Of a stretch of 64,000 nucleotides of DNA, positions 1 through 64,000 are shown in pieces. The position numbers and the translations under genes are program-made. Within the stretch, counting starts at the first letter, position 1. Each line of letters starts with the position of its first letter. The notes beneath the pieces are model-generated. The model made no database searches. It saw only the letters and a list, made by a program, of their open reading frames with translations, and was not told the origin of the DNA. The stretch is taken from the NCBI GenBank assembly GCA_030428945.1, contig JAUIEC010000002.1:372001-436000 (forward strand). The letters run 5' to 3'. Origin of the DNA: Phycisphaerae bacterium. Its GTDB lineage: Bacteria; Planctomycetota; Phycisphaerae; UBA1845; Fen-1342.

Positions 1-14
1 GTGGGAGTAGCCTT

Positions 15-1214
15 GTGGCAGCGCAGCCCGATTATGCCTTTCTGGCCGACCAGCAGCTTTACCTCGTGCAGGGCGGCAACGCGCCGCGCGAAATCGAGAG
101 CCACTTCGTCGCCCAGATCCACGCCCGCCGCGAGGCCGCCCGCCAGCGCAACCAGATCCGTCGCGAAGGCATGGCCTGGAACGCCGGCGCGTTCGGCGCT
201 GTCGACGGCGACGATCCCTTCGAGGACCTGCAGAACGCCCGGCCGGAGTTCACCGGCGTCGCGCCCGGACCGTCCGGCGAGGTCATCTTCGCCCTGCGGA
301 ACGAAAGCGTCGGCGGGCTGTTCCAGTTGGACACGGCTCGACAGGAAGAGCGACGGCTGATTCACAAGCAGCAAATGGTGCTGGCGGACCTGGACACCCG
401 CGCGGACGGCGGCCTGGTCTGTTCGAGCCGGGCGCCGGACGGGGCGGCGCACCTCGCGGTCCTGAACGAGTCCGGCGGCGGCTATCGACTGGTCACCGAG
501 GGCGACGTGGTCGACGAGGCCCCGCGCTGGGTGCCCGGCGGCGGGCAGAAGATCGTCTACCAGACGGCCGGGATCGGACGCGATCCGTCCGGCGTGTACC
601 TGGGCCTGTCTCCGTACGCCGTGCACGAACTCGATCTCGACAGCGGACGGATGGATGTTCTGCTGGAACAGGACCGGTTCGACTGCCTGGCGCCGTGTCG
701 CGCCGCGGATGGAAGCCTGTACTACATCCGCCGCCCGTACGAGTTTCAGCGGTCACTCTCGCCGTGGCGGGTGCTGGCCGACGTCGCGCTGTTTCCGTTT
801 CGCCTGCTGCGGGCCGGCGTCCACTTCCTCAACGCGTTCTCGTGGATGTTCTCGAACAAGCCCCTGATGACCGCCGGCGGCCCGCAGCGACGCGGCCCGG
901 AACAGCGGGCGGTCTGGCTGTCCGGCCGCTGGGTCGAGGTACGCCGCAACCTGCAGACTGTCGACGGCCCCGGCCGACCCCTCGTCCCCGGCTCGTGGCA
1001 GCTTGTCCGCCGCAACCCCAACGGTGAAGAGCACGAGGTCGCCCGCAGCGTCGTCGCGTTCGACCTGACCCCGGACGGCGACGTGCTCTACACCGACGGC
1101 AGCACGATCTACCTGAAACCACCCGGCGCCCCGGCCGAAAAGATCAGCCACGGCCGACTCGTCCAGCGCATCCGCGTCCTGCCCCCGGCAAGAGGTGAAG
1201 ACGCGAGCGAGTGA
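15..1214 (+). CDS. Predicted TolB/WD40-like beta-propeller protein
   Basis: A 399-residue protein of unknown function. Residues about 168-185 (DEAPRWVPGGGQKIVY) resemble the PD40/TolB blade motif, and several shorter blade-like stretches precede it, so a partial beta-propeller is likely. A hydrophobic helix around residues 251-280 interrupts the propeller and could be membrane associated. No signal peptide is seen at the chosen GTG. That start has a GGGAG ribosome site seven bases upstream, but the frame is also open to the left edge of the window, so the true N-terminus may lie outside. The gene converges on pdxH across an octamer-repeat spacer. Function is inferred only from fold-like motifs. 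Confidence 0.7.
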   Translation: MAAQPDYAFLADQQLYLVQGGNAPREIESHFVAQIHARREAARQRNQIRREGMAWNAGAFGAVDGDDPFEDLQNARPEFTGVAPGPSGEVIFALRNESVGGLFQLDTARQEERRLIHKQQMVLADLDTRADGGLVCSSRAPDGAAHLAVLNESGGGYRLVTEGDVVDEAPRWVPGGGQKIVYQTAGIGRDPSGVYLGLSPYAVHELDLDSGRMDVLLEQDRFDCLAPCRAADGSLYYIRRPYEFQRSLSPWRVLADVALFPFRLLRAGVHFLNAFSWMFSNKPLMTAGGPQRRGPEQRAVWLSGRWVEVRRNLQTVDGPGRPLVPGSWQLVRRNPNGEEHEVARSVVAFDLTPDGDVLYTDGSTIYLKPPGAPAEKISHGRLVQRIRVLPPARGEDASE

Positions 1215-1242
1215 ATGGGAAAAGACGATCGCCCGCCCCCTC

Positions 1243-1316
1243 TCTCACTCTGTTCACCCATTCACTAACTCACCCATTCACCCATTCACCCTTTCACTCT
1301 TTCACTCTTTCACCAA
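1243..1316. repeat. Octamer microsatellite between convergent genes
   Basis: The spacer between the first gene and pdxH is almost wholly built of a degenerate 8-bp unit, ACCCATTC drifting to ACTCTTTC, repeated about nine times. It ends one base before the pdxH stop codon. It belongs to the same kind of gene-boundary microsatellite seen near 29 kb and 57.5 kb. Confidence 0.8.
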
Positions 1317-1961
1317 TCAAGGTGACAGTCGTTCCCGACGCCAGCCGCTCGGGGTGCGCGTGTAGCGAAGCCGGTCGTGCAGCCGGGCGCCGCGACCCTG
1401 CCAGAATTCCAGGCAGGTCGGCACGATCCGGTAGCCGCCCCAGCGATCGGGACGCGGCAGCACCGCGCCGTCCGACAGCGTGCCCTCGAACTCGGCCGTG
1501 GCGTTCTCGAGGAAGTTCCGGTCCGGCACCACCACGCTCTGACGCGAGACGTTCGCGCTGATCTGGCTCGGCCGCGGTCGCGAGGCGAAGTACGTGTCCG
1601 ACATCTCCGCCGCGACCCGTTCCACCCGTCCCTCGATCCGCACCTGCCGTTCCTGGGCCGCCCACCAGAAACAGACGGCCGCCCGCGGGTTGCCGTCGAG
1701 TTCCCGGCCCTTCCGGCTCTCGTAGTCGGTGAAGAATACGAAGCCGTCGGCGTCGAAGTGCTTCAGCAGCATCACGCGGGCCGCGGGCTGACCGTCGTCG
1801 GCCACGGTGGCCAGCGTCATCGCGTTCGGCTCGGGCTGCTCGGTCGCGTTGATCTGTTCGAACCACGTGCGGAACTGGTCGATCGGATCGTCGGCCGCCT
1901 GTTCCTCGGTCAGTTCTCCGTGCAGGTAATCGGTTCGCATGGCGTGCAGTTTCTCGTCCAT
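1317..1961 (-). CDS. pdxH: Pyridoxamine 5'-phosphate oxidase
   Basis: FMN-dependent oxidase that converts pyridoxamine or pyridoxine 5'-phosphate to pyridoxal 5'-phosphate, the last step of vitamin B6 synthesis and salvage; cytosolic homodimer. The 214-residue product matches the usual family length. It carries the conserved blocks RVMLLKHFD, ESRKGRELDGNPRA, the RQVRIEGRVERV strand, SDTYFASRPR, and the C-terminal EFWQGR...LHDR...GW...ERLSP signature. The ATG at 1961 is preferred over an upstream in-frame ATG because a GGAGGA ribosome site sits six bases ahead of it and homologues begin here. It is transcribed divergently from purE, with 119 bases between the two starts. Confidence 0.96.
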   Translation of the reverse strand: MDEKLHAMRTDYLHGELTEEQAADDPIDQFRTWFEQINATEQPEPNAMTLATVADDGQPAARVMLLKHFDADGFVFFTDYESRKGRELDGNPRAAVCFWWAAQERQVRIEGRVERVAAEMSDTYFASRPRPSQISANVSRQSVVVPDRNFLENATAEFEGTLSDGAVLPRPDRWGGYRIVPTCLEFWQGRGARLHDRLRYTRTPSGWRRERLSP

Positions 1962-2080
1962 CAGCAGTCCTCCGCGACGCCTGCCGGCGTCCGCCCGTAT
2001 CGTACCCGCAGCGGGGCTGGAACGTGGACGGGTTGGCGTTAGGATGTCCGCCAAAGCTTCTACCCGGGGAGGATTCCGAG

Positions 2081-2581
2081 ATGGCAGAGACGGTTGATGT
2101 CGGCATCATCATGGGCAGCAGGAGCGACTGGCCGATCATGCAGCACGCGGCCGAGACGCTCGAACGCTTCGGAGTCGCGCACGAGCCGCGGGTCCTGTCC
2201 GCGCACCGCACGCCGGACCAGTGCGCCCAGTACGCGCGCGATGCCGAGTCACGCGGGCTGTCCGTCCTGATCGCCGGCGCCGGCGGCGCCGCGGCCCTGC
2301 CGGGCGTGCTGGCCGCCCATACGACGATCCCGGTCCTCGGCGTCCCGATCGAAACCAAATCGCTCGGTGGCATGGACTCGCTGCTGTCCATCGTGCAGAT
2401 GCCGGCCGGGATCCCGGTCGGGGCCCTGGCGATCGGCAAGGCGGGCGCCACCAACGCCGGGCTGCTGGCGGTCGCGATCCTGGCCGGGCAGCGCCCGGAC
2501 CTGCGCCAGGCCCTGCACGCGTATCGCCAGGAGCGGGCCGACGCGGTCCTCAGCGCGGTGGACCCGCGCGAGGCCTCCTGA
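2081..2581 (+). CDS. purE: N5-carboxyaminoimidazole ribonucleotide mutase (class I PurE)
   Basis: Rearranges N5-CAIR to CAIR in de novo purine synthesis. The 166-residue protein has the class I hallmarks: GSRSDWP near the N-terminus, SAHRTP, the GAGGAAALPGV loop, LGVPI, and the GMDSLLSIVQMPAGIPV segment that shapes the octameric active site. The ATG at 2081 follows a strong GGGGAGGA site. PurK, its usual partner, is not adjacent; comEC follows 63 bases downstream on the same strand and could be cotranscribed. Assignment is secure by family motifs. Confidence 0.96.
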   Translation: MAETVDVGIIMGSRSDWPIMQHAAETLERFGVAHEPRVLSAHRTPDQCAQYARDAESRGLSVLIAGAGGAAALPGVLAAHTTIPVLGVPIETKSLGGMDSLLSIVQMPAGIPVGALAIGKAGATNAGLLAVAILAGQRPDLRQALHAYRQERADAVLSAVDPREAS

Positions 2582-2644
2582 CCTTTCCCCGCATGACCTG
2601 AGCTTCCCGCGGCGTCGCCTGCACGGCGGTGCCTGGGGGGCTGC

Positions 2645-5014
2645 ATGTCCACGCAACATCGGGAGCATCGAAGCACGCCGGCGCCGCTGGTTCCGACGGC
2701 GATCGGGCTTGTCCTGGGGATCGTCCTGTCGCAGGCCCGCTCGCCGCTGCTCGGCGGCGCAAACTGCCTGCCGGTGGCCGGACTGCTGCTGCTGGGCCGG
2801 GGCGGCGCGGACGATCGGCGGGTCCGGCTCGCGGCGCTGCTGGTCGGCGTCGCCTGCGGGCTGCTGCGGGCCGAAGCGACCGCCGTCCTGCCGGGCGATC
2901 ACATCGGACGCATCGCCAGCCAGGCCGCCGCTCTGGTGCGCGTCGAGGGCATCGTGCTGGCCACGCCCCGCCATCAGCCGGCCGTGCGCCGCAACCCACA
3001 CCTGCCGTTTCCGCCGCGGGGATCCACCCGGCTCCTGCTGGCGGTCCGCACCTGCAACGGCACGCCGCGGTCCGGACGGGTACAGGTGCAGGTCTACGAC
3101 GACGTCAGCGCGCTGCCGGCCGGGTCCGCGATCGGCCTGTCCGGCTGGCTGCGGGCGCCCCAGGCAGCCGGCAACCCGGGGGCGTTCGACCACGCGGCGT
3201 ACCTGCGGGGCCGCGGGATTCACGCGACGCTGTCGGTGCCCGGCGCCAACCTGGTCCACGCGGCCCGCGTCGCCGAAGGCTGGGCCGGATCGGCCGCCTT
3301 GCTGCGCGGCGCGGCCTGGGAATGGCTGGGACGCTACGGCAACCTGTCACGTGACGAGCGGACGCTGCTCGGAACGATGGTGCTCGGACACCGCTCGGTC
3401 GCCACGCCGGATCTGAACGAAGCCTTCGCCCGGACCGGCGGCCTGCACTACCTGGCCGTCAGCGGCTTCCACGTCGGCATCCTTCTGGCCGCCTCGTGGT
3501 GGGTCCTGCGGCGGGCACGCTGCTCCGAGCCGGTCGCCGCCAGCCTGGTCCTCGTGATCCTGGCCGGCTACGCGGTCATCGCCGAGCCCAACGCCCCGAT
3601 CCTGCGGGCAAGCGTGCTGGGCGGACTGTGGTGCGTGTCGCGGATGCTCGGTCGCGGGCGCAGCCCGGCCAACTGGCTGTCGGCCGCGGCGGCGCTGCTG
3701 CTCTGGATCGATCCCGCCGGCCTGTGGCAGCCGGGGTTTCAGTTGTCGTTCCTGCAGGTCGCGATGCTGCTCTGGCTGGGGCCGAGGCTGCTGCGCCGCG
3801 GGGCCGGACACGCCGAGACCTGGACCACCGCGCTGCTGATCGCCGGATGGCGGCGGGTCGGGCAGTTGCTGGTGATCGCTGCCGCAAGCTGGCTGACGGC
3901 CGCACCGCTGGTGGCGCTGCACTTCGAGCGGATCGCGCCGTGGGGCGCGCTGCACAGCGCGCTGCTGGCGCCACTGGTTGTGCTGACGCTGTTGGTCGGG
4001 ATGGCGGCCGTGCCGCTGGCCGGCGTGGCGTCGCTCGCGTCCGCGGGCTGGCTGCTGCAGGCCTGCTGCGGGCTGTTGCTGCGACTGGTCGAGTGGCTGG
4101 GAAGCTGGCCGGGGAGCCTGGTGGAGGCCCCCGCGCCGCCGGTCTGGGCGGTGCTGGCCAGCTACGCGCTGGCGGGCGTGGCGATCCGCCTGCTTGGTCC
4201 GGATGACCGAGAACGAGCCGCTGCCAGGCCGGCCGCGGGACTGATGACGCTCGCGCTGGTACTGCTGTGCGGCAGCATGTGGTGGCCGCGGCCGTTCGCG
4301 GGGCCGCGGTTATGCGTGCTGGACGTGCGGGCGGGCAGTGCGGCTCTGCTGCAGCAGCGGGCCGGCGGTGTGTGGCTGTTCGATGTCGGGACCCGCGGCA
4401 ACTTCGACTGTGCGGCCGTGGTGCGTGACGCGTCGACGGCGCTCGGCCTGTCTCGTCCGGAGGCGGTCTTTCTGTCGCATGACAACCTCGATCACTACAG
4501 CGGCCTCGAAGGTGTTCGGGGCGACGCGCGTCGGCTGTCGTTGTGGTCGAACCCGACGCTCGCAACGCGCGTCGGGGCGGTGCCGCTGACACGCGGGGCG
4601 TCTTCGCCGGAGGGGGTCGAGGTGCTCTGGCCGCCGGCCGATCTGCCGGCCTGGGTCCGCGAGAACGACCGGTCGCTGGTCCTGCGGGTATCGGTGGGTT
4701 CGCTGCGGGTGCTGCTGCCGGGAGACATCGAGGGGTTCGCAATGACCGGCCTGCTGGAACTGGCCGAGCGCGGCGCGGTGGACCTGCGGGCCGACGTGCT
4801 GGTTGCGCCGCATCACGGCAGCGTGCTGCCGCCTCCGACGCGGGGGTTCTACGCCGCGGTCGCGCCGCGCTGGGTGATCGCCTCGAGCGACCGCCCCCGG
4901 CCGGACCTGCACGCCCTGGCCGCGAGCCTGTTCCAGGACGCCTGCCGGGTGCTGGTCACGGCCGAGGTCGGGGCGGTACTGGTCGCCGACGGCGCGGTGG
5001 CTCCGGCGGAATGA
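2645..5014 (+). CDS. comEC: ComEC/Rec2-type DNA uptake channel
   Basis: Inner-membrane protein expected to carry single-stranded DNA into the cytoplasm during natural transformation. At 789 residues it has the full three-part architecture. A DUF4131-like N-terminal region with two early membrane helices comes first. The Competence domain starts near residue 240 (TMVLGHRS, then HYLAVSGFHVG) and holds many hydrophobic helices. A C-terminal metallo-beta-lactamase domain runs from about residue 556, with SHDNLDHYSG near 610, LLPGDIE near 690 and APHHGS near 720 as metal ligands. The ATG follows a run of G that can serve as ribosome site. No other competence gene is in the window. Confidence 0.93.
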   Translation: MSTQHREHRSTPAPLVPTAIGLVLGIVLSQARSPLLGGANCLPVAGLLLLGRGGADDRRVRLAALLVGVACGLLRAEATAVLPGDHIGRIASQAAALVRVEGIVLATPRHQPAVRRNPHLPFPPRGSTRLLLAVRTCNGTPRSGRVQVQVYDDVSALPAGSAIGLSGWLRAPQAAGNPGAFDHAAYLRGRGIHATLSVPGANLVHAARVAEGWAGSAALLRGAAWEWLGRYGNLSRDERTLLGTMVLGHRSVATPDLNEAFARTGGLHYLAVSGFHVGILLAASWWVLRRARCSEPVAASLVLVILAGYAVIAEPNAPILRASVLGGLWCVSRMLGRGRSPANWLSAAAALLLWIDPAGLWQPGFQLSFLQVAMLLWLGPRLLRRGAGHAETWTTALLIAGWRRVGQLLVIAAASWLTAAPLVALHFERIAPWGALHSALLAPLVVLTLLVGMAAVPLAGVASLASAGWLLQACCGLLLRLVEWLGSWPGSLVEAPAPPVWAVLASYALAGVAIRLLGPDDRERAAARPAAGLMTLALVLLCGSMWWPRPFAGPRLCVLDVRAGSAALLQQRAGGVWLFDVGTRGNFDCAAVVRDASTALGLSRPEAVFLSHDNLDHYSGLEGVRGDARRLSLWSNPTLATRVGAVPLTRGASSPEGVEVLWPPADLPAWVRENDRSLVLRVSVGSLRVLLPGDIEGFAMTGLLELAERGAVDLRADVLVAPHHGSVLPPPTRGFYAAVAPRWVIASSDRPRPDLHALAASLFQDACRVLVTAEVGAVLVADGAVAPAE

Positions 5015-5024
5015 GTGAGGCAGG

Positions 5025-5067
5025 GAACAGGGATACGGGGAAGGGAACAGGGAACAGGGAACCGGGG
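5025..5067. repeat. GGGAACA heptamer microsatellite
   Basis: Degenerate tandem copies of the heptamer GGGAACA directly after the comEC stop codon. The same unit recurs near 6.1, 19.8, 39.9, 46 and 58.4 kb, in either orientation and almost always at a gene end. Confidence 0.8.
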
Positions 5068-5074
5068 CAGAACC

Positions 5075-5146
5075 GTAGGGTGCGTCATCGACGCCGTCGA
5101 CCGCGATCCGTTCCGCGCGGAAGCGCACGCGTCGATGCCGCACCGC
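5075..5146. repeat. Dispersed 74-bp palindromic element, copy 1
   Basis: Begins GTAGGGTGCGTCATCGACGC and ends GCGTCGATGCCGCACCGC, so the two ends are near-perfect inverted repeats around a variable centre of about 35 bases. Other copies lie at 30132, 45985, 46348 and 54684, and a half copy at 54641. No open reading frame is carried, so it resembles a REP or miniature non-autonomous element. Confidence 0.8.
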
Positions 5147-5155
5147 GTGGCAACC

Positions 5156-6163
5156 TCATCGATTGTTGTGGCAACCTGCGCCGGACACCGCCAGCGACAG
5201 CACGATCAGCGCCAGCGGCAGCACCAGGCACGGGGGGCCGATCGGGGCGTTCGTCGGCGGGGCCGCCCGGCCGGAGAGGACATCGCCGCGCGGGCGGCCG
5301 TCGATTCCCTCCGGCACGTCGAGCCCGAGCAGCAGCAGGACCGTCGGCATCGTGTCGGTCGTGACGACCGCCTCGGCCATCGGTCCGGGAACGACATCCG
5401 GGCCGGCGACGAACCACGGGATCCGTCGCACGGTCGGCGTGTTGAAGACGTGGTTCGGCCCGAAGCCGCCGTGGTCGGCCGTGACCAGCACCCAGGTCGG
5501 CCGCGGGTCGCGTTGCAGCGCGTCCAGCAGTTCGCCGATCAGCAGGTCGATCTCGGCGACCGCTTCGAAGTAGGCCGGCGACATCCAGTCCTGCGCGTGC
5601 CCGGTCGAGTCCGGTTCGCGCAGGTGCAGGAAGAGCAGGTCGGGGTCGTCGGCCGGAAGGTCGCCCAGCAGCAGGTCGAGCAGTACGCGCGGCTCCGGGT
5701 GAATCCGCGAACGGATCAGCGACTCCTCGCGGGCGACGAACGCGAGCTTGTCCTTGCCGGCGTAGAAGCCGGCCCGCAGGCCGGCGGTCGCGGCGTGTTC
5801 GAAGACGGTCGGGTGCGGGACTCTGCCGGGCAGTTCGAAGTTCAGCAGGATGCCGTGGCGGTGCGCTTCGAGTCCGGTCAGCAGCGAGACGTGGTTCGGC
5901 AGCGTCCCGGTCGGCAGGTCGCAGAGCGCCTCGGGCGCGACGGCGGATCGCGCACGGAGTTCGGCGAGGCGCGGGGCGGTCTCGGCCGTGATGGCGTCCG
6001 GGCGCAGACCGTCACAGACGATCACGACCACCCGATCGCCGGGGGCCGCCTGCGCCAGGGGGCCGGCCAGGCCGAGGATCAGCAGCAGGAAGAAGCCGGG
6101 GAAGGGAACCGGGAACGGGGAACCGGGAACAGGGGGGCACGCGGGCTGCGGGGTACGGTTCAC
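5156..6163 (-). CDS. Secreted alkaline-phosphatase-superfamily phosphodiesterase (NPP type)
   Basis: Likely an ectonucleotide pyrophosphatase/phosphodiesterase-like hydrolase using two zinc ions. Seen: the first metal-binding DGLRPD at 51-56, the nucleophile motif PTGTLPNH with Thr87, LREPDSTGH, and TADHGG, all spaced as in the NPP family. An N-terminal hydrophobic segment (residues 23-40, FFLLLILGLAG) ends in AQAA and looks like a signal peptide. A second hydrophobic stretch at the C-terminus may anchor the protein. Residues 13-22 (PGSPFPVPFP) are encoded by a heptamer microsatellite that has run into the 5' end of the gene. It lies 72 bases downstream of sdhB on the same strand. The substrate is not deducible. 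Confidence 0.85.
   Translation of the reverse strand: MNRTPQPACPPVPGSPFPVPFPGFFLLLILGLAGPLAQAAPGDRVVVIVCDGLRPDAITAETAPRLAELRARSAVAPEALCDLPTGTLPNHVSLLTGLEAHRHGILLNFELPGRVPHPTVFEHAATAGLRAGFYAGKDKLAFVAREESLIRSRIHPEPRVLLDLLLGDLPADDPDLLFLHLREPDSTGHAQDWMSPAYFEAVAEIDLLIGELLDALQRDPRPTWVLVTADHGGFGPNHVFNTPTVRRIPWFVAGPDVVPGPMAEAVVTTDTMPTVLLLLGLDVPEGIDGRPRGDVLSGRAAPPTNAPIGPPCLVLPLALIVLSLAVSGAGCHNNR
6098..6137. repeat. GGGAACA-type microsatellite inside a coding 5' end
   Basis: Imperfect GGGAACC/GGGAACA heptamers that in the reverse frame encode the Pro-Phe-Pro-Val stretch before the signal peptide of the phosphodiesterase gene. Confidence 0.7.
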
Positions 6164-6235
6164 CGGGCGATTCCTTGCTGCGCGGCGGACCGGCCGGTGG
6201 GGGTGGTTGGCGGGCCGGCCCGGTTCCCGTTCTCC

Positions 6236-6991
6236 CTACTTCGTGAACCAGCGTTTGATGGCGTGCCAGGTGGTGGCCCGTCCGGCGATGGCGATCGCCT
6301 CGGTCAGCGGGACTTCCTTGGGGCAGGCCTTGACGCAGTTCTGGCTGTTGCCGCAGTCGCTGATGCCGCCGGGTCCCATCAGGGCTTCGAGGCGGGTCGC
6401 GGCCGTCATCGCCCCGGTCGGGTGTTCGTTGAACAGGACGGCCTGGGCGATCGCCTGCGGTCCGATGAAGTCGCTGTGTTCGTTGACCTGCGGGCAGACT
6501 TCCAGGCAGCAGCCGCAGGTCATGCAGCGCGACTTCGGATAGCGCGAGTCGGCCTGTTCCGGCGCGATCATCGGGCCTTCGCCGACGTCGCCGTAGGTGT
6601 CGACCGGGATCCAGGCCTTGACCTGCTTGAGCGCCTCGAACATCCGGCTGCGATCGACCACCAGGTCGCGAATCACCGGGAACTTGGTCATCGGGCGCAG
6701 GTCGATCACCGGCTGTTCCTTCAGCAGGTTGTCGACCAGGGCCGTGCAGGCCTGGCGGACCTTGCCGTTGATGACCATCGAGCAGGCCCCGCAGACTTCC
6801 TCGAGGCAGGCGCAGTCCCAGGCGACCGGCGTGGTGTCCTCGCCGCTGGCGGTCCGCGGTTCGCAGGCGATGTCCTGCAGCACCGAGATCACGTTCATCC
6901 GCGGCTTGTACGGCAGCCTGAACTCCTGCGTGTAGGGCCTGCCGCCGCGCTGATCCTGACGCTGTACACGAACGGTGACGGTTTCCGGCAT
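6236..6991 (-). CDS. sdhB: Succinate dehydrogenase/fumarate reductase iron-sulfur subunit
   Basis: Carries electrons from the flavoprotein to the membrane quinone site of complex II. The 251-residue protein shows the N-terminal [2Fe-2S] ligand set CACLEEVCGAC with a distant fourth cysteine, followed by the bacterial ferredoxin motifs CMTCGCCLEVCP and CGNSQNCVKACP for the [4Fe-4S] and [3Fe-4S] clusters. The sequence is of the Bacillus/Bacteroidetes/Chlamydiae type. It is the third gene of sdhC-sdhA-sdhB, starting 15 bases after the sdhA stop, so cotranscription is likely. Confidence 0.96.
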   Translation of the reverse strand: MPETVTVRVQRQDQRGGRPYTQEFRLPYKPRMNVISVLQDIACEPRTASGEDTTPVAWDCACLEEVCGACSMVINGKVRQACTALVDNLLKEQPVIDLRPMTKFPVIRDLVVDRSRMFEALKQVKAWIPVDTYGDVGEGPMIAPEQADSRYPKSRCMTCGCCLEVCPQVNEHSDFIGPQAIAQAVLFNEHPTGAMTAATRLEALMGPGGISDCGNSQNCVKACPKEVPLTEAIAIAGRATTWHAIKRWFTK

Positions 6992-7006
6992 GGTGTCGCT
7001 CCCCCT

Positions 7007-9010
7007 TTACGTTCCGGCCGAGGCCGAGAGTTCCGCTTCGTGTCCGAGTGTTTCGGCCTTGGCGAGGTACCGCTCGCGCCAGACCCGTTCGATGATCTCC
7101 GCCCCGACGATGCCGTAGGTCCGCGGACGCGGCGGGATTTCGGCCGCGTCCACCGGTTCGTAGGACAGTTGCGGCCCGTCGCCGGTGTAGCTGGCCCGGG
7201 TGGTCTTGAGCCACTCCTGGTTCTGCTTGTAGTAACGCTGGCACCACTGGTCGGCCTTCCGCTCGAGTTCGTCCTTGTCGGTCGCGGTCGGCGCCGGAAT
7301 CTCGAACTCGGGCTTGTAGTGCGCCCCGCGGCACTCGTCACGGGCCAGGGCCCCGGCCGCGATCACCCGGGCCAGGTCGACCATGTCGACGACCGCCCGC
7401 GTGAAGCTCAGGTTCTGGTTGGTCCAGTTGCCCTTGTCGGTCATCTTCAGGCGCGTCGCCCGCTCGGCCAGTTCGCCAAGCTGCGAGACGGTCTCGCGCA
7501 GTTCGCCGTTGTCGCGGACGACCGTGCAGTTGCGGGTCATCAGTTCGCCCAGTTCGCGGTGCAGCTTGTACGGGTTCTCGTCGCCGTCGCTGTTGATCAG
7601 CGCCTTGTACGCGTCCCGGTGCCGGGCGAGCGCGCCCTCGTACAGGCTGGCAGGCTGATCGGCCGCGGCCGTGCCGGTCATGTTCTTCAGCCACGACTTG
7701 ATCCCGGGTGCGACGAACAGGCCCGAGAAGATGCAGCTCAGCAGGCTGTTGGCCCCCAGCCGGTTGGCCCCGTGGAACTGGTAGTCGCACTCGCCGATCG
7801 CGTACAGGCCGGGAATGTTGGTCCGCTGGTTCGCCGGTTCGCCGGCGACCAGTCCGCCCGTGCGGGTGTCCTTGACGTAGTCGACCCACAACCCGCCCAT
7901 GCTGTAGTGCACGGCCGGGAAGATCTTCATCGGCTCGTCGAGCGGATCGACGCCGACGAACTTCTCGTAGATCTCGAGGATGTTGCCGAGCTTGTGCTCC
8001 AGCACCTGCCGCTTGATCTTCGTGGCCTTCTCGGTCAGGTCCAGGTACACGCAGTAGGTGTCGGGGTCGACGCTGCGCCCGCTCTTGCAGATCGCGAAGA
8101 TCTCGCGGGTGGCGATGTCGCGGGGCACCAGGTTGCCGTACTCGGGGTAGCGTTCCTCGAGGAAGTAGTAGCGCTCGCCCTCGGGGATCTGCCCCGGGTG
8201 CCGCGTGTCGCCGGGCTCGCGCGGGACCCAGACGCGTCCGCCCTCGCCGCGGGCTCCCTCGCTGATCAGCCGCAGCTTGTCCTGTCCGGGGATCGCGCTC
8301 GGGTGCACCTGGATGAACTCGCCGTTGGCGTAGAACGCTCCGGCCTTGTACGCCCGGGCGTTGGCTCCGCCGGTGCAGACCATCGACATGGTCGACTTGC
8401 CGTAGATCAGCCCGCACCCGCCGGTCGCCATCACGACCGCGTCGGCCTTGAGGGCCTTCAGTTCGAGCGAGAACATGTCCTGGACGACCGCGCCGCGGCA
8501 GGTGCCCTGGTCGTCGAGAATCGGGCCGAGGAACTCCCAGAACTCGTACTTGCTGATCCTGCCTTCCGCCTCGAAACGGCGGACCTGCTCATCCAGCCCG
8601 TACAGCAGTTGCTGCCCGGTGCTGGCCCCGGCGTAGACCGTTCGCTTGTAGAGCGTGCCGCCGAACCGCCGCACCGCCAGGTTGCCTTCGTCCGAGCGGT
8701 TGAACGGCACGCCGATCCGCTCGAGCAGGTTGACCACCTTCGGCGCCCAGTAGGCCATCTCCTTGACCATCGGCTGGTTGTTGAGGAACTCGCCCCCGTA
8801 GACCGTGTCGTCAAAGTGCTTCTGTTCCGAGTCGCCCTGCGCCCGGGTGAACTTGTTGGTGCTGTTGATCCCGCCCTGGGCGCAGACGCTGTGGCTCCGC
8901 TTGACCGGCACCATGCTGACCAGGTCGACCGCGATGCCTTCCTCGGCCAGTTTCATGGAAGCGGCCAGGCCGGCAAGGCCGCCGCCGATGACTACGACGC
9001 GCTGACTCAT
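7007..9010 (-). CDS. sdhA: Succinate dehydrogenase/fumarate reductase flavoprotein subunit
   Basis: Catalyses succinate-fumarate interconversion with covalently bound FAD. The N-terminal dinucleotide-binding loop is VVVIGGGLAGLAA, and the FAD attachment region is KRSHSVCAQGGIN with the histidine in RSHS. The protein is 667 residues, typical of the type that pairs with a single-subunit cytochrome b558 anchor. The start codon overlaps the sdhC stop as ATGA at 9007-9010, giving translational coupling. Typical late motifs such as the HFHGANRLG-like segment (QFHGANRLGANSLL) are present. Confidence 0.97.
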   Translation of the reverse strand: MSQRVVVIGGGLAGLAASMKLAEEGIAVDLVSMVPVKRSHSVCAQGGINSTNKFTRAQGDSEQKHFDDTVYGGEFLNNQPMVKEMAYWAPKVVNLLERIGVPFNRSDEGNLAVRRFGGTLYKRTVYAGASTGQQLLYGLDEQVRRFEAEGRISKYEFWEFLGPILDDQGTCRGAVVQDMFSLELKALKADAVVMATGGCGLIYGKSTMSMVCTGGANARAYKAGAFYANGEFIQVHPSAIPGQDKLRLISEGARGEGGRVWVPREPGDTRHPGQIPEGERYYFLEERYPEYGNLVPRDIATREIFAICKSGRSVDPDTYCVYLDLTEKATKIKRQVLEHKLGNILEIYEKFVGVDPLDEPMKIFPAVHYSMGGLWVDYVKDTRTGGLVAGEPANQRTNIPGLYAIGECDYQFHGANRLGANSLLSCIFSGLFVAPGIKSWLKNMTGTAAADQPASLYEGALARHRDAYKALINSDGDENPYKLHRELGELMTRNCTVVRDNGELRETVSQLGELAERATRLKMTDKGNWTNQNLSFTRAVVDMVDLARVIAAGALARDECRGAHYKPEFEIPAPTATDKDELERKADQWCQRYYKQNQEWLKTTRASYTGDGPQLSYEPVDAAEIPPRPRTYGIVGAEIIERVWRERYLAKAETLGHEAELSASAGT

Positions 9011-9777
9011 CCCTGTTCTCCCGGTCGGGTGTCGTGGCCGAGATCACCGCGGTGTTCAGCCAGGTCGGCCGGCAGACCGTGCGAATCGGTCTGTCCGGCT
9101 TCGAAGTTGGAGCTCATTCCGTACAGGCCGCGGAAGCCGAAGAACAGCAGCACGAGGGCCAGGCCGGTCATCGCGATCGAGACCGCCCGCCGGCTGCGGT
9201 TTCCGACGGTGATGCCCCAGGTGATGCAGAAGGTGCACATCCCGTTGGCGAAGTGGTAGACCGAGGCGACGATCCCGATCGCGTAGATGATCATCCACAG
9301 CGCCAGCGGCAGGAAGCTCTGGAACCCGGCGTAGGCCGCCCCGTAGGGCGTGGCCCCGTCGTGCACGACGTCCGGGTACGACGTCCCGCCGACCAGCCCC
9401 GCGAAGCGGAAGTGCAGCAGGTGCACGACGATGAAGACCGCCGCGATCCAGCCGCTGACCCGCTGCAGCGTGAAACGGTAGTTGTCGGCGTAACCGTAGG
9501 CCTGCACGTTGTGCTTGGCCTGCATCGCGATCACCACGCCGTAGCCGGCATGAAACGCCAGCGGCAGGAAGATCATCCCGAACTCGATGAAGACCAGGTA
9601 CGGCAGGCCGTGAATCCACTCGACCTCTTCATTGAAGGCCGCCGGCGTCGGCGTCAGCGAGTTGGCCAGCAGGTGGTTGATCAGGAAGGCGCCGATCGGA
9701 ATCACGCCGCTGAGAGAATGGAGTCGCCGCAGGAGAAAGTGGTTTCTTTCGAGCAAACCTGGTTGCACACCAGACAC
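9007..9777 (-). CDS. sdhC: Succinate dehydrogenase cytochrome b558 membrane subunit
   Basis: Membrane anchor of complex II, expected to bind two haems and quinone. Seen: RRLHSLSGVIPIG at the N-terminus, an early membrane helix with NHLL, and further helices containing HAGYG, VVHLLHFRF and VYHFANGMCTFCITWG, which supply the histidine ligands expected in this family. Start choice is uncertain. An in-frame ATG exists at 9846, but the GTG at 9777 has AAAGGGG five bases upstream, homologues begin close to this point, and a possible promoter places transcription start near 9847. First gene of the sdhCAB operon. The product is 256 residues from this GTG. Confidence 0.92.
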   Translation of the reverse strand: MSGVQPGLLERNHFLLRRLHSLSGVIPIGAFLINHLLANSLTPTPAAFNEEVEWIHGLPYLVFIEFGMIFLPLAFHAGYGVVIAMQAKHNVQAYGYADNYRFTLQRVSGWIAAVFIVVHLLHFRFAGLVGGTSYPDVVHDGATPYGAAYAGFQSFLPLALWMIIYAIGIVASVYHFANGMCTFCITWGITVGNRSRRAVSIAMTGLALVLLFFGFRGLYGMSSNFEAGQTDSHGLPADLAEHRGDLGHDTRPGEQG

Positions 9778-9853
9778 CGCAGCCCCTTTCAAGTTGAATC
9801 GTTGACGACGTGTCAGGCGCGAATCCGTCCTTCCGACCCGTCGCATGGCATTC

Positions 9854-9882
9854 TATGTAACCCATTTTGCGGCGGCAAACAA
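9854..9882 (-). promoter_or_regulatory. Possible promoter of sdhCAB
   Basis: On the minus strand TTGTTT and TACATA are separated by 17 bases in an unusually AT-rich patch between the divergent sdhC and DUF4920 genes. Transcription would start near 9847, leaving a leader of about 70 bases to the GTG start of sdhC. The match is partial (three of six at each box). Confidence 0.35.
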
Positions 9883-9980
9883 AACACTACGCCCGCGGAC
9901 GTTCACGCCCGGACGCGGTTCGGGTATTCTTGACGGATCGGCGGCAAGCGGTCGCTGCCCTTTCGATGGGAGAAAAAACA

Positions 9981-10460
9981 ATGAAAACACGGAATGCCGT
10001 CGTGATCGCCAGCCTGCTGGTGATCGCCCTCAGCGGTTGCTCGCACCAGACCGGGACACCCTTCGGGGAACCCATGAAACCCGGCGCTCGCGTCGTCCCC
10101 GTCGCCGACGTGCTCGCCAGCCCCGAGAAGTACGACGGACAGACCACCCGCGTCGCCGGCATCGTCACCGAGGTCTGCGAGGCCAAGGGCTGCTGGCTGC
10201 GACTGGCCCCCTCGGCCGACGCCGAAGACGCCATCTTCGTCAAGTTCACCTGCCCGATCGAAGGACGCCTGATCCCCCTCGAAGCCAAGGGCCGACCCGC
10301 CACCGTCGAGGGCCAGATCGCCGTCACCGAACTGACCGTCGACGAGGCCCGGCACTACGCCGAGGACGCCGGCGCCACACCCGAGGAGATCGCCGCCATC
10401 ACCAGCCCGCAGATGCAGGTCCGGGCCCAGTCGCCCGGGGCCCTGGTCGAGCTGAACTGA
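9981..10460 (+). CDS. DUF4920-like lipoprotein
   Basis: A 159-residue lipoprotein: MKTRNAVVIASLLVIALSGC gives a type II signal peptide with the lipidated Cys at 20. The body has the pattern VLASPEKYDGQTTRVAG, CEAKGCWL and FVKFTCPIEG, as in the DUF4920 family, a small OB-like domain with a conserved CxxxGCW motif of unknown function. The ATG at 9981 is chosen over an upstream in-frame ATG because GGGAG sits eight bases before it and the signal peptide begins there. It is followed after four bases by malQ, so both may share a transcript, though no functional link is known. Confidence 0.85.
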   Translation: MKTRNAVVIASLLVIALSGCSHQTGTPFGEPMKPGARVVPVADVLASPEKYDGQTTRVAGIVTEVCEAKGCWLRLAPSADAEDAIFVKFTCPIEGRLIPLEAKGRPATVEGQIAVTELTVDEARHYAEDAGATPEEIAAITSPQMQVRAQSPGALVELN

Positions 10461-10464
10461 CCCG

Positions 10465-12006
10465 ATGCCCAGGTTCTCACTGACGACGCGGGCGGCCGGC
10501 GTCCTCCTGCACCCGACCTCCCTCCCCGGACGGAACGGCTGCGGCGACCTCGGTCCGGCGGCCCGCGCCTTCGTCGACTTCCTCGCAGCCGCCGGACAAC
10601 GCTGGTGGCAGATGCTCCCGATCAACCCGATCGGGGGCGGCAACGCGCCGTACGACTCACCGTCCGCCTTCGCCGGCAACCCGCTCCTGGTCAGCCTCGA
10701 AGACCTCGTCGACCAGGGACTGCTCCGCGCCCGCGACGCCCGCCCCGGAAAGGCCCTGCCCGCCGGGCGCGTCAACTTCCCGGCCACGATCGCCCATCGC
10801 GACCGCGCCCTGCGGGCGGCCCACCGCGGCTTCGACCACGACGCCGGCCCACGCCAGCGACGCGCCTTCGAAACCTGGTGCGCCGCCGAGGCCGACTGGC
10901 TCGACCCCTTCGCCCTCTTCATGGCCATCCGCCGCAGCCGCAGGAACCGCAGTTGGCAGCAGTGGCCGCGGGACCTGGCGGCCGGCAAGCCGCGGGCCCT
11001 GCAGGCCGTGCGGACCGACCTGGCCGGCGAGTTCGACTACATCCGCTTCACGCAGTGGCTCTTCGACCGGCACTGGGCGGCCCTCCGCAAGTACGCGGCC
11101 GCCCGCGGCGTCGGCCTGATCGGTGACGTGCCGATCTTCGTCAGCCTCGACAGCGCTGACGTCTGGGCCCACCGCAACCTGTTCCAACTGGACGCCCGCG
11201 GGCGCCCCACGGTCGTGTCGGGCTGCCCGCCCGACAGCTTCTCGAAGGACGGCCAGTTGTGGGGGCATCCGCTCTTCCGCTGGTCGGCCCACGCCCGCAC
11301 CGGCTTCCGCTGGTGGATCGACCGGATCGGCGCCGTCGCCCGGCGGTTCGACGCCACCCGCATCGATCACTTCATCGGCTTCCACAACTGCTGGGCGGTC
11401 CCCGGCCGGGCCAGGACCGCCCGGAACGGAAAGTGGACGCCCTCGCCCGGGCGCGAACTGTTCAAGGCCCTCCGCAAGGCGCTCGGCCGGCGGCTCGAAA
11501 TCGTGGCCGAGGATCTCGGCGCGATGACCGACGGCGTCCGGGCCCTGCGCGACGGCAACGGCTTCCCCGGCATGCGGATCATGCAGAACGGCTTCCACGG
11601 CTACGGACACTACGACGAGCCGCACCGCTGGCCGCCGCACTGCGTGGCCTACACCGGAACGCACGACAACGACACGACCGCCGGCTGGTTCGCCGCGCTC
11701 CCGAAACGGGGCAGTCGCAACCGCGGTCCGGACGGACTCCTGACCCGCACGCGACTGCTGCGGTACACGGCCGGCCGGGAGCGGACGGTGGTCTGGGACA
11801 TGATCCGCTGGCTGTACGGCTCGCCGGCCAACACGGTGATCGTGCCGCTGCAGGATGTGCTGGGGCTCGGCAGCGAGGCGCGGATGAACGTGCCGGGCAC
11901 GCCGCGCGGCAACTGGGAATGGCGCTACCCGGCCCGGGCGCTGCGGGCGACGCACGCCGATCGCCTGGCCGAACTGAGCGCGACGTACGAACGCACCGCC
12001 GGCTGA
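10465..12006 (+). CDS. malQ: 4-alpha-glucanotransferase (amylomaltase, GH77)
   Basis: Transfers alpha-1,4-glucan segments between maltodextrins in glycogen or maltodextrin turnover. The 513-residue protein has the GH77 opening GVLLHPTSLPG, QRWWQMLPINP and SPYDS-like APYDSPSAFAGNP. The nucleophile lies in RFDATRIDHF (about Asp299), the acid/base in VAEDLG (about residue 350), and the third acidic residue in GTHDNDT (near 400). Start ATG lies four bases after the DUF4920 stop. With glgP 91 bases downstream it forms a glycogen-degradation pair. Confidence 0.95.
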   Translation: MPRFSLTTRAAGVLLHPTSLPGRNGCGDLGPAARAFVDFLAAAGQRWWQMLPINPIGGGNAPYDSPSAFAGNPLLVSLEDLVDQGLLRARDARPGKALPAGRVNFPATIAHRDRALRAAHRGFDHDAGPRQRRAFETWCAAEADWLDPFALFMAIRRSRRNRSWQQWPRDLAAGKPRALQAVRTDLAGEFDYIRFTQWLFDRHWAALRKYAAARGVGLIGDVPIFVSLDSADVWAHRNLFQLDARGRPTVVSGCPPDSFSKDGQLWGHPLFRWSAHARTGFRWWIDRIGAVARRFDATRIDHFIGFHNCWAVPGRARTARNGKWTPSPGRELFKALRKALGRRLEIVAEDLGAMTDGVRALRDGNGFPGMRIMQNGFHGYGHYDEPHRWPPHCVAYTGTHDNDTTAGWFAALPKRGSRNRGPDGLLTRTRLLRYTAGRERTVVWDMIRWLYGSPANTVIVPLQDVLGLGSEARMNVPGTPRGNWEWRYPARALRATHADRLAELSATYERTAG

Positions 12007-12097
12007 GCGGCCGCCGCGGTGGAACCGGACATGGACTGAAACCTGAACGACGGGACGATCCCGCGCAGAACGCGGCGTCGGGGAGGAGAATCCGAGC

Positions 12098-14227
12098 ATG
12101 GCAACGAAACGCACGGGATCGCGACGGAGCGCCGCCGGCGACGTCTGGAATCGCGTCCGGGACCTGGCCTGCAACCTGCACTGGACCTGGAACCACGACA
12201 CGCAGCGACTCTTCGCCGCGCTCGAGCCGCGCACCTGGGAAGCGACCAACCGTGACCCGCTGCGGACGCTGGCGACGATGCGCCCGGAACGCCGCCTGCA
12301 CCTCGAGCAGGACCGCGACTTCCTGGCGCTGCTGCAGCAGTGCGAGAAGAACCTCCGCGACTACCTGAAGGCCCGCCCGTGGTTCGCCCGGACCGCGAAA
12401 GGCCGCAACCGCCGACTGCTGGTGGCCTACTTCTGCTCGGAATACGCGATCCACGAATCGCTGCCGCAGTACTCCGGCGGGCTCGGCGTGCTGGCCGGCG
12501 ACCACATCAAGAGCACGTCCGACCTCGGCATTCCGCTGGTCGGCATCGGCCGGCTCTATCGCCAGGGCTACTTCCAGCAGGCCCTCGGCCCGAACGGCGA
12601 GCAGATCGCCCTGTACCCGCACTACCAGTACGACCAGATGCCGCTCGAAGACACCCGCAGGACGGTCGACGTCCCGCTCGCCGGCCGCAGCGTGCAGTGC
12701 AAGATCTGGAAGATGACCGTCGGACGGACCAGCGTCTACCTGCTGGACGCCGACCACAAGGGCAACCGTCCGGCCGATCGCGAACTGACCGCCCGCCTCT
12801 ACGGCGGCGACGCCGAGTACCGCATTCAGCAGCAGGTGCTGCTGGGCGTCGGCGGCAACCGGGCCCTCGACGTGCTCGGCCTCAAGCCGACCGTCTATCA
12901 CATGAACGAAGGGCACGCCGCGTTCGCCGCGCTCGATCGCCTGCGCAAGCTGCGGGCCGGACGCAAGAGCTACGAGAAAGCCGTCGAGATCATCCGCAAC
13001 TCGAGCGTCTTCACGACCCACACGCCGGTCCCGGCCGGGCACGACCGCTACGAACCGCGCCTGGTGACCCGCTACCTCAAGCAGGTGGCCGAGGGGATCG
13101 GCCTGTCGACCGAGGACCTGCTGGCGCTCGGTCGCGAGAACGCCGGCGATCGCAAGGAGTGGTTCTGCATGACGGTCCTGGCGCTGCGGCTCAGCAAGCG
13201 CTGCAACGGCGTGGCCAGACTGCACGGCGACACGTCGCGGCGGATGTGGCAGCATCTGTACAAGACCCGCAGCCACAAGTCGGTTCCGATCGGGCACGTC
13301 ACCAACGGCGTGCACTCGCAGACCTGGCTGGCCCCCGAACTGCACGAACTCTATCGCCGCTACCTCAGGCCCCGCTGGGTCGGGGCCGGGCCGGAGCACG
13401 ACCCCTGGGCCCGGGCCGGGAAGATTCCGCCCGAGGCGTTCTGGCACGCCCGCTGCCTGCTTCGCAAGCGGATGGTCGGCTTCATCCGCCAGCAGTTGCG
13501 CGACCAGATCCTCGCACGCTCGGGCCCGCTCGAGGACCTGGTCGCCGCCTGCGAGACCTTCGACGAGAACGCCCTGACGATCGGCTTCGCCCGCCGCTTC
13601 GCGACCTACAAGCGGGCCCCGCTGATCTTCCGCCAGGCCCGCCGGATCGCCGCGATCCTCAACGACCCGGACCGGCCGGTGCAACTGGTCTTCTCCGGCA
13701 AGGCCCACCCGGCCGACAAGCCCGGACAGGCCTTCGTGGCCGAGGTCTACCGGCAGGCCCACGCGGCCGGCCTGCGTGGCCGCGTCGTGCTGGTCGAGAA
13801 CTACGACATGCACATCGGGCGGATGCTGACCAGCGGCTGCGACGTCTGGCTGAACAACCCGCTGCGACCGAACGAGGCCTCGGGAACCAGCGGCATGAAG
13901 CCGCCCCTGCACGGCGGACTGAACTGCTCGATCTCCGACGGGTGGTGGCCGGAGGGCTACAACCGCCGCAACGGCTGGGTGATCGGCGACGGCCGCGAAC
14001 TGAAGACCCCGGCGGCCCAGGACCGGTACGACGCCGAGCAGATCTACGAACTGCTCGAAAACGAGATCGTGCCGAAGTTCTACCAGCGCAACCGGCAGGG
14101 CATCCCGGTGCGCTGGGTCAGGATGATGGCCGAATCGATGCGGAGCGTGTGCCGGGAGTTCAGCTCGCACCGGATGCTGGGCGATTACGTGCGGGACTAC
14201 TACCTGCCGGCCCACAACGACAAGTAG
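12098..14227 (+). CDS. glgP: Alpha-glucan phosphorylase (GlgP family, short form)
   Basis: Phosphorolytic release of glucose-1-phosphate from alpha-glucans, PLP dependent. At 709 residues it belongs to the shorter alpha-glucan phosphorylase group (TIGR02094). The N-terminal DUF3417-like opening NLHWTWNHD, the motifs FCSEYAIHESLPQYSGGLGVLAGD (start near residue 110) and HMNEGHAAF, and the PLP site EASGTSGMK with Lys near 600 are all visible. The ATG follows a strong GGGGAGGAG site. Placed directly after malQ, as expected for joint glycogen mobilisation. Confidence 0.95.
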   Translation: MATKRTGSRRSAAGDVWNRVRDLACNLHWTWNHDTQRLFAALEPRTWEATNRDPLRTLATMRPERRLHLEQDRDFLALLQQCEKNLRDYLKARPWFARTAKGRNRRLLVAYFCSEYAIHESLPQYSGGLGVLAGDHIKSTSDLGIPLVGIGRLYRQGYFQQALGPNGEQIALYPHYQYDQMPLEDTRRTVDVPLAGRSVQCKIWKMTVGRTSVYLLDADHKGNRPADRELTARLYGGDAEYRIQQQVLLGVGGNRALDVLGLKPTVYHMNEGHAAFAALDRLRKLRAGRKSYEKAVEIIRNSSVFTTHTPVPAGHDRYEPRLVTRYLKQVAEGIGLSTEDLLALGRENAGDRKEWFCMTVLALRLSKRCNGVARLHGDTSRRMWQHLYKTRSHKSVPIGHVTNGVHSQTWLAPELHELYRRYLRPRWVGAGPEHDPWARAGKIPPEAFWHARCLLRKRMVGFIRQQLRDQILARSGPLEDLVAACETFDENALTIGFARRFATYKRAPLIFRQARRIAAILNDPDRPVQLVFSGKAHPADKPGQAFVAEVYRQAHAAGLRGRVVLVENYDMHIGRMLTSGCDVWLNNPLRPNEASGTSGMKPPLHGGLNCSISDGWWPEGYNRRNGWVIGDGRELKTPAAQDRYDAEQIYELLENEIVPKFYQRNRQGIPVRWVRMMAESMRSVCREFSSHRMLGDYVRDYYLPAHNDK

Positions 14228-14339
14228 GAAGCAACGGAGCAGGCGAGCGCGGCGCGGCCGGGATCCGCCGGTACGCTGAATCCTGAACCACCGGACCCTG
14301 AACTCTCGTCCGCGGCACTGGTCGCGTGGAAAGTCTGTC

Positions 14340-15146
14340 ATGCGGATTCTGTTCATTGGTGACATCGTCGGGCGACCGGGCAAGCATGCCTGCACGCAAC
14401 TGGTGCCGAAGCTGCGCGAGGACCTGCGGCTCGACCTGGTGGTCGCGAATTCCGAGAACATCGCGGCCGGCAGCGGCATGACCCCGCAGATGTTCAACAA
14501 GCTGCGGCACCAGGGCGTCGACTGCTGCACGATGGGCGACCACATCTACCGCCGTCGCGAGATCCTCGAACTGCTGAACAGCAGCGACCGGATCGTCAAG
14601 CCCGCCAACCTGCCGCGCGAGGCGGCCGGGCGCGAGTTCATGGTCGTCCAGGGCAGCAACGACGTGCCGGTCGCGGTCGTCTCGCTGCTCGGGCGGACCT
14701 TCATGAACCTGAAGGCCGACTGCCCGTTCCACGGGATCGACCGCGTGCTCCAGCGGATCCCGTCCGAAGTCCGCGTGATCCTCGTCGACATGCACGCCGA
14801 AACGACCAGCGAGAAGATCGCGATGGGCTGGTACCTCGACGGCCGCGTCACGGCCATGGTCGGAACGCACACCCACATCCCGACCGCCGACGAACGCGTG
14901 CTGCCCAAGGGCACTGGCTACATCACCGACCTCGGCATGACCGGCCCCTACGATTCGGTCCTCGGCCGCGACAAGACCGCCGTGATCAAGGCCCTCTGCA
15001 CCAGCATGCACTACCCCTACAACGTCGCCACCGACGACGTCCGCCTGTCCGGCGTCGTGCTGGACATCAACGAAGCGACCGGCCGCACCAATTCGATCGA
15101 ACGCATCAGCGTCCCCGACCCCGGCGAACCGGATTCCTCGGAATAA
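14340..15146 (+). CDS. YmdB/TIGR00282 family metallophosphoesterase
   Basis: Related to Bacillus subtilis YmdB, a 2',3'-cyclic-AMP phosphodiesterase that affects biofilm and sporulation decisions. Seen over 268 residues: MRILFIGDIVGRPG, NSENIAAG, HAETTSEKIAMGWYLDGR, and the long signature VGTHTHIPTADERVLPKGT with YITDLGMTGPYD. One oddity: the metal-site motif GNH of YmdB reads GDH here (Asp67 replaces the metal-ligand Asn), followed by IYRR instead of TWDK. Whether this is common in related genomes cannot be judged here. It begins 112 bases after glgP. Confidence 0.9.
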   Translation: MRILFIGDIVGRPGKHACTQLVPKLREDLRLDLVVANSENIAAGSGMTPQMFNKLRHQGVDCCTMGDHIYRRREILELLNSSDRIVKPANLPREAAGREFMVVQGSNDVPVAVVSLLGRTFMNLKADCPFHGIDRVLQRIPSEVRVILVDMHAETTSEKIAMGWYLDGRVTAMVGTHTHIPTADERVLPKGTGYITDLGMTGPYDSVLGRDKTAVIKALCTSMHYPYNVATDDVRLSGVVLDINEATGRTNSIERISVPDPGEPDSSE

Positions 15147-15280
15147 TCGAATCGGGGTCCGCGTCGTGGCCTGCGGCCGCGTCCGAACGGTCGAAGTCCG
15201 TGGTCGAAGTTCGCGTTCGAAGTTCGAAGCTCCAGGGCGACGTTCGCAGTCGTGCCACGGCGCCGGGTGCCACGGCGGCG

Positions 15281-15330
15281 GGTGCCCCATCCTTGAGCGA
15301 GCGCAGCGAGCGGAAGGGTGGGGGACTGCC
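15281..15330. repeat. 50-bp dispersed hairpin element, copy 1
   Basis: GGTGCCCCATCC, then the GCGAGCGCAGCGAGCGG core, then AAGGGTGGGGGACTGC. The arms CCCCATCCTT and AAGGGTGGGG pair with one mismatch. A second copy lies at 29973-30022. The rest of the 230-bp spacer 15147-15376 holds degenerate GAAGTTCG repeats and no gene. Confidence 0.75.
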
Positions 15331-15376
15331 TGCCGGCGATCTGCACGGACCTCCGGTCCGGCGCGGCGGCCAGCGC

Positions 15377-16777
15377 CTACATCCCGCTCAGCCGGAAGAA
15401 CTCGATCACCCGGCGACGGTACGGGTCGATCACCTGGGCCATCCCGGGCTTGCCGTACAGGTTGTTCATCTCCAGCGGATCGGTCTGCAGGTCGTAGAAC
15501 TCCGAGACCTCGCTGCCCCCGTAGAACGTGATCTTGTAACGCTCGTCGACGATCGCCACCGCCGGCGTCGGATGCGCGCTCGACTTCTGCATGTACTCCA
15601 TCATCGCTTCGCTGCGAACCGACGCGACCTCGCCCAGCACCAGCGGCCACAGGTCGTAGCCCTTCCGCCCGGCCGGGTAGCTGCTGCCACCCCGGCGGCA
15701 CAGCGTCGGCTGCAGGTCGAGCGAACTCACCAGGGCCGGACTGTGCACGCCGGCCGGGACCGTTTCGGGCTGCCAGAAGACCAGCGGCGTGCGGACCAGT
15801 TCCTCGTAGAACGAGCCGCCCTTGGTGAACATCTTGTGCTCGCCGATCAGCCAGCCGTTGTCGCTCATGTAAACCACCAGCGTGTTGCGGTCCCGCCCGG
15901 TCGTACGGAGATGCTCGAGCAGGCGTCCGACGTTCGCGTCGATCGCCGAGATCATCGAGTAGTAATCCGCCTTGTGCCGCTTGAGCTGCCCCGGCGTCAT
16001 CGCCTGGAACGCCCGGGCCGGTGCGCTGACCCGCTGCGCGTTCGGCTTGTCCCGCATGTTGTCGCGCATGTTCTCCGGCAGGACCATGTCCTCGGGGTCG
16101 TACGGATGATCGGGATGCGGCGTGACCGGCTCGTGCGGCGCGTGAAAGGCCAGCCACAGGAAGGCCCGCTGATCGGGCTGCTGGTCGAGGAACTCGATCG
16201 CGTAGTCCGTGAAGACGTCCGTCAGGTAACGCTCGACCCGCTGCGACCGGCCGTTCACCACGATCGTCGGATGCGTGTATTTCTCCTTCCGCGGCGTCGT
16301 CAGCCGGTCGTACCCGACCCAGTAGTCCTCGAACCCGGCCTGCTTCTCGAGCGGATTGCCCAGGTGCCACTTGCCGACCATCCCCGTCCGGTAGCCCTCG
16401 GCCTTCAGAATCTGCGCGACCGTGTCAACCTGCGGGTCCAGTTGGGCATCGTCGTTGTGCAGCGGACCATACTGGTGCGGGTAGTAACCGGTCAGCAGCG
16501 TCGCCCGACTCGGCGCACACTGCGGCAGCACGTTGTACGCCCGCGAGAACCAGGTCCCCTCGGCCGCCATCCGGTCCAGGTGCGGCGTCCGGATCAGCGT
16601 GTTGCCCTCGAAACCGGTCGTGTTCGGGGCCTGGTCGTCCGCCAGGATGAAGATGATGTTCGGCCGCTCCGGCGTCGGCCGCAGATCGCCGGTCGCGGCC
16701 GGTCCGGCAGCGGGGCCGTCCTGGCATCCGGCGGCGGCGATCAGGCAGAGGGCGGTCAGCAGCGGTCGAAAACGCAT
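15377..16777 (-). CDS. Sulfatase lipoprotein (formylglycine type)
   Basis: Arylsulfatase-family hydrolase releasing sulfate from carbohydrates or other esters; such enzymes are abundant in Planctomycetota. From the ATG at 16777 the 466-residue product starts MRFRPLLTALCLIAAAGC, a lipoprotein signal with Cys18. The active-site motif CAPSR at 87-91 matches CxPSR, whose Cys is oxidised to formylglycine. Other blocks are FILADDQ, VGKWHLG, HAPHEPVTPH and YMSDNGW. AGGA lies eight bases before this start, whereas the longer frame upstream lacks both family similarity and a ribosome site. The substrate is unknown. Anaerobic or aerobic maturase genes are not in the window. Confidence 0.92.
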   Translation of the reverse strand: MRFRPLLTALCLIAAAGCQDGPAAGPAATGDLRPTPERPNIIFILADDQAPNTTGFEGNTLIRTPHLDRMAAEGTWFSRAYNVLPQCAPSRATLLTGYYPHQYGPLHNDDAQLDPQVDTVAQILKAEGYRTGMVGKWHLGNPLEKQAGFEDYWVGYDRLTTPRKEKYTHPTIVVNGRSQRVERYLTDVFTDYAIEFLDQQPDQRAFLWLAFHAPHEPVTPHPDHPYDPEDMVLPENMRDNMRDKPNAQRVSAPARAFQAMTPGQLKRHKADYYSMISAIDANVGRLLEHLRTTGRDRNTLVVYMSDNGWLIGEHKMFTKGGSFYEELVRTPLVFWQPETVPAGVHSPALVSSLDLQPTLCRRGGSSYPAGRKGYDLWPLVLGEVASVRSEAMMEYMQKSSAHPTPAVAIVDERYKITFYGGSEVSEFYDLQTDPLEMNNLYGKPGMAQVIDPYRRRVIEFFRLSGM

Positions 16778-16850
16778 CGTCGGAGTCCTGTTTGAGTTCA
16801 TTACGTTAGACTGACCCACGGAGTTCGCACCCGGTCGGAGCGGAGCACCC

Positions 16851-18215
16851 GTGTCGCAAGAGGATACACAGGACGGCCGTTTTCCGCCGCGCTTCTGGTG
16901 GGGGAACCGGATCGTCCTGGCCGGGGCCGTGGCGATCGTCGGGGTGCTCGGCGTCCGACTGCTGGTCGGCTGGCAGGCCGCCGCCCGCGCGGACACGCTG
17001 CTGGCCGGCTTCCGGACGGACCCCGCCGAAGCGCCGCTGGCCGACCGGGACAACGCCGCCTTTCACCTGGTGACCGTGGTCGGACGAATCGTGCCGCAGG
17101 GCGAATTGCCCTTCGGCCTGCAGGACGCATTAGAATTCGACGAACTGCGCCGGGACCACGCCCCGCTCGTCCGCACGCTGCTGGAACGGAACGCACCCGT
17201 CCTGGACGGTTTCGCCGAGGTCCGCCGCCTGCCGCGGGCCGACTGGTTCGTGGCCGGGGCGCCGGGCACGTTCGGCTACTTCGGCGACCAGCGGCAACTG
17301 GCGAAACTGCTGGCCCTGGACGGACGGATGGCCCTGCCCGCCGGCAATCAGCATCGGGCGGCCGAGCGGATCACCGACCTGCTGACCCTTTCGGATCGCC
17401 TCGCGCAGGGCCCTGAAATGCTGTCGGTCCTCGTGGCGAGCGCGATCGACCAGATCACCGGCATGATCGTCGAGCCATGGCTGGCGGCCGATCTGCCGCC
17501 GGTCGACGCGCAGACCCGCGCCCTGCTGACCGGCCTGATCGACGACCTGCTGCAACAGGATGCGCTGCGGGCGACCTGCGAGCGTGCCCTGCTGAACACG
17601 GTCGTCCGCGACGCCGGCAATATCCGCGACGCCTTCCGGGCCGCGGCTGGATTCCCTAATGCAAGTACCATCCCAAGCACCAGCGCGCAGCAAAGCGCTG
17701 AACTCTGGCCGGTCCGGCCGATCCTCGATGCCGAGGCCGTTCGACTGCTCGCGGCCGGCGAAGCGCTCGCGGCCCGCCTGCGGGAGGATCCGTTCGAGGA
17801 ACAGGCCAGCAGTTGCGCGGTGCCGCCGACGGGTCTGGAGCGGGTCGCCCGCCCGTTCTCGGTGCCCACGCTGCAATCCTATGACCGCATGATCGTGCTG
17901 CTGCACCGGGACCTGGCGTATCGCCGCTGCCTGGCCGCGGCCCTGGCGTGCATTCTGTATCGCAGCGACCACGGCCGACTGCCGGCCAGCCTGCGCGACC
18001 TCGTGCCGGACTACCTGCCCGCGGTCCCGACCGATCCGTTCGGCGACGGCGACCAGGAACTGATCTACGACCGGTCGGACGGGTACCTGCGGATTCGCCC
18101 GCGAACCGAACGCGTCGAGATCACCACCGCCCCTCCGGACGACCCGCAGCCACTGCCGCCCCGCGTCCGCGCCGCCCTCCGCCAGTACCAGGGTTCCGGA
18201 GCGCCGCCACCATGA
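16851..18215 (+). CDS. Conserved planctomycete-type membrane protein, paralog A
   Basis: Unknown function, 454 residues. One membrane helix near the N-terminus (residues 20-40, IVLAGAVAIVGVLGVRLLVG) anchors a long extracytoplasmic region. The C-terminal part has YRSDHGRLPASLRDLVPDYLP followed by DPF and a YDR-type motif, a pattern resembling the tail of pseudopilin-like proteins. It starts at GTG with GGAG upstream. Its stop overlaps the start of the next gene as ATGA. The two proteins align over most of their length (DNAA near residue 67, LARLVYLDG-like region, ADHG region), so they are tandem duplicates. Confidence 0.75.
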   Translation: MSQEDTQDGRFPPRFWWGNRIVLAGAVAIVGVLGVRLLVGWQAAARADTLLAGFRTDPAEAPLADRDNAAFHLVTVVGRIVPQGELPFGLQDALEFDELRRDHAPLVRTLLERNAPVLDGFAEVRRLPRADWFVAGAPGTFGYFGDQRQLAKLLALDGRMALPAGNQHRAAERITDLLTLSDRLAQGPEMLSVLVASAIDQITGMIVEPWLAADLPPVDAQTRALLTGLIDDLLQQDALRATCERALLNTVVRDAGNIRDAFRAAAGFPNASTIPSTSAQQSAELWPVRPILDAEAVRLLAAGEALAARLREDPFEEQASSCAVPPTGLERVARPFSVPTLQSYDRMIVLLHRDLAYRRCLAAALACILYRSDHGRLPASLRDLVPDYLPAVPTDPFGDGDQELIYDRSDGYLRIRPRTERVEITTAPPDDPQPLPPRVRAALRQYQGSGAPPP

Positions 18216-19630
18216 GCGCCGCCATCTCGACGTCCCCCGCGAGAGTCCCGCCGCGCAACCGCTGGCTGAAGCGCCTGCTGCTGGCCGGGGTAGGCGGGCT
18301 TCTGCTGCTGCTGGCGCTGCGACTGGCGTGGGGGGGGCGTGCCGATGCGCGGCTGGCCGCCCGGCTGGATGCGCTCCGCGCGGAGGGCTTCCCGGTCTCC
18401 GAGGCCGACTTCGCGCTGCCGGCCGTGCACGACGACGACAACGCCGCACCCCTGCTGAACAAGGCGGCCACCGACCTCGTCACCGGGCGCAGCCCGCTCG
18501 ACATCTACGCGGCCGGCGATCACCCGGCCGTCCGGCGCAGGGTCCCGGACCTGGTGGCCGCGCTGCTGTGCGACAACGCCGCGGTGCTCGACCAGGTGGC
18601 GGCCGCCCGGTCGCGGCCGCGGGCGGACTGGGGCGTCGTGCTGACAAGGCCCTACATCAACACGGCCGTGCCGCACCTGGCCGGACAGCGGACACTGGCC
18701 AGGCTGGTGTACCTGGACGGCGTCGTGGCGCTTGAGGGCGGCGATGCGACCCGGGCGGCCCGGCGACTGAACGACCTGCTGATGATCGCCGCCCGCCTGC
18801 GCGACGGACAGCAGGTGCTGATCACCTCGCTGGTGGCCGGCGCGGTCGACGGACTGGCCGGCGCGCTGGCCGTGCGCTGGCTGTGCGACGGGCCGGTCGA
18901 ACTCGACGACGCCACGCGGGCCGAGTTCGAGCGGGCGGTGGCCAGCCTGCTGGACGAGGGGCCGGTGCGGGCGGCCGATCGGCGGAGCTTCGACGTCGAG
19001 CGTCTCTTCATCAGCGATGCGCTCGAAATGGCCCGTTACAGTCCGCTGGCACTGACCGCGTTCACGCTGCCGATGCCTCCGCCGTCACCGCCGCGACGCC
19101 TGGCGGGCTGGGCGCTCGAGCCGATGTACAAGCTCGACGCCCAGCGCCAGATGCTGCGCATGCAGCGCTACGCCGACACGGCCGACACGCAGACGATGAC
19201 CGCCGCCCGCGAACTCGTTTCGCCGCTGCCGGACCTGGCGACCGACCTGGAGCGTTTCAGCCGGATGCTCGCCTACCTGGTGTCGCCGCCGTTCGACAAC
19301 GTCGTCCGCGCCCAGCACCTGGCCCACGCCCGCCGCCGCTGCACCGCCGTGGCCCTCGCCGCGCGGCTCTACCGGGCCGACCACGGCGACTGGCCGGCCG
19401 ACCAGGCCGCCCTCGTGCCGGCCTACCTGCCGCGGGTGCTGGAAGATCCCTTCGCCGCGCCCGGCACGCCGCTGGTCTACGAGCGGACCGCCGGCGGCGT
19501 CCGCATCTCCGTCCCGGCCGAGGAAGTCCGCACGGCCGAAGTCACATACGAATGCCCGGACTCACAGCAGGATCAACCCCTGCACCAGAACCTGGAAGAC
19601 GCCATCCGCGCGCACTTGCGCGGCGAGTAG
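18212..19630 (+). CDS. Conserved planctomycete-type membrane protein, paralog B
   Basis: Unknown function, 472 residues, paralogous to the preceding gene and translationally coupled to it through ATGA at 18212-18215. One membrane helix after a basic N-terminus (LKRLLLAGVGGLLLLLALRL) is followed by a mostly helical region with HDDDNAAPLLN, the YLDGVVALEGGD segment and, near the C-terminus, YRADHGDWPADQAALVPAYLP with DPF. The chosen ATG is the first in-frame start after the paralog A stop region; the longer upstream frame overlaps paralog A and is not protein-like. Both may be exported parts of one complex, but nothing in the sequence says which. Confidence 0.78.
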   Translation: MSAAISTSPARVPPRNRWLKRLLLAGVGGLLLLLALRLAWGGRADARLAARLDALRAEGFPVSEADFALPAVHDDDNAAPLLNKAATDLVTGRSPLDIYAAGDHPAVRRRVPDLVAALLCDNAAVLDQVAAARSRPRADWGVVLTRPYINTAVPHLAGQRTLARLVYLDGVVALEGGDATRAARRLNDLLMIAARLRDGQQVLITSLVAGAVDGLAGALAVRWLCDGPVELDDATRAEFERAVASLLDEGPVRAADRRSFDVERLFISDALEMARYSPLALTAFTLPMPPPSPPRRLAGWALEPMYKLDAQRQMLRMQRYADTADTQTMTAARELVSPLPDLATDLERFSRMLAYLVSPPFDNVVRAQHLAHARRRCTAVALAARLYRADHGDWPADQAALVPAYLPRVLEDPFAAPGTPLVYERTAGGVRISVPAEEVRTAEVTYECPDSQQDQPLHQNLEDAIRAHLRGE

Positions 19631-19718
19631 TTCTTATTCTCGTTTTTGGATCTTGCTATGGGGCAGGGTCGCTCAAACAAGCAGCGTTGGTCCGCCAGGG
19701 TTGCCCTGAGAAGTGTGC

Positions 19719-19737
19719 CACTGCCATCCTGGCAGTG
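19719..19737. repeat. Short inverted repeat after paralog B
   Basis: CACTGCCA and TGGCAGTG form an 8-bp stem with a three-base loop 89 bases after the stop codon. No T-run follows, so it is at best a weak or Rho-assisted terminator; it may be a mobile-element remnant. Confidence 0.35.
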
Positions 19738-19807
19738 TCTTCCTCCAAGGTTGAGGCAGAACAGAACGAACAACGCGACGAAGACCACGCCCCCCCGGCG
19801 CGCAGGC

Positions 19808-19844
19808 CCTGTTCCCTGTTCCCTGTTCCCTGTTCCCTTCCCCA
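19808..19844. repeat. GTTCCCT heptamer microsatellite
   Basis: Four to five tandem copies of GTTCCCT, the complement of the GGGAAC family, ending six bases before the stop codon of the minus-strand zinc-ribbon gene. Confidence 0.8.
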
Positions 19845-19849
19845 GAAAC

Positions 19850-20671
19850 CTATCCCGCCCACATGCTGTAGTACATCAACCCGACATACAGCGCCGCGGC
19901 CGGAAGCGCCGCCAGGCAAACCAGGTGGCTGATGACCATCGCCAGCAGCGTCAGCAGGCCGACGGTCCAGCGGGCCCGCCCGCGGCCGAGCAGGTGTCGC
20001 GCGTAGGTCGACGCCAGCACGACGATCCCGAGCCACACCAGTGCGCACGCGACGCCGACCACCACCAGCAGCGCGGTCAGCTTCAGGTCCGTGTCGTTCG
20101 CGCCCGGCAGCAGGATGCACAGCGGCAGCAGCAGCGTCACGCACGGCAGCAGGCCGAGCGGCGCGCTGGCGTAGTAGCTCAGCGCCAGCGTCCGGTTCTG
20201 GTGTTCGACGCTCAGCCGCTTCGGGTGGAAGAAATAGGTGTGCCCGCCACTGAGGAAGATCAGCAGCAGCAGCACGCAGGCCGCGAAGTAGAAGACGAAC
20301 CACGTTCCCGCAAGGGAACGCCACGCCTGCCACAGGCCGGGCTCGACCCACAGCGCCGCTCCGCCCGCCAGCAGCAGCGACCCGAACGCCAGCAGCACGC
20401 AGGTCCAGCGGAACCGCTGCGCCGCGTGGTAGTCGACCGGACGGAACACCTCGCGCAGCAGGCGCTTCGGCCGCGAGGTCGCCAGCAGCGCGGTCTGCAC
20501 GAACGCGGACACGCGTCCGCGGCGCGGATCGCACCACGGAATCGTCGAATGCTCGGCCTGCATGAACGACAGATCGAGGCCGCATTCCGGGCACCGCTCA
20601 TGCGCCGCCCCGCGCAGGTCGTAGTTGCATTCCGGACAGATTCGCAGCAATGATGTGGGGCCGTCGTTCAA
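19850..20671 (-). CDS. Zinc-ribbon multi-spanning membrane protein
   Basis: Unknown function, 273 residues. The N-terminus holds CPECNYDLRG and CPECG, a two-knuckle zinc ribbon of the form frequent in Phycisphaerae proteins. It is followed by about five to six hydrophobic helices (for example around residues 90-110, 125-150, 170-190, 200-225 and 240-265). The overall shape resembles Yip1-type membrane proteins but similarity is not strong. Translation appears to start at TTG 20671, because GGAGAGG lies five bases upstream and the zinc ribbon follows at once. It lies 42 bases downstream of the DUF255 gene on the same strand, so it may be cotranscribed with it. Confidence 0.75.
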   Translation of the reverse strand: MNDGPTSLLRICPECNYDLRGAAHERCPECGLDLSFMQAEHSTIPWCDPRRGRVSAFVQTALLATSRPKRLLREVFRPVDYHAAQRFRWTCVLLAFGSLLLAGGAALWVEPGLWQAWRSLAGTWFVFYFAACVLLLLIFLSGGHTYFFHPKRLSVEHQNRTLALSYYASAPLGLLPCVTLLLPLCILLPGANDTDLKLTALLVVVGVACALVWLGIVVLASTYARHLLGRGRARWTVGLLTLLAMVISHLVCLAALPAAALYVGLMYYSMWAG

Positions 20672-20713
20672 GTCCGCCTCTCCGCTGGCTGTTCGCGGTT
20701 GCCTTCTCTCCGG

Positions 20714-22855
20714 TCAGTCCCCGGCCTGTCGCAGGGTTCCGCCCAGTTCGGTCTTCAGTTGCCCGCGAAGCGCCTCGACGCTCGTCACCGGCAGGCGGCA
20801 GGCGTAGTCGCGGCACAGGTAGACGGTCGGCTGCCCGTCGATCTGCCCGCGGTCCGCCAGCAGCGGAACGCCCACCGGGGCCGGCCCGTCCGGCCGGCGC
20901 AGCATGATGATCCGGTTCGGGATGTAGCTGCGGCGAATCTCGCGCAGCAGCGCCCGCGTCGCCGGCACGGCCGGGTCGCCGACGATCGCGATCTCGAGCG
21001 GACCGCTGCGGGCCAGTTCGACCGCCGCCAGGAAGCGGTCCGAGGCGCCCGGCGCCTGCCGGACCTCGCTGCCCAGTCCGCGGATGGTGCGCTCGGCCTT
21101 CTCGCGCAGGTCGTTGTCGCCCCGCATCGCGGCCAGGCGCAGCAGGTTGCCAAGCTGGACCGAGTTGCCCGACGGCGTCGCGTTGTCGCGGACATCCTTC
21201 GAGCGCGTGATCAGCGTCTCGTGATCGTCCGGCGTGAAGAAGAACCCGCCGCGCTGCGCGTCCCAGAAGTGCTCGATCGCCGCCGCGTTCAGGTCGACGG
21301 CCGCGTCGAGCCAGCGCTGCTCGAAGGTCGCCTCGTACAGTTCCAGCAATCCGTCGATCAGGCACGCGTAGTCGGTCAGGAACGCCATCTCGAGTTTGCG
21401 ACCGTCGCGCCAGGCCCGCACGATCCGCCCGTCCTGAACCTGGTGGGTCAGCAGGAAATCGGCCGCCCTGCGGGCCGCCTCGATGTACTTCTCCTCGCCC
21501 AGCGCCGCGCCGCCGCGGGCCAGGCTGGCGATCATCATACCGTTCCACTCGACCAGCACCTTGTCGTCCAGGCCCGGTGCGACCCGCTCGGCCCGCGCGG
21601 CCAGCAGCTTGCGGCGCCCGTCCGCCAGCGTCCGGGCCACCTCGGCCGGATCGACGCCGCGCTGCGTGGCGAAGTCGGCCACGGTCTGCGTGACGTGCAG
21701 GATGTTCTTCTCGACGCCCGGCTCGTGCGGGTCGTCCCAGTTCCCGCCGGGGGCGAAGCCGTAGTACGCCCCGAACCGTTCCGCGTCCGCGCCGAGGATC
21801 CGCTGCAGTTCCGCGTTGGTCCAGACGTAGTACTTGCCTTCGCGACCTTCGCTGTCGGCGTCGCGCGTGCTGTAGATCCCGCCGGCGACCGACTGCAGAT
21901 CGGCCAGGACATAGTCGAAGATGCTGCGGGCCGTCTCGGCGTAGAACGGATCGCCGCTGAACTGCCACGCGTCGATGTACGCCCGCGAGACGAGCGCCTG
22001 GTCGTACAGCATCTTTTCGAAGTGCGGCACCAGCCAGTCGACGTCCGTGCTGTAACGATGGATTCCGCCCGCCAGGTGATCGTAGATCCCGCCGCGGGCC
22101 ATCCGGTCAAGTGTCAGCCGCGTCACCGCCAGGACCTGCGCGGCCTCCGGAGCCTGCGGGTTGCGCTGCAGGAACCGCAGGAACAGTTCGAGCGCCATGC
22201 TCGGCGGGAACTTGTTGGGCCCGCCGCCGCTGATGCCGCCTTTCTCCTGGTCGAAACTGCGGGCCATGTTGACCACCACCTGGTCGATCAGCGGCAGGCC
22301 CAGCCCGTCATCCTGCGACAGGTCACCCCGCAACTGCTGGTCGACCAGTTCGGCCAGGCGACCGGCATCGGCCTGCAGGTCCTCGCGACGCGTCTCCCAC
22401 AACTGGCCGATCCGCTCGCACAACTCGCCGAACCCCGGCCGGCCGAAGCGCGAGGTCGGCGGGAAGTACGTGCCGGCGAAGAACGGCTTGCAGTCGGGCG
22501 TCAGCCAGACGCTCATCGGCCAGCCACCCTGGCCCTGGTTCATCAGGACCGTCGCCCGCATGTAGATCTCGTCCAGGTCGGGGCGCTCCTCGCGGTCGAC
22601 CTTGATGTTGACGAACAGCCGGTTCATCGCGGCCGCGATGGCCTCGTTCTCGAAGCTCTCGTGGGCCATCACGTGGCACCAGTGGCAGGCGGAGTAGCCG
22701 ATGCTCAGAAAGATCGGTTTGCCTTCGGACCGGGCCTTGTCGAGCGCCTCGGGTCCCCACTCGTACCAGTCGACCGGATTGTGCGCGTGCTGCAGCAGGT
22801 ACGGCGAGGTCGCCTCGAGAAGTCGGTTTGTGTGTTTCGGCGGACCGTCGTTCAT
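20714..22855 (-). CDS. Thioredoxin-domain protein of the YyaL/DUF255 (SPATA20) family
   Basis: A 713-residue protein. The N-terminal DUF255 thioredoxin-like domain has NPVDWYEWG and [13 protein letters not shown], with the CxxC at residues 57-60, then the all-alpha six-hairpin glycosidase-like domain ([29 protein letters not shown]). The cellular role of the family is not established. Two starts are possible. ATG 22855, chosen here, has AGAGGA six bases upstream and matches homologues (cytoplasmic). ATG 22936 would add a signal-peptide-like segment ([16 protein letters not shown]) but lacks a ribosome site. If the latter is used the protein would be exported. Confidence 0.9.
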
Positions 22856-23078
22856 CGCGTGTCCTCTGTCAGATTGATCCTGCCCGCTGGCCGCCGCCAC
22901 GCCCAGCGCGGCCAGCAGTCCGAGCAGCGGCGGCATGCGGTAGCGGCAAGCGTGGATCAACGTTGTGCGCCTGTGTGCCCGGTTGCGGTGACTGGACGGG
23001 ATTCTAGCCCGAACTCGGGCGGGGGGCGTCGATCCGGCGGTTTTCCCCGGCGCCTCGATGCAGGCCGGCGGCGCCGCG

Positions 23079-24467
23079 TCAGCCACCCGGGATGCAGTAC
23101 TTGGCCATCTTGTCGCGCAGCGTGGTCCGCGGAATGCCCAGCTTCTGCGCGGCCCGGGCCTGGTTGCCGTCGTTCTGCTGCAACGCCGCGACGATCAGCT
23201 TCTTCTCGATGTCGGCCACCGTTTCGGTCAGCCCGGTCTCGCCCAGGCCGTCGCCCGGCGGCAGGGCCGGAGCGGCTTCCGCCGATTCGCTGCCCAGCGG
23301 CAGGATGTGCTCCGGCCGCAGGGCCTGCCCTTCGCAGAACGCCAGCGCCCGCTCCAGCACGTGTTCCAGTTCCCGAACGTTGCCCGGCCAGTTGTGGCGC
23401 AGCAGTTCATCGAGCGCCGCCGGCGTGACCGTCACCTCGGCCCCGCCGGCCAGTTGGGCATGCTTGGCCAGGAAGTGCTGCACCAGCAGCGGAATGTCCT
23501 CCGGCCGCTCGCGGAGCGGTGGAATCGTCAGCCCGATCACGTTCAGGCGGTAGTACAGGTCCTCGCGGAAACGACCCGCCCGAACCAGTGGCAGCAGGTC
23601 GCACTTGGTCGCGCAGATCAGGCGCACGTCGACGCGGATCGCCTCCTCGCCGCCGACGCGTTCGAACTCCTGCTGCTCGACCACCCGCAGCAGCTTGACC
23701 TGCAGGTCCAGCGGAATGTCGTCGACTTCGTCCAGCAGGATCGTGCCGGTCGAGGCCAGTTCGAACCGGCCCGCCTTCTGCCGGTGCGCCCCGGTGAACG
23801 CGCCCTTGGCATGCCCGAACAGTTCGCTCTCCAGCACCGTCGGCTGCAGCGCCGCGCAACTGAAACGGATCAGCGGCCGGCCCGCCCGCGGACTGTGCGC
23901 GTGAATCGCCTCGGACAGCAGTTCCTTGCCCGTGCCGCTCTCGCCGACCAGCAGGATCGTCCGATCCGTGGCCGCCGCGCTGCGAAGCTGCTCGAACAGG
24001 CGCCGCATCGGCGCCGCCCGCGTGACGACACGCCCGAACGTCTCGACTTCCGCCTGCGCGTCGGCCGGCCGGCGACTGGTCAGCAGCGGGTCCAGCCTGG
24101 CCAGCAGTTCCTGCGTCGTGAAGGGCTTGGTCAGATAGTCGCACGCCCCGCGCTTGATCGCCTGCACCGCCATGTCGACCGTCGCGTAGGCGGTCATCAG
24201 GATGATCGGCACATCCGGGTTCTGCTGCTTCAGGCAGGTCACCAGGTCCAGCCCGTTCATCCCCGGCATCCGCACGTCGCTGACCACCAGGTCCACCGGC
24301 TTGCTCGCGAAGATCCGCCGCGCGGTCTCCGCGTCGGCCGCCTCGTAAACCTCGTACCCCTCCTCCGTCAGTTCAATCTGCAGGGTGATCCGCTTGAGCG
24401 GCTCGTCGTCGACGATCAGGATGCGGCCGCGGGGCTGGCCGCGCGTGGCTGGTGCGGAGGCGTTCAT
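23079..24467 (-). CDS. NtrC-family sigma-54 response regulator
   Basis: Phosphorylation-controlled activator of sigma-54 promoters. Domain order over 462 residues is a receiver domain (LIVDDE, phospho-acceptor Asp in SDVRMPG at residue 64, Lys in TKPF), an AAA+ domain with Walker A GESGTGKE, the sigma-54 contact loop GAFTGA and Walker B LLDEVDD, and a Fis-type helix-turn-helix at the C-terminus ([18 protein letters not shown]). No histidine kinase is adjacent, so it is an orphan regulator here. ATG 24467 is preferred to GTG 24473 because AGG lies five bases before it. Its start faces obg, which is divergently transcribed with 80 bases between them. Confidence 0.94.
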
Positions 24468-24547
24468 GGCCACCTATTGCAACGAAAACAGCCGCGCCGG
24501 GCAACCGACCGCTTGACAGGTTCGTGCGCTTCGTTTCGAGTCCGATC

Positions 24548-25687
24548 ATGTCTCAGTCCAGCGGAACCGACCGGCTGTTCGTCGACGAGGCCCGGATCAT
24601 CATCCGCGGCGGACGCGGGGGCGACGGGTGCGTCAGCTTCCGCCGCGAAAAGTACGTGCCCAAGGGCGGACCGGACGGCGGCGACGGCGGAAAGGGCGGC
24701 TCGGTCTACCTCGTCGCCCGGGCCGGCGTCGATACCCTGCTCGACGTCAACGGACGCCACCACTGGTTCGCCGAGTCCGGCCGGCCCGGCTCCGGCGCCA
24801 ACCGCCACGGACGCGGCGGCCGCGACCTGAACGTGATCGTCCCGGTCGGCACGCTGGTCTACGACGATGAGAGCGGACGCCTGCTCAAGGACCTCGTCCG
24901 CGACGGCGAACGGATCTGTATCGGACCCGGCGGCGCCGGCGGCAAAGGCAACGCCCGCTTCGTCTCCGCCACACACCAGGTCCCGCGCGAACACGAGCCC
25001 GGCCGCCGCGGCGTCGAGCGGACCCTCCGCCTGGAACTGAAACTGATCGCCGACGTCGGCCTCGTCGGACTGCCGAATGCCGGCAAGAGCACGCTGCTGT
25101 CACGCGTCACCAACGCCCGCCCGAAGATCGGCGCCTATCCGTTCACCACCAAGCGCCCGCAACTCGGCATCACCGAACTGCCCGGCTACCGGCGACTCGT
25201 GCTGGCCGACATCCCCGGCCTGATCGAAGGCGCCCACGAAGGCGTCGGCCTCGGCGACACCTTCCTGAAACACATCGAACGAACCCGCGTGATCGTGCAC
25301 CTGATCGACCTGTGCCCGCCCGAGGGCAGCCCGACCCCGGTCGAGGCGTACCACATGATCCGGCACGAACTCGAGAAGTACAGCCCGCTGCTGGCCACCC
25401 GCCAGGAACTCGTCGTCGGCAACAAGATCGACCTGACCGATGCCGAAGACGCGCTCGCCGAACTGCGGACCGCGCTCGGCTGCCAGGTGCTCGCCTTCAG
25501 CGGCGCCACCGGCCAGCAGCAGCGCGAACTGCTCGAAGCCATCTGGACACTCGTCCAGCAGGCCCGCGAGGTCGAACCCGCCGCCGACGACGGCCTGCCC
25601 GAAGACGGCGAACTTCCCACCGCCCGCACCGAAGACATCCCCGGGCTCGACTTCAGCCTCGACGACGACCAGGAAGACAACGCATGA
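24548..25687 (+). CDS. obgE: Obg GTPase
   Basis: Essential ribosome-associated GTPase for 50S assembly and stress signalling. The 379-residue protein has the glycine-rich Obg fold (RGGRGGDGCVSFRREKYVPKG), then the G domain: GLPNAGKST (G1), the TTKRPQLG switch I region, DIPGLIEGAHEG (G3) and NKID (G4). The C-terminal tail is short and acidic. ATG 24548 is the position at which the Obg fold begins. It overlaps coaX by four bases (ATGA), so Obg and CoaX are translationally coupled. Confidence 0.95.
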   Translation: MSQSSGTDRLFVDEARIIIRGGRGGDGCVSFRREKYVPKGGPDGGDGGKGGSVYLVARAGVDTLLDVNGRHHWFAESGRPGSGANRHGRGGRDLNVIVPVGTLVYDDESGRLLKDLVRDGERICIGPGGAGGKGNARFVSATHQVPREHEPGRRGVERTLRLELKLIADVGLVGLPNAGKSTLLSRVTNARPKIGAYPFTTKRPQLGITELPGYRRLVLADIPGLIEGAHEGVGLGDTFLKHIERTRVIVHLIDLCPPEGSPTPVEAYHMIRHELEKYSPLLATRQELVVGNKIDLTDAEDALAELRTALGCQVLAFSGATGQQQRELLEAIWTLVQQAREVEPAADDGLPEDGELPTARTEDIPGLDFSLDDDQEDNA

Positions 25688-26469
25688 GCAGCACGCCGCC
25701 CGCCACCGCGATTCTCGTCGCCGACGTCGGCAACACCCGCATCGGCCTCGGACTCTGGACCGGCGACCAGTTGCTCCACGTCCACCGCGTCGACGGCGCC
25801 CGACCCGCGCACTGGCCCGCCGTGATCGAATCCATCTGGAGCGAAATCGAACCCGCCGCCACCCGCGCCGCCGCCATCTGCAGCGTCCACCCCGAACGCG
25901 GCCGGGCCCTCGCCGACAAGATCCTCGAACTGTGCGGCGTCGAACCGCAGTTCGTCGGACCCGATCTGCCGCTGCCGCTCAAGGTCGCTTACCAGAACAC
26001 CACCGAACTCGGACCCGATCGCGTCTGCGCCGCCGCCGCCGCCTTCGCCCGGCACGGGGCCGCCTGCGCGGTCGCCTCGCTCGGCACCGCCACCACGGTC
26101 GACTTCGTCGATGACCAGGGCTGCTTCCAGGGCGGCACCATCCTGCCCGGCCTCGACATGAGCTGCGAAGCGCTGCACACCTTCACCGCCAGGCTCCCGC
26201 GGATTCAGCCCCTGACCCCGCAGAGCCCCATCGGACAGACCACCTTCGACGCCATCGCCGCCGGCGTCGCCTACGCACAGGTCGGCGCGATTCGCGAAAT
26301 CGTCGAACGCTTCGCCGGCGTCGCAAACGCCTGGCCGCAACTCATCCTGACCGGCGGGGCCGCCGAACCCATCGCGGAACTCGCCGACTTCGTCGACCAG
26401 GTCATGCCCGACCTGTGCCTGATCGGAACCGGACTCGCCTACGAACGTGCGGCCGGGACCCGTGAGTGA
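25684..26469 (+). CDS. coaX: Type III pantothenate kinase
   Basis: ATP-dependent phosphorylation of pantothenate, first step of coenzyme A synthesis; the type III enzyme is insensitive to CoA feedback and needs a monovalent cation. Over 261 residues the ASKHA-fold motifs are visible: VADVGNTRIGLG (phosphate 1), LGPDRVCAAAAAF, and ASLGTATTVDFVD...GGTILPG. The start overlaps the obg stop. The following GTPase gene begins within its last codons, so the three genes form one tight transcription unit. Confidence 0.95.
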   Translation: MSSTPPATAILVADVGNTRIGLGLWTGDQLLHVHRVDGARPAHWPAVIESIWSEIEPAATRAAAICSVHPERGRALADKILELCGVEPQFVGPDLPLPLKVAYQNTTELGPDRVCAAAAAFARHGAACAVASLGTATTVDFVDDQGCFQGGTILPGLDMSCEALHTFTARLPRIQPLTPQSPIGQTTFDAIAAGVAYAQVGAIREIVERFAGVANAWPQLILTGGAAEPIAELADFVDQVMPDLCLIGTGLAYERAAGTRE

Positions 26470-27589
26470 ACCCGCCGGAAACTTCTGCCTGCTGACCGGG
26501 GCCGGACCGGCCGCCATCGCCGTCATCCAGATCCGGGCGACCGATGCCGCCGCCCGCGTAGCCGCCCTGTGCCGCCTGCCGGTCGAACGCCTCCCGGCCG
26601 TCGGACGCATGCGCCTCGCCGCCGTCTATCCGGGCGACGATGACCCGATCGACGAAGTGCTGCTGTCGACCCACGCCGTCGACGAGATCCGCCTGCATCT
26701 GCACGGCAGCCCCTGGATCGTGCGACGCGTCGCCGAGCAGTTGCAGGCCGACGGACTGGACCCGGTCGATACGATGACCGAACCCGACGGCAACCGCCTC
26801 GAACGCGCGGCCTGGCAGCGCGTCCCCGGCATGTCGACCCTCGCCGGCGTCCGCTGGCTGGCCGCCCAGCCGATGCGCGTCCGCGCGGCGCTGGAATCGA
26901 ATCCGGAGGAACCGGTCGAGCGCATCCGCCGCCGGCTGCGCGGCCTGCTCGCCGCCGCACGCGTGCGGGACTGGTACGCCCGGCCGGTCCGCATCGCCGT
27001 CGTCGGTCCCCCCAACGCCGGTAAGAGCACGCTGATCAACGCCCTCACGCGCCGCCAGGCCTGCCTGGTCTCCGATCGCCCCGGCACGACCCGCGACTGG
27101 AACGAGGTCCACGCCGAACTCGACGGCTTCCCGGTCACCTGGCTCGACACCGCCGGCCTGCGCGAAACCGAAGACCCTCTCGAAGCCGCCGGCATCGAAC
27201 ACACCCGGGCTCAGATGGCGGCCGCCGACGGCGTGCTGCTGGTCGTGGAGGCGGGCCCGCCCGTGCCGTGGGAGGCCTGGGAGCAACTGCTCGGCCAGGT
27301 GCCTCTCGCCGTCGTGCTGAACAAGGCCGACACCGCCCGGCAGCGCGGGTTGGCTGCGATTCCCGCGGCCTGGCGCGGCCGGGTGGCGGCCGTCAGTGCG
27401 CAAACCGCGACCGGGCTGGGTCTGCTGGCGGCCCTGCTGCCGGGCAGCCTGGGGCGCGATCGGTCACAACTGTCGGCCGCTTCATGCTTTACGGAGATAA
27501 TGCGTCGTGAGGTGGCCGCCGTCTGCGGGCAGGCCGACCCCGACCTGCGTTCGGCGCTGGCAACGCTGCGGGCGGGGTGGGAGGCCTGA
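26462..27589 (+). CDS. MnmE/TrmE-like GTPase lacking the C-terminal cysteine motif
   Basis: Homologous to MnmE, the tRNA wobble-uridine modification GTPase, but 375 residues against about 450. The N-terminal domain is recognisable although degenerate, the GTPase core is intact (GPPNAGKST, RPGTTRD, LDTAG, NKAD), and the end CFTEIMRREVAAVC...WEA lacks the family's terminal CxGK motif that MnmE needs for modification chemistry. It is therefore probably a specialised paralog. Start is taken as GTG 26462, with GGGA upstream and an eight-base overlap with coaX; GTG 26447 is an alternative. Confidence 0.82.
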   Translation: MSEPAGNFCLLTGAGPAAIAVIQIRATDAAARVAALCRLPVERLPAVGRMRLAAVYPGDDDPIDEVLLSTHAVDEIRLHLHGSPWIVRRVAEQLQADGLDPVDTMTEPDGNRLERAAWQRVPGMSTLAGVRWLAAQPMRVRAALESNPEEPVERIRRRLRGLLAAARVRDWYARPVRIAVVGPPNAGKSTLINALTRRQACLVSDRPGTTRDWNEVHAELDGFPVTWLDTAGLRETEDPLEAAGIEHTRAQMAAADGVLLVVEAGPPVPWEAWEQLLGQVPLAVVLNKADTARQRGLAAIPAAWRGRVAAVSAQTATGLGLLAALLPGSLGRDRSQLSAASCFTEIMRREVAAVCGQADPDLRSALATLRAGWEA

Positions 27590-27596
27590 GCGGTTC

Positions 27597-27626
27597 TTGC
27601 TTGGCGGTTCCGCTGGCCGATATAGT
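27597..27626 (+). promoter_or_regulatory. Possible promoter ahead of the CorC-like gene
   Basis: TTGCTT and TATAGT with an 18-base spacer directly after the GTPase stop. The -10 box matches five of six, the -35 three of six. If used, transcripts start near 27634, which favours the downstream TTG start of the next gene. Confidence 0.3.
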
Positions 27627-27687
27627 TTTCGCAGGCGTTCGTGCCCGGACTGGTCGGGTGGCGCCAGGGCGTCCGGAGTACCCGGAA

Positions 27688-28953
27688 TTGGACATATTTC
27701 TGGCGGCGGTCATGGCGATCGTCACGCTCTATACCTCGGCACTCGCGTTCGCCCTGCGAGCGTACTCACGCTCGCGCCTGGCCGAAGCGCTGTCGGACCA
27801 TCGCAAGGCGGTCTGGTTCGATCGGCTCGACACCCACGAGGCCGGTCTGCAGATCATCGCCAGCCTGGTCCGGTTCGCGGCCCTCGGCGGGCTCGGCTTC
27901 TACACCTACCACATTCTGCGGACGTGGGATCCGTTCGGTTCGTCGTTCTCCGGGCCGACGCTCGGGACCCTCGGCGTCATCGTCGCGATCTTCCTGTTCG
28001 GCGTCGGCATCCCCAACGCGCTGGCCCGCTACACCGGTGAGCGGATCCTGGCCGCCAGCCTGCCGCTGCTGTGGAGCGGGCGCTTCCTGCTCTACCCGTT
28101 CGAGCGCCTGCTGCTGGGCATCGACTTCGTCGTCCGCCGCCTGCTCGGCGTCACGGATGACGAGATCAACGAGGAATCGGACCGGCACGAACTCGAAATC
28201 CTCGAGGCCGTCACCGAGGGCGAACTGCACGGCGCCGTCGGCGAGGAACAGAAGGAAATCATCCGCTCGGTCTTCGAACTGAACGACACCCCGGTCACCG
28301 CCATCATGACGCCCCGGACCGACATGATCGCGATCCCGGTCGACGCCACCGCCGAGCAGATCCGCCAGACGATCGTCGACGCCGGCCACTCCCGCGTTCC
28401 GGTCTACCAGGACTCGATCGACAACATCCTCGGCGTGCTGTACGCCAAGGACCTGATCGGACTCGGCGAGGCCGACACGATCGACCTGCCCGGCCTGATG
28501 CGGACCGTGCCGTTCATCCCCGAGACCAAGACGATCGACAGCCTGCTGGCGGAACTGCGCCAGAGCAAGGTGCACATCGCGATCGTACTCGACGAGTACG
28601 GCGGCACGGCCGGGCTCGTCACGATCGAAGACATCCTTGAGGAACTGGTCGGCGAAATCGACGACGAGTACGACCGCGAGTCCGAACCGCAGATCCTGCG
28701 GATCGATCCCGACACGCTCGAGGTCGACGCCCGCGTCCACGTGCACGAAGTCAACGAGGAACTGCAGATCGAACTGCCCGAGGACGGCGACTACGAAACG
28801 ATCGGCGGATTTGTCTCGACCGAACTCGGCAAGATCCCGGCCACCGGAGACAAGTTCGATGTCGCCAACGTCAGCTTCGCCGTCCTCGACGCCGAACCAC
28901 GAAAGGTCAACCGACTGCGCATCGCCGTCATCCGAGAAGCCCGCTCAGCTTGA
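27688..28953 (+). CDS. CorC/CNNM-type transporter (DUF21, tandem CBS, CorC_HlyC)
   Basis: Membrane protein of the hemolysin-C/CorC/CNNM family, implicated in magnesium or cobalt homeostasis. From TTG 27688 it has 421 residues: a DUF21 membrane region with helices beginning LDIFLAAVMAIVTLYTSAL, then CBS motifs (IMTPRTDMIAI; VPVYQDSIDNILGVLYAKDL; IVLDEYGGTAGLVT) and a C-terminal CorC_HlyC domain (DGDYETIGGFV). A GTG at 27577 would add 37 residues that are not family-like. GGAG lies nine bases before the TTG. Confidence 0.87.
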   Translation: MDIFLAAVMAIVTLYTSALAFALRAYSRSRLAEALSDHRKAVWFDRLDTHEAGLQIIASLVRFAALGGLGFYTYHILRTWDPFGSSFSGPTLGTLGVIVAIFLFGVGIPNALARYTGERILAASLPLLWSGRFLLYPFERLLLGIDFVVRRLLGVTDDEINEESDRHELEILEAVTEGELHGAVGEEQKEIIRSVFELNDTPVTAIMTPRTDMIAIPVDATAEQIRQTIVDAGHSRVPVYQDSIDNILGVLYAKDLIGLGEADTIDLPGLMRTVPFIPETKTIDSLLAELRQSKVHIAIVLDEYGGTAGLVTIEDILEELVGEIDDEYDRESEPQILRIDPDTLEVDARVHVHEVNEELQIELPEDGDYETIGGFVSTELGKIPATGDKFDVANVSFAVLDAEPRKVNRLRIAVIREARSA

Positions 28954-28983
28954 GAAGGGCCGATCGACCGCGTCGCCAACAAG

Positions 28984-29080
28984 CTGACAAACTGACGCGC
29001 TGACATGCTGACATGCTTACTTGCTCACCTGGTTACTTGGTCACTTGGTCACTTGGTCCCTTGGTCACTTGCTCACTCAG
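28984..29080. repeat. TCACTTGG octamer microsatellite, left flank
   Basis: Tandem degenerate octamers, first CTGACATG then TTACTTGG/TCACTTGG, ending ten bases before the next start codon. Its complement occurs just after the same gene at 29913-29949, so the gene is bracketed by inverted microsatellites. Confidence 0.8.
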
Positions 29081-29090
29081 GTAGTTCCCG

Positions 29091-29912
29091 ATGAGAACCA
29101 TCGCAATCCTGGCGACCCTGCTGTCGATCTGGAACGGAGACACCGCCCTGGCCTGGCAGGAGGCGACCACCCGGCCGGCCGCTGCCCGTGCCACCAACGT
29201 CGAACTCCGCCCGCTGCGGATCACCGAGGTGCGGCACGTCGCCCTGCAGAACCGTGAGGGGCCCGGCATCCAACCCGCCGTCGAAGCCCCCGCCGGCCTG
29301 CATCTCCGACTCGAATGCGTCGGCCGACCGGTCACCCGCGCCAGCGAAATCGGATTCGTGCAGCTTGCCGGACGCGATGACCGCGGCCGCACGATCGAAC
29401 TGCTGCCGGACTCGCCGGCCCCGCGGGACGGCTTCCAGCGCCTCGACCGTCGCCAGATGTTCTGGCCCAACCGGGCCCCGGCCAACCGGATCTGGGTCGA
29501 CCTGCTGCTGGCGTCGCCGGCCCGCGACGCGACCACGCTCGACCTCGAGGGATCGTTCCAGTTGCAACTGATCAACAAGAAACGCGTGCCGGTCAGGGAA
29601 CTGAAAGCCGGCCCGGTCGAGCACCCCGACCTGGTCGCGGCCGGGCTCACGGCCGAACTGACCCGCGTCGGCGACACCTACGTGATGCTGCGCCTGACCG
29701 GGGAGACCGAACGCTTCGACGAAGCCAACATCTTCAACAACGCCCGCCAGGAAATCGGCCTGAACAGCGTCCGGACCAACGACCCCGACGCGCTGCTGAT
29801 CACCTACGAACTGCAGGGATCCACCGTCGGCGGCAGCATGCAACTGACCGTCGAAGTCCCCGCCGCGGCCGTCACCATCCCGGTGGAACTCAAGAAGATC
29901 CGCCTGCCTTGA
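29091..29912 (+). CDS. Exported protein of unknown function
   Basis: A 273-residue protein with a short signal peptide, MRTIAILATLLSIWNGDTALA, cleaved probably after ALA. The mature part is rich in beta strands and has no motif I recognise; internal segments such as PDLVAAGLTAELTRVGDTYV and NIFNNARQEIGLNSVRTN do not point to a family. No cysteine-based or metal-binding motif stands out. The gene stands alone between inverted microsatellite arrays, and the start codon lies ten bases after the left array with only a weak ribosome site. Expression is inferred from codon pattern, not from a promoter. Confidence 0.7.
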   Translation: MRTIAILATLLSIWNGDTALAWQEATTRPAAARATNVELRPLRITEVRHVALQNREGPGIQPAVEAPAGLHLRLECVGRPVTRASEIGFVQLAGRDDRGRTIELLPDSPAPRDGFQRLDRRQMFWPNRAPANRIWVDLLLASPARDATTLDLEGSFQLQLINKKRVPVRELKAGPVEHPDLVAAGLTAELTRVGDTYVMLRLTGETERFDEANIFNNARQEIGLNSVRTNDPDALLITYELQGSTVGGSMQLTVEVPAAAVTIPVELKKIRLP

Positions 29913-29949
29913 CTGAGTAAGCAAGTAACCAAGTAACCAAGTAATCAAG
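29913..29949. repeat. AAGTAACC microsatellite, right flank
   Basis: CTGAGTAAGCAAGTAACCAAG and related octamers start at the stop codon of the exported protein. This is the reverse complement of the array ahead of that gene. Confidence 0.8.
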
Positions 29950-29972
29950 TGCCGGGTGCCCCATCAAACTTG

Positions 29973-30022
29973 GGTGCCCCACCCTTAAGCGAGCGCAGCG
30001 AGCGGAAGGGTGGGGGACTGCG
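29973..30022. repeat. 50-bp dispersed hairpin element, copy 2
   Basis: Nearly identical to 15281-15330: CCCCACCCTT, the GCGAGCGCAGCGAGCGG core and AAGGGTGGGG. Here the ten-base arms pair perfectly. Both copies are preceded by a CCGGGTGCC segment. Confidence 0.8.
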
Positions 30023-30029
30023 TTGGGCC

Positions 30030-30128
30030 GCGACAAAGAAGAAGACCGCGACAAAGAAGACCGCGACAAAGAAGAAGACCGCGACAAAGAAGACCGCGAC
30101 AAAGAAGAAAACCGCGACACAGAAGAGC
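30030..30128. repeat. Alternating 18/15-bp minisatellite
   Basis: Six units alternate between GCGACAAAGAAGAAGACC and GCGACAAAGAAGACC, the last one degenerate. Read in one frame they give a Lys-Thr-Ala tail resembling histone H1-like proteins, but there is no ribosome site and the frame runs through the hairpin element upstream, so no gene is called. Confidence 0.85.
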
Positions 30129-30131
30129 CGG

Positions 30132-30205
30132 GCGGTGCGGCATCAACGCCTGGGTCTCCCGGGTCGAATGGAATCGCGGACGGCCGCGTCGATGACGCAC
30201 CCTGC
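30132..30205. repeat. Dispersed 74-bp palindromic element, copy 2
   Basis: GCGGTGCGGCATCAACGC at the left and GCGTCGATGACGCACCCTGC at the right, the reverse orientation of the copy at 5075. It lies between the minisatellite and the end of the following minus-strand gene. Confidence 0.75.
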
Positions 30206-30236
30206 GACCCGCGGCGGACAACCGGAATGCCGCCCT

Positions 30237-31733
30237 TCACTCCCTCCCGGTCGCCGCGGCCGCCCGCAGGTCACGCAGCCGTGCCCGCGCCTGGTTCAGC
30301 AGGGGGGTCAGGTCGAAGGTCTCGTCCGGGGCCGGGATCGGCAGGTTGAAGCCGAACGCCCGCACGTACAGCAGCGGCCCGTCGCCGCCCAGCCCCTGCA
30401 CGACCAGCTTCTCGTCCCGAACCTCCAGCCGCATGCCGAACCGGTTGTATTCGATCCGCGCCGGCAGGTTGTTCCGCAGGATCTGCGGGATCTTCGTCCC
30501 CGCCCGCGTCGCGATCTCCCGCAGCAGGCGCCCTTCGATCCAGTTCGAGCGCCCGTCCTCGTCGTCGATCCGGATCGTCACCTTCAGTGACTTCAGCCGG
30601 TTGTCGACCACCGCCAGGTCGTCGATCCGCACCTGCAGATTCCCCGTGATGTCACCCTGCCCGATCGCCGCCGTGATCGTCTGCAGCACCAGGTCCGACC
30701 CCGAGCCCGAAGCCACCAGGTCGCGGATCCCTTCCGCGTGCAGGTCCGCCCGCCCGATGTCCAGCGAGAACCGCCCGTCGATCGCCGGCAGGTCCAGCGC
30801 ACCCAGCAGTTCGCCGACGTCGACCTCCTCCAGCCGCCCTCGGAAACGCAGCGCCACCGGCTGCCGGTCCAGCAGCCGCAACTCCTCCAGCGTCATCTCC
30901 GGGCAGCGACCCTCGATCCGGGCCGGCAGCCAGCCGCTGGTCAGGTCGGGCAGTTCGAGCCCGTCGCAGCGACCGCGGACCACCAGTTCACGCCCGTCGT
31001 CTCGCTCCGCATACGTCAGTTCGCCGCTGAACGTCCCGCTGCAGAAGTCACGACCGGTCAGCGGCGACAGGTTCAGGTGGTCCAGCGGGATCTCCGGAAC
31101 GCTCAGCTCGATCTGGTCGAACCGCACACCCCGCTCGGCCGGCTGAAACGCGGCCGTCAGCAGCACCGGCTGCGGCGTCGCGTGGTCGTTCAGCGCCCGG
31201 CACAGAACCGTCGCCACCCCGCGCTCGGCCGAGAGGAACTCGACGTAGCCGCCGGCGTCCTGGAGTTTTGCCCGAAACCCCTCCCGATTGAATACTACAT
31301 CCATGTTGCCGAACGAGACACGCCGCGGCCCGTCGGGTGAAAACCCCGGCCGCAGTCCGCTGTCGACGACGTACCGGTAATCATCGCGAAGCCAACTGCG
31401 GGTGGACAGTTCGCAGGTGCCGCCTTCGATGATGATCTCGTAATCGGGGGCCTGATCGGGGAGCGTCCGGACCACCGCCTGGCGGCAGGTCAGGGCCCGC
31501 CCGCGCCGTTCGGGCAGCCAGACCAGGACCTGCTGAAAGGCGGCCGAGCGCCACGACCGGGGGACCACGGCCCCGATGTCGCTCGGCAGGCCCAGCCGGT
31601 CGGACAGTTTCCGGGCATAGGCCTCGCGGACGCCGTTGCTGCGCAAATACATGGCATAGCCCGCAGTTACGGCGAGTGAGCCGAGCAGCCCGAGGGTTAC
31701 CAGTCCGGTGGCCAGCAGGTACGTGCGTTTCAT
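30237..31733 (-). CDS. AsmA-like exported or membrane-anchored protein
   Basis: A 498-residue protein with one N-terminal helix (YLLATGLVTLGLLGSLAVTAGYAMYL) and a long beta-rich body of repeated AsmA/DUF-like strands, for example the PLTGRDFCSGTFSGELTY and RGRLEEVDVGELL segments. The layout resembles AsmA-family proteins that span the periplasm and help move lipids, but the match is structural impression only. ATG 31733 is where the membrane anchor begins; the frame extends much further upstream without protein-like sequence. The neighbour at 31905 is divergent, leaving a 171-bp spacer in which I see no convincing promoter. Confidence 0.72.
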   Translation of the reverse strand: MKRTYLLATGLVTLGLLGSLAVTAGYAMYLRSNGVREAYARKLSDRLGLPSDIGAVVPRSWRSAAFQQVLVWLPERRGRALTCRQAVVRTLPDQAPDYEIIIEGGTCELSTRSWLRDDYRYVVDSGLRPGFSPDGPRRVSFGNMDVVFNREGFRAKLQDAGGYVEFLSAERGVATVLCRALNDHATPQPVLLTAAFQPAERGVRFDQIELSVPEIPLDHLNLSPLTGRDFCSGTFSGELTYAERDDGRELVVRGRCDGLELPDLTSGWLPARIEGRCPEMTLEELRLLDRQPVALRFRGRLEEVDVGELLGALDLPAIDGRFSLDIGRADLHAEGIRDLVASGSGSDLVLQTITAAIGQGDITGNLQVRIDDLAVVDNRLKSLKVTIRIDDEDGRSNWIEGRLLREIATRAGTKIPQILRNNLPARIEYNRFGMRLEVRDEKLVVQGLGGDGPLLYVRAFGFNLPIPAPDETFDLTPLLNQARARLRDLRAAAATGRE

Positions 31734-31904
31734 CGGGGCGCAGTGTACCGCAACCACCCGACGCGCCCACGACCGGATCCAACCGGGCCGGGAAAAGCTG
31801 ATTGTCTTCAGGTGGAATCGGACCCTGCCGATTTTATGGGCAGCGTCCGCCGGGCGATCGTCTGATTCGCCCTTGGGGATGCCAGAGCTTCGGAGGCCAA
31901 CAGG

Positions 31905-32423
31905 ATGAGACGGCTTTTTGTGCTGGGAGCGGCGGCGGTCCTGCTGCTCGGGTGTAACGAATCGGCCAAGCGGCTGAATGCCCCGCCGCATGGAATCCCC
32001 GGGGAGAACGCGACAGACACGACGGACATGCAGGGCACATTCACCTACATGGTGGACAACGCCATGCTGGCCGACATGACCATCACCGACATGCACTTCT
32101 TCCCGCACCGGGCGATGCTCAACACGCTCGGCGAGCAGCGACTCAGTCGCTTCGCTTCGCTGATGGACGCCTACGGCGGACAACTGCGGATGAGCACCGA
32201 CCTCAGCGACGCCTCGCTGATCGCCAGTCGTCTGCAGACCGTGCGGGAGTTCCTGACGCAGACCGGCATCCCGACCACCGCCGAGGTGATTCTCCGGGAT
32301 ATGCCGGGCGGACGCGGCATGGATGCCGACGAAGCGATCCTGATTCGCGCGACCGAAGGCACCTATCGCCCGTCGAACGAAAACGGATCCAGCCCCGAAG
32401 GCCCGCAGCCGGTGGTCCCCTAG
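31905..32423 (+). CDS. Small lipoprotein with weak OmpA-like region
   Basis: A 172-residue lipoprotein: MRRLFVLGAAAVLLLGC places the lipidated Cys at 17. The central part (MTITDMHFFPHRAMLNTLGE, SLMDAYGGQLRM, RLQTVREFLTQTG) has the spacing of an OmpA-like peptidoglycan-binding fold, including the region where such domains count residues and end with a VR.YL helix, but the usual acidic and Arg ligands are not clearly present. GGAGG lies eight bases before the ATG. The TPR lipoprotein gene follows after 28 bases, so both are probably cotranscribed and may act together in the envelope. Confidence 0.75.
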   Translation: MRRLFVLGAAAVLLLGCNESAKRLNAPPHGIPGENATDTTDMQGTFTYMVDNAMLADMTITDMHFFPHRAMLNTLGEQRLSRFASLMDAYGGQLRMSTDLSDASLIASRLQTVREFLTQTGIPTTAEVILRDMPGGRGMDADEAILIRATEGTYRPSNENGSSPEGPQPVVP

Positions 32424-32451
32424 GCCTGCCACCAAGAGAGGAGACGCAATC

Positions 32452-34104
32452 GTGAACCGAATGCTCCGTTTGACCGCCGTCACCGGCTGTGCCCTGGTGG
32501 CCGCCATCGCCGGCTGCCAGCAGAACAACGCCCAGATGTCCAATCCGGGCGCCCTGCCGCGGCATAACCCGCCGGAAGACATGAAGATCAACGCCACCAC
32601 CCTCTTCGCACACGCCCACCTGCTGGAACGGCAGGGCGCGTTCGAACGCGCCGTGGTCCAGTACGAAAAGGCGCTCGCCGAAAAACCCGACTTCCTGACC
32701 GCTCGCAACCGGCTCGGCATCACGCTCAACAAGCTCGGCCGACACTACGAAGCCAGCCAGGAATTCGAGATCTGCATCCAGGCCCAGCCCAGCCTGGCCT
32801 ACCTGCACAACAACCTCGGCTTCAGCCGCTACCTCGAAGGTCAGTTCGAACTCGCCGAAGTCCACCTGCGACAGGCCCTCGAACTCGACCCCGAGTTCTC
32901 GCGGGCACGCATGAACCGCGCCGTCGTCCTCTCCAAGCTCGGACGCCAGCAGGACGCCTACCAGGAACTCGTCGCCATCGGAACCAAGGCCGACGCCTGC
33001 TTCAACATGGGAATCCTGCTGACCGAGGCCGGCGAGTACGACTCCGCCGCCCAGTACCTGGAGGCGGCACTGGCTAGCAACCCAAAATTCGAAGCGGCCC
33101 GCAAGCAGCTCCATGAAGTCGCCCGCCTCGCGGCTGAACATGAGGCGCGGGTCGCAACCGAGGTGTACGCCCGGCAGAACACCGAGACGACCCCGCCGGT
33201 CGCCACCGCTCGTCCGCTGAACGACACCCCGCGCCCGTCGAACCCGACCCCGGTCGAAATCGACGAAGTGCCCCTCGCCCCGGTCGCGACCGCCACGCCG
33301 CAGCCGCAGCCGCAGCCCGTCCAGCGCTCCCAGCCCACCGTCGCCCAGGGCAGCACCGGCAGCAGCGTCTACGACAACGCCCCCACGCCGCGGGCCGCCA
33401 GCAGCACCCCCGCCAGCACCGGCACGCCGGTCGCCCAGGCACCGACCTCCGGAGTCCGGATCGATTCGGTTCCGGCCCGTTCGAACAGCACCCGCTCGCC
33501 GGCCCCGGTCGTCGCCAGCGCGCCCCAGCCGACTCCGGCTCCGGCCGTGGCGTCCAAGGATCCGCAGCCGGCCAGCGGGGCGTCCGAACTGCAGGACCCG
33601 ATGTCCGTCAGCGACACCAACGGCCGCGTCGCCCGCAACCCGCAGCCCAGCCCGAGCGGCTCGATCGAGACGATCTACGTCGGCTCCACGCCGATCCCCA
33701 CCGCGCACAACACGCCCGCCGCGACCCCCGTCGCCCAGGGCGGCACGCGCCCGGGGCAGCAGGGAACCGGCGTCGTCGTCGAACCGGTCGCCTCCGGACA
33801 GCCCGTCAGCGCCCAGCCGGCCTTCACCCGGGCCGACCAGCCCGCCTCCGGCCAGTGGACCGCTGATCCGATTGCCAATGTCAGTGAAGATGAATGCGAC
33901 GATGACTACACGATCATCGAGACGATCGATCTGAATCAGCCGCAGCCGCAGCAGAAGCAGCAGCCGCAGCCGCAGTCGCCGGCCAGCGTCAAGGCTTCGC
34001 CCCGCCCGGTTACCCCGGTCGCCGACGAAACCCCGCTGCCCGTCGCCATTCAGCCGCAGGCTTCCTCGGCCGTCATCATTGAGCCGGTCGCCGGCAGCAA
34101 CTGA
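32452..34104 (+). CDS. TPR lipoprotein with long Pro/Gln-rich tail
   Basis: A 550-residue lipoprotein: signal MNRMLRLTAVTGCALVAAIAGC with Cys22. Residues about 50-215 form four to five TPR units (AHAHLLERQGAFERAVVQYE; LGITLNKLGRHYEASQEFE; LGFSRYLEGQFELAEVHLRQ; and a final unit near 185), resembling TadD-type proteins. The remaining half is low complexity, rich in Pro, Thr, Ser and Gln, with PQPQPQ runs, and is probably a flexible linker across the envelope. GTG start with GAGAGGAG upstream. It forms a pair with the preceding lipoprotein, and an intrinsic terminator follows 32 bases after its stop. Confidence 0.85.
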   Translation: MNRMLRLTAVTGCALVAAIAGCQQNNAQMSNPGALPRHNPPEDMKINATTLFAHAHLLERQGAFERAVVQYEKALAEKPDFLTARNRLGITLNKLGRHYEASQEFEICIQAQPSLAYLHNNLGFSRYLEGQFELAEVHLRQALELDPEFSRARMNRAVVLSKLGRQQDAYQELVAIGTKADACFNMGILLTEAGEYDSAAQYLEAALASNPKFEAARKQLHEVARLAAEHEARVATEVYARQNTETTPPVATARPLNDTPRPSNPTPVEIDEVPLAPVATATPQPQPQPVQRSQPTVAQGSTGSSVYDNAPTPRAASSTPASTGTPVAQAPTSGVRIDSVPARSNSTRSPAPVVASAPQPTPAPAVASKDPQPASGASELQDPMSVSDTNGRVARNPQPSPSGSIETIYVGSTPIPTAHNTPAATPVAQGGTRPGQQGTGVVVEPVASGQPVSAQPAFTRADQPASGQWTADPIANVSEDECDDDYTIIETIDLNQPQPQQKQQPQPQSPASVKASPRPVTPVADETPLPVAIQPQASSAVIIEPVAGSN

Positions 34105-34119
34105 CCGCCGGACGCACGA

Positions 34120-35199
34120 CTAACTCTCCTCCAGGACCCGGGCCCGCAATGGGCTCGGGTTCTTTTTTTCGCGCAACGCGCCGTACAGGTCACGCAGCGC
34201 CTCGGCCGCCTGCTCGATCGACTCCGCACCCAGCCGCCCCCGGGCCCGCCCCGCCCGCCGTGCCGCTTCGTCAGGCGCTTCGAGCGCCTCGACCACCTGC
34301 CTCGCGATCCCGGCCGGGGCACCGGAGTCGGCCACCCAGGCGTCCCCGGACGCCAGCACCGCATCGCCTCCGCACCCCGGCGTCATCACCACCGGAATCC
34401 CGGCCGCCACCACGCTCTGCAGCGTCGCCAGGCAGGCACTGTGGCGGGGCGCCCAGACCACCAGGTCCGCCGCCGCCAGCGGTTCGAGCCCCGGACCGCC
34501 GGGCAGCACCGCGTGGCCGAGTCGCGCCGCGCGCGCCAGGTGCTGGACCCGGGCAACCTGTCCCGGCGAGCCGACCGGCAGCACGCGCAGGTCAGCATGA
34601 ACCTTGTGCGCCACCAGCAGCCCCCAGAAGGCCTGGAAGAACGTGTCCTTTCGATCGTCGGCCGCCAGCAGGGCGATCAGCCGCTGCCCGGGCGGCACAC
34701 CCAGACGCTGCCGCGCCGCCTCGCCATCCTCCAGCGGAACCAGGGGCTCGCCGGCTGTGCGGATGCGGGCCGGCAGGGCCCCAGCGGATCGCAGCCGGTC
34801 GGCCAGCCAGGGACTGCGGGCCAGCCAGGTCACGCCCGCCGCCGGACCGAGCGGGCCCACCAGGTCGCCGGCCGGCAGGGTCCCGTCGGCTTCGGCCAGG
34901 ACCGGGCGCGGGCTGTGCCAGCCGCTGCGGGTCCAGTACCAGTGCAGGGCGGCCGGGCTCCAGGCATGAACCAGGTCGGCCTGTTCGACCCGCCTGCGGG
35001 CCGGGGTCCGTCCGGCCAGACCGAGCCGCGCGAGCGGTGCGGCCAGCCCGCAGACCGCCGCTGGCAGGTCGCAACCGGCGATTCCGCCCCGCCAGGCCAC
35101 CAGCGCGTGCTCGGGCGTGTCTGCATGCATGAGCGCCCGCAGCAGGGGGATCCGTTGCGGGGGGGTGTCCGGTCCGAGCAGATGACAGATGCGCGGCAT
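34120..35199 (-). CDS. GT4-type glycosyltransferase
   Basis: A 359-residue protein with a GT-B outline. The N-terminal half has a HAWSPAALHWYW stretch typical of the acceptor domain, and the C-terminal half has LVPLEDGEAARQRLGVPPG, DDRKDTFFQAFWGLL and, near the end, GLEPLAAADLVVWAPRHSACLATLQSVVAAGIPVV, the usual nucleotide-sugar site in which a conserved Glu is expected but reads Ala/Cys here. Thus family membership is likely, activity less so. ATG 35199 has AGGAG five bases upstream. The last residues overlap a terminator used by the convergent gene. Confidence 0.78.
   Translation of the reverse strand: MPRICHLLGPDTPPQRIPLLRALMHADTPEHALVAWRGGIAGCDLPAAVCGLAAPLARLGLAGRTPARRRVEQADLVHAWSPAALHWYWTRSGWHSPRPVLAEADGTLPAGDLVGPLGPAAGVTWLARSPWLADRLRSAGALPARIRTAGEPLVPLEDGEAARQRLGVPPGQRLIALLAADDRKDTFFQAFWGLLVAHKVHADLRVLPVGSPGQVARVQHLARAARLGHAVLPGGPGLEPLAAADLVVWAPRHSACLATLQSVVAAGIPVVMTPGCGGDAVLASGDAWVADSGAPAGIARQVVEALEAPDEAARRAGRARGRLGAESIEQAAEALRDLYGALREKKNPSPLRARVLEES
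34136..34169 (+). terminator. Intrinsic terminator of the TPR lipoprotein gene
   Basis: Stem ACCCGGGCCC with GGGCTCGGGT (one G-U pair), a five-base loop GCAAT and the tail TTCTTTTTTT. It is the only classical terminator I found. It lies inside the last codons of the convergent glycosyltransferase gene. Confidence 0.88.
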
Positions 35200-35236
35200 G
35201 CGAACTCCTGGTGGGGGGATGCGGGGCCGGCAGCAA

Positions 35237-35265
35237 TGGCCGCTGATGGCGTGCGGCAGTATAAT
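35237..35265 (+). promoter_or_regulatory. Probable promoter of the HlyD-RND operon
   Basis: A perfect TATAAT at 35260-35265 stands out in this GC-rich DNA. The best -35 candidate at 17 bases distance is TGGCCG (weak). Transcription would start near 35272, giving a 31-base leader to ATG 35303. Confidence 0.5.
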
Positions 35266-35302
35266 CACCCGTTTTACCATGGTGCAGGCGAGTGGAACAC
35301 TT

Positions 35303-36601
35303 ATGCGGCGATGGTTGCTGTCAATTCTCCTGATCTCGGCCTGCCTGGTGGCGGGCGTCGGGATTCAGTCCTGGCTGATCCGCACGGCTCCGCAGCCGGC
35401 CCGGGTTCACCAGGATCGTCCGCCGCTGAACGTGGACGGAATCGTGCTGCGTCCGGTCACCAAGTCCGAACCCCTGATCGGCTTCGGGACCGTCCTGGCC
35501 GAGCGGACCGCCAGCGTCTCCGCGCAGGTCGGCGGGGCCGTGATCGAGCGTTCGCCGGCCCTGCGCGTCGGTCGCGAGGTGGCGGCCGGGCAGGTCCTGC
35601 TGCAGATCGATCCGCGCGACTACGAGCGGCAACTGGAACGGGCCCGCAGCCAGATCCGCCAGGACGAGGCCGGGCTCGCGCAGCTTGACCAGGAGAAGGC
35701 CAACCTGGCGCAGTTGCAGGGGATCGCGGCGAACGAACTGGCGATCGCCGAGCGCGAATACACCCGGGTCCTCGACCTGTTCGAGGTGACCCAGGGCTCC
35801 CGGCGCGAGGTCGACCTCGCCCGCCAGGCGCTCGAGGCGGCCCGCCGGGCCATGCAGACGCTCGACAACAGCGCGGCTCTGATCCCGTCGCGGCGGGCGG
35901 CCCTCGAAGCGGCCCTGGCCCTGCACCGCGCCGACGTCGCCCTGGCCGAACTGAACCTCGAACGGTGCACGCTGCGGGCGCCCTTTGACGGGCGGATCGA
36001 AACGGTCGCGGTCGAGGCCGGCGAACAGGTGGCCCCGAACCAGATGCTGTTCACGCTGCTGGACCCCGAGGACCTCGAAATCCCGCTGGAACTGCCCGTT
36101 TCGCAGCGCGACCGCGTACGCGTCGGGACACCCTGCCGCGTCAGCACCGAGTCGCGGGCCGACCTGGTCTGGGCCGGCCGCGTCAGTCGCATCGCCCCGA
36201 GCGCCCGGGCCGACACCCGCACGTTCTCGGCATTCGTCGACATTCCGCGACGCGACGCCGATCAGCCGCTGCTGCCGGGCATGTTCGTCCGGGCTGAACT
36301 CGAAGGACCGCCCCTGACCGATGTCCTGGTCGTGCCGCGCGGCAGCATCATCGACGGCAAGGTCTACACCGTCAGCGAGGGGCGGGCCCGCTCCTGGACC
36401 GTCGAGGTCGCCCAGCAGCTTCGCAACGAGTCGATCGTCCGCGGCGTGCCCGAGGGCGCCACCGTCATCGTCACCAACCTCGACGTGCTCTACGACGGCT
36501 GCCCGGTCGATGTCCGCACGCTGGCACCCGAACCCGGCACCAGCCGCGGACCGCAGTCCGCCGGCCGCGACCCGGCCGCCGCGCCGCAGCGGGGGACCTG
36601 A
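35303..36601 (+). CDS. RND efflux periplasmic adaptor (HlyD/MFP family)
   Basis: Membrane-fusion protein linking an inner-membrane RND pump to an outer-membrane channel. The 432-residue product has an N-terminal anchor (WLLSILLISACLVAGVGIQSWL), a lipoyl-like half (GGAVIERSPALRVGREVAAGQVLLQID), a coiled-coil hairpin about residues 110-215, the second lipoyl half (LRAPFDGRIETVAVEAGEQVAP) and a beta-barrel/MP domain. ATG 35303 follows the likely promoter; an in-frame ATG at 35279 is less likely because its leader would be only seven bases. The pump gene starts three bases after its stop. Confidence 0.92.
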   Translation: MRRWLLSILLISACLVAGVGIQSWLIRTAPQPARVHQDRPPLNVDGIVLRPVTKSEPLIGFGTVLAERTASVSAQVGGAVIERSPALRVGREVAAGQVLLQIDPRDYERQLERARSQIRQDEAGLAQLDQEKANLAQLQGIAANELAIAEREYTRVLDLFEVTQGSRREVDLARQALEAARRAMQTLDNSAALIPSRRAALEAALALHRADVALAELNLERCTLRAPFDGRIETVAVEAGEQVAPNQMLFTLLDPEDLEIPLELPVSQRDRVRVGTPCRVSTESRADLVWAGRVSRIAPSARADTRTFSAFVDIPRRDADQPLLPGMFVRAELEGPPLTDVLVVPRGSIIDGKVYTVSEGRARSWTVEVAQQLRNESIVRGVPEGATVIVTNLDVLYDGCPVDVRTLAPEPGTSRGPQSAGRDPAAAPQRGT

Positions 36602-36603
36602 GC

Positions 36604-37793
<1,190 letters not shown>

Positions 37794-37794
<1 letters not shown>

Positions 37795-39797
37795 TGAACA
37801 TGATCGGCGCCTCGCTGAACCTGATCAGCATGTTCGGCCTGATCGTCGTGCTCGGCCTGATCGTCGACGATGCGATCATCGTCGGCGAGAACATCTACGC
37901 CCGGGTCGAACGCGGCGAAGCCCCGGTCGAGGCCGCCGTCAAGGGCGCCCAGGAAGTCACCTGGCCGGTGGTCGTCGCGGTCTGCACGACGATCGGCGCG
38001 TTCCTGCCGCTGCTGTTCATCGAGGGACGCATCGGCGACTTCATGGGCGTGCTGCCGGTCGTCGTGATCTGCGCGCTGTCGGTCTCGCTGATCGAATCGC
38101 TCGGGATCCTGCCGTCGCACCTGGCCAAGTGGATCAAGCCGCACAAGCGGACGATCCGCAACCACCTCGAAGACGACGGCGACCACATCGTCCTCGACTG
38201 GATGCGGGCCCGCTACGCGACCCTGCTGCGACTGGCCTCCGAGTACCGCTACGTGACCGTCGCAGCGATCTTCGCCACGCTGCTGATCTCGCTCGGGGCC
38301 GTCGTCGGCGAACGCGTGCCGTTCGTCTTCATGCAGAAGATGGACGCCGAGACCGTCCTGTGCGACATCGACATGCCCGTCGGCACACCCGCCGCCCGGA
38401 CCAAGGAAGCCATGCGCGTCGTCGAGGAGGCCTGCCTGGCGGTCGACGAAATCGATTCGATCTGGGCCCTGGTCGGCTCGCAGATCGACGCCGACGAAGG
38501 CGGCGCCTACACCGACGCCCGCAGCCATCTCGCCCAGGTCATCATCGAACTGAAACCGGTCGAACAGCGCACCCAGGCCAGCGCCGAGATCATCAACGGC
38601 CTGCGGGTCGCCACCGCCGACATCGCCGGCGTCAACTCGATCAGCTACCGCTCGATGCAGGGCGGACCCGCCGGGGCCGAAATCTCGATCGAGGTCACCG
38701 GCAAGAACATCGACCACCTCGTCAAGGTGGCCGACGACCTCAAGGACCAGTTGGGCGAGTACGCCGGCGTGTTCGACATCGCCGATGACTACGACGTCGG
38801 CCGACGCGAACTGCAGATCGAACTGCTCGAATCCGCCCGCCCGCTCGGCCTGACCACCGAATCGCTCGCCAGCGAAGTCCGCGGCGCGTTCTACGGCATC
38901 GAGGCCCGCACCATCCAGCGCGGCCGCGAGGACGTCGACATCCGCGTCCGCTTCCCGCCCGCGATGCGCTCCAGCATCTACGAACTCGAATCGATGCGCG
39001 TCGCGACCCCCGGCGGCGCGATGGTCCCGTTCCCCGAAGTCGCCCGCATCACCGAGTCCCGCGGCGCCGCCGCGATCCGCCGGGTCGACCAACGCCGCGC
39101 GATCGTCGTCTCGGCCGACGTCGATCACGCCGTCGCCAACCCCGACCAGGTCATCGCCCAGTTGACCCCGCGGTTCCGCGAGTACGAAACGCAGTTCCCC
39201 GGCATCGCGCTGCGACTCTCGGGCAACAAGGAGGAAACCCGCAAGTCGTTCGGCTCGCTCCAGCGCGATTTCCTGATCGCCCTGGCCCTGATCTACTGCA
39301 TGCTCGCCGCACTGTTCAAAAGCTACATCCAGCCCCTGATCGTCCTGACCGCCGTCCCCTTCGGACTCACCGGCGCCGTCGCCGGGCACTACCTGATGGG
39401 ATACCCGCTGACGATCCTCTCGATGATCGGCCTCGTCGCACTGACCGGCATCGTCGTCAACGACTCGCTGATCATGGTCACCTTCATCAACCAGGAACTG
39501 TCGGCCGGACGCGACCGCATCGAGGCCGTCGTGCTCGGCGGCGTCCGCCGACTCCGACCGATCGTGCTGACCAGCCTGACCACCATCCTCGGCCTCGCAC
39601 CACTGATGGCCGAGACCTCGTTCCAGGCCCGCTTCCTGATCCCGATGGCGATCTCGATCAGCTTCGGACTCGCCTTCGCCACGATCCTCACCCTGATCGT
39701 CGTCCCGGCCAACTACCTGATCGTCGAGGACGTCAAGGACCTGCTCGCGAGGCTGACCGGCAAACGCCGCCCGCTCCCCGAAGCCGTCGCCGTCTGA
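37794..39797 (+). CDS. RND efflux pump, C-terminal part (frameshifted)
   Basis: Remaining 667 residues of the same pump. It opens in membrane helix 3-4 ([21 protein letters not shown]), keeps the conserved [14 protein letters not shown] with the proton-relay Asp pair of helix 4, and contains the second porter region and helices 8-12, including [21 protein letters not shown]. The ATG at 37794 lies inside the original reading frame, not at a natural N-terminus, and no clear ribosome site precedes it. Downstream is a DUF423 gene on the opposite strand. Confidence 0.85.
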
Positions 39798-39897
39798 AAG
39801 GTGATCCGTTCCATCGAAGTGTGACCGCCACGGCCGGCGAAGTGTGCCGCGGCGCCGGGCAGTGTCTCGCGTGCCGGCGACGCGAAGAAGTTGGCCG

Positions 39898-40311
39898 TCA
39901 GCCCCCGCAGCCCGGGCCCGGTTCCCGGCTCCCGGTTCCCGTCCCCGAGGTGGCCCCGTACCACGCCAGCGCGCCCCAGCCGATCATCAGGCTCACGCCC
40001 CCGATCGGCGTCACCGCACCCCAGGTGCGGACGCCGCTGAGCGACAGCGCGTACAGGCTGCCCGAGAAGACGATCACGCCAATCAGCAATGCACCGCCGG
40101 CAATCGACAGGGCCCGCCGCGGGGAACGGTCGGCCAGCAGTCCGACGGCCAGCAGGGCCAGCGCGTGCCACAACTGGTAGCGGGCTGCAAGGTGGTAGGT
40201 TTCGAGCCGGTCAGCCGGCAGGTGCTCTTTCAGGGCGTGGGCTCCGAACGCGCCGGCGCCAACGGCCAGCAGGCCGCACAGGGCACCGAGGGTGAGCCAC
40301 ACGTTTCGCAT
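39898..40311 (-). CDS. DUF423 small membrane protein
   Basis: A 137-residue protein with four predicted helices and the DUF423/YgdD pattern: an N-terminal GALCGLLAVGAGAFGAHALK, then LAARYQLWHALALLAVGLL and a late TPIGGVSLMIGWGALAW. Function is not established. The last 15 residues (TGTGSREPGPGCGG) do not fit the family and come from a GGGAACC-type microsatellite that has entered the 3' end of the gene. ATG follows a weak ribosome site. Confidence 0.85.
   Translation of the reverse strand: MRNVWLTLGALCGLLAVGAGAFGAHALKEHLPADRLETYHLAARYQLWHALALLAVGLLADRSPRRALSIAGGALLIGVIVFSGSLYALSLSGVRTWGAVTPIGGVSLMIGWGALAWYGATSGTGTGSREPGPGCGG
39914..39948. repeat. GTTCCCG microsatellite in the DUF423 3' end
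   Basis: Imperfect GGTTCCCGGCTCCCGGTTCC heptamers; they encode the odd C-terminus of the DUF423 protein. A second example of this repeat family entering a coding sequence. Confidence 0.7.
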
Positions 40312-40329
40312 CAGTCAGGCGGGCGTCTC

Positions 40330-40629
40330 TTACTTGCCGGCGTTGGAGTCGGTGTTTTCCTTCATCCGGATCGTGCCGGTCTTCGTCGTGGCCGGCTTCG
40401 CACCCTGCGAGGTGTTGACGATCCGCGGCTGGGCGCTGTCCTCGTCGGCCCCCTCGTCTTCGGGGTCGTCCGCCAGCCAGTCCAGCACGCTGTCTTCGAG
40501 GCTCTTCTCGACCGGGACCTTGAAATGGGCCCCGCACTTCTTGCACTTGCCGGACCGACCCTGGAACTCAATCGGCAGGCGGTACTTGGCCCCGCATTCA
40601 CCACAGATGACTTTGATCAGGTCTGCCAC
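40330..40629 (-). CDS. Zinc-ribbon protein, MJ0042-like
   Basis: A 99-residue protein. Residues 9-32 hold CGECGAKYRLP and CKKCGAHFKVP, a CxxC/CxxC zinc ribbon of the MJ0042/zinc-ribbon-5 kind, followed by an acidic and then polar low-complexity tail with no membrane helix. Such domains often open planctomycete proteins, but here it stands alone, so it may be a small nucleic-acid or protein-binding factor. Role unknown. It begins 18 bases beyond the DUF423 start and may share its transcript. Confidence 0.8.
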   Translation of the reverse strand: MADLIKVICGECGAKYRLPIEFQGRSGKCKKCGAHFKVPVEKSLEDSVLDWLADDPEDEGADEDSAQPRIVNTSQGAKPATTKTGTIRMKENTDSNAGK

Positions 40630-40912
40630 GTCTACCTCTCAGCCTCCCCGCTTCCGGGGATATCAAGCATTCACCCGAAGACTCCGCCGGTATGCAGAGC
40701 CCCCAGTCCATCCAGGTCCGGCCGGTCCAGTTTTCTAAACCGTATGAATGACTTGAGGCCGCTGCCAACGTTTCAGTAAGAGTTTACCGGGCCGGCAGCA
40801 GGTTTTCTGGCAAAGGGTTCCAGCCGGGACCCCTCTCCTATGAAAGTATCGGCTGAATAGGGGGTTTGCAATCTTGAAATGAAAATCAGACACCTTGGAC
40901 ACGTGGTCAATG
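40630..40912. other. AT-enriched intergenic region, 283 bp
   Basis: Between the zinc-ribbon gene and the stop of the nucleotidyltransferase fusion, both on the minus strand. It is noticeably richer in A and T than its surroundings. On the minus strand TTGCAA and TACTTT are separated by 17 bases around 40838-40866, a possible weak promoter. I see no gene or clear RNA structure. Confidence 0.4.
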
Positions 40913-42541
40913 TTACGCCAGGTGCCACTGCCGACACCCCCCACAGACCGGCAGAGAGCCCGTTCGCCCGTCCTGGTGCGCCTCCCGCAGGGCCCCGCGA
41001 GCATCACCCCGCCAGATCGCCGTCAGCGTCTCAGAATCCCAGCGCCCCAGCTCCTGGCGACCACGCGGATCCTCGCTGCACGCCACCGCTCGCCCGTCCG
41101 CGAGCAGCGTCAGCCGCGACGCCAGCCGTCGGCAGGCCGCCCGGATCGGCGGTGTCGTGCCCGGCAGCGCGTCCGGGGCCAGCGTGCCGTCCAGCGTCCC
41201 GTAGCCCCGCAGAACCGCCCAGCCCACCGTCGCGATCCAGCGGTCGAAGAATCCCTCGATCTCGTCGAAGGTTGCCGCACAGCGCGTCATGCTGCACGTC
41301 AGGATCGGCTGCGGGCTCTGCCGGATCTGCCGGTTCCGGTGCAGCGTGTCGAGATGCGCCAGCACCTGCTCAAACCGGTCCGCCCCGTGCACCCGTCGAT
41401 ACGTCTCCGCCGTGTTCGCGTCAAGCTGAACCTCGACCACGTCCAGCGGAGCCCCGAAGATCGCCTCCAGTTGCGGCGGCGTCAGGTCCACCAGCGGCGT
41501 CGCCAGCCCCAGCCCGAACACACCCGCCGCCCGCAAGGCCGTGCAGATCTCACCGAACGCCGGGTGCGCCAGCGGATCGCCATGACCGCCCAGCCACACC
41601 AGCCGGTCATCACACGCCCCCAGTTCACCCGCGAGCGCGTCGAGCGATCCCGCGTCCGCGATCATTCGCGTCGGAATCCGCGCACCCCGCGCCCGCAGCG
41701 TGCTCTCCGGCAGCGGGTCGCCCGTGGTCAGTTCCAGTTCGACCTCGACCGGCAGCGCCGCCGCCCGCAGCGGATGCGCCCGCGCCCAGCCCGCCAGCGC
41801 CATCGCATCCGCTTCATCGCCCACGGCCGCGAGCGCTCCGGACAGCCGCGCGCAACTGATGTCCGTGTCGGCCACGAACCGGGCCTGCGTCTGGATCACG
41901 GTGCTGTCGATCCGCCGGCACATCGGCTTGGTGATCAGGTCCATCCGCGGTGCCTCGGGGCGATAGGCCAGCACGATCCCGAACGGCGCCTGCGATTCGA
42001 TCAGGCTCGCCGCCATCTTCCGCGTCAGCACCGGCCCCGACAGACCCGGCGGCGCCTGGTCGAAGATGAACTCGGCCTCGGCCGACCGCTCGCGCTGCGT
42101 CTCGATCACGCCATTGCCCAGGACCGGATCGAACCCCGGCTGGTGACCCTCGATGCACAGGACCGCATCGGCCCGGGTCGCGTCGAGCACGCGCCCGACC
42201 TCGAGCGGCTCCAGGAATTCATCGAACCAGGTCGCACCCAGCAGGCCGCCGCGCCACGCGTCCAGGCTCCATTTGCGCGCCGTCCGCATCAGCCGCCGCC
42301 GCGGCCGCTCCCCGCTGTCACAGGTCAGCAGTTGCACACCCGCGTGCCGGGCCACGGCCGCCGCGGCCGGTTCGGCATCACGCGGCGAAACCACCAGGAA
42401 GACCTCGTCGGCGGCGGTCACGCGCAACGCCGCCGCCAGCGTGCGGTCCAGAATCGGGCGTCCGTTCAGGTCCTCGAGCAGTCGGCTGCGCCCGAACGGG
42501 GCCTGCTCGAAATCAGCGAAGACGGCCAGGACCACTCTCAT
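40913..42541 (-). CDS. SpsF-like nucleotidyltransferase fused to degenerate radical-SAM/SPASM domain
   Basis: A 542-residue fusion. Residues 1 to about 240 resemble the CMP/sugar nucleotidyltransferases of the SpsF/NeuA group (FGRSRLLEDLNGRPILDRTL). From about residue 275 the outline of a radical-SAM enzyme follows: an entry strand VEVELELTTGD, then GGHGDPLAHPAF (family GGEPLLHP), LDVVEVQLDANTAETYRRVHG, and a short SPASM-like tail with ACSEDPRGRQELGRW and CGGCRQW. The CxxxCxxC that would hold the 4Fe-4S cluster is absent: the stretch after TTGD has no Cys. It is probably a catalytically altered radical-SAM partner. Its ATG overlaps the MAF gene stop by four bases. Confidence 0.8.
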   Translation of the reverse strand: MRVVLAVFADFEQAPFGRSRLLEDLNGRPILDRTLAAALRVTAADEVFLVVSPRDAEPAAAAVARHAGVQLLTCDSGERPRRRLMRTARKWSLDAWRGGLLGATWFDEFLEPLEVGRVLDATRADAVLCIEGHQPGFDPVLGNGVIETQRERSAEAEFIFDQAPPGLSGPVLTRKMAASLIESQAPFGIVLAYRPEAPRMDLITKPMCRRIDSTVIQTQARFVADTDISCARLSGALAAVGDEADAMALAGWARAHPLRAAALPVEVELELTTGDPLPESTLRARGARIPTRMIADAGSLDALAGELGACDDRLVWLGGHGDPLAHPAFGEICTALRAAGVFGLGLATPLVDLTPPQLEAIFGAPLDVVEVQLDANTAETYRRVHGADRFEQVLAHLDTLHRNRQIRQSPQPILTCSMTRCAATFDEIEGFFDRWIATVGWAVLRGYGTLDGTLAPDALPGTTPPIRAACRRLASRLTLLADGRAVACSEDPRGRQELGRWDSETLTAIWRGDARGALREAHQDGRTGSLPVCGGCRQWHLA

Positions 42542-44454
42542 CGGCTGCGCTCCTCCAGTCGCCGCAGCGCTTCCGGCAGAACCTCGCGCAGGAAGGCGCA
42601 GCCGGCCACGAACTCGGCGACGAACTCCCGGTCGCGCTTCAGCCGCTGCCGGGCGGTCGCGGATGTCTCCCGCTGCACCGTCCCGAGTTGCCGGTCGGCA
42701 CTGTGCCGCCGCAGCTCGGCCGACGACGACACATCCACCACCAGCCGGTACATCGCGTCGTACTTCCGGATCAGCGTCCGCAGTTCGTCGACACGGACCA
42801 GGGCCCGGTTGAACGCGTCCGGCCGATCGAGCAGATCGGCGAGCCTGGCCAGCAGATCGCGCATCTCGCTGGCGATCTCGTGCAGCGCGTCCAGTTCGGC
42901 AATGCGGGTCCGCAGCGCCCGCGCCGCCGCCGCCCGGCGATCCGCCGACAGCGGCGGATTCGGCACCGTCAGCAGGTCAGCGGGCAGCGGCGTGCGGCAG
43001 AACGCGGCCGCGGCATCGGCCAGGGTCATTGGCGTGGTGTGGTCGAGTCGCAGTCCGCCCTCGGTCGCCTGGATCACCCGCGCCGGGCAGTTGCCGAAGT
43101 CGCCGACAAACTGCTCGGCATAGGTGAACAGCAGGTCGTCGGTGTAGATCGGGCGGTCATTGACGTCGCGGGTCGCCCGCAGGATCGGCCGGTTCCGGAC
43201 GATGCGGTCCCACTGTTTCATCTCGATCGTCTGGAAGCGGTTCATCTCGGGCGACCAGATCGCCTCGACCGGGCTGCCGGGCAGGTAGAACAGCCCGTCG
43301 CTGTAGGCCAGGTCCTGCCCGATCAGGATGATCGGGTCGCAGCCGAGGTGTTCGGCCACGTAGAACGCCAGGTGCGCGACCGTCGTGCCCGGCCGCAGTT
43401 CTCCGTGTCGCGGAACGCTGTCGCCCAGCAGCGTTTCGTAGTTGCGGTGATGCAGCACGAAGGTCTCGCCGGGATAGTTGTCAAGCACGTGCCAGGTCGC
43501 CTTCGGCTCGGCCACCAGGCGGCAGCGATCGACGTCGTCGATTCCCTCGTAGAACGTCGCGGAGATTTCGTGGTAGTCCAGGCAGGTGACAAAGTGCGGG
43601 CGAATCCCGAGCGTCCGCAGCAGGCGCAGAACCGTCTGCACGCAGATGATCACCGCCTTGTCCTGCAGTTCCCGCAGCAGGTCCAGGTGCCGCGCCAGCG
43701 ACGGGCCCGCAGCCACGACGATGGCCGGGCGGCCTTTTCCGCGCCCGGCGAGGCTCTCGACCCCGGGCTGGTCCAGGTAGGCGGCCAGGTTGTAGGCGAC
43801 GTTCTGCACGGTGACCCGCGAGGTGCGCAGCAGGGTGACCATCTGCGTGCGGGCGGTCGCGGCGAAGTCGGCCAGCGCGGCCCGCATCGTCTCCTGGAAC
43901 TGCACGTGGAAGCGGCGTCCGAGCGGCGGATGGACGAAGTGCAGGCCGAGCAGCACGTCGGCGTTGGCCCGCATCAGTTTCTCGTTGAGCGTGGTCCGAT
44001 CGGTGTTCCAGATCAGGATCAGTCGCCCGGCTCGCAGCGGACCGGACAGATCATGCAGGCAGAGTGCGGTCTTCAGCAGGGGCAGATCATCTTCGAGGAT
44101 CACGAGCAGGGGGGTGTCGAACCGCTCTTCGATCGCTTCGGCGACGTACCCGAGTCCGAGTCCGGCCAGGACGAAGTTGGGGTGCTCCGGTGCCTGCAGA
44201 TCGGCGACGAATCGTCGGGCTTCCTCGCGTGGCCGGTAGCGGCTGTGGGCGTAAAGGGTCTTTCCGTCGTCCGCGGTGAGTTGCAGAGTGAATTCGCCGG
44301 CGGAGCGGGCGGGCTGAAGCGTGGGCAGGTTCGCGAACGGGAGTTGTTCGAGGGTCCGTGCGAGTGCGGGGTCGCGCAGGTGCAGCGCGGCGAGGTTGCG
44401 GCCCCAGGTTCTGCGGGCGGATTCGAGTTGGGCTGGCCGGTCGGGGCGGTTCAT
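42538..44454 (-). CDS. MAF/DUF115 flagellin- or surface-glycan-type glycosyltransferase
   Basis: A 638-residue protein of the motility accessory factor family (DUF115), which in other bacteria transfers nonulosonic acids to flagellin or related proteins. Seen: ENLPxL-like N-terminal region, AIVVAAGPSLARHLDLL, the central domain with HFVTCLDYHEISATFY and VAHLAFYVAEHLGCDPIILIGQDLAYSDG, and a helical C-terminus. It is cotranscribed with the downstream nucleotidyltransferase fusion (ATGA overlap), which could supply the activated sugar. No flagellin gene is in the window. Confidence 0.9.
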   Translation of the reverse strand: MNRPDRPAQLESARRTWGRNLAALHLRDPALARTLEQLPFANLPTLQPARSAGEFTLQLTADDGKTLYAHSRYRPREEARRFVADLQAPEHPNFVLAGLGLGYVAEAIEERFDTPLLVILEDDLPLLKTALCLHDLSGPLRAGRLILIWNTDRTTLNEKLMRANADVLLGLHFVHPPLGRRFHVQFQETMRAALADFAATARTQMVTLLRTSRVTVQNVAYNLAAYLDQPGVESLAGRGKGRPAIVVAAGPSLARHLDLLRELQDKAVIICVQTVLRLLRTLGIRPHFVTCLDYHEISATFYEGIDDVDRCRLVAEPKATWHVLDNYPGETFVLHHRNYETLLGDSVPRHGELRPGTTVAHLAFYVAEHLGCDPIILIGQDLAYSDGLFYLPGSPVEAIWSPEMNRFQTIEMKQWDRIVRNRPILRATRDVNDRPIYTDDLLFTYAEQFVGDFGNCPARVIQATEGGLRLDHTTPMTLADAAAAFCRTPLPADLLTVPNPPLSADRRAAAARALRTRIAELDALHEIASEMRDLLARLADLLDRPDAFNRALVRVDELRTLIRKYDAMYRLVVDVSSSAELRRHSADRQLGTVQRETSATARQRLKRDREFVAEFVAGCAFLREVLPEALRRLEERSR

Positions 44455-44610
44455 GGTGGCATTGGGTTGCGGTTTGGTCGGTGTGTCAAGCCGAACATCG
44501 GCGGGTGGGTCGGTTGTGCCGGTCGAAAAAAGGCCCCAATCTGTGGTGCCCTAACCTCTGTTAAGTCCGACATCTAGCTGTCCGCAACCGCTCCCGGGCC
44601 TCAGGTTTTC

Positions 44611-44639
44611 TTGACACCCGCCCGATGTTAGGTTATTGT
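44611..44639 (+). promoter_or_regulatory. Strong sigma-70-like promoter upstream of lexA
   Basis: TTGACA (six of six) and TATTGT (four of six) with a 17-base spacer, one of the best promoters in the window. Transcription would begin near 44646, 55 bases before the GTG of the short gene preceding lexA. No known LexA box was recognised. Confidence 0.6.
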
Positions 44640-44700
44640 TCTTGTTGTAGAGCGAAGGCTGCTCTGCGGCGTCGTTCCGCGTATCGCAAAGGAGTGCGTA

Positions 44701-45219
44701 GTGGTAACGCAAGAGAACAGGTCGGAGCTGGCGGGTCGGGCGATCTGCATTCTTGGTCCGGGCGGATCCTATTGCGACGAGGTTCACGAGAACGAGGGTG
44801 GCCTGTTTGGTCGTCGGCGTTTGAGTGAAGCGGAGATTACGGGCCTGGCGGTTCGGCTGGGTGCGGTGGCCTGTGAGATGTCACCGGGCAGGGCGGAGTC
44901 GCGGGTCTGGCGGGCGGCGGCTCGAACGGTGGCGGACATGCCGCCGGTGATCTTTGGCTCGCTGAGTGCGTATCTGGCAGAGGAGTGGACGGATGACGGA
45001 CGCGAAGAAATCGCAGCGGGCCTCGCTGACGCCGAAACAGTTGCGGATCTTGACGTTCGTGCGGGACTTCTCGAAGGCGCGCGGGTACGCGCCGACGATG
45101 CAGGAACTGGCCGACGAGTTCCGCGTCAGCAAGGTGACCGTGTTCGAGCACATCGCGGCGCTGGAGAGGAAAGGGTTCCTGAAGCGGTCGCGACACAAGG
45201 CACGCTCTTTGCAACTTAG
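44701..45219 (+). CDS. Hypothetical protein ahead of lexA, uncertain 3' end
   Basis: GTG at 44701 has an excellent ribosome site (AAAGGAG, six bases) and a good promoter. The first 95 codons are protein-like: ICILGPGGSYCDEV, SEAEITGLAVRLGAVACEM and MPPVIFGSLSAYLAEEW. Beyond codon 98 the frame overlaps lexA by more than 220 bases and becomes Arg-rich and unlike a protein. The true end may be near the lexA start after a lost stop codon, or the overlap may be real. I do not recognise a family. The lexA ATG lies inside it, so coupled expression is likely. Confidence 0.5.
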   Translation: MVTQENRSELAGRAICILGPGGSYCDEVHENEGGLFGRRRLSEAEITGLAVRLGAVACEMSPGRAESRVWRAAARTVADMPPVIFGSLSAYLAEEWTDDGREEIAAGLADAETVADLDVRAGLLEGARVRADDAGTGRRVPRQQGDRVRAHRGAGEERVPEAVATQGTLFAT

Positions 45220-45619
45220 CGACAACATCGCGTTTCCCGACGAGCGGGCGACGCGACTTCCCCTGGCCGGCACGGTCGCGGCCGGTCTGCCGATCGAGGC
45301 CATCGAGGAGGACGAGTTCCTCGACCTTGAAGAGGCTTTCGTTTCGCCCCACGGCAGTTTCGTGTTGCGGGTCAAGGGCGACAGCATGCTCGGCGACCAG
45401 ATCTGCGACGGCGACTACGTGATTGTCGAGCGGCGCACGGCCGTTCGTGACGGCGAGATGGTCGTGGCCCTGATCGAGGGTGAGGAGGCGACCCTCAAGC
45501 GCCTGTACCGCACCCGCGACGGCGTCCGCCTGGAAGCCTCGAACCCCGCGTACGAACCGATCTTCGCCCAGGACGTCGCCGTTCAGGGCGTCGTCACCGG
45601 CGTACTTCGCCGCTACTGA
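44993..45619 (+). CDS. lexA: LexA repressor
   Basis: Self-cleaving repressor of the SOS regulon. The 208-residue protein has an N-terminal winged helix-turn-helix (LTPKQLRILTFVRDFSKARG, APTMQELADEF, VSKVTVFEHIAALERKGF) and the S24 peptidase half. Cleavage is expected at Ala97-Gly98 in LPLAGTVAAG. The catalytic pair is Ser131 (KGDSM) and Lys169 (ATLKRL). ATG 44993 follows AGAGGAG by seven bases. The recognition helix is of the Gram-positive-like length, so its DNA site may not be the enteric SOS box. It is likely expressed with the preceding small gene. Confidence 0.95.
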   Translation: MTDAKKSQRASLTPKQLRILTFVRDFSKARGYAPTMQELADEFRVSKVTVFEHIAALERKGFLKRSRHKARSLQLSDNIAFPDERATRLPLAGTVAAGLPIEAIEEDEFLDLEEAFVSPHGSFVLRVKGDSMLGDQICDGDYVIVERRTAVRDGEMVVALIEGEEATLKRLYRTRDGVRLEASNPAYEPIFAQDVAVQGVVTGVLRRY

Positions 45620-45680
45620 CCGGCTGCGCCGCCGCGACTGACCGGCTGCGCCGTCGCGACCGACCGGCTGCGCCGACGAT
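45616..45680. repeat. 22-bp tandem repeat at the lexA stop codon
   Basis: Three copies of CTGACCGGCTGCGCCGCCGC plus two bases, beginning one base before the lexA stop. The stop codon is itself part of the first unit. Confidence 0.85.
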
Positions 45681-45984
45681 AGGAATCAACGTCGACCGCC
45701 CGGAACCCAGCCCGGGAACAGCTTCGACGAGGCGCGTTCAGGCATCCCCGATCCGCATCCCCGATCGGCGTTCCCGGTCGCCGGTCCGCGGTCTTGGTGC
45801 CTGGTCCGCGGTCCTTGGTCCCTGGGTGCCCTGTCGTCGCCCGCTCCCTCTTCCCCGTCACCCCGGTCCCGTTCCCGCTCTCTGGCTCCCTCGATCTGTT
45901 CCGCGTCCCCCGACTCGCTCCCTCGCTCCCGAGCTCCCTCGCTCCCTGTTCCCTGTTCCCTGTTCCCCGTTCCCTTCCCCAACT

Positions 45985-46058
45985 GCGGTGCGGCATCGAC
46001 GGGCGTGGCTTCCACGACCGATTCGGCCGCGGTCGGCCGCGTCGATGACGCACCCTAC
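45985..46058. repeat. Dispersed 74-bp palindromic element, copy 3
   Basis: Inside the first satellite unit: GCGGTGCGGCATCGACGG at the left and GCGTCGATGACGCACCCTAC at the right. Confidence 0.8.
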
Positions 46059-46347
46059 AACGCTCCCCGCTCATCCCGGGAACAGCTTCGACGAGCCGCG
46101 TTCGGGCATCCCCGATCGGCATCCCCGATCGGCGTCCCCGGTCCGCGTCCCCGGTCCTTGGTTCCCGGTCCGCGGTCCTTGGTGCCTGGGTGCCCTGTCG
46201 TCGCCCGCTCCCTCGTCCCCGTCACCCCAGTCCCGTTCCCGCTCCCTGGCTCCCTCGACCTGTGCCGCGTCCCCCGACTCGCTCCCTCGCTCCCTCACTC
46301 CCTCGCTCCCTGAACCTGTTCCCTGTTCCCTGTTCCCTTCCCCACCT

Positions 46348-46421
46348 GCGGTGCGGCATCGACGCGCGTGGCTTCAACGAGCGATTTGGCCGCGGTCGGC
46401 CGCGTCGATGACGCACCCTAC
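46348..46421. repeat. Dispersed 74-bp palindromic element, copy 4
   Basis: Inside the second satellite unit, nearly identical to copy 3, differing mainly in the centre. Confidence 0.8.
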
Positions 46422-46919
46422 AACGCTCCCCGCTCATCCCGGGAACAGCTTCGACGAGGCGCGTTCGGGCATCCCCGATCGGCATCCCCGATCGGCGTCC
46501 CCGGTCCGCGTCCCCGGTCCGCGGTCCGCGGTCCTTGGTTCCGGTCCGCAGTCCTTGGTGCCTGGGTGCCCTGTCGTCGCCCGCTCCCTCGTCCCCGTCA
46601 CCCCGGTCCCGTTCCCGCTCCCTGGCTCCCTCGACCTGTGCCGCGTCCCCCGACTCGCTCCCTCGCTCCCTCGCTCCCTCACTCCCTCGCTCCCTGAACC
46701 TGTTCCCTGTTCCCTTCCCCAAATTCGGCGCCGCTGGTCCGAAGGCATGCGCCGACCTGCCACATCGTCTTCATGCGCCTGCGGTCCGAACGAGGGCCTG
46801 TCACGCCGGACCCCGCCTCACGGTGCCCGAAAAACGAAAACTGAAATCGGACCACTCTGCCGGCTTCCGCCGATCCGCTATTCTGACCAGGGCCGACGGC
46901 TATCAAGGAGGAGCGAGCG

Positions 46920-47297
46920 GTGCAGTGCCCCAATTGCAGCGATGTCGAACTGGAGGAGCAGACCGTCGACGGCGTCGGCATCGATCGCTGTCCGACCTGC
47001 CGCGGAATCTGGCTGGACATGCTCGAACTCGAACGCCTGCTCGAGTCCGCCCCGCGCGATCTGCTCCGCGAAGACCGCGCCGCCGCAGCCGAACGGGATA
47101 CGACCGCCGAGGAGGCCCGCCGACCCTGCCCCAAGTGCCGCGGCGGATACCTGATTAAACTCAACAGCAGGCACCGACCCGGGACGATCGTCGACAGTTG
47201 CACCGTCTGTCACGGAACCTGGCTCGAGGCCGGCGAACTCAGCCGCCTGAGCAGTCGCGGACTGACCGGCTGGCTGTCGGACCTGTTCGGAGGGTAG
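46920..47297 (+). CDS. zf-TFIIB double zinc-ribbon protein
   Basis: A 125-residue protein with two zf-TFIIB repeats: CPNCSDVELEE with CPTCRGIWLDMLELE, and CPKCRGGYLI with CTVCHGTWLEAGELSRL. Each provides CxxC pairs for one zinc. Function of such small proteins is not established; they are thought to bind nucleic acid or protein. GTG start with an AAGGAGG site eight bases upstream. It opens a three-gene operon with a small membrane protein five bases downstream and the AhpD-like selenoprotein candidate. Confidence 0.85.
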   Translation: MQCPNCSDVELEEQTVDGVGIDRCPTCRGIWLDMLELERLLESAPRDLLREDRAAAAERDTTAEEARRPCPKCRGGYLIKLNSRHRPGTIVDSCTVCHGTWLEAGELSRLSSRGLTGWLSDLFGG

Positions 47298-47302
47298 GCC
47301 GC

Positions 47303-47812
47303 ATGAAAAGCGGGTTGGCGGTGATCGGCCTGTGCCTGGTCGTCAGCGGAATCCTCGCGTTCGCGATGAAGCGGCAGATGCAGACCGAACTGGTCGGCTG
47401 CCAGGACCTCGTGCTCGGCCTGATCTTCTACATGGAAAAGCACGACGGGGCCCTGCCACCGTCCGAGGCCGATTTCCGCGCCGAACCCTACGTGGTCGAA
47501 CTGCCGGAGGGCGGCGTTCGGATCGAGGCCCCGGCCGAGACGAACTATCCGAGCAGACCGCACGGCTACCCGATCCCGGACCTGCGCGTCTACAAGGTGG
47601 CCTGGGGCCGGTCGCTCGATGATCTCGAGGTTGACGAGTACATGCGGGTCTGCGATGCCGAGGGCAACAAGGTCGAGCTGGCCAGTTGGCCCAGCAGTCC
47701 GCCGTCCGGCAAGGGCTATTCGGTCATCCTGCTGGCCACGAGTCGCGAGATCCAGGCCCGGCAGGCCGAAGGAGGCAGCGCGGATGTACATCCAGCCGAC
47801 GCCCCTGAATAA
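47303..47812 (+). CDS. Small membrane-anchored protein of unknown function
   Basis: A 169-residue protein: one N-terminal helix (LAVIGLCLVVSGILAFAM), then a soluble part with LVLGLIFYMEKHDGALPPSE and YPIPDLRVYKVAWGRSLDDL. The length and the single N-terminal helix resemble pseudopilin-like or DUF1559-type small proteins, but no motif fixes this. GGAGGG precedes the ATG. It overlaps the next gene by 29 bases, so translation of the two is coupled. No cysteine redox motif is seen. Confidence 0.7.
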   Translation: MKSGLAVIGLCLVVSGILAFAMKRQMQTELVGCQDLVLGLIFYMEKHDGALPPSEADFRAEPYVVELPEGGVRIEAPAETNYPSRPHGYPIPDLRVYKVAWGRSLDDLEVDEYMRVCDAEGNKVELASWPSSPPSGKGYSVILLATSREIQARQAEGGSADVHPADAPE

Positions 47813-48347
47813 GGCCTCCGGCAAGCTGGCCGAGCTGTACGCCCGCTACGCCAATCCGGATGGCAGCGTCGATGCGATCCTCCAGGCTCACAGCCCCAAT
47901 CCGCCGGCGCTGGCGGCGCACGCCGGCTTGTATGTGCAGGCCCTGCATCACGAATCGCCGCTCAGCCGGCTGGAGCGCGAGCTGATCGCCGTCGAGGTCA
48001 GCCGACTGAACGAGTGCCATTACTGACTGGCGCACCACGCCGCAGGTCTGCGGCGCCTGCTTCCCGACGACCGCCAGGCGGTGGCCGACGACCTTCCCCG
48101 GGGCGAAACGGGCGGGCTGACGCAGCGCGAGCGGATGATCGTCGCCTACGCCAGCGAACTGACCATCGCCCCGCAGCGAATCAGCGAGGCGCACGTTGCG
48201 GCCCTCCGCAACGTCGGCCTCGACGACCGGGCGATCCATGACCTCGTACAGGTGGCCGCCTACTTCGCATACGTCAATCGAATCGCCCTCGGGCTGGGAG
48301 TCGAGCTCCCGCCGGACGAAACACTCGGCGCCTGGCCGGCGCAGTAG
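47784..48347 (+). CDS. AhpD-like alkylhydroperoxidase-family selenoprotein candidate (CxxU)
   Basis: One 187-residue protein interrupted by an in-frame TGA at 48024-48026 (codon 81). Before it: ERELIAVEVSRLNECHY. After it: LAHHAAGLRR and, near the C-terminus, HDLVQVAAYFAYVNRIALGLG. This is the peroxidase-related branch of the AhpD/carboxymuconolactone-decarboxylase fold. The AhpD site is Glu-x11-Cys-x2-Cys-x3-His; here Glu66, Cys78, codon 81 = TGA, His85, so TGA replaces the second, reactive cysteine. The frame stays open with family-like sequence to 48347. ATG 47784 has AAGGAGG eight bases upstream. Selenocysteine is the most economical reading; a nonsense mutation is the alternative. It would serve peroxide or disulfide chemistry in the cytosol. 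Confidence 0.85.
48027..48063 (+). promoter_or_regulatory. Candidate bacterial SECIS hairpin after the TGA
   Basis: CGCCGCA (48038-48044) and TGCGGCG (48049-48055) form a perfect 7-bp stem with loop GGTC. The decamer GCAGGTCTGC (48042-48051) equals the apical part of the E. coli fdhF SECIS as I recall it. Counting the TGA as 1-3, the loop G22-G23-U24 falls on the same positions as in fdhF. The bulged U17 of fdhF is a paired C here. Confidence 0.75.
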
Positions 48348-48833
48348 AGCCGTGACCAGGTAAGCCAGTCACCGGTCGGAAAAAAACGAGCGCGCCAGCA
48401 AGCGAGCAAGCCAGCGGGCGAGCTCCAGGTCACGCCTGGCAGAGATCGCCGGGACCGCTTTGATGACGCCGTCCGGGGCCTTCGATCGCATCGACCACGC
48501 GCGTCGGATTTCCGGATTCTGGGCCCGTGTGCGGGTGCGCCACGACCATCATGGTGGTGTCGTCTTCCGTGGCATGGTCACCCGGCCGCCCGCGCGGCGC
48601 CAAGGAACGCGGCCGCACACGATCCGCACCCCGGACCATGGCCCCCGGCCGCGCTTTCGATCCACCGTTCCACGATCATTGCTCATTCGCAGTCTGCCGA
48701 CGGGGCACGGTGGCTCTCGTACTGGTTTCGTTCAGGGCGGCCGCGAAGCGACAAGCACGGCAAATCCGGCCGCCCCGACTCGTGTGCGAAGACGGCGGAG
48801 GTCAACGTGCGAACCGGAACCAGGCCGTTCCGT
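48348..48833. other. Intergenic region without a convincing gene
   Basis: It starts with short GAGCAAGCCAGC repeats (48384-48424). Frames in either strand are Arg/Pro-rich and lack ribosome sites. A minus-strand stretch near 48550-48570 (EDDTTMMVV) faintly recalls the end of PP2C-type phosphatases and may be a remnant. Confidence 0.5.
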
Positions 48834-48975
48834 CGCCCGGCGGAAGGAATCTGCAAAGTCCCCGGTATTCACCTGAACCGTCGCGACGAAGCCTTGTGGT
48901 AACATTGAATTCGGGGCGGGGGCGCCCCCGGGGGGATCGGTCCGCCCGCGGGCCGTGCAGGCCGAGGGTCTGCGC
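48834..48975. repeat. 142-bp direct repeat, left copy
   Basis: About 97% identical to 51892-52034, starting CGCCCGGCGGA and ending GAGGGTCTGCGC, with a GGGGGCGCCCCC palindrome inside. The copies have the same orientation and bracket two unknown genes. Confidence 0.9.
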
Positions 48976-49040
48976 TGACGCGGACCGTCCTGCCTGCTGG
49001 GGCTCGGCGTGCGCAGCGATTCCGTTGCCCCCGCGGTCAC

Positions 49041-50372
49041 GTGTTCGTTTCCCGGGCCCTGGAAAGGGCCGCCCCTGGAGCCAGGTTCGCTTTGCAGAAC
49101 GCCGGCATCGATCGAATCGAGAACCTCGCACGTTGCTCCCCAGCCAGCGCACGCCGAAGGTGTGATCAGGCCAGGCTCGACGACACGCTCGCGAACCACT
49201 CCGCCCGACTCGCCCTGGCCGCCGTCTTCCGCCTGCCCTTGCGGGACCGCTACCTGTCGGACCTGGTGCACCAGTTGGCCCCGCAGGCGACCTGGAACGA
49301 ACCGGCCACCACCCATGCCTGCGCCCTGGCCATCCTGAGCCCCGGCACCGCCCGGATCCCGATTCCCGACCTGACGGCCTGGCATGACCGCGCGATCGAA
49401 CGGGCGTTCGGCCTGCGCCTGGGCCGCGTCGTGCGGGATGATGATGAGATTCGAAGACTCTCCATAGCCGAGGCCGCTCACCACCGCCGCATCGCATGCG
49501 AAGCCCTGGCGTATCGCGACGCCCCCGGCCGACTGGCGTCGCTCGCGCGGTTGATGAACGATGCCGACCGGTCCGTTCGAACCGTCGCGGCTTCCGCCTG
49601 CATGCGGAACGGCCAGCCGGCCACCGCTGACCTGTTGATGCAGCACGGTGATATGTTCCACCTGCGCCTGATGGGAGATCCCCGTGCACGGCCCGTGATC
49701 GCGTCGCTGGTCGCCAGCGAAAACCCCGACGATGCCGACGAGGCAATCACGTGTGCCCTTCGGTTGGGAGACCGCGACCTGCTGACGCAACTCTGGACCA
49801 GCCCTGACTGGTACACCCAACGCCGAGCATTGCTCGGAGCGGTGAAGCGTGGGTTGCTGGCCGGCGAAGACCTGTGCGCATTCGTCGACGCCGCGACCGC
49901 CGACCAGCTCGCGGAACTGCTTGTCCACTGGCCCGAGTCCCACTGGCCACAAGCGGCCGCCCTCACCGGCCGGTTCCTGACTGCCACCCGCTTGCGACCG
50001 GACGCGGATGCTGATGTCTTCGCAGCGCCGGTGCGGTTACGGTGCGCTCTGATACGAACAGCGCACGAGACACGACGGACGGACCTGGTTGGGCGTTGCC
50101 TGAGTGACGGCGGTCCCGAACTGCGGGCTGGCCTGCTCGGCATGATTGGCGTGCTGGGCTTGCTGGACCGGTTTGAGATGGACATGCTGACGGCTTGCAT
50201 CGATCGGGACGCCGAGGTCGCCGGGGCTGCGATACGGGTGATCGTCCGCACCGCCTGCCTGCGGGGCCTGTTCGGATTGGACACCGCTATGATGTCTGAG
50301 ATGTCGGATCATCCGGACGCGCGCAAGCCACTGCCGCGTGACACGCTGAACCTGCTGACGCCGTCCCTGTAA
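49041..50372 (+). CDS. Hypothetical helical-repeat protein
   Basis: Up to 443 residues, no family recognised. The bulk is helical with HEAT-like spacing, for example RLASLARLMNDADRSVRTVAASACMRNG and GLLGMIGVLGLLDRFEMDMLTACIDRDAEV. The first 50 codons are Arg/Ala-rich and may be noncoding; the GTG at 49041 is the first available start, and no good ribosome site marks a later one, so the N-terminus is uncertain. It lies 20 bases ahead of the next gene on the same strand, and both lie between the two 142-bp direct repeats. Base composition does not differ visibly from neighbours. Confidence 0.55.
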   Translation: MFVSRALERAAPGARFALQNAGIDRIENLARCSPASARRRCDQARLDDTLANHSARLALAAVFRLPLRDRYLSDLVHQLAPQATWNEPATTHACALAILSPGTARIPIPDLTAWHDRAIERAFGLRLGRVVRDDDEIRRLSIAEAAHHRRIACEALAYRDAPGRLASLARLMNDADRSVRTVAASACMRNGQPATADLLMQHGDMFHLRLMGDPRARPVIASLVASENPDDADEAITCALRLGDRDLLTQLWTSPDWYTQRRALLGAVKRGLLAGEDLCAFVDAATADQLAELLVHWPESHWPQAAALTGRFLTATRLRPDADADVFAAPVRLRCALIRTAHETRRTDLVGRCLSDGGPELRAGLLGMIGVLGLLDRFEMDMLTACIDRDAEVAGAAIRVIVRTACLRGLFGLDTAMMSEMSDHPDARKPLPRDTLNLLTPSL

Positions 50373-50392
50373 CCGAAGGCGAGGGCCTGACG

Positions 50393-51769
50393 ATGACCCT
50401 GGAAGAACGCTGCGACGCGGTCGCGGCCGCGCTGCAGCAGGACAATCTGCCCGAGGCCGAGGTCCACCTGCGTGTCCTCGCTCGCGAGGTGGCCGACCCG
50501 CAGTTCCGCGACGACCTGCAGACCGTCGTCAAGGTCCAGCACACCTGGATCGCGATCGCGCGGCTGCTGGGCTTCCTGCCGCCGGGCAGGTTCGGGCCCG
50601 CTGCGCTGCTGTACGCGATCATCACCACGGGGGCGCTGGTCATTCTCATGCGGCTGGTGGTACGCCCCGAGGCGGCCGACGTGGCCGTTCCGATGCTGGT
50701 TGGCCTGGCCGCCCTGGTGACGGTCGGACACATTGGAGACTGCCTCGGCACCATCGCTCTGCGGGCCCGCGGCGATCACCTGGCCGTCACCGCCGGCGAT
50801 GCGACCGGGGCCGGCGTGCGGATCGGCATCCTGTTCGTCGCCATCGCCTGCGGCCTGGCGTTCGTGGCCACGCACACAGTCACCTGGGTGGCGGCAGCGC
50901 TGCTGAGCTTCGTGACCGCCAGGGCCGTGCACCACGCACTCAGCCTGCGTCTGCCGCTCGCGAGGGCGCTGCTGGGGGCGTACGTCGGCGTCGGCGTTCT
51001 GCTGGGACTGGTGGCGGTCGTGAGTATCGCGCGCGAAGTTCCGTCCGGGGATCTCGCGCCGCCATGGTCGCTGTGGTCCGGGCTGCCGGCCCTCGCGAGT
51101 GTCGCGCTGCTGACGGCGACACGCTGGGTCCGCCCGATCGTCATGGAACTCGTCGGAACGGGCCTGGTCAGCGCTGACGATGGTTCGTTCGCCACGCGGC
51201 CGGGCGGAATTCCGTTGTCCGACCACCTGTTGCGGAGCCTGCATCCGGAACTGTACGGGTGGCGCGGCCTGCTGCTGCGATGGACACATGACTACGGGCA
51301 GTCGGCCGCCGACCTGCGAACACGGGTCCGCGAAGCGCTCGGCTTCGGCGATGCCCAGCCGGCCGTGGTCGTGCAGGTTGAGCCCCTGCTGATCGCGGCG
51401 TACTCGGACGAACTGGATGCGGCCGTCCTGCTGTCGTTCCCCCAGGAACTGGCTGGCCGTTTCGAGCTTGCGCGTGGCAAGCGGCTGGTCTCGATCAACA
51501 CGTATTACCCGATGCAGTACCGGTCGCTCGGCAATGACGTCGAGTTTGGCGAAGAATCGACCGGGCGCTGGGGGAACTTCGCGCCGCACATCGCGAACTT
51601 CCTGTGTGAGGACGAGGCCGCGTTGCAGGCGCTCCTGCGAAGGATCACGGCCGAGGAGTGGGATCGCCTCAAGCTGCGGGTCGAGCAGCAGGCGCGGCGC
51701 GGGCATCCGCCACGCGATGGCCGGCCGCTGTTCTGCGCCGAGTCGCGGCTGCCGGTACCGCCGGGATGA
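50393..51769 (+). CDS. Unknown membrane protein with C-terminal soluble domain
   Basis: A 458-residue protein without a recognised family. Residues 1-60 are a helical cytoplasmic region, residues about 68-250 hold five to six membrane helices (ALLYAIITTGALVILM, AVPMLVGLAALVTVGH, ILFVAIACGLAFVA, LLGAYVGVGVLLGLVAVVSI and others), and the last 200 residues are soluble with VVQVEPLLIAAYSDELDA, RLVSINTYYP and GRWGNFAPHIANFLCED. The C-terminal domain looks like a small conserved module, possibly one that binds a nucleotide or protein, but nothing proves it. It is downstream of the HEAT-like gene and upstream of a HerA-type ATPase. Confidence 0.75.
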   Translation: MTLEERCDAVAAALQQDNLPEAEVHLRVLAREVADPQFRDDLQTVVKVQHTWIAIARLLGFLPPGRFGPAALLYAIITTGALVILMRLVVRPEAADVAVPMLVGLAALVTVGHIGDCLGTIALRARGDHLAVTAGDATGAGVRIGILFVAIACGLAFVATHTVTWVAAALLSFVTARAVHHALSLRLPLARALLGAYVGVGVLLGLVAVVSIAREVPSGDLAPPWSLWSGLPALASVALLTATRWVRPIVMELVGTGLVSADDGSFATRPGGIPLSDHLLRSLHPELYGWRGLLLRWTHDYGQSAADLRTRVREALGFGDAQPAVVVQVEPLLIAAYSDELDAAVLLSFPQELAGRFELARGKRLVSINTYYPMQYRSLGNDVEFGEESTGRWGNFAPHIANFLCEDEAALQALLRRITAEEWDRLKLRVEQQARRGHPPRDGRPLFCAESRLPVPPG

Positions 51770-51891
51770 ATCGAGGCGGAAGGGGGCTCGCGGCGAACCG
51801 CGTCTCCGCTTCCGGTTTCCAGGCTCCCTGACGACGACACAGAGGCGGCCACCGCGGAGTTGGTGAACGAAGCGACAGCCGCGCACGCGGA

Positions 51892-52034
51892 CGCCCGGCG
51901 GAGAGAATCTGCAAAGTCCCCGGTGTTCACCTGAACCGTCGCGACGAAGCCTTGTGGTAACATTGAATTCGGGGCGGGGGGCGCCCCCGGGGGGATCGGT
52001 CCGCCCGCGGGCCGTGCAGGCCGAGGGTCTGCGC
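51892..52034. repeat. 142-bp direct repeat, right copy
   Basis: Same sequence and orientation as the copy at 48834, one G longer in the GGGGCGGGG run, with a few substitutions. It ends 380 bases before the HerA-like gene. Confidence 0.9.
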
Positions 52035-52414
52035 GCAGCGTGCCCCATCTGCCGCGCGCGCCGTCCCAGCTCGCTCCCCCGGCTCGTACAGAATCCGCGC
52101 CCGCGGGACCGCACAAGATCCACTCCCGCCGGCCCCGCCAAGAACCCGCACGGTCCGGCCCCGCGCCGACCGCACGCGCTTCCGCCGGCCGGCAGCGAAC
52201 CCGCTCGCTTCCGCGGATCAGCGGAACCCGCACGCGCTCGCCGGCCGACAGGCAACCCGCGCGCAACCGCTCGCCGCGCAGCATCCGCGCGTCACCATCC
52301 TCCCCGAACCGCCAGGCCAGGGCTTATCAGTCGCCGGCACCGGGGCCGCGAAATATGAAATGCCGGTTGTGTGCCCGGCCCGAACGAAACGGATACTTAG
52401 CCTGGGACGAAACC
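52035..52414. other. GC-rich spacer before the HerA-like gene
   Basis: About 380 bases of low-complexity GC-rich DNA. The frame leading into the ATPase is open but Pro/Arg-rich and unlike protein. Near its end TTGTGT and GATACT, 19 bases apart, are a weak promoter candidate. Confidence 0.5.
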
Positions 52415-54577
52415 ATGTCCGGAAGGGGCATAAACACGATGGATCCGCTTCAGATTGGCCACGTCATCGCCGTGGAAGGTGACACCATCGAGGTACAGGC
52501 CTCGGTCACCGACCTGAAACTCGAGTACCACGGCAAGATGTACCGCATCGGCCGCCTCGGCGGCTACGTCACCCTGCCGATGGATCGACGCACCCTGATC
52601 GGGTACGTCACCGCCGCCGGCACGCAGGGCGACCTCGCCCCGGCCCCCAAGCCCGACCTGCCGACCCGCATCACCATCACCTGCCAGTTGCTCGGCACGA
52701 TCCAGGGCGACCGCTTCACCCGCGGCGTCAACGAATACCCGACCATCGGCGACCCCGTCCGACTCGGCGTGGACGAAGACTTCGAGCTGATCTTCGGCAG
52801 CTTCGACGAACGCTCCGAAGAAGGCGACGGACACCGCAAGGCGTTCTCGCTCGGCCGCTTCGCGATCGATACCGACTTCGAGGTCAAGGCACTCGGCAAG
52901 GAGTTCTTCGCCAAGCACGTCGCCGTCATGGGCAACTCCGGATCCGGCAAGTCCGTCACCACCGCCAAGATCGTCCACGAAGCCACCCAGTTGCCGCACG
53001 CCCAGGTCGTCATGTTCGACATGCACGGCGAATACCTGAAAGCCTTCAGCGACGACAACGGCAACCCGCTGCCAAATGTCACCTACCTCTCCGACCGCAA
53101 CCTCGTGCTGCCGTACTGGCTGCTCGCGTTCGAAGAGTTCGAACAACTGTTCATCGACTCGAACAACCCGCTCGCCGTCAACGCCCAGCGCGTCTTCCTG
53201 CGCAGCGCGTTCGAGAAGCTCAAGCTGGAATCCGCGGCCGAACTCGGCCTCAAGTGGGAACTGACGATCGATACGCCGGTCTTCTACGACATCGCCCGGC
53301 TGCGGATCTTCGCCGAGAACATGAACAACGCCCGCTATGTCACCAACACCGACAGCTTCGCGTTCTCACGCCTGCCGTTCCGGCAACTGCCCGTCGAAGA
53401 ACAGCAGGCCCTGCTGACCACCAAGCTGATGGAATTCAACCCGGCCGCCTCCGAGGGCGAAACGCCCCACGCGACCTACTACGGACAACTGCTCGGCCTG
53501 ATCAACATGATCGAGACCAAGCTCAACGATCGCCGCTACGACTTCCTCCTGCGGCCGTTCGAACAGGCCAAGCGAAACCTCGACCTCGCCAGCCGCTTCA
53601 GCGCGGAAGCCTCGCCCGGCGCCAACAGCCGCTCGGTCAGTTGGGTCATCCGCCAGATGCTCGGCCAACTCGACGAACGCAAGAACCTGACGATCATCGA
53701 CCTGTCCGGCCTGCCGTTCGACGTGGTCGACACGACCGTCGCCGTCCTGACGCGGGCCCTGTTCGACTTCAACTTCTGGTCGCCGCCCGATGTCCGCCAG
53801 CCGGTGCTGATGATCTTCGAGGAAGCCCACAACTACCTGCCGCGCAAGCCGATCGAAGGCCGCAAGTCCTTCGCCCGCAACGCCGTCGAGAAGGTCGCCA
53901 AGGAAGGACGTAAGTACGGCGTCTCGGCCATGATCGTCAGCCAGCGCCCGAGCGAAATCTCGGAGACCGTGCTCAGCCAGTGCAACTCGATGATCCTGAT
54001 GCGGATGAACAACCCCGACGACCAGGAATACGCCGCCCGCGTCGTCAGCGACCAGTTCCGCAGCCTGATCAGCCTGCTGCCGAGTCTCAAGCCGGGCGAA
54101 GGATTCGTCATCGGCGACGCCGTCCTGATGCCGATGCGCACCCTGATCGACATGCCGCCCCGCGAGCCGCAGAGCGCCAACATGGACTTCTTCACGCTCT
54201 GGTCGACCGGCGGAAAACACGCCCAGCCGGAAGCGATCATCGACCGCTGGTGGCGACAGGAACGCTCCGCCACCGTCCAGTCCACCGACGGAGACACGCC
54301 GCCGAAACAGGCGCCGCCGCCCAGCATGCCGCCGGTGCCGAACGGAAGCTTCGAGATCGAGAAACGAGCCCGGCTCGCGACCCGGACCGACACCGGGACC
54401 AGCGCCGGCAACAACGGAAAGACGCCCCAGGACTCGACCGACAACAACGGGTCACCGTCCGATGAAGACGCCGACACGCCGGCCGACAATCACGACCAGG
54501 CCGCCGCCCGACCCGCTACCGGCGCCGCCGCCAAGCTGGCCGAACTCGCCGCACTTCTCGGCCGCAAGGAAAGCTGA
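52415..54577 (+). CDS. HerA/VirB4-like DNA-pumping ATPase (DUF87)
   Basis: A 720-residue ATPase. The N-terminal barrel begins IGHVIAVEGDTIEVQASVTD, the nucleotide site is VMGNSGSGKSVTT (Walker A) with MFDMHGEY, and Walker B is VLMIFEEAHNYLP; SAMIVSQRPSEIS is the sensor region. In archaea and some bacteria such ATPases work with the nuclease NurA in end resection, or in anti-phage systems with other effectors. No NurA or nuclease gene is next to it. The tail (last 100 residues) is low complexity. ATG 52415 is used; ATG 52439 is equally possible. Confidence 0.88.
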   Translation: MSGRGINTMDPLQIGHVIAVEGDTIEVQASVTDLKLEYHGKMYRIGRLGGYVTLPMDRRTLIGYVTAAGTQGDLAPAPKPDLPTRITITCQLLGTIQGDRFTRGVNEYPTIGDPVRLGVDEDFELIFGSFDERSEEGDGHRKAFSLGRFAIDTDFEVKALGKEFFAKHVAVMGNSGSGKSVTTAKIVHEATQLPHAQVVMFDMHGEYLKAFSDDNGNPLPNVTYLSDRNLVLPYWLLAFEEFEQLFIDSNNPLAVNAQRVFLRSAFEKLKLESAAELGLKWELTIDTPVFYDIARLRIFAENMNNARYVTNTDSFAFSRLPFRQLPVEEQQALLTTKLMEFNPAASEGETPHATYYGQLLGLINMIETKLNDRRYDFLLRPFEQAKRNLDLASRFSAEASPGANSRSVSWVIRQMLGQLDERKNLTIIDLSGLPFDVVDTTVAVLTRALFDFNFWSPPDVRQPVLMIFEEAHNYLPRKPIEGRKSFARNAVEKVAKEGRKYGVSAMIVSQRPSEISETVLSQCNSMILMRMNNPDDQEYAARVVSDQFRSLISLLPSLKPGEGFVIGDAVLMPMRTLIDMPPREPQSANMDFFTLWSTGGKHAQPEAIIDRWWRQERSATVQSTDGDTPPKQAPPPSMPPVPNGSFEIEKRARLATRTDTGTSAGNNGKTPQDSTDNNGSPSDEDADTPADNHDQAAARPATGAAAKLAELAALLGRKES

Positions 54578-54640
54578 TCGCCCGGGTCGTCGACCGAACG
54601 TCCACGGGCACATCGCGACAAACCACACGCACCCGGCGCT

Positions 54641-54758
54641 GTAGGGTGTGTCATCGACACGACAAACCCCGCGCATCCGGCGCTGTAGGGTGCGTCATCG
54701 ACGCGGCAGACCACGCGCGCATCCAACCCGGAAGCCTCAGGCGTCGATGCCGCACCGC
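54641..54758. repeat. Palindromic element, half copy plus full copy 5
   Basis: A half element (GTAGGGTGTGTCATCGACAC) at 54641-54660, followed by a full copy at 54684-54758 beginning GTAGGGTGCGTCATCGACGC and ending GCGTCGATGCCGCACCGC. It fills much of the spacer between the convergent HerA-like and tadA genes; the rest holds TCCCTCGC octamers and no gene. Confidence 0.8.
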
Positions 54759-54911
54759 GTGGCAGTTGCCACGGCGCTGACCGCCTCGACACAGAAGACA
54801 CTGCTCAAGAGCTCCAGAGCAGTGGCGCCAGACACCGCGACGTTCCCACCGGGTGCCCCGCCTCGCTCCCTGGCTCCCTCGCTCCCTCGCTCCCTGGCTC
54901 CCTCACCGGCC

Positions 54912-55370
54912 TCACTTCTCCCCCAGCGAACGCCGGTGCCGGAAGAACGCCCGCAGCAGTTCGGCCGACGGTCCCGCCAGGACGCCGCCGACCGTCTCGA
55001 TGCGGTGGTTCAGGCGCGCATCGTTCGAGATTTCGTACAACGATCCGCACGCCCCGCCCTTCGGGTCGTACGCCCCGAACACCAGCCGGTCCATCCGCGC
55101 CAGAACCAGCGCGCCCGCACACATCGGACACGGCTCCAGCGTCACGTACATCGTGCAGCCATCCAGCCGCCAGGAACCCCGCTGCTCGGCCGCCGCCGTC
55201 AACGCCAGCACCTCGGCGTGCGCGGTCGGATCCTGCAGGTGCTCGCGCTGGTTGTACCCACGCCCGATCACGTTCCGGTCGCGCACCACCACCGCGCCGA
55301 CCGGTACGTCCTCGCTCTCCAGCGCCCGCTCCGCCACCCGCAGCGCCTCACGCATGAACCGCTGATCCAT
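54912..55370 (-). CDS. tadA: tRNA-specific adenosine deaminase
   Basis: Converts adenosine 34 to inosine in the tRNA-Arg(ACG) anticodon. The 152-residue product has the zinc-dependent deaminase motif HAE (His51, Glu53) and PCxxC (Cys81, Cys84), with the upstream [16 protein letters not shown] strand. ATG 55370 is chosen because AGGATGAG lies just ahead and homologues start here; a TTG at 55394 would add eight residues. It faces the cyclodeaminase gene divergently. Confidence 0.95.
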
Positions 55371-55510
55371 CTCATCCTGCGTCTGCTCAAACAATCGGCT
55401 GACTCCCGGCGATCTCGCTCCCGCGCGACCTTGCCCCTTCGCTCCCGCGCATCCTCAGGTAGAGTATCATCTTCCGGATGCAGTTTCCGCGAACCGCAGG
55501 AGTCAACCAC

Positions 55511-56089
55511 GTGAACGCCGCGCTGACCCAGCAGCCGATCGAGCAGTTCCTCTCCGCCCTCGGCTCGGACCAGCCGACCCCCGGCGGCGGCGCCGCGGCC
55601 GCCCTGAGTGCCGCACTCGCCGCCCAACTCGGCCACAAGGCCGGCGCCCTGACCGTCGGCAAGCCACGCTTCGCCGAGGTCGAGCAACAGGTCGGCGACC
55701 TGATGCAGCGACTCGCCAGGGCCACCGAGATGCTCAAGCAACTCGTCAGCGAGGACGCCGTCGCCTACGAGGCCCTCGCCGCCGCCTTCAAGCTGCCCAA
55801 GGACCGGGACGATCGCGCCGAACAGATCGAAGTCGCCGCCTCCTACGCCGCCGGCGTGCCCCTGCAGACCGCCGCCCTGACACGCCGCGTCATCCGCACC
55901 CTCGAACGCATCCGCCCGATCGCCAACCCCAACCTGGTCTCCGATGTCGACGTCGGACAGGCCCTCGCCCGGGCCGCACTCGAATCGGCCGCCATCAACG
56001 TTCGCGTCAACCTGCCGTTCGTGAACCAGGCCCACCGCGAAGTGGTCGCCCGCGAACTGGAACAGATCTGCCAACTGGACCGCGACTGA
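55511..56089 (+). CDS. Cyclodeaminase/cyclohydrolase family protein (FTCD_C)
   Basis: The 192-residue protein matches the cyclodeaminase half of formiminotransferase-cyclodeaminase, which makes methenyl-THF from formimino-THF. Seen: PTPGGGAAAALSAALAAQLG, the SEDAVAYEALAAAFKLPK strand and a C-terminal SAAINVRVNLPFV. No formiminotransferase domain is present, as in many bacterial stand-alone members that may act as cyclohydrolases. GTG 55511 has AGGAG eight bases upstream; the ATG at 55478 is less likely. The next gene starts three bases after its stop. Confidence 0.9.
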   Translation: MNAALTQQPIEQFLSALGSDQPTPGGGAAAALSAALAAQLGHKAGALTVGKPRFAEVEQQVGDLMQRLARATEMLKQLVSEDAVAYEALAAAFKLPKDRDDRAEQIEVAASYAAGVPLQTAALTRRVIRTLERIRPIANPNLVSDVDVGQALARAALESAAINVRVNLPFVNQAHREVVARELEQICQLDRD

Positions 56090-56091
56090 AC

Positions 56092-57519
56092 ATGCCCGAG
56101 TTCCACGCCGCCAGCGAAATCGACGTTTCGGCCGATGCGCTCTACGACTGGCACGCCCGGCCCGAAGCCCTCGCCCGCCTGCTGCCGCCCTGGGAGCGGA
56201 TCGAAATCCGCGCCGAACGCGGCACGATTCACGACGGCGACACCAAGCACCTGCGCCTGCGAAAACTGGGCCTCGCATTCAACTGGCTCGCGCGGCACCG
56301 CGACCACGTCCCCGGCCGGCAGTTCATCGACGAGGCCGAAGGCGGCCCGTTCCGCACCTGGGTGCACACGCATCGCTTCCACGACCTCGGCCCCGACCGC
56401 AGCCGGCTCGAAGACATCATCCGCTACGAACTGCCCTTCGGCTGGCTCGGGCGAACACTGCTCGGAAAGACCGTCGCGACCGACCTGCAACGAACCTTCG
56501 CCTGGCGCCATCGCCGGACCGGCTTCGACCTGCAGCGTCAGGCGGCCGGACGATACCGCCGGCAGCGGATCCTGATCGGCGGCGCGTCCGGCCTGGTCGG
56601 GTCGGCCCTGTCGGCCTACCTCGGCACCGCCGGACACGAGGTCTGGTCGCTGGTCCGGCGACCCGCCCGGCCGGAAGCCCGCGAGGTCCACTGGGATCCG
56701 GACGGGGGCGACCTGCGCGTCGCGGATGTCGAGGGCTTCGACGCGGTCGTGCACCTCGGCGGCGCGAACATCGCCGGCGGGCGCTGGACGAAGCGCTACA
56801 AGGAAACGATCCGCGCGAGCCGGGTCGACAGCACGACACTGCTGGCAGAGACGCTCGCGCGACTGCGGAAAGGCCCGCGCGTGTTCCTGTCCGCGTCAGC
56901 GGTCGGCATGTATGGCAACCGCGGTGACGACCCGCTCGACGAGAACAGCCCGCCCGGCACCGGCTTCCTGCCGGAGACCTGCCTGGCGTGGGAGGCCGCC
57001 ACCGACGCGGCCCGGGCGGCGGGCATCCGCACGGTCAACCTGCGGATCGGTGTCGTGCTGGCGCTGCGGGGCGGGGCCCTCGGCACGATGCTGACGCCGT
57101 TCCGCCTTGGTGTCGGCGGCCCGCTCGGCGACGGCCGGCAGTTCATGAGCTGGATCGCCCTGGAAGACCTGGTGGGGATGATCGACTTCGCGCTGCAGGA
57201 CGACGACCTGTCGGGTCCGGTCAACGCGACCGCGCCGCACCCGGTGCGACAGGGCGATTTCGCCCGGACACTCGGCCACGTGCTGCGCCGCCCGGCGATC
57301 CTGCCCGCGCCGGCCTTCGCGATCCGGATGGCGCTCGGCGAAATGGGCCAGGCCCTGCTGCTCGACGGCGCCCGCGTCATGCCGATCGCCGCCGCCCGGG
57401 CCGGCTTCCCGTTCCTGTTCCCGTATCTCGAAGACGCCCTCCGCTGGGAACTGGGCGCCTACGCAGGAAGCCCGGGACCCGGGGCGCGCAAACAAAACGG
57501 AACCGGGGCCAGCAGGTGA
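56092..57519 (+). CDS. TIGR01777-family epimerase with N-terminal SRPBCC domain
   Basis: A 475-residue two-domain protein. Residues 1-150 resemble a ligand-binding SRPBCC/START domain (FHAASEIDVSADALYDWHARPEALARL). Residues from about 160 form an NAD(P)-binding SDR: ILIGGASGLVGSALSAYL, HLGGANIAGGRW, SASAVGMYGNRGD and an IGVVLALRGGAL segment, as in the YfcH/TIGR01777 epimerases. Substrate unknown. Directly downstream of the cyclodeaminase, so cotranscribed. The last 15 residues are repeat-like and may be unstructured. Confidence 0.93.
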   Translation: MPEFHAASEIDVSADALYDWHARPEALARLLPPWERIEIRAERGTIHDGDTKHLRLRKLGLAFNWLARHRDHVPGRQFIDEAEGGPFRTWVHTHRFHDLGPDRSRLEDIIRYELPFGWLGRTLLGKTVATDLQRTFAWRHRRTGFDLQRQAAGRYRRQRILIGGASGLVGSALSAYLGTAGHEVWSLVRRPARPEAREVHWDPDGGDLRVADVEGFDAVVHLGGANIAGGRWTKRYKETIRASRVDSTTLLAETLARLRKGPRVFLSASAVGMYGNRGDDPLDENSPPGTGFLPETCLAWEAATDAARAAGIRTVNLRIGVVLALRGGALGTMLTPFRLGVGGPLGDGRQFMSWIALEDLVGMIDFALQDDDLSGPVNATAPHPVRQGDFARTLGHVLRRPAILPAPAFAIRMALGEMGQALLLDGARVMPIAAARAGFPFLFPYLEDALRWELGAYAGSPGPGARKQNGTGASR

Positions 57520-57543
57520 CGGCGCCCACCCGCTGACCTGCGC

Positions 57544-57588
57544 ACATGCTGACTCGCTGACTTGCTTACGTGCTCACTTGCTCACTGT
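57544..57588. repeat. GCTGACTTG/CTCACTTG microsatellite
   Basis: Degenerate octamers of the TCACTTGC family between the epimerase stop and the methyltransferase start, similar to those at 28984. Confidence 0.8.
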
Positions 57589-57603
57589 CGAAGGGGTCTT
57601 GCC

Positions 57604-58416
57604 ATGCAGCCGGAAATGTCCCGGGCGTTCTTCACGCACTACGAGGGCGGCATCGAGGCGCCTCGTCTGTTCCGGGGGTCACGACTCGAGTACGACCGGA
57701 GCGTCGCGATCCTCGAGCGGTTCCTGCCTCGTCCGCCGGCCGTCATCTGTGACGTCGGGGGCGGCCCGGGCGCGTACGCGTTCTGGGCCGCCGGGCGGGG
57801 CTGCACGGTGCACCTGCTGGACGTGGTGCCGCTGCACATCGAGCAGGCCCGCGCCGAGGCCGACCGGACCGGCGTCCCGCTCGCGTCGCTGCAGGTCGGC
57901 GACGCCCGCGATCTGCCGTACGCAGACGCATCGGCCGACGCGGTGCTGCTGATGGGCCCGCTGTATCACCTCGTGCGGCGCGAGGAACGCGTCAGCGCCT
58001 GGCGCGAGGCGGCCCGCGTTGTGCGGCCGGGCGGCGTCGTGATCGCGGCGGCCATCTCGCGCTACGCGTCGATGCTCGACGGCATCCGCCACGGCTGGCT
58101 GGCGGACGCGGACTTCAGCGCGATCGTCGACCGGGATCTGCGCGACGGGCAGCACCGCAACCCCGCCGACAACCCGGCCTGGTTCACGACCGCGTACTTC
58201 CACACCCCGGACGAACTGGCGCCCGAACTCACCGACGCCGGCCTGCGGCACACGGCCACGCTCGCCGTCGAAGGCCCGGCCTGGCTGATCGACAACGCGG
58301 CCGACCTCTCCGCCCCCGAACGTCAACGCCTGCTGACCCTGCTGGCGGAAGTCGAATCCGCCCCATCCCTCCTCGGCGCCAGCGCGCACCTGCTGGCCAT
58401 CGGGCGGAAGGAATAG
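57604..58416 (+). CDS. Class I SAM-dependent methyltransferase
   Basis: A 270-residue methyltransferase. Motif I is ICDVGGGPGAYAFWAA, with the acidic residue LDVVP after strand 2 and motif IV DAVLLMGPLYHL; the RPGGVVIAAAISRYASML segment is motif VI. The pattern is that of Methyltransferase_11 members acting on small molecules or quinones; the substrate cannot be read. ATG 57604 has AAGGGG upstream. It follows the epimerase after an 84-base microsatellite spacer, so coexpression is uncertain. Confidence 0.9.
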   Translation: MQPEMSRAFFTHYEGGIEAPRLFRGSRLEYDRSVAILERFLPRPPAVICDVGGGPGAYAFWAAGRGCTVHLLDVVPLHIEQARAEADRTGVPLASLQVGDARDLPYADASADAVLLMGPLYHLVRREERVSAWREAARVVRPGGVVIAAAISRYASMLDGIRHGWLADADFSAIVDRDLRDGQHRNPADNPAWFTTAYFHTPDELAPELTDAGLRHTATLAVEGPAWLIDNAADLSAPERQRLLTLLAEVESAPSLLGASAHLLAIGRKE

Positions 58417-58419
58417 CGA

Positions 58420-58439
58420 GGAAGGGAACAGGGAACAGA
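58420..58439. repeat. GGGAACA microsatellite, short copy
   Basis: Two tandem GGGAACA units four bases after the methyltransferase stop codon. Confidence 0.7.
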
Positions 58440-58601
58440 AGCAGACTGCTGGATGAGATCCCTGACGTCACAGAGTGAGCGGCGGCAGCGGCGCAGCATT
58501 CATCTTGGCAATGGTCGGGCGCTGTCAGCGTGGATTCTACGTACGCAGATGCCCCCCCCGCGCAGGCCTGCGTGACCGGTCTTTCCCTCGCTCCCGTCCC
58601 C

Positions 58602-59555
58602 TTACTCGTCCTTCCGCTGTATGCCGAGTGTCGTGATCAACTGTCGCAGGACGTGGACCGAGACGCCGAGGGAGCGGGCGGCCTTGCTGAGGTCCCAACT
58701 GGTTTCGTACAGGGCGCGGGCGGTGATCAGTCGCTGGGCGTAGGTCAGGCTGGTCACCGTTTCGCCGTCACGCGGCGGGCTGAAGCCGCGGACGATCTCG
58801 GGCGGCAGGTGCCGTTCGTCGATCGGCTCGCTGCCGGCCAGCAGCAGGGCCCGTTCGATCACGCTCTGCAACTGCCGGGTGTTGCCCGGCCAGTGGTAGC
58901 TGATCAGCAGCGTCAGCGCCTGGTCGCTGAGCGGTACGAGTCGACTGCGATGCTGGCGGGCGGCCCGCCGCAGGAAGAAGTCCCCCAGCGCCGGGATGTC
59001 CTCGCGGCGCTCGGCCAGGGCCGGCATCGCGATCGGAAAGACGTTCAGCCGGTAGAACAGGTCCTCGCGGAACCTGCCCTGTCCGACAAGCTGCCGCAGG
59101 TCGTGCTGCGTCGTGGCGATGATCCGGACGTCGGTGGCCTGCAGCGCCGTGCTGCCCAGCCGCGAGAAACGCCGCTCCTGCAGGATCCGCAGCAGCTTGG
59201 CCTGCGCAACGCCCGGAACGTCACCGACCTCGTCAAGCAGCAGCGTGCTGTGGTTGGCCCGTTCGAACAGCCCCGGCCGCGGCTGCGTCGCCCCGGTGAA
59301 GGCCCCGCGCTCGTGGCCGAACAGTTCACTCTCCAGCAGGGTCTCGGGCACGCCGTGGCAGTTGAAGACCACCAGCGGCTTGTCGCGCCGCTGGCTGCGG
59401 CGGTGGATGTAGCGGGCGACGCTCTCCTTGCCGGTCCCGGTCGGTCCGCTGATCAGCACCGTCGCGCGCGTGTTGGCCACGCGTTCGCACAGGTCGCGAA
59501 TCCGCTGCATCGCGCGGCTGACGCCGATCAGTTGGATGTCGCTGCCCAGATTCAT
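58602..59555 (-). CDS. Receiver-less sigma-54 activator
   Basis: A 317-residue activator with an AAA+ core and no receiver domain: Walker A SGPTGTGKES, the sigma-54 contact loop ERGAFTGA, Walker B TLLLDEVGD, the Arg-finger region FREDLFYRLNVFP, and a C-terminal helix-turn-helix (LSKAARSLGVSVHVLRQLI). The N-terminus begins directly with the AAA+ lead-in (IQLIGVSRAMQRIRDL), so control must come from elsewhere. ATG 59555 is the first start that fits the family. It begins 118 bases after the stop of the GT-C-like membrane protein, on the same strand. Confidence 0.9.
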   Translation of the reverse strand: MNLGSDIQLIGVSRAMQRIRDLCERVANTRATVLISGPTGTGKESVARYIHRRSQRRDKPLVVFNCHGVPETLLESELFGHERGAFTGATQPRPGLFERANHSTLLLDEVGDVPGVAQAKLLRILQERRFSRLGSTALQATDVRIIATTQHDLRQLVGQGRFREDLFYRLNVFPIAMPALAERREDIPALGDFFLRRAARQHRSRLVPLSDQALTLLISYHWPGNTRQLQSVIERALLLAGSEPIDERHLPPEIVRGFSPPRDGETVTSLTYAQRLITARALYETSWDLSKAARSLGVSVHVLRQLITTLGIQRKDE

Positions 59556-59673
59556 GCCCGGCCTGGGAAACGCGTAGTGAATGGACGGCGGAACGCTCCC
59601 GCGGGGGAAGTGTCCCCGATGCCCGAGGGAAAGTCCAGACACGGCGGGCGGATGCGCCCCGTGCCCTGGTGCG

Positions 59674-61290
59674 TCACTCCACGCCCGTGCGCTGGTTGCG
59701 GTGGCGTCGGGTCTGCCAGGGCGGCGGGCCTTCCGGCATCGAGCGCGTCCGCGGGTGCACGCTGAAGCGGACCCGCAGGCGGACCGGCGGGGTGTCGCCC
59801 GGCAGCGGATCGCGGCCGATCGCGGTCGGGTTCTTTTCCGGGTACTTCAGCCGGGCGTAGGCCTGCACGCCGGGAATCATCACGGTCGAAACGGCCCCGA
59901 GCACGGGCCGGTCGGTCGGCCATTCCCCGCGGTAGTAGGGCTGCGTATCGATCGCGACCGCGCTGCCGGGCTGGGCCCGCGGGACGCGGCGGTCGACCTG
60001 GGCCCAGGTCGCGTCGAGCAGTTTCGTCGCCTCGCGCCAGTCCGGGTAATCCACCAGCAGCGGTGACGAATACAGTCCCGCCACCAGCGCCGCGCCGGCC
60101 GGGACCAGCAGCAGGCCGCCGGCCACGCTCCCGCGCCGCAGTCCGACGATCCCGATGTGCAGCAGGCCGCCGATCAGGAGCGCGAATCCGCCGGCCGGCA
60201 GCACTCCGTACCAGGCCCAGTTCTCGTGCAGGGCGGCCAGCAGGGTGAACGGCGGCACCAGCCACGCCAGGCCGAGGACCAGCGGGCCGAGCATGCGGCG
60301 CTCGGCGAACGGTCGGCGGGCCAGCAGCAGGGCGGCCAGCACGCTCGCGCCCAGCAGCAGGCCGAACAGCACCAGGGCGAGTCCCTCGGGGGTCCAGCCC
60401 GCGGCCCGCCAGTCGACCGGCAGGAACGGCAGCAGGTCGGCGGCCAGCGTCTCGCGTCCGTACTGCGTGAAACGCTGCAGCGGGCTCAGCCTGTTGTCGG
60501 CCAGTTGCGGGTATCCGCCGAGTCCGCCGAGGACCAGCGTCCGATTCAGCAGGTAGACTCCGATCGCCAGCAGCGTCGCGACGGACATCGTCGCGGCACG
60601 GGTGAGGGTCCGCGTGACGCTGACCTGCGGGTTCAGCAGCACCTGGTGCAGGAAGACGAGTCCGAGCCCCATGATGCCGACATCCTTCGCGCCGCTGGCG
60701 AGCAGGATCAGCAGCCCGGCCGCGATGCTGCGCATGACCGAGCGGCGTTCACCGTGCACCGGCAGGACGATCAGGGCGGCCAGCAGGAACAGGATCACCA
60801 GCACTTCGCTGCGTCGACAGGGAGTGGGCAAAGCGTTCATCAGGACCGGGTGCAGTCCGAAGAACAGGGCAGCCGCGGCCGGTCCGACCAGGCCGGCGCC
60901 CAGCCAGCGACGGAGAGCGACGAAGAACAACGCGACGGTCGCCAGCAGTGCGATCAGCGTCTGCCACTGGTACCCGCGGGCGTCGAGACCCCACAGGCGA
61001 TAGTCGAGCGCGATCGAGAGGTTCTGTACCGGACGGTAGAACCGCCCGCGGATCACGCCGTCGGTCAGGGTTTCCGTGAACGTTCCGGCCAGGTCGTCGA
61101 GGTTCTCGATCCGGCTCGCCTCGATCTGCAGCAGCGTGTCGAGTCCGAGCAGGCCGTACGACGGCAGTTCCCGGTACGTCCAGCCGACCAGTGCCAGCAC
61201 CAGCAGCACGACCAGGGACGCGACCAGGGGGAACCGTCGCCGGGGTGTCGCCGGCGCGGCGGTCTCGGGTTGTGTCTCGGGTGGTTGCAT
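59674..61290 (-). CDS. GT-C-like multi-spanning membrane glycosyltransferase
   Basis: A 538-residue protein with roughly ten to twelve membrane helices. The extracytoplasmic loop after helix 1 has FYRPVQNLSIALDYRLWGLDARGYQ, which recalls the YRPL...LDYALWG signature of TMTC/O-mannosyltransferase-like GT-C proteins, and GLHPVLMNALPTPCRRSEVLVILFL recalls the LHPVHTEAVAWISGRS region with altered residues. Hence a lipid-linked sugar transferase is plausible. The C-terminal 80 residues are basic and unstructured. ATG 61290 begins with a short Pro/Thr-rich segment. Confidence 0.7.
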   Translation of the reverse strand: MQPPETQPETAAPATPRRRFPLVASLVVLLVLALVGWTYRELPSYGLLGLDTLLQIEASRIENLDDLAGTFTETLTDGVIRGRFYRPVQNLSIALDYRLWGLDARGYQWQTLIALLATVALFFVALRRWLGAGLVGPAAAALFFGLHPVLMNALPTPCRRSEVLVILFLLAALIVLPVHGERRSVMRSIAAGLLILLASGAKDVGIMGLGLVFLHQVLLNPQVSVTRTLTRAATMSVATLLAIGVYLLNRTLVLGGLGGYPQLADNRLSPLQRFTQYGRETLAADLLPFLPVDWRAAGWTPEGLALVLFGLLLGASVLAALLLARRPFAERRMLGPLVLGLAWLVPPFTLLAALHENWAWYGVLPAGGFALLIGGLLHIGIVGLRRGSVAGGLLLVPAGAALVAGLYSSPLLVDYPDWREATKLLDATWAQVDRRVPRAQPGSAVAIDTQPYYRGEWPTDRPVLGAVSTVMIPGVQAYARLKYPEKNPTAIGRDPLPGDTPPVRLRVRFSVHPRTRSMPEGPPPWQTRRHRNQRTGVE

Positions 61291-61340
61291 CGGCTCGGGT
61301 TCTACCGCGACGCGGGCGGCAATGCCAGTCGGCGGCCGGC

Positions 61341-63362
61341 CTACGGGCCGCAGGTCTCGGCCAGGCGGCGCTGTACTTCACGGACCCGGGCATGGTCCGC
61401 GCCGAACAGGTGCGTGTTCAGATCCAGCGCCGCGCGGTACTGCGCGCAGGCCGCGTCGGTGTCCTGTTCGGCCCGCAGGCAGTCGCCGAGGCTCAGGTGG
61501 CTCTTGGCGATGTACAACTCGCCGGGATGCCAGCCGGCCAGCCGCATGTTCAACCCGCGGGAAAGGTCGGCGTGGGCGCCGGCCAGGTCGCCGGCCGCCA
61601 GGCGAATGCGCCCGAGCAGGTCCCACTGGCTGGCGACGGCGTGCTGCGGACGCCCGCCGCCTTCCAGCAGAATGGCGAGGGCCTGTTCGGCGTGGGTGAG
61701 GGCTTCGGCGTGGCGGCCGCGGGCGAGTTCGGCCTCGGCGACCCAATGGTGGGCGGCGGCGAGCAGGTTGGGCGTGTTCTTGTTCTGTCGGGTCAGTTCC
61801 TGGGCCTGCCGGACGAGTTGGATGGCTTCCTGGTCACGGTCGAGGGCCAGCAGGCAGGAGGCGGCGGCCTGGTAGAACTCGGCGACGGAGATCGGGAAGT
61901 ACGTTGCGTGGTAGTGCTGCCGGGTCAGGCGAATGGCTTCGCGAAGGTGCTGCAGGCCGTGGGTGGGTTCGCCCAGGTCGCGGTAGGCGACGCCCAGATG
62001 GGCGTGCAGTTGTGCGTCGGCGTAGCCGTTCGGGCTGGCGGGCAGCATCGCCTCGACCTCGGCGATCCGGTCGCGGATGGCGCGTTCGCGTTCGGTGCCG
62101 TCGGGCATCTCGGGCATCTGCAGGATGCGGCTGATGACCCGGCTGAGTCCCTTCATGCCGTCGGCCATCAGGTGTCGCTGGTACTCGGTGCGGGCCTGCA
62201 CCTGCTGCTCGAACGAGAGCTGGAAGCGTTCGTACAGGGCGAGGCCGCCGAGTCCGACCAGCACGGTGACGATCGCCAGCAGGGACGCGAGGCGCGACGC
62301 GTTCCGCCGGACGAATTTGCGGGCGGCATAGAACAGCGAGCGCGGCTGCACGCGGATCGGTTCGTGCCGCTGGTAGCGCCGCAGGTCCTCGCGCAGCGCC
62401 GCGGTCGTCTGGTAGCGGTCGGCGGGATCCTTCGCGAGCGCGTGCCGCACGATCACGGCCAGTTCGGACGGCAGGCCCGAGAGGTCGGGCGGCTTGGTGC
62501 AGACCGTCTTGATCGCGGCCGGCAGCAACTGGTGTTCGACCCGGTAGGGGACGGTTCCGCTGAGGACCTGGCAGGCCAGCACGCCGAGCGAGTAGATGTC
62601 GGCCCGGGTGTCGATGTCGCCGCCGATCTCGGTCTGCTCGGGGCTCATGTACTGCAGCGTGCCGACCAGGTTGCGAAGCGGCACGTCGTGGGTCGGGCGC
62701 TGCTCGCGGTCGATCAGCCGGGCGAGTCCGAAGTCGACGACCTTCAGTTGCCCGTCGGTGTTGACCAGGATGTTGTCGGGCTTCAGGTCGCGATGCACGA
62801 CGCCCTTGCGATGCGCGTATTCGATCACGTCGCACAGGTCGATCAGCAACTGGACGCGGGCGTCGGTGTCGAGTTCGGCCGTGTCGGCGTAGCGGGTCAG
62901 CGGCGTCCCGTCGACATACTCCATCGTCAGGTAGGGCTGCGGCAGGGTCGGGGCGTTCCAGACGCCGGCTTCGTAGACCTGCGCGATTCCGGGGTGCCGC
63001 AAACGCCCGAGCGTCTCGGCCTCGACCTCGAACCGCTGGCGCTGCGGGCCGCCGACCAGGCCGTGATGCATCAGCTTGATCGCGACCCGCCGCTGCGTGC
63101 CGGCCTGCTCGGCGAGGTAGACAACGCCCATCGCGCCGCTGCCGAGCAGGCGCTCGATCTTGTAGTCGCCGACGAACTCGGGTTGTCCCGGGTGGGTCTC
63201 GACGTAGTCCTCGTGCGCGTCGCGAACGGCCAGGAGCCGTTCGACGGTCTCGCGCAGGTGCTGGTCCAGGTCGGCCTGTTGAAGGTGCGCGGCCCGCTCC
63301 GCCGGCGGCAGGTCCTTGAGTTCCAGGTACAGCGACTTGGCCTGTCCGTAGACGCCGTTCAT
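61341..63362 (-). CDS. Ser/Thr protein kinase with membrane helix and TPR repeats
   Basis: A 673-residue Hanks-type kinase. Residues 67-340 are the kinase domain: glycine loop LLGSGAMGVVYLAE, VAIKLM (Lys96), HRDLKPDN (Asp192), DFG (Asp210) and an APE-like MSPEQ. A single helix follows (ASLLAIVTVLVGLGGLALYE), then an extracytoplasmic region of TPR-like repeats to the end. Its ATG overlaps the sigma factor stop as ATGA, so both are made from one transcript. The pair is typical of planctomycete signalling; the kinase may regulate the sigma factor, but this is inference. Confidence 0.95.
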   Translation of the reverse strand: MNGVYGQAKSLYLELKDLPPAERAAHLQQADLDQHLRETVERLLAVRDAHEDYVETHPGQPEFVGDYKIERLLGSGAMGVVYLAEQAGTQRRVAIKLMHHGLVGGPQRQRFEVEAETLGRLRHPGIAQVYEAGVWNAPTLPQPYLTMEYVDGTPLTRYADTAELDTDARVQLLIDLCDVIEYAHRKGVVHRDLKPDNILVNTDGQLKVVDFGLARLIDREQRPTHDVPLRNLVGTLQYMSPEQTEIGGDIDTRADIYSLGVLACQVLSGTVPYRVEHQLLPAAIKTVCTKPPDLSGLPSELAVIVRHALAKDPADRYQTTAALREDLRRYQRHEPIRVQPRSLFYAARKFVRRNASRLASLLAIVTVLVGLGGLALYERFQLSFEQQVQARTEYQRHLMADGMKGLSRVISRILQMPEMPDGTERERAIRDRIAEVEAMLPASPNGYADAQLHAHLGVAYRDLGEPTHGLQHLREAIRLTRQHYHATYFPISVAEFYQAAASCLLALDRDQEAIQLVRQAQELTRQNKNTPNLLAAAHHWVAEAELARGRHAEALTHAEQALAILLEGGGRPQHAVASQWDLLGRIRLAAGDLAGAHADLSRGLNMRLAGWHPGELYIAKSHLSLGDCLRAEQDTDAACAQYRAALDLNTHLFGADHARVREVQRRLAETCGP

Positions 63363-63958
63363 TCCGGCGGCTCCAGCCGGTCGAGCAGCATCGCCTTGGC
63401 GTGCGAGAGTTCGTTGCGGACCTGCCGTTCGGTCAGGTTGAGTTCGGTCGCGATCTCGCCGGTCGGCAGTCCGCCGAAGAAGTACAGGCTGGTGATGCGG
63501 AACTGCTGCGGGTCGACGGCCTCCATCTCGGCGAGCGCTTCGGAGAGGCTCAGCAGGTCGGCGACATGCACATCGGGGGTCGCTTCCGGGCCCACGCCGC
63601 TGAGCGAGACCCGCTGCCCGGGCGGGCACCGCTTTCCGGCCCGGCGCTTGCGGGCGAGGTCGACCAGCACGTGACTCATCGCCAGGGCGGCGGTGGCCAG
63701 GAAGTGCCGCCGGTCGACCCAGAACGTTTCGCTCTGGGCGACGCGCAGGTAGGCCTCGTGCACCAGCACGGTCGGGTGCAGGTGCCCGCCGGTTTCGCCG
63801 CGCAGGTGGCGGGCGGCCATCTGGCGCAGCCGGTCGTACTCGCGCTCAACGTGCTGGTCGGTCGTCAGCGAAATCGCAGGCTCTCCCGTCACGGGTTTCC
63901 GGACAGTGTAGCACGAAGATCCGCCCGCTCCGCCGTTCGTCCGGTTGACCGGTCCCAT
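63359..63958 (-). CDS. ECF-type RNA polymerase sigma factor
   Basis: A 199-residue sigma factor of the TIGR02999/planctomycete ECF group. Sigma region 2 has YDRLRQMAARHLRGETGGHLHPTVLVHEAYLRV, and region 4 has the helix-turn-helix LPTGEIATELNLTERQVRNELSHAKAML. The N-terminal residues 1-28 are not family-like; a GTG at 63892 would begin at a better place but has only a weak ribosome site. No anti-sigma gene is adjacent; the coupled Ser/Thr kinase takes that position. Confidence 0.92.
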   Translation of the reverse strand: MGPVNRTNGGAGGSSCYTVRKPVTGEPAISLTTDQHVEREYDRLRQMAARHLRGETGGHLHPTVLVHEAYLRVAQSETFWVDRRHFLATAALAMSHVLVDLARKRRAGKRCPPGQRVSLSGVGPEATPDVHVADLLSLSEALAEMEAVDPQQFRITSLYFFGGLPTGEIATELNLTERQVRNELSHAKAMLLDRLEPPE

Positions 63959-64000
63959 AAACCGCGCGCGGCGCCCGGCTTTCCTGCGTCCGAGTCGGCC

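Follow-up and report, generated by a model that had tools for sequence, protein, structure and literature searches.

A stretch of 64,000 nucleotides from a Phycisphaerae bacterium (GenBank assembly GCA_030428945.1, contig JAUIEC010000002.1, positions 372,001 to 436,000), referred to as the window herein, encodes a protein that joins a nucleotidyltransferase-like part to a radical-SAM-like part without its cluster cysteines, next to a MAF-type glycosyltransferase. We asked whether the radical-SAM part has lost or changed its function, and what role such a protein could have beside a glycosyltransferase.

Domain layout of the 542-residue protein

The open reading frame is exactly as originally described, with an ATG start and a product of 542 residues. 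Its features are as follows.

40913..42541 (-): coding sequence, 542 aa, ATG start; degenerate cytidylyltransferase, cysteine-less radical-SAM and SPASM/twitch parts
41819..42541 (-): residues 1–241, N-terminal cytidylyltransferase (SpsF/KdsB/NeuA-like) fold, catalytic signature lost
42458..42520 (-): residues 8–28, site of the CTP-binding/catalytic loop, motif absent
42218..42277 (-): residues 89–108, new conserved motif R(K)W...WRGGLxGxTWFDE
41135..41758 (-): residues 262–469, radical-SAM (partial TIM barrel) domain
41684..41746 (-): residues 266–286, EVELELTTGDPLPESTLRARG, in place of the CxxxCxxC strand and loop
41561..41587 (-): residues 319–327, GGHGDPLAH.P region, former GGE (SAM-binding) motif
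40934..41134 (-): residues 470–536, SPASM/twitch domain with C470, C488, C533 and C536

Against Pfam, the protein gave a truncated Radical_SAM match at residues 319–403 (29.4 bits; gathering score 29.5), a SPASM match at residues 470–536 (22.6 bits versus 21.5) and a weak match at residues 16–75 to NTP_transf_3, a MobA/IspD-like nucleotidyltransferase model. The SPASM region also matched BtrN by sequence (E 1.6e-6). The GGxGDPLxHP loop (residues 319–327), the QLDANTAETY strand and the SPASM tail, all three of which had been recognised in the original prediction, are conserved among relatives. With the single 542-residue sequence as query, a PDB search and a tblastn search of plasmids each returned chance or ordinary radical-SAM matches only, and a contig search returned two loci only, hence whole genomes were searched.

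The SAM-cluster cysteines are absent throughout the family

An alignment was made of 100 distinct family members and 21 close proteins whose similarity is limited to the C-terminal half, namely 20 proteins of the phylum (L108–L127) and L003 of the window's own genome. The three cluster-cysteine columns hold no cysteine in any row of the family (gaps in 4, 10 and 11 of the 100 rows), whereas CxxxCxxC was present in all 21 free-standing homologues, mostly as IExTNxCNLxCxxCPR; as the 20 phylum homologues were picked among strong C-terminal-only matches, the figure of 21/21 describes that choice and not all radical-SAM proteins. The entry strand VEVELELTTGD, from which the motif had been predicted to be missing, aligns with the CNLxCxxC-bearing strand of real radical-SAM proteins and takes the form LPxEVELELTTxDPLPETTLRPRG, or variants of it, in the family. 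An alignment of homologues had been proposed as the check on this point, and it places the loss of the motif in the whole clade. The 100 do not include L141–L144 and L160, which likewise lack CxxxCxxC; L160 has one cysteine in the stretch. L001, L003, L005 and L035 had been removed earlier, each being a duplicate or, in one case, not a member.

Two further positions set the family apart from its homologues. The TNG asparagine was found in 20 of the 21 homologues versus 9 of the 100 family members, and the GGE glutamate, present in 19 of the homologues, is Asp in 73 and Glu in 23 of the family. Unlike radical SAM/SPASM enzymes, the family thus combines the lack of CxxxCxxC with a TNG asparagine that is mostly lost and a GGE motif that has mostly become GGxGD. 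Judged by the absence of CxxxCxxC, the 542-residue protein and its family would not class as catalytic radical-SAM enzymes.

We considered whether radical-SAM chemistry could be kept through unusual ligands, such as Asp or Glu, or cysteines supplied from elsewhere or by a partner. L063 would suit this idea, being the only member with three cysteines close together in the loop (C-x5-C-x2-C), as would L165 and L166, which have a related N-terminal region and keep CxxxCxxC. However, the C-x5-C-x2-C of L063 is absent from its closest relatives, and the SPASM cysteines are gone from L063 too. The loop that replaces CxxxCxxC varies in length among family members, and the segment between strand 1 and the GGxGD strand holds no cysteine in 70 of the 100, one in 25, two in three and three in two. 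The TNG position, moreover, is other than Asn in 91/100. We regard retained radical chemistry as barely credible.

Distribution, selection and phylogeny

We searched the genomes of 61 relatives, almost all from the same family or order, and detected the 542-residue gene in 58 of them, including 39/39 of good quality. dN/dS was 0.11–0.22 in six pairs, and the gene is under purifying selection. Since the gene recurs in these relatives and is under purifying selection, the cysteine-less pattern is neither chance nor sequencing error; a frameshift or sequencing artefact was rejected on the same figures.

Across the phylum, the profile of alignment A1 (31 rows) matched 246 of 392 genomes at E<=0.001, mostly through other radical-SAM proteins, and the search table gave 45 genomes with matches that include the N-terminal domain. 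We read these 45 genomes, and whether each has flagellin and MAF, from the search tables by eye; in most genomes scoring was limited to the three best candidates, so that members can be missed.

When the cysteine columns were excluded from tree building, a branch with an SH-aLRT value of 99 separated the 100 family members from the other sequences. A careful tree of 57 rows, likewise without the cysteine columns, gave the pseudo clade a support of 100/94. On these sequence trees the loss of the cluster cysteines is shown to be clade-wide, with one origin. The first of these trees requires three changes to account for fusion to MAF; a single group of the class contains 13 of the fused rows, together with the unfused L052, and the fused L101 stands apart.

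L165 (1932–3536) and L166 (1941–3530) combine a family-related N-terminal region with an intact CxxxCxxC and a SPASM-type tail. The N-terminal relationship was recovered by hhalign with a probability of 88% (E 2.9e-6, 63 columns), versus 0.15% for a reversed control, and full-length copies of this type occur in 2 of the 392 genomes. Both are placed next to the pseudo clade with weak support (76/90); they may show the state before the cysteines were lost, and represent a possible active counterpart. L166 adjoins FliN-type and FliL genes, and L165 adjoins a Capsule_synth gene. A separate protein, L123 (565 aa), has intact radical-SAM/SPASM parts and a different N-terminal extension, and lies, weakly, near the active fusions on the tree.

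Both halves are predicted to keep their folds

Structure prediction for the 542-residue protein (AlphaFold2 on A1) gave a model with a pLDDT of 92.4 and a pTM of 0.91. Residues 1–263 matched 6oew (Z 22.8, rmsd 3.0, 220 aligned), and CMP-KDO synthetase structures matched the N-terminal model at Z of about 16–18. For residues 259–542 the top match was BtrN (Z 22.4, rmsd 2.8, 233 aligned), followed by SuiB (Z 22.1), DesII, SkfB and anSME; in prediction, the C-terminal half shares its fold with the radical SAM/SPASM enzymes BtrN, SuiB, SkfB, anSMEcpe and PqqE. This was the structural check set beforehand, and the predicted fold is of the radical-SAM type. The candidate of a non-radical-SAM fold was rejected on the BtrN match.

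A homologue fused to MAF, L136 (1189 aa, from the same genome as L057), was modelled with a pLDDT of 81.2 and a pTM of 0.66. Its residues 5–642 matched the Maf structure 5mu5 (Z 24.1, 537 aligned), residues 653–919 matched 6oew (Z 19.0) and the last part matched SuiB (Z 19.4). A low-confidence linker (635–651) lies between the MAF half and the pseudo half of this model. As the last part of L136 matches SuiB while L057 has neither the radical-SAM nor the SPASM cysteines, the fold is predicted to persist in a chain that lacks both sets. In the predicted models both enzyme folds are kept, while both catalytic signatures are lost from the sequences. That the radical-SAM part has lost or changed its function, as was first proposed, fits a clade in which the cluster cysteines are gone and the fold is retained.

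The N-terminal half is probably a pseudo-synthetase

A profile from a 23-row phylum-wide alignment of the N-terminal domain matched 6oew at E 1.5e-8, with CMP-KDO synthetase next. The domain thus resembles the CMP-sugar synthetases (6oew, KdsB, NeuA, PseF; PF02348) in fold and profile; unlike them, the family lacks the R..S..xP.K loop. This signature, which is seen in 6oew and in the PseF-like enzyme of the window's own genome (RAGSKGLPGK), was found in 0 of 98 family members (L027 and L094 stand outside this count, their sequences being incomplete). The original prediction of a nucleotidyltransferase stands for the fold, which is fused to a radical-SAM/SPASM fold, and needs refining, as the signature is lost. 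Because the signature is missing from every one of the 98 members counted, we read the N-terminal half as probably a pseudo-synthetase. An ordinary active nucleotidyltransferase was rejected on the same count.

Other residues of this domain are strongly conserved. R89, W96, R97, D107, D138, P165, G166, R221 and D225, among others, do not vary in the 31 rows of A1; in the wider alignment A2, R89, P165, G166 and R221 remain invariant, and W96, R97 and E108 are kept in at least 90%. A stretch RLxxDT is also kept in the family and aligns with RLTIDT of 6oew. The conserved polar residues (R89, R97, D107, D138, R221) could mean an activity that has gone unrecognised. In that case, the domain would have been re-tooled, with a new site (R89, W96, R97, D107/E108, D138, R221, D225) for binding or converting a nucleotide sugar, and the role of the pseudo-radical-SAM half would be confined to supporting it. 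The conservation in A1 and A2 and the RLxxDT stretch favour such a site, as polar conservation seems to exceed the needs of a scaffold. Against it, the CTP-binding loop is absent in 98/98, the deep relatives L064 and L065 lack several of the proposed residues, and an intact PseF-like enzyme is already encoded next to NeuB in the window's own genome. We consider a re-tooled site unlikely, and retain the pseudo-synthetase reading.

The gene is coupled to a MAF glycosyltransferase

The neighbour and its junction with the 542-residue gene are as follows.

42538..44454 (-): upstream gene, MAF-type glycosyltransferase, 638 aa; PF01973 at 137 bits versus 34.6
42538..42541 (-): 4-nt overlap between the end of the MAF gene and the start codon of the 542-residue gene

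In keeping with known MAF flagellin glycosyltransferases (5mu5; PF01973), the window gene carries PF01973, and the predicted structure of the fused form, whose N-terminal half matches 5mu5, points to a Maf fold for this neighbour.

The coupling to MAF that was originally predicted recurs across the family. MAF lies directly upstream on the same strand in 72 of the 100 members, with a 4-nt overlap in 50 of these 72, and is fused to the protein in 14, so that 86/100 are adjacent or fused. For the other 14, the fetched flank contains no MAF; in two cases it is truncated by a contig end, leaving 12. MAF (PF01973) was found in 45/45 phylum genomes with the 542-residue gene versus 38/347 without it, and within the class of the window's genome in 28/28 versus 0/13 (Fisher p 2e-36 and 6e-11, respectively, which are descriptive only as relatedness is ignored). 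G064 was counted as lacking the gene in these statistics although its L160 is a member beside MAF. MAF does not need the 542-residue protein everywhere, since 38 genomes of the phylum contain MAF but no counted member.

Divergent from the MAF gene in the window is a gene for a LexA-like repressor at 44966–45619 (+) (LexA_DNA_bind 54 bits, Peptidase_S24 106 bits). A 364-bp tandem repeat at 45711–46722 (2.7 copies, 91% match, inner micro-repeats of 7–13 bp) sits between this gene and a zinc-ribbon gene.

SPASM cysteines are kept in unfused members and mostly gone in fused ones

C470, C488, C533 and C536 are invariant in the 31 sequences of A1, and all four are kept in 81 of 86 unfused members. 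Among the 14 members fused to MAF, 11 have none of the four, two have one, and one (L101) has all four. This pattern goes beyond the original prediction, as does the degeneration of the nucleotidyltransferase half. As four SPASM ligands are among the remaining cysteines, the 542-residue protein may still bind the auxiliary cluster, but not the SAM-cleaving one.

Such a cluster could in principle serve as an iron-sulphur redox sensor that reports redox or iron state and gates MAF. Its ligands are retained in nearly all unfused members despite the loss of the catalytic cluster, and in BtrN, the top structural match of the C-terminal half, the auxiliary cluster is located in this same SPASM domain. 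Structural clusters account for the conservation equally well, however. Moreover, at most one of the cysteines survives in 13 of the 14 fused members, yet the fused model keeps the fold with MAF in the same chain, and loss at fusion is not expected of a sensor. A sensing role is therefore improbable.

Flagella and the donor sugar

Flagellin was detected in 42 of the 45 phylum genomes with the 542-residue gene versus 183 of the 347 without it. Among the 61 relatives, 59 have Flagellin_N; the two that lack it, G006 and G057, also lack the 542-residue gene and are incomplete (87% and 72%, respectively), and G057 keeps FliF and FlhA. In G025, flagellin is present and the gene was not detected. Six genomes from family f14 of the same class have flagellin and neither MAF nor the 542-residue gene. 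Flagella therefore do not need the gene, and the tie goes to MAF first and to flagella through MAF. Of the two associations, that with flagellin is weaker than that with MAF, and the sampled genomes are related.

In family f15, G408, G424 and G436 have no flagellin, FliF, FlhA, MAF or 542-residue gene. G355 and G420 keep FlhA, have no detected flagellin, and encode a fused protein with a shortened MAF part: their open frames are 1071 and 835 aa and score 42.9 and 38.8 bits with PF01973, compared with about 108–125 bits in the four flagellated f15 genomes. The MAF-fused L096 and L102, from genomes without detected flagellin, have a MAF part shortened as if decaying.

The window's own genome has a NeuB gene (E 3e-77) that overlaps a gene for a PseF-like cytidylyltransferase (CTP_transf_3, 62.8 bits) at about 319.8–321.6 kb of the contig, some 92 kb from the MAF pair (about 412.9–416.5 kb); flagellin genes lie at 344.8–346.9 kb of the same contig. 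Given these separate NeuB and PseF-like genes, the genome can probably make CMP-nonulosonate without the pseudo-synthetase. Elsewhere in the genome (C13:32137–35439), a second NeuB lies beside a weak second MptE-like match, possibly as part of another nonulosonate locus.

The surface-glycan pathway that was first suggested can be narrowed to probable flagellin glycosylation. A partner role could be the same with MAF modifying a surface protein other than flagellin. In its own genome the gene lies at least about 66 kb from the flagellin genes, and G355, G420 and G315 have it without a detected flagellin. However, the first two of these keep FlhA and hold the shortened MAF part, flagellin accompanies the gene nearly everywhere else, and the known acceptors of the MAF family are flagellins (PMC11339370, which also covers the donors). 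A different acceptor is distinctly unlikely. Maf1 is reported to bind flagellin, which is glycosylated before it is bound by its chaperone and exported (PMC4065374).

A putative non-catalytic partner of MAF

We favour, with a probability of roughly 0.55, the reading that the 542-residue protein is a non-catalytic partner subunit of the MAF encoded just upstream, probably for flagellin glycosylation. The gene overlaps or fuses with MAF and is co-inherited with MAF and, largely, with flagellin. Mafs use CMP-nonulosonates, and SPASM enzymes bind polypeptides. MAF and the 542-residue protein would form one complex, in which the pseudo-radical-SAM/SPASM half would dock the acceptor, probably flagellin, while the pseudo-CMP-sugar-synthetase half would dock MAF and/or hold the CMP-nonulosonate donor. 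This donor would be supplied by the separate, intact NeuB-like and PseF-like enzymes, and MAF would then transfer the sugar before the acceptor is exported. Where the SPASM ligands are retained, the cluster would have a structural role; lineages with the protein as the C-terminal half of MAF would mostly have lost it. Because the linker of the L136 model is of low confidence and its pTM is 0.66, no docking surface is predicted for the MAF and pseudo halves.

Extended to the Planctomycetota, the proposal is more tentative and falls a little short of even odds. Flagellin glycosylation there would employ a three-part machine of MAF, pseudo-CMP-sugar synthetase and pseudo-radical-SAM protein, the dead enzymes having been recruited together as a module for handling donor and acceptor, with the radical cluster lost first and the SPASM cluster at fusion.

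Relation to known families and significance

The best named NCBIfam model for the 542-residue protein is TIGR04321, spiro-SPASM, which is spirochaetal by name (93 bits, E 1.7e-26); as the cut-off is 250, the protein would not be named spiro-SPASM. TIGR04321 matched each of the 31 A1 rows (best E 5.1e-41) and was the best or tied-best model for 7/7 deeper members scanned, again below the cut-off (80.6–158.2 bits in the six unfused ones and 41.5 in the fused L063). The match reaches from the C-terminal part into the N-terminal domain, covering positions 87–506 of the 510-position profile in the window protein; when the five full-length deeper members are included, it runs from 75–96 to 503–506. 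By sequence, the 542-residue protein is a divergent relative of the NCBI spiro-SPASM family. A second model, TIGR04347 (pseudo_SAM_Halo), is a recognised SPASM-family precedent named pseudo-SAM, and matched L038 weakly (29 bits; cut-off 525). We know of no cytidylyltransferase domain or MAF coupling in that family.

A parallel in proposed working comes from Caulobacter FlmG, a cytoplasmic O-glycosyltransferase that is reported to owe its specificity to a flagellin-binding domain (PMC7591256). The likeness is confined to this proposed working and implies no kinship with the 542-residue protein. FlmG is not known to consist of pseudoenzymes.

The accessible parts of the two Maf accounts (PMC11339370, PMC4065374) describe no partner like the 542-residue protein. 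A literature search found no paper on spiro-SPASM or TIGR04321, and searches on Maf with SPASM, on spirochaete or planctomycete flagellin glycosylation and on radical-SAM pseudoenzymes, judged by title and the start of the abstract, found no description of the protein. As NCBIfam holds the spiro-SPASM and pseudo-SAM/SPASM models, the kind of protein is already known; we found no published account of cysteine loss across a clade of planctomycetes, of degeneration in both halves, or of a coupling to MAF or fusion with it.

These results describe a phylum-wide radical-SAM/SPASM clade that has dropped its defining chemistry and kept its fold, alongside a pseudo-cytidylyltransferase and a glycosyltransferase. 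Annotation calls for caution, as a planctomycete protein labelled "radical SAM/SPASM", and perhaps a spirochaete protein labelled "spiro-SPASM", is not necessarily a radical enzyme. The family offers a testable case of the SPASM fold as a binding module, and suggests that the MAF enzymes of some bacteria act with a partner.

Follow-up and report, generated by a model that had tools for sequence, protein, structure and literature searches.

An AhpD-like gene of a Phycisphaerae bacterium very probably encodes a CxxU selenoprotein

Introduction

How should a gene be read when its coding frame carries a TGA codon at the place where an AhpD-type enzyme would have its second active-site cysteine? 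Such a gene lies at 47784-48347 of the 64-kb stretch of planctomycete DNA analysed here, hereafter called the window. The original prediction for this DNA took the TGA as selenocysteine (Sec) in a CxxU enzyme and suggested that the gene belongs to an operon with a zinc-ribbon protein and a small membrane protein, a context that it did not know to be described. The protein kind itself has been known since 2005, when the Sargasso Sea yielded 27 sequences of AhpD-like CxxU selenoproteins (COG2128; PMC1088965). By 2006, two AhpD-like selenoproteins were known from genome sequences (PMC1794560); 299 AhpD-like CxxU genes came from the Global Ocean Sampling (PMC2398784), and a 2026 review lists TIGR01926 with CxxU among selenoproteins (PMC13188914). 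Here, we ask what the TGA means in this gene, what the protein may do and whether its neighbours matter.

Results

When the TGA is translated as a residue, the gene yields M...NECHY-U-LAHH...WPAQ, that is 80 residues, U81 and 106 further residues up to the TAG stop, and this codon is the sole interruption of the frame, as had been predicted (Table 1). The product matches the Pfam CMD domain (E 1.5e-13) and the NCBIfam family TIGR01926, peroxidase-related enzyme (E 1e-35), to which it belongs with 123.2 bits against a cut-off of 81.8; the alignment runs from residue 3 to 174 and spans the TGA. Partial matches to NF041238 AhpD_rel_CFYUT (51.9 bits against a cut-off of 175) and NF053654 GroundWater_YciW (24.7 against 310) mark these as other families. 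An AlphaFold model built from thirteen sequences has a mean pLDDT of 94 and nine helices in the all-helical AhpD fold. The AhpD-like proteins 3c1l, 2oyo and 6k40 were the best matches among solved structures both for the sequence and for the predicted fold, the latter in Foldseek with TM up to 0.85. These Cys-type, peroxidase-related proteins (3c1l is Mlr4105 and 6k40 the D. radiodurans AhpD) have the fold, the length and the Glu/Cys/His site in common with the present gene, but carry Cys where it has UGA.

Table 1. Positions in the window of the AhpD-like gene, its predicted functional elements and its two upstream neighbours
Feature	Position	Strand	Basis or remark
Two TFIIB-type zinc ribbons (PF13453), 125 aa, GTG start	46920..47297	+	domain match
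169-aa protein, N-terminal hydrophobic segment, no known family	47303..47812	+	frame and domain search
AAGGAGG, Shine-Dalgarno-like, 5' of ATG	47769..47775	+	sequence
AhpD/YciW-like (TIGR01926) gene, 187 aa, predicted selenoprotein	47784..48347	+	ATG to TAG
Glu66, putative proton-relay glutamate	47979..47981	+	Glu 81/88, Val 7; role per PMC3141380
Cys78, putative resolving cysteine of CxxU	48015..48017	+	invariant 88/88
TGA very probably read as selenocysteine, residue 81, second position of CxxU	48024..48026	+	aligned loci
His85, putative proton-relay histidine	48036..48038	+	invariant 88/88; role per PMC3141380
Predicted bacterial SECIS core CGCCGCA-GGUC-UGCGGCG, 7-bp stem, GGUC apical loop	48038..48055	+	folding

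The CxxU motif is accompanied by Glu at -15 and His at +4 relative to Sec, and the predicted spacing Glu66-x11-Cys78-x2-TGA81-x3-His85 proved correct and equal to that of the AhpD/PA0269 relay (PMC3141380). Glu66, Cys78, Tyr80, U81 and His85 match the PA0269 relay Glu36/Cys48/Tyr50/Cys51/His55 position for position, whereas M. tuberculosis AhpD, with Glu118/Cys130/His132/Cys133/His137, has His132 where Tyr80 stands here and is otherwise equivalent (PMC3141380). Cys at -3 and His at +4 do not vary among the 88 loci counted. In one selenoprotein subgroup (L070, L075-L080) the relay Glu at -15 is replaced by Val.

Because these residues and the fold are conserved, a mechanism can be proposed by analogy with AhpD. 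His85 and Glu66, the latter through Tyr80 and water, would activate Sec81; its selenolate would attack a hydroperoxide or a disulfide; Cys78 would resolve the intermediate by forming a selenenylsulfide; and a thiol partner would reduce the Cys78-Sec81 bond again. The gene product most likely uses Sec to reduce hydroperoxides or disulfides. A selenoprotein with a job other than peroxide reduction, such as a disulfide reductase or adaptor, a dehalogenase or an enzyme of some other CMD-superfamily reaction, is a less probable but serious alternative: the debrominase Bmp8 and sestrins are among the weaker superfamily matches, and TIGR01926 is named merely 'peroxidase-related'. However, the AhpD/PA0269 catalytic residues are all retained and the nearest structures are annotated as AhpD or antioxidant defence proteins, which favours AhpD-like action.

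What do homologues carry at codon 81? The relatives of the organism are Planctomycetota, mostly Phycisphaerae. Within the order, every one of the 59 homologous places with E <= 1e-20 carries TGA in frame at codon 81, always in CxxU. We then aligned 168 loci, some of them fetched twice, that came from the order, from the phylum at large and from a search across 84,980 species; because this search relied on a conserved peptide encoded beyond the site, it was blind to the choice between Sec and Cys. Codon 81 is TGA in 137 of these loci, TGC in 29, TGT in 1 and TTA in 1, so the in-frame UGA stands where 30 loci have Cys. Among the homologues found in the phylum, the Sec form outnumbers the Cys form. 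The TTA belongs to an Actinomycetes MAG (L135) that is otherwise a typical member; it is one base away from TGA. Matches in a plasmid collection were distant homologues below 60% identity and, among the matches listed, were annotated as peroxidase-related enzyme or not at all.

The genome has the means to decode UGA as Sec. The search proposed in the original prediction found a tRNA-Sec of 96 nt with a UCA anticodon (69.3 bits), selA (E 2e-135), selB within a 658-codon frame and selD (E 2e-108), which completes the selA, selB, selC and selD set. The selD gene (G000:C29:89173-90123, locus L010) has its own in-frame TGA within the N-terminal motif SCAGUAGK, and, as judged from this motif, the selenophosphate synthetase is probably itself a selenoprotein. 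A paralogous second AhpD-like CxxU selenoprotein gene with the other of the two SECIS types described below is present in the same genome (G000:C11:5979-6533, locus L062).

Across 392 genomes of the phylum, SelA was present in 111 of the 114 with the TGA form versus 128 of the 278 others (Fisher P about 1e-25, kinship being ignored and the genome lists transcribed by hand), three genomes with weak, non-itemised matches having been left out of the TGA-form count. The lack of a SelA match in 3 of the 114 is probably due to incompleteness. Only one of seven Cys-only genomes in the phylum sample has SelA. Locus L082 (genome G333) has the Cys form, yet SelA is present in its genome and the gene retains a 7-bp SECIS-like stem; it is possibly a recent change from Sec to Cys.

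The sequence on both sides of the TGA is similarly conserved, identity being 0.60 before and 0.54 after it in comparison with L023, and 0.47 before and 0.60 after it in comparison with L082. Downstream of the TGA, the excess of changes at third codon positions was significant against four of five relatives. Taken together, these two results argue that the frame beyond the TGA is not a chance one. They also bear on the view that a nonsense mutation or sequencing error has left a broken or mis-sequenced Cys-type gene. TGA differs from TGC by one base, and TGC occurs in close relatives of the same class. But TGA or TGC/TGT stands at the site throughout the homologues, with the one TTA exception, and TGA prevails in the aligned loci, which come from many genomes and phyla; coding constraint beyond it is intact, the Sec machinery is complete and the TGA form tracks SelA, all of which makes an error or mutation very unlikely. 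It is similarly hard to credit that the TGA is a true stop, the 80-residue part being made alone and the remainder being a relic or separately translated. Although TGA is the commonest stop of the long ORFs in the window (31 of 39), His85 and part of the AhpD fold are encoded after it, conservation is about equal in both halves and the relatives examined run through the site in one frame. Genome-wide reassignment of TGA, for instance to Trp, found no support and has a negligible probability, since TGA terminates most long ORFs of the window, the aligned residue in relatives without TGA is Cys and never Trp (the TTA locus aside), and a tRNA-Sec with a UCA anticodon is present.

Decoding as selenocysteine also calls for a SECIS element. 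The bacterial SECIS model has an apical loop of 3-9 nt with a G in its first two positions, a spacing of 16-37 nt and a stem of 4-16 bp (PMC13188914), and we also required an MFE of at most -7.5. In the AhpD-like gene, a GGUC loop on a 7-bp stem begins 18 nt after the TGA, and the 60-nt stretch around and after this codon folds with -20.4 kcal/mol, in agreement with the model. The inner 10 nt (GCAGGUCUGC) and their 15-nt distance from the UGA are identical to those of the E. coli fdhF SECIS, whereas the host gene of the latter is a formate dehydrogenase and its lower stem is unlike that found here; GCAGGUCUGC occurs once in the window. An Rfam scan of the region matched no SECIS family, nor anything else.

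As the hairpin lies within coding sequence, the reference for each gene was a set of its own synonymous recodings. Better folding than in the recoded versions was seen for 109 of 124 Sec forms (Wilcoxon P 2e-18) and for 15 of 26 Cys forms (P 0.2), and 93% of Sec forms versus 31% of Cys forms have a correctly placed stem of 5 bp or more. The signal is one of the family: the hairpin of the present gene, taken alone, does not go beyond synonymous recoding (z -0.6), a stem as long or longer arising in 13.5% of recodings. A second SECIS subgroup, GACCUCC-GG..-GGAGGUC, is located at a later position, and a gap-free tally within this subgroup revealed a compensatory C-G to U-A change. Since the stems lie in different registers among subgroups, covariation in a common alignment was set aside in favour of synonymous recoding and the gap-free tally.

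How often has the residue changed? The 151 proteins placed on a tree comprise 124 Sec forms, 26 Cys forms and 1 Leu form; no fewer than two changes of the Sec/Cys label are required to account for their distribution, and, with an arbitrary root, the tree gives these changes no direction. The AhpD-like protein groups with the Sec form L023, whose host is a planctomycete of the same family, and both fall in a poorly resolved part of the tree together with Phycisphaerales Cys forms and a Sec clade that includes Acidimicrobiia.

The AhpD-like gene does adjoin the zinc-ribbon and membrane-protein genes, and its start is overlapped by the 3' end of the latter. The proposed operon context did not prove conserved: neither neighbour was found beside any other family locus within the stretches around them. 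Seven further genomes of the order encode homologues of the membrane protein, and the wider neighbourhood of a homologue in four genomes contained neither a zinc ribbon nor an AhpD gene nearby. A conserved three-gene redox operon was therefore rejected, and the adjacency is no evidence of a new system. The three-gene arrangement is at most lineage-specific; the zinc-ribbon gene is possibly co-transcribed, a functional link being unsupported by conservation. It is a speculation, which we consider improbable, that this lineage has recruited a Sec-containing AhpD to a dedicated module, co-transcribed with the double zinc ribbon and a small membrane-anchored protein; such a module might serve to reduce or protect zinc-bound thiols at the membrane.

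Two sets of repeats lie in the vicinity. Between a gene that reads as LexA-like and the zinc-ribbon gene, a unit of about 240 nt occurs in three direct copies at 45708-46688, at spacings of 364 and 376 nt, along with low-complexity ccctcgctccct stretches. A GC-rich dispersed repeat, present at 48834-48975 and 51892-52034, matches 8 places in the genome, of which four are on contig C30.

Discussion

We conclude that the gene at 47784-48347 very probably encodes an AhpD/YciW-like (TIGR01926, COG2128) selenoprotein in which UGA81 is decoded as Sec, most likely with AhpD-like action. The selenocysteine claimed in the original prediction is strongly supported by the Sec machinery, the codons of homologues, the linkage with SelA and the SECIS signal, and from these computational data we infer that Sec is incorporated into the protein. 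Decoding would be carried out by SelB with Sec-tRNA, directed by the stem-loop that begins just 3' of the UGA.

Is the gene a new kind of selenoprotein? The novelty at which the original prediction hinted is contradicted by the catalogues, in which CxxU selenoproteins of the same family are already present (PMC1088965, PMC2398784, PMC13188914). The AhpD-like selenoproteins of those reports ('AhpD-like 1' in the Global Ocean Sampling) share with the present gene the family, the CxxU motif with Sec in second place and a SECIS directly downstream. They are, however, marine metagenomic or catalogue entries, while the present gene belongs to a planctomycete genome and stands beside two unrelated genes. 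In an incomplete literature search, we found no description of the COG2128/TIGR01926 selenoprotein family in Planctomycetota. The planctomycete gene thus adds a fairly ordinary member to a known kind.

If the in-frame stop is a recoded selenocysteine, this enzyme and its many relatives would be cut short or overlooked by standard annotation. Natural pairs of a Sec and a Cys form that are about 55% identical, the present protein with L082 or L115, could be used to measure the benefit that selenium brings to an AhpD-type enzyme.
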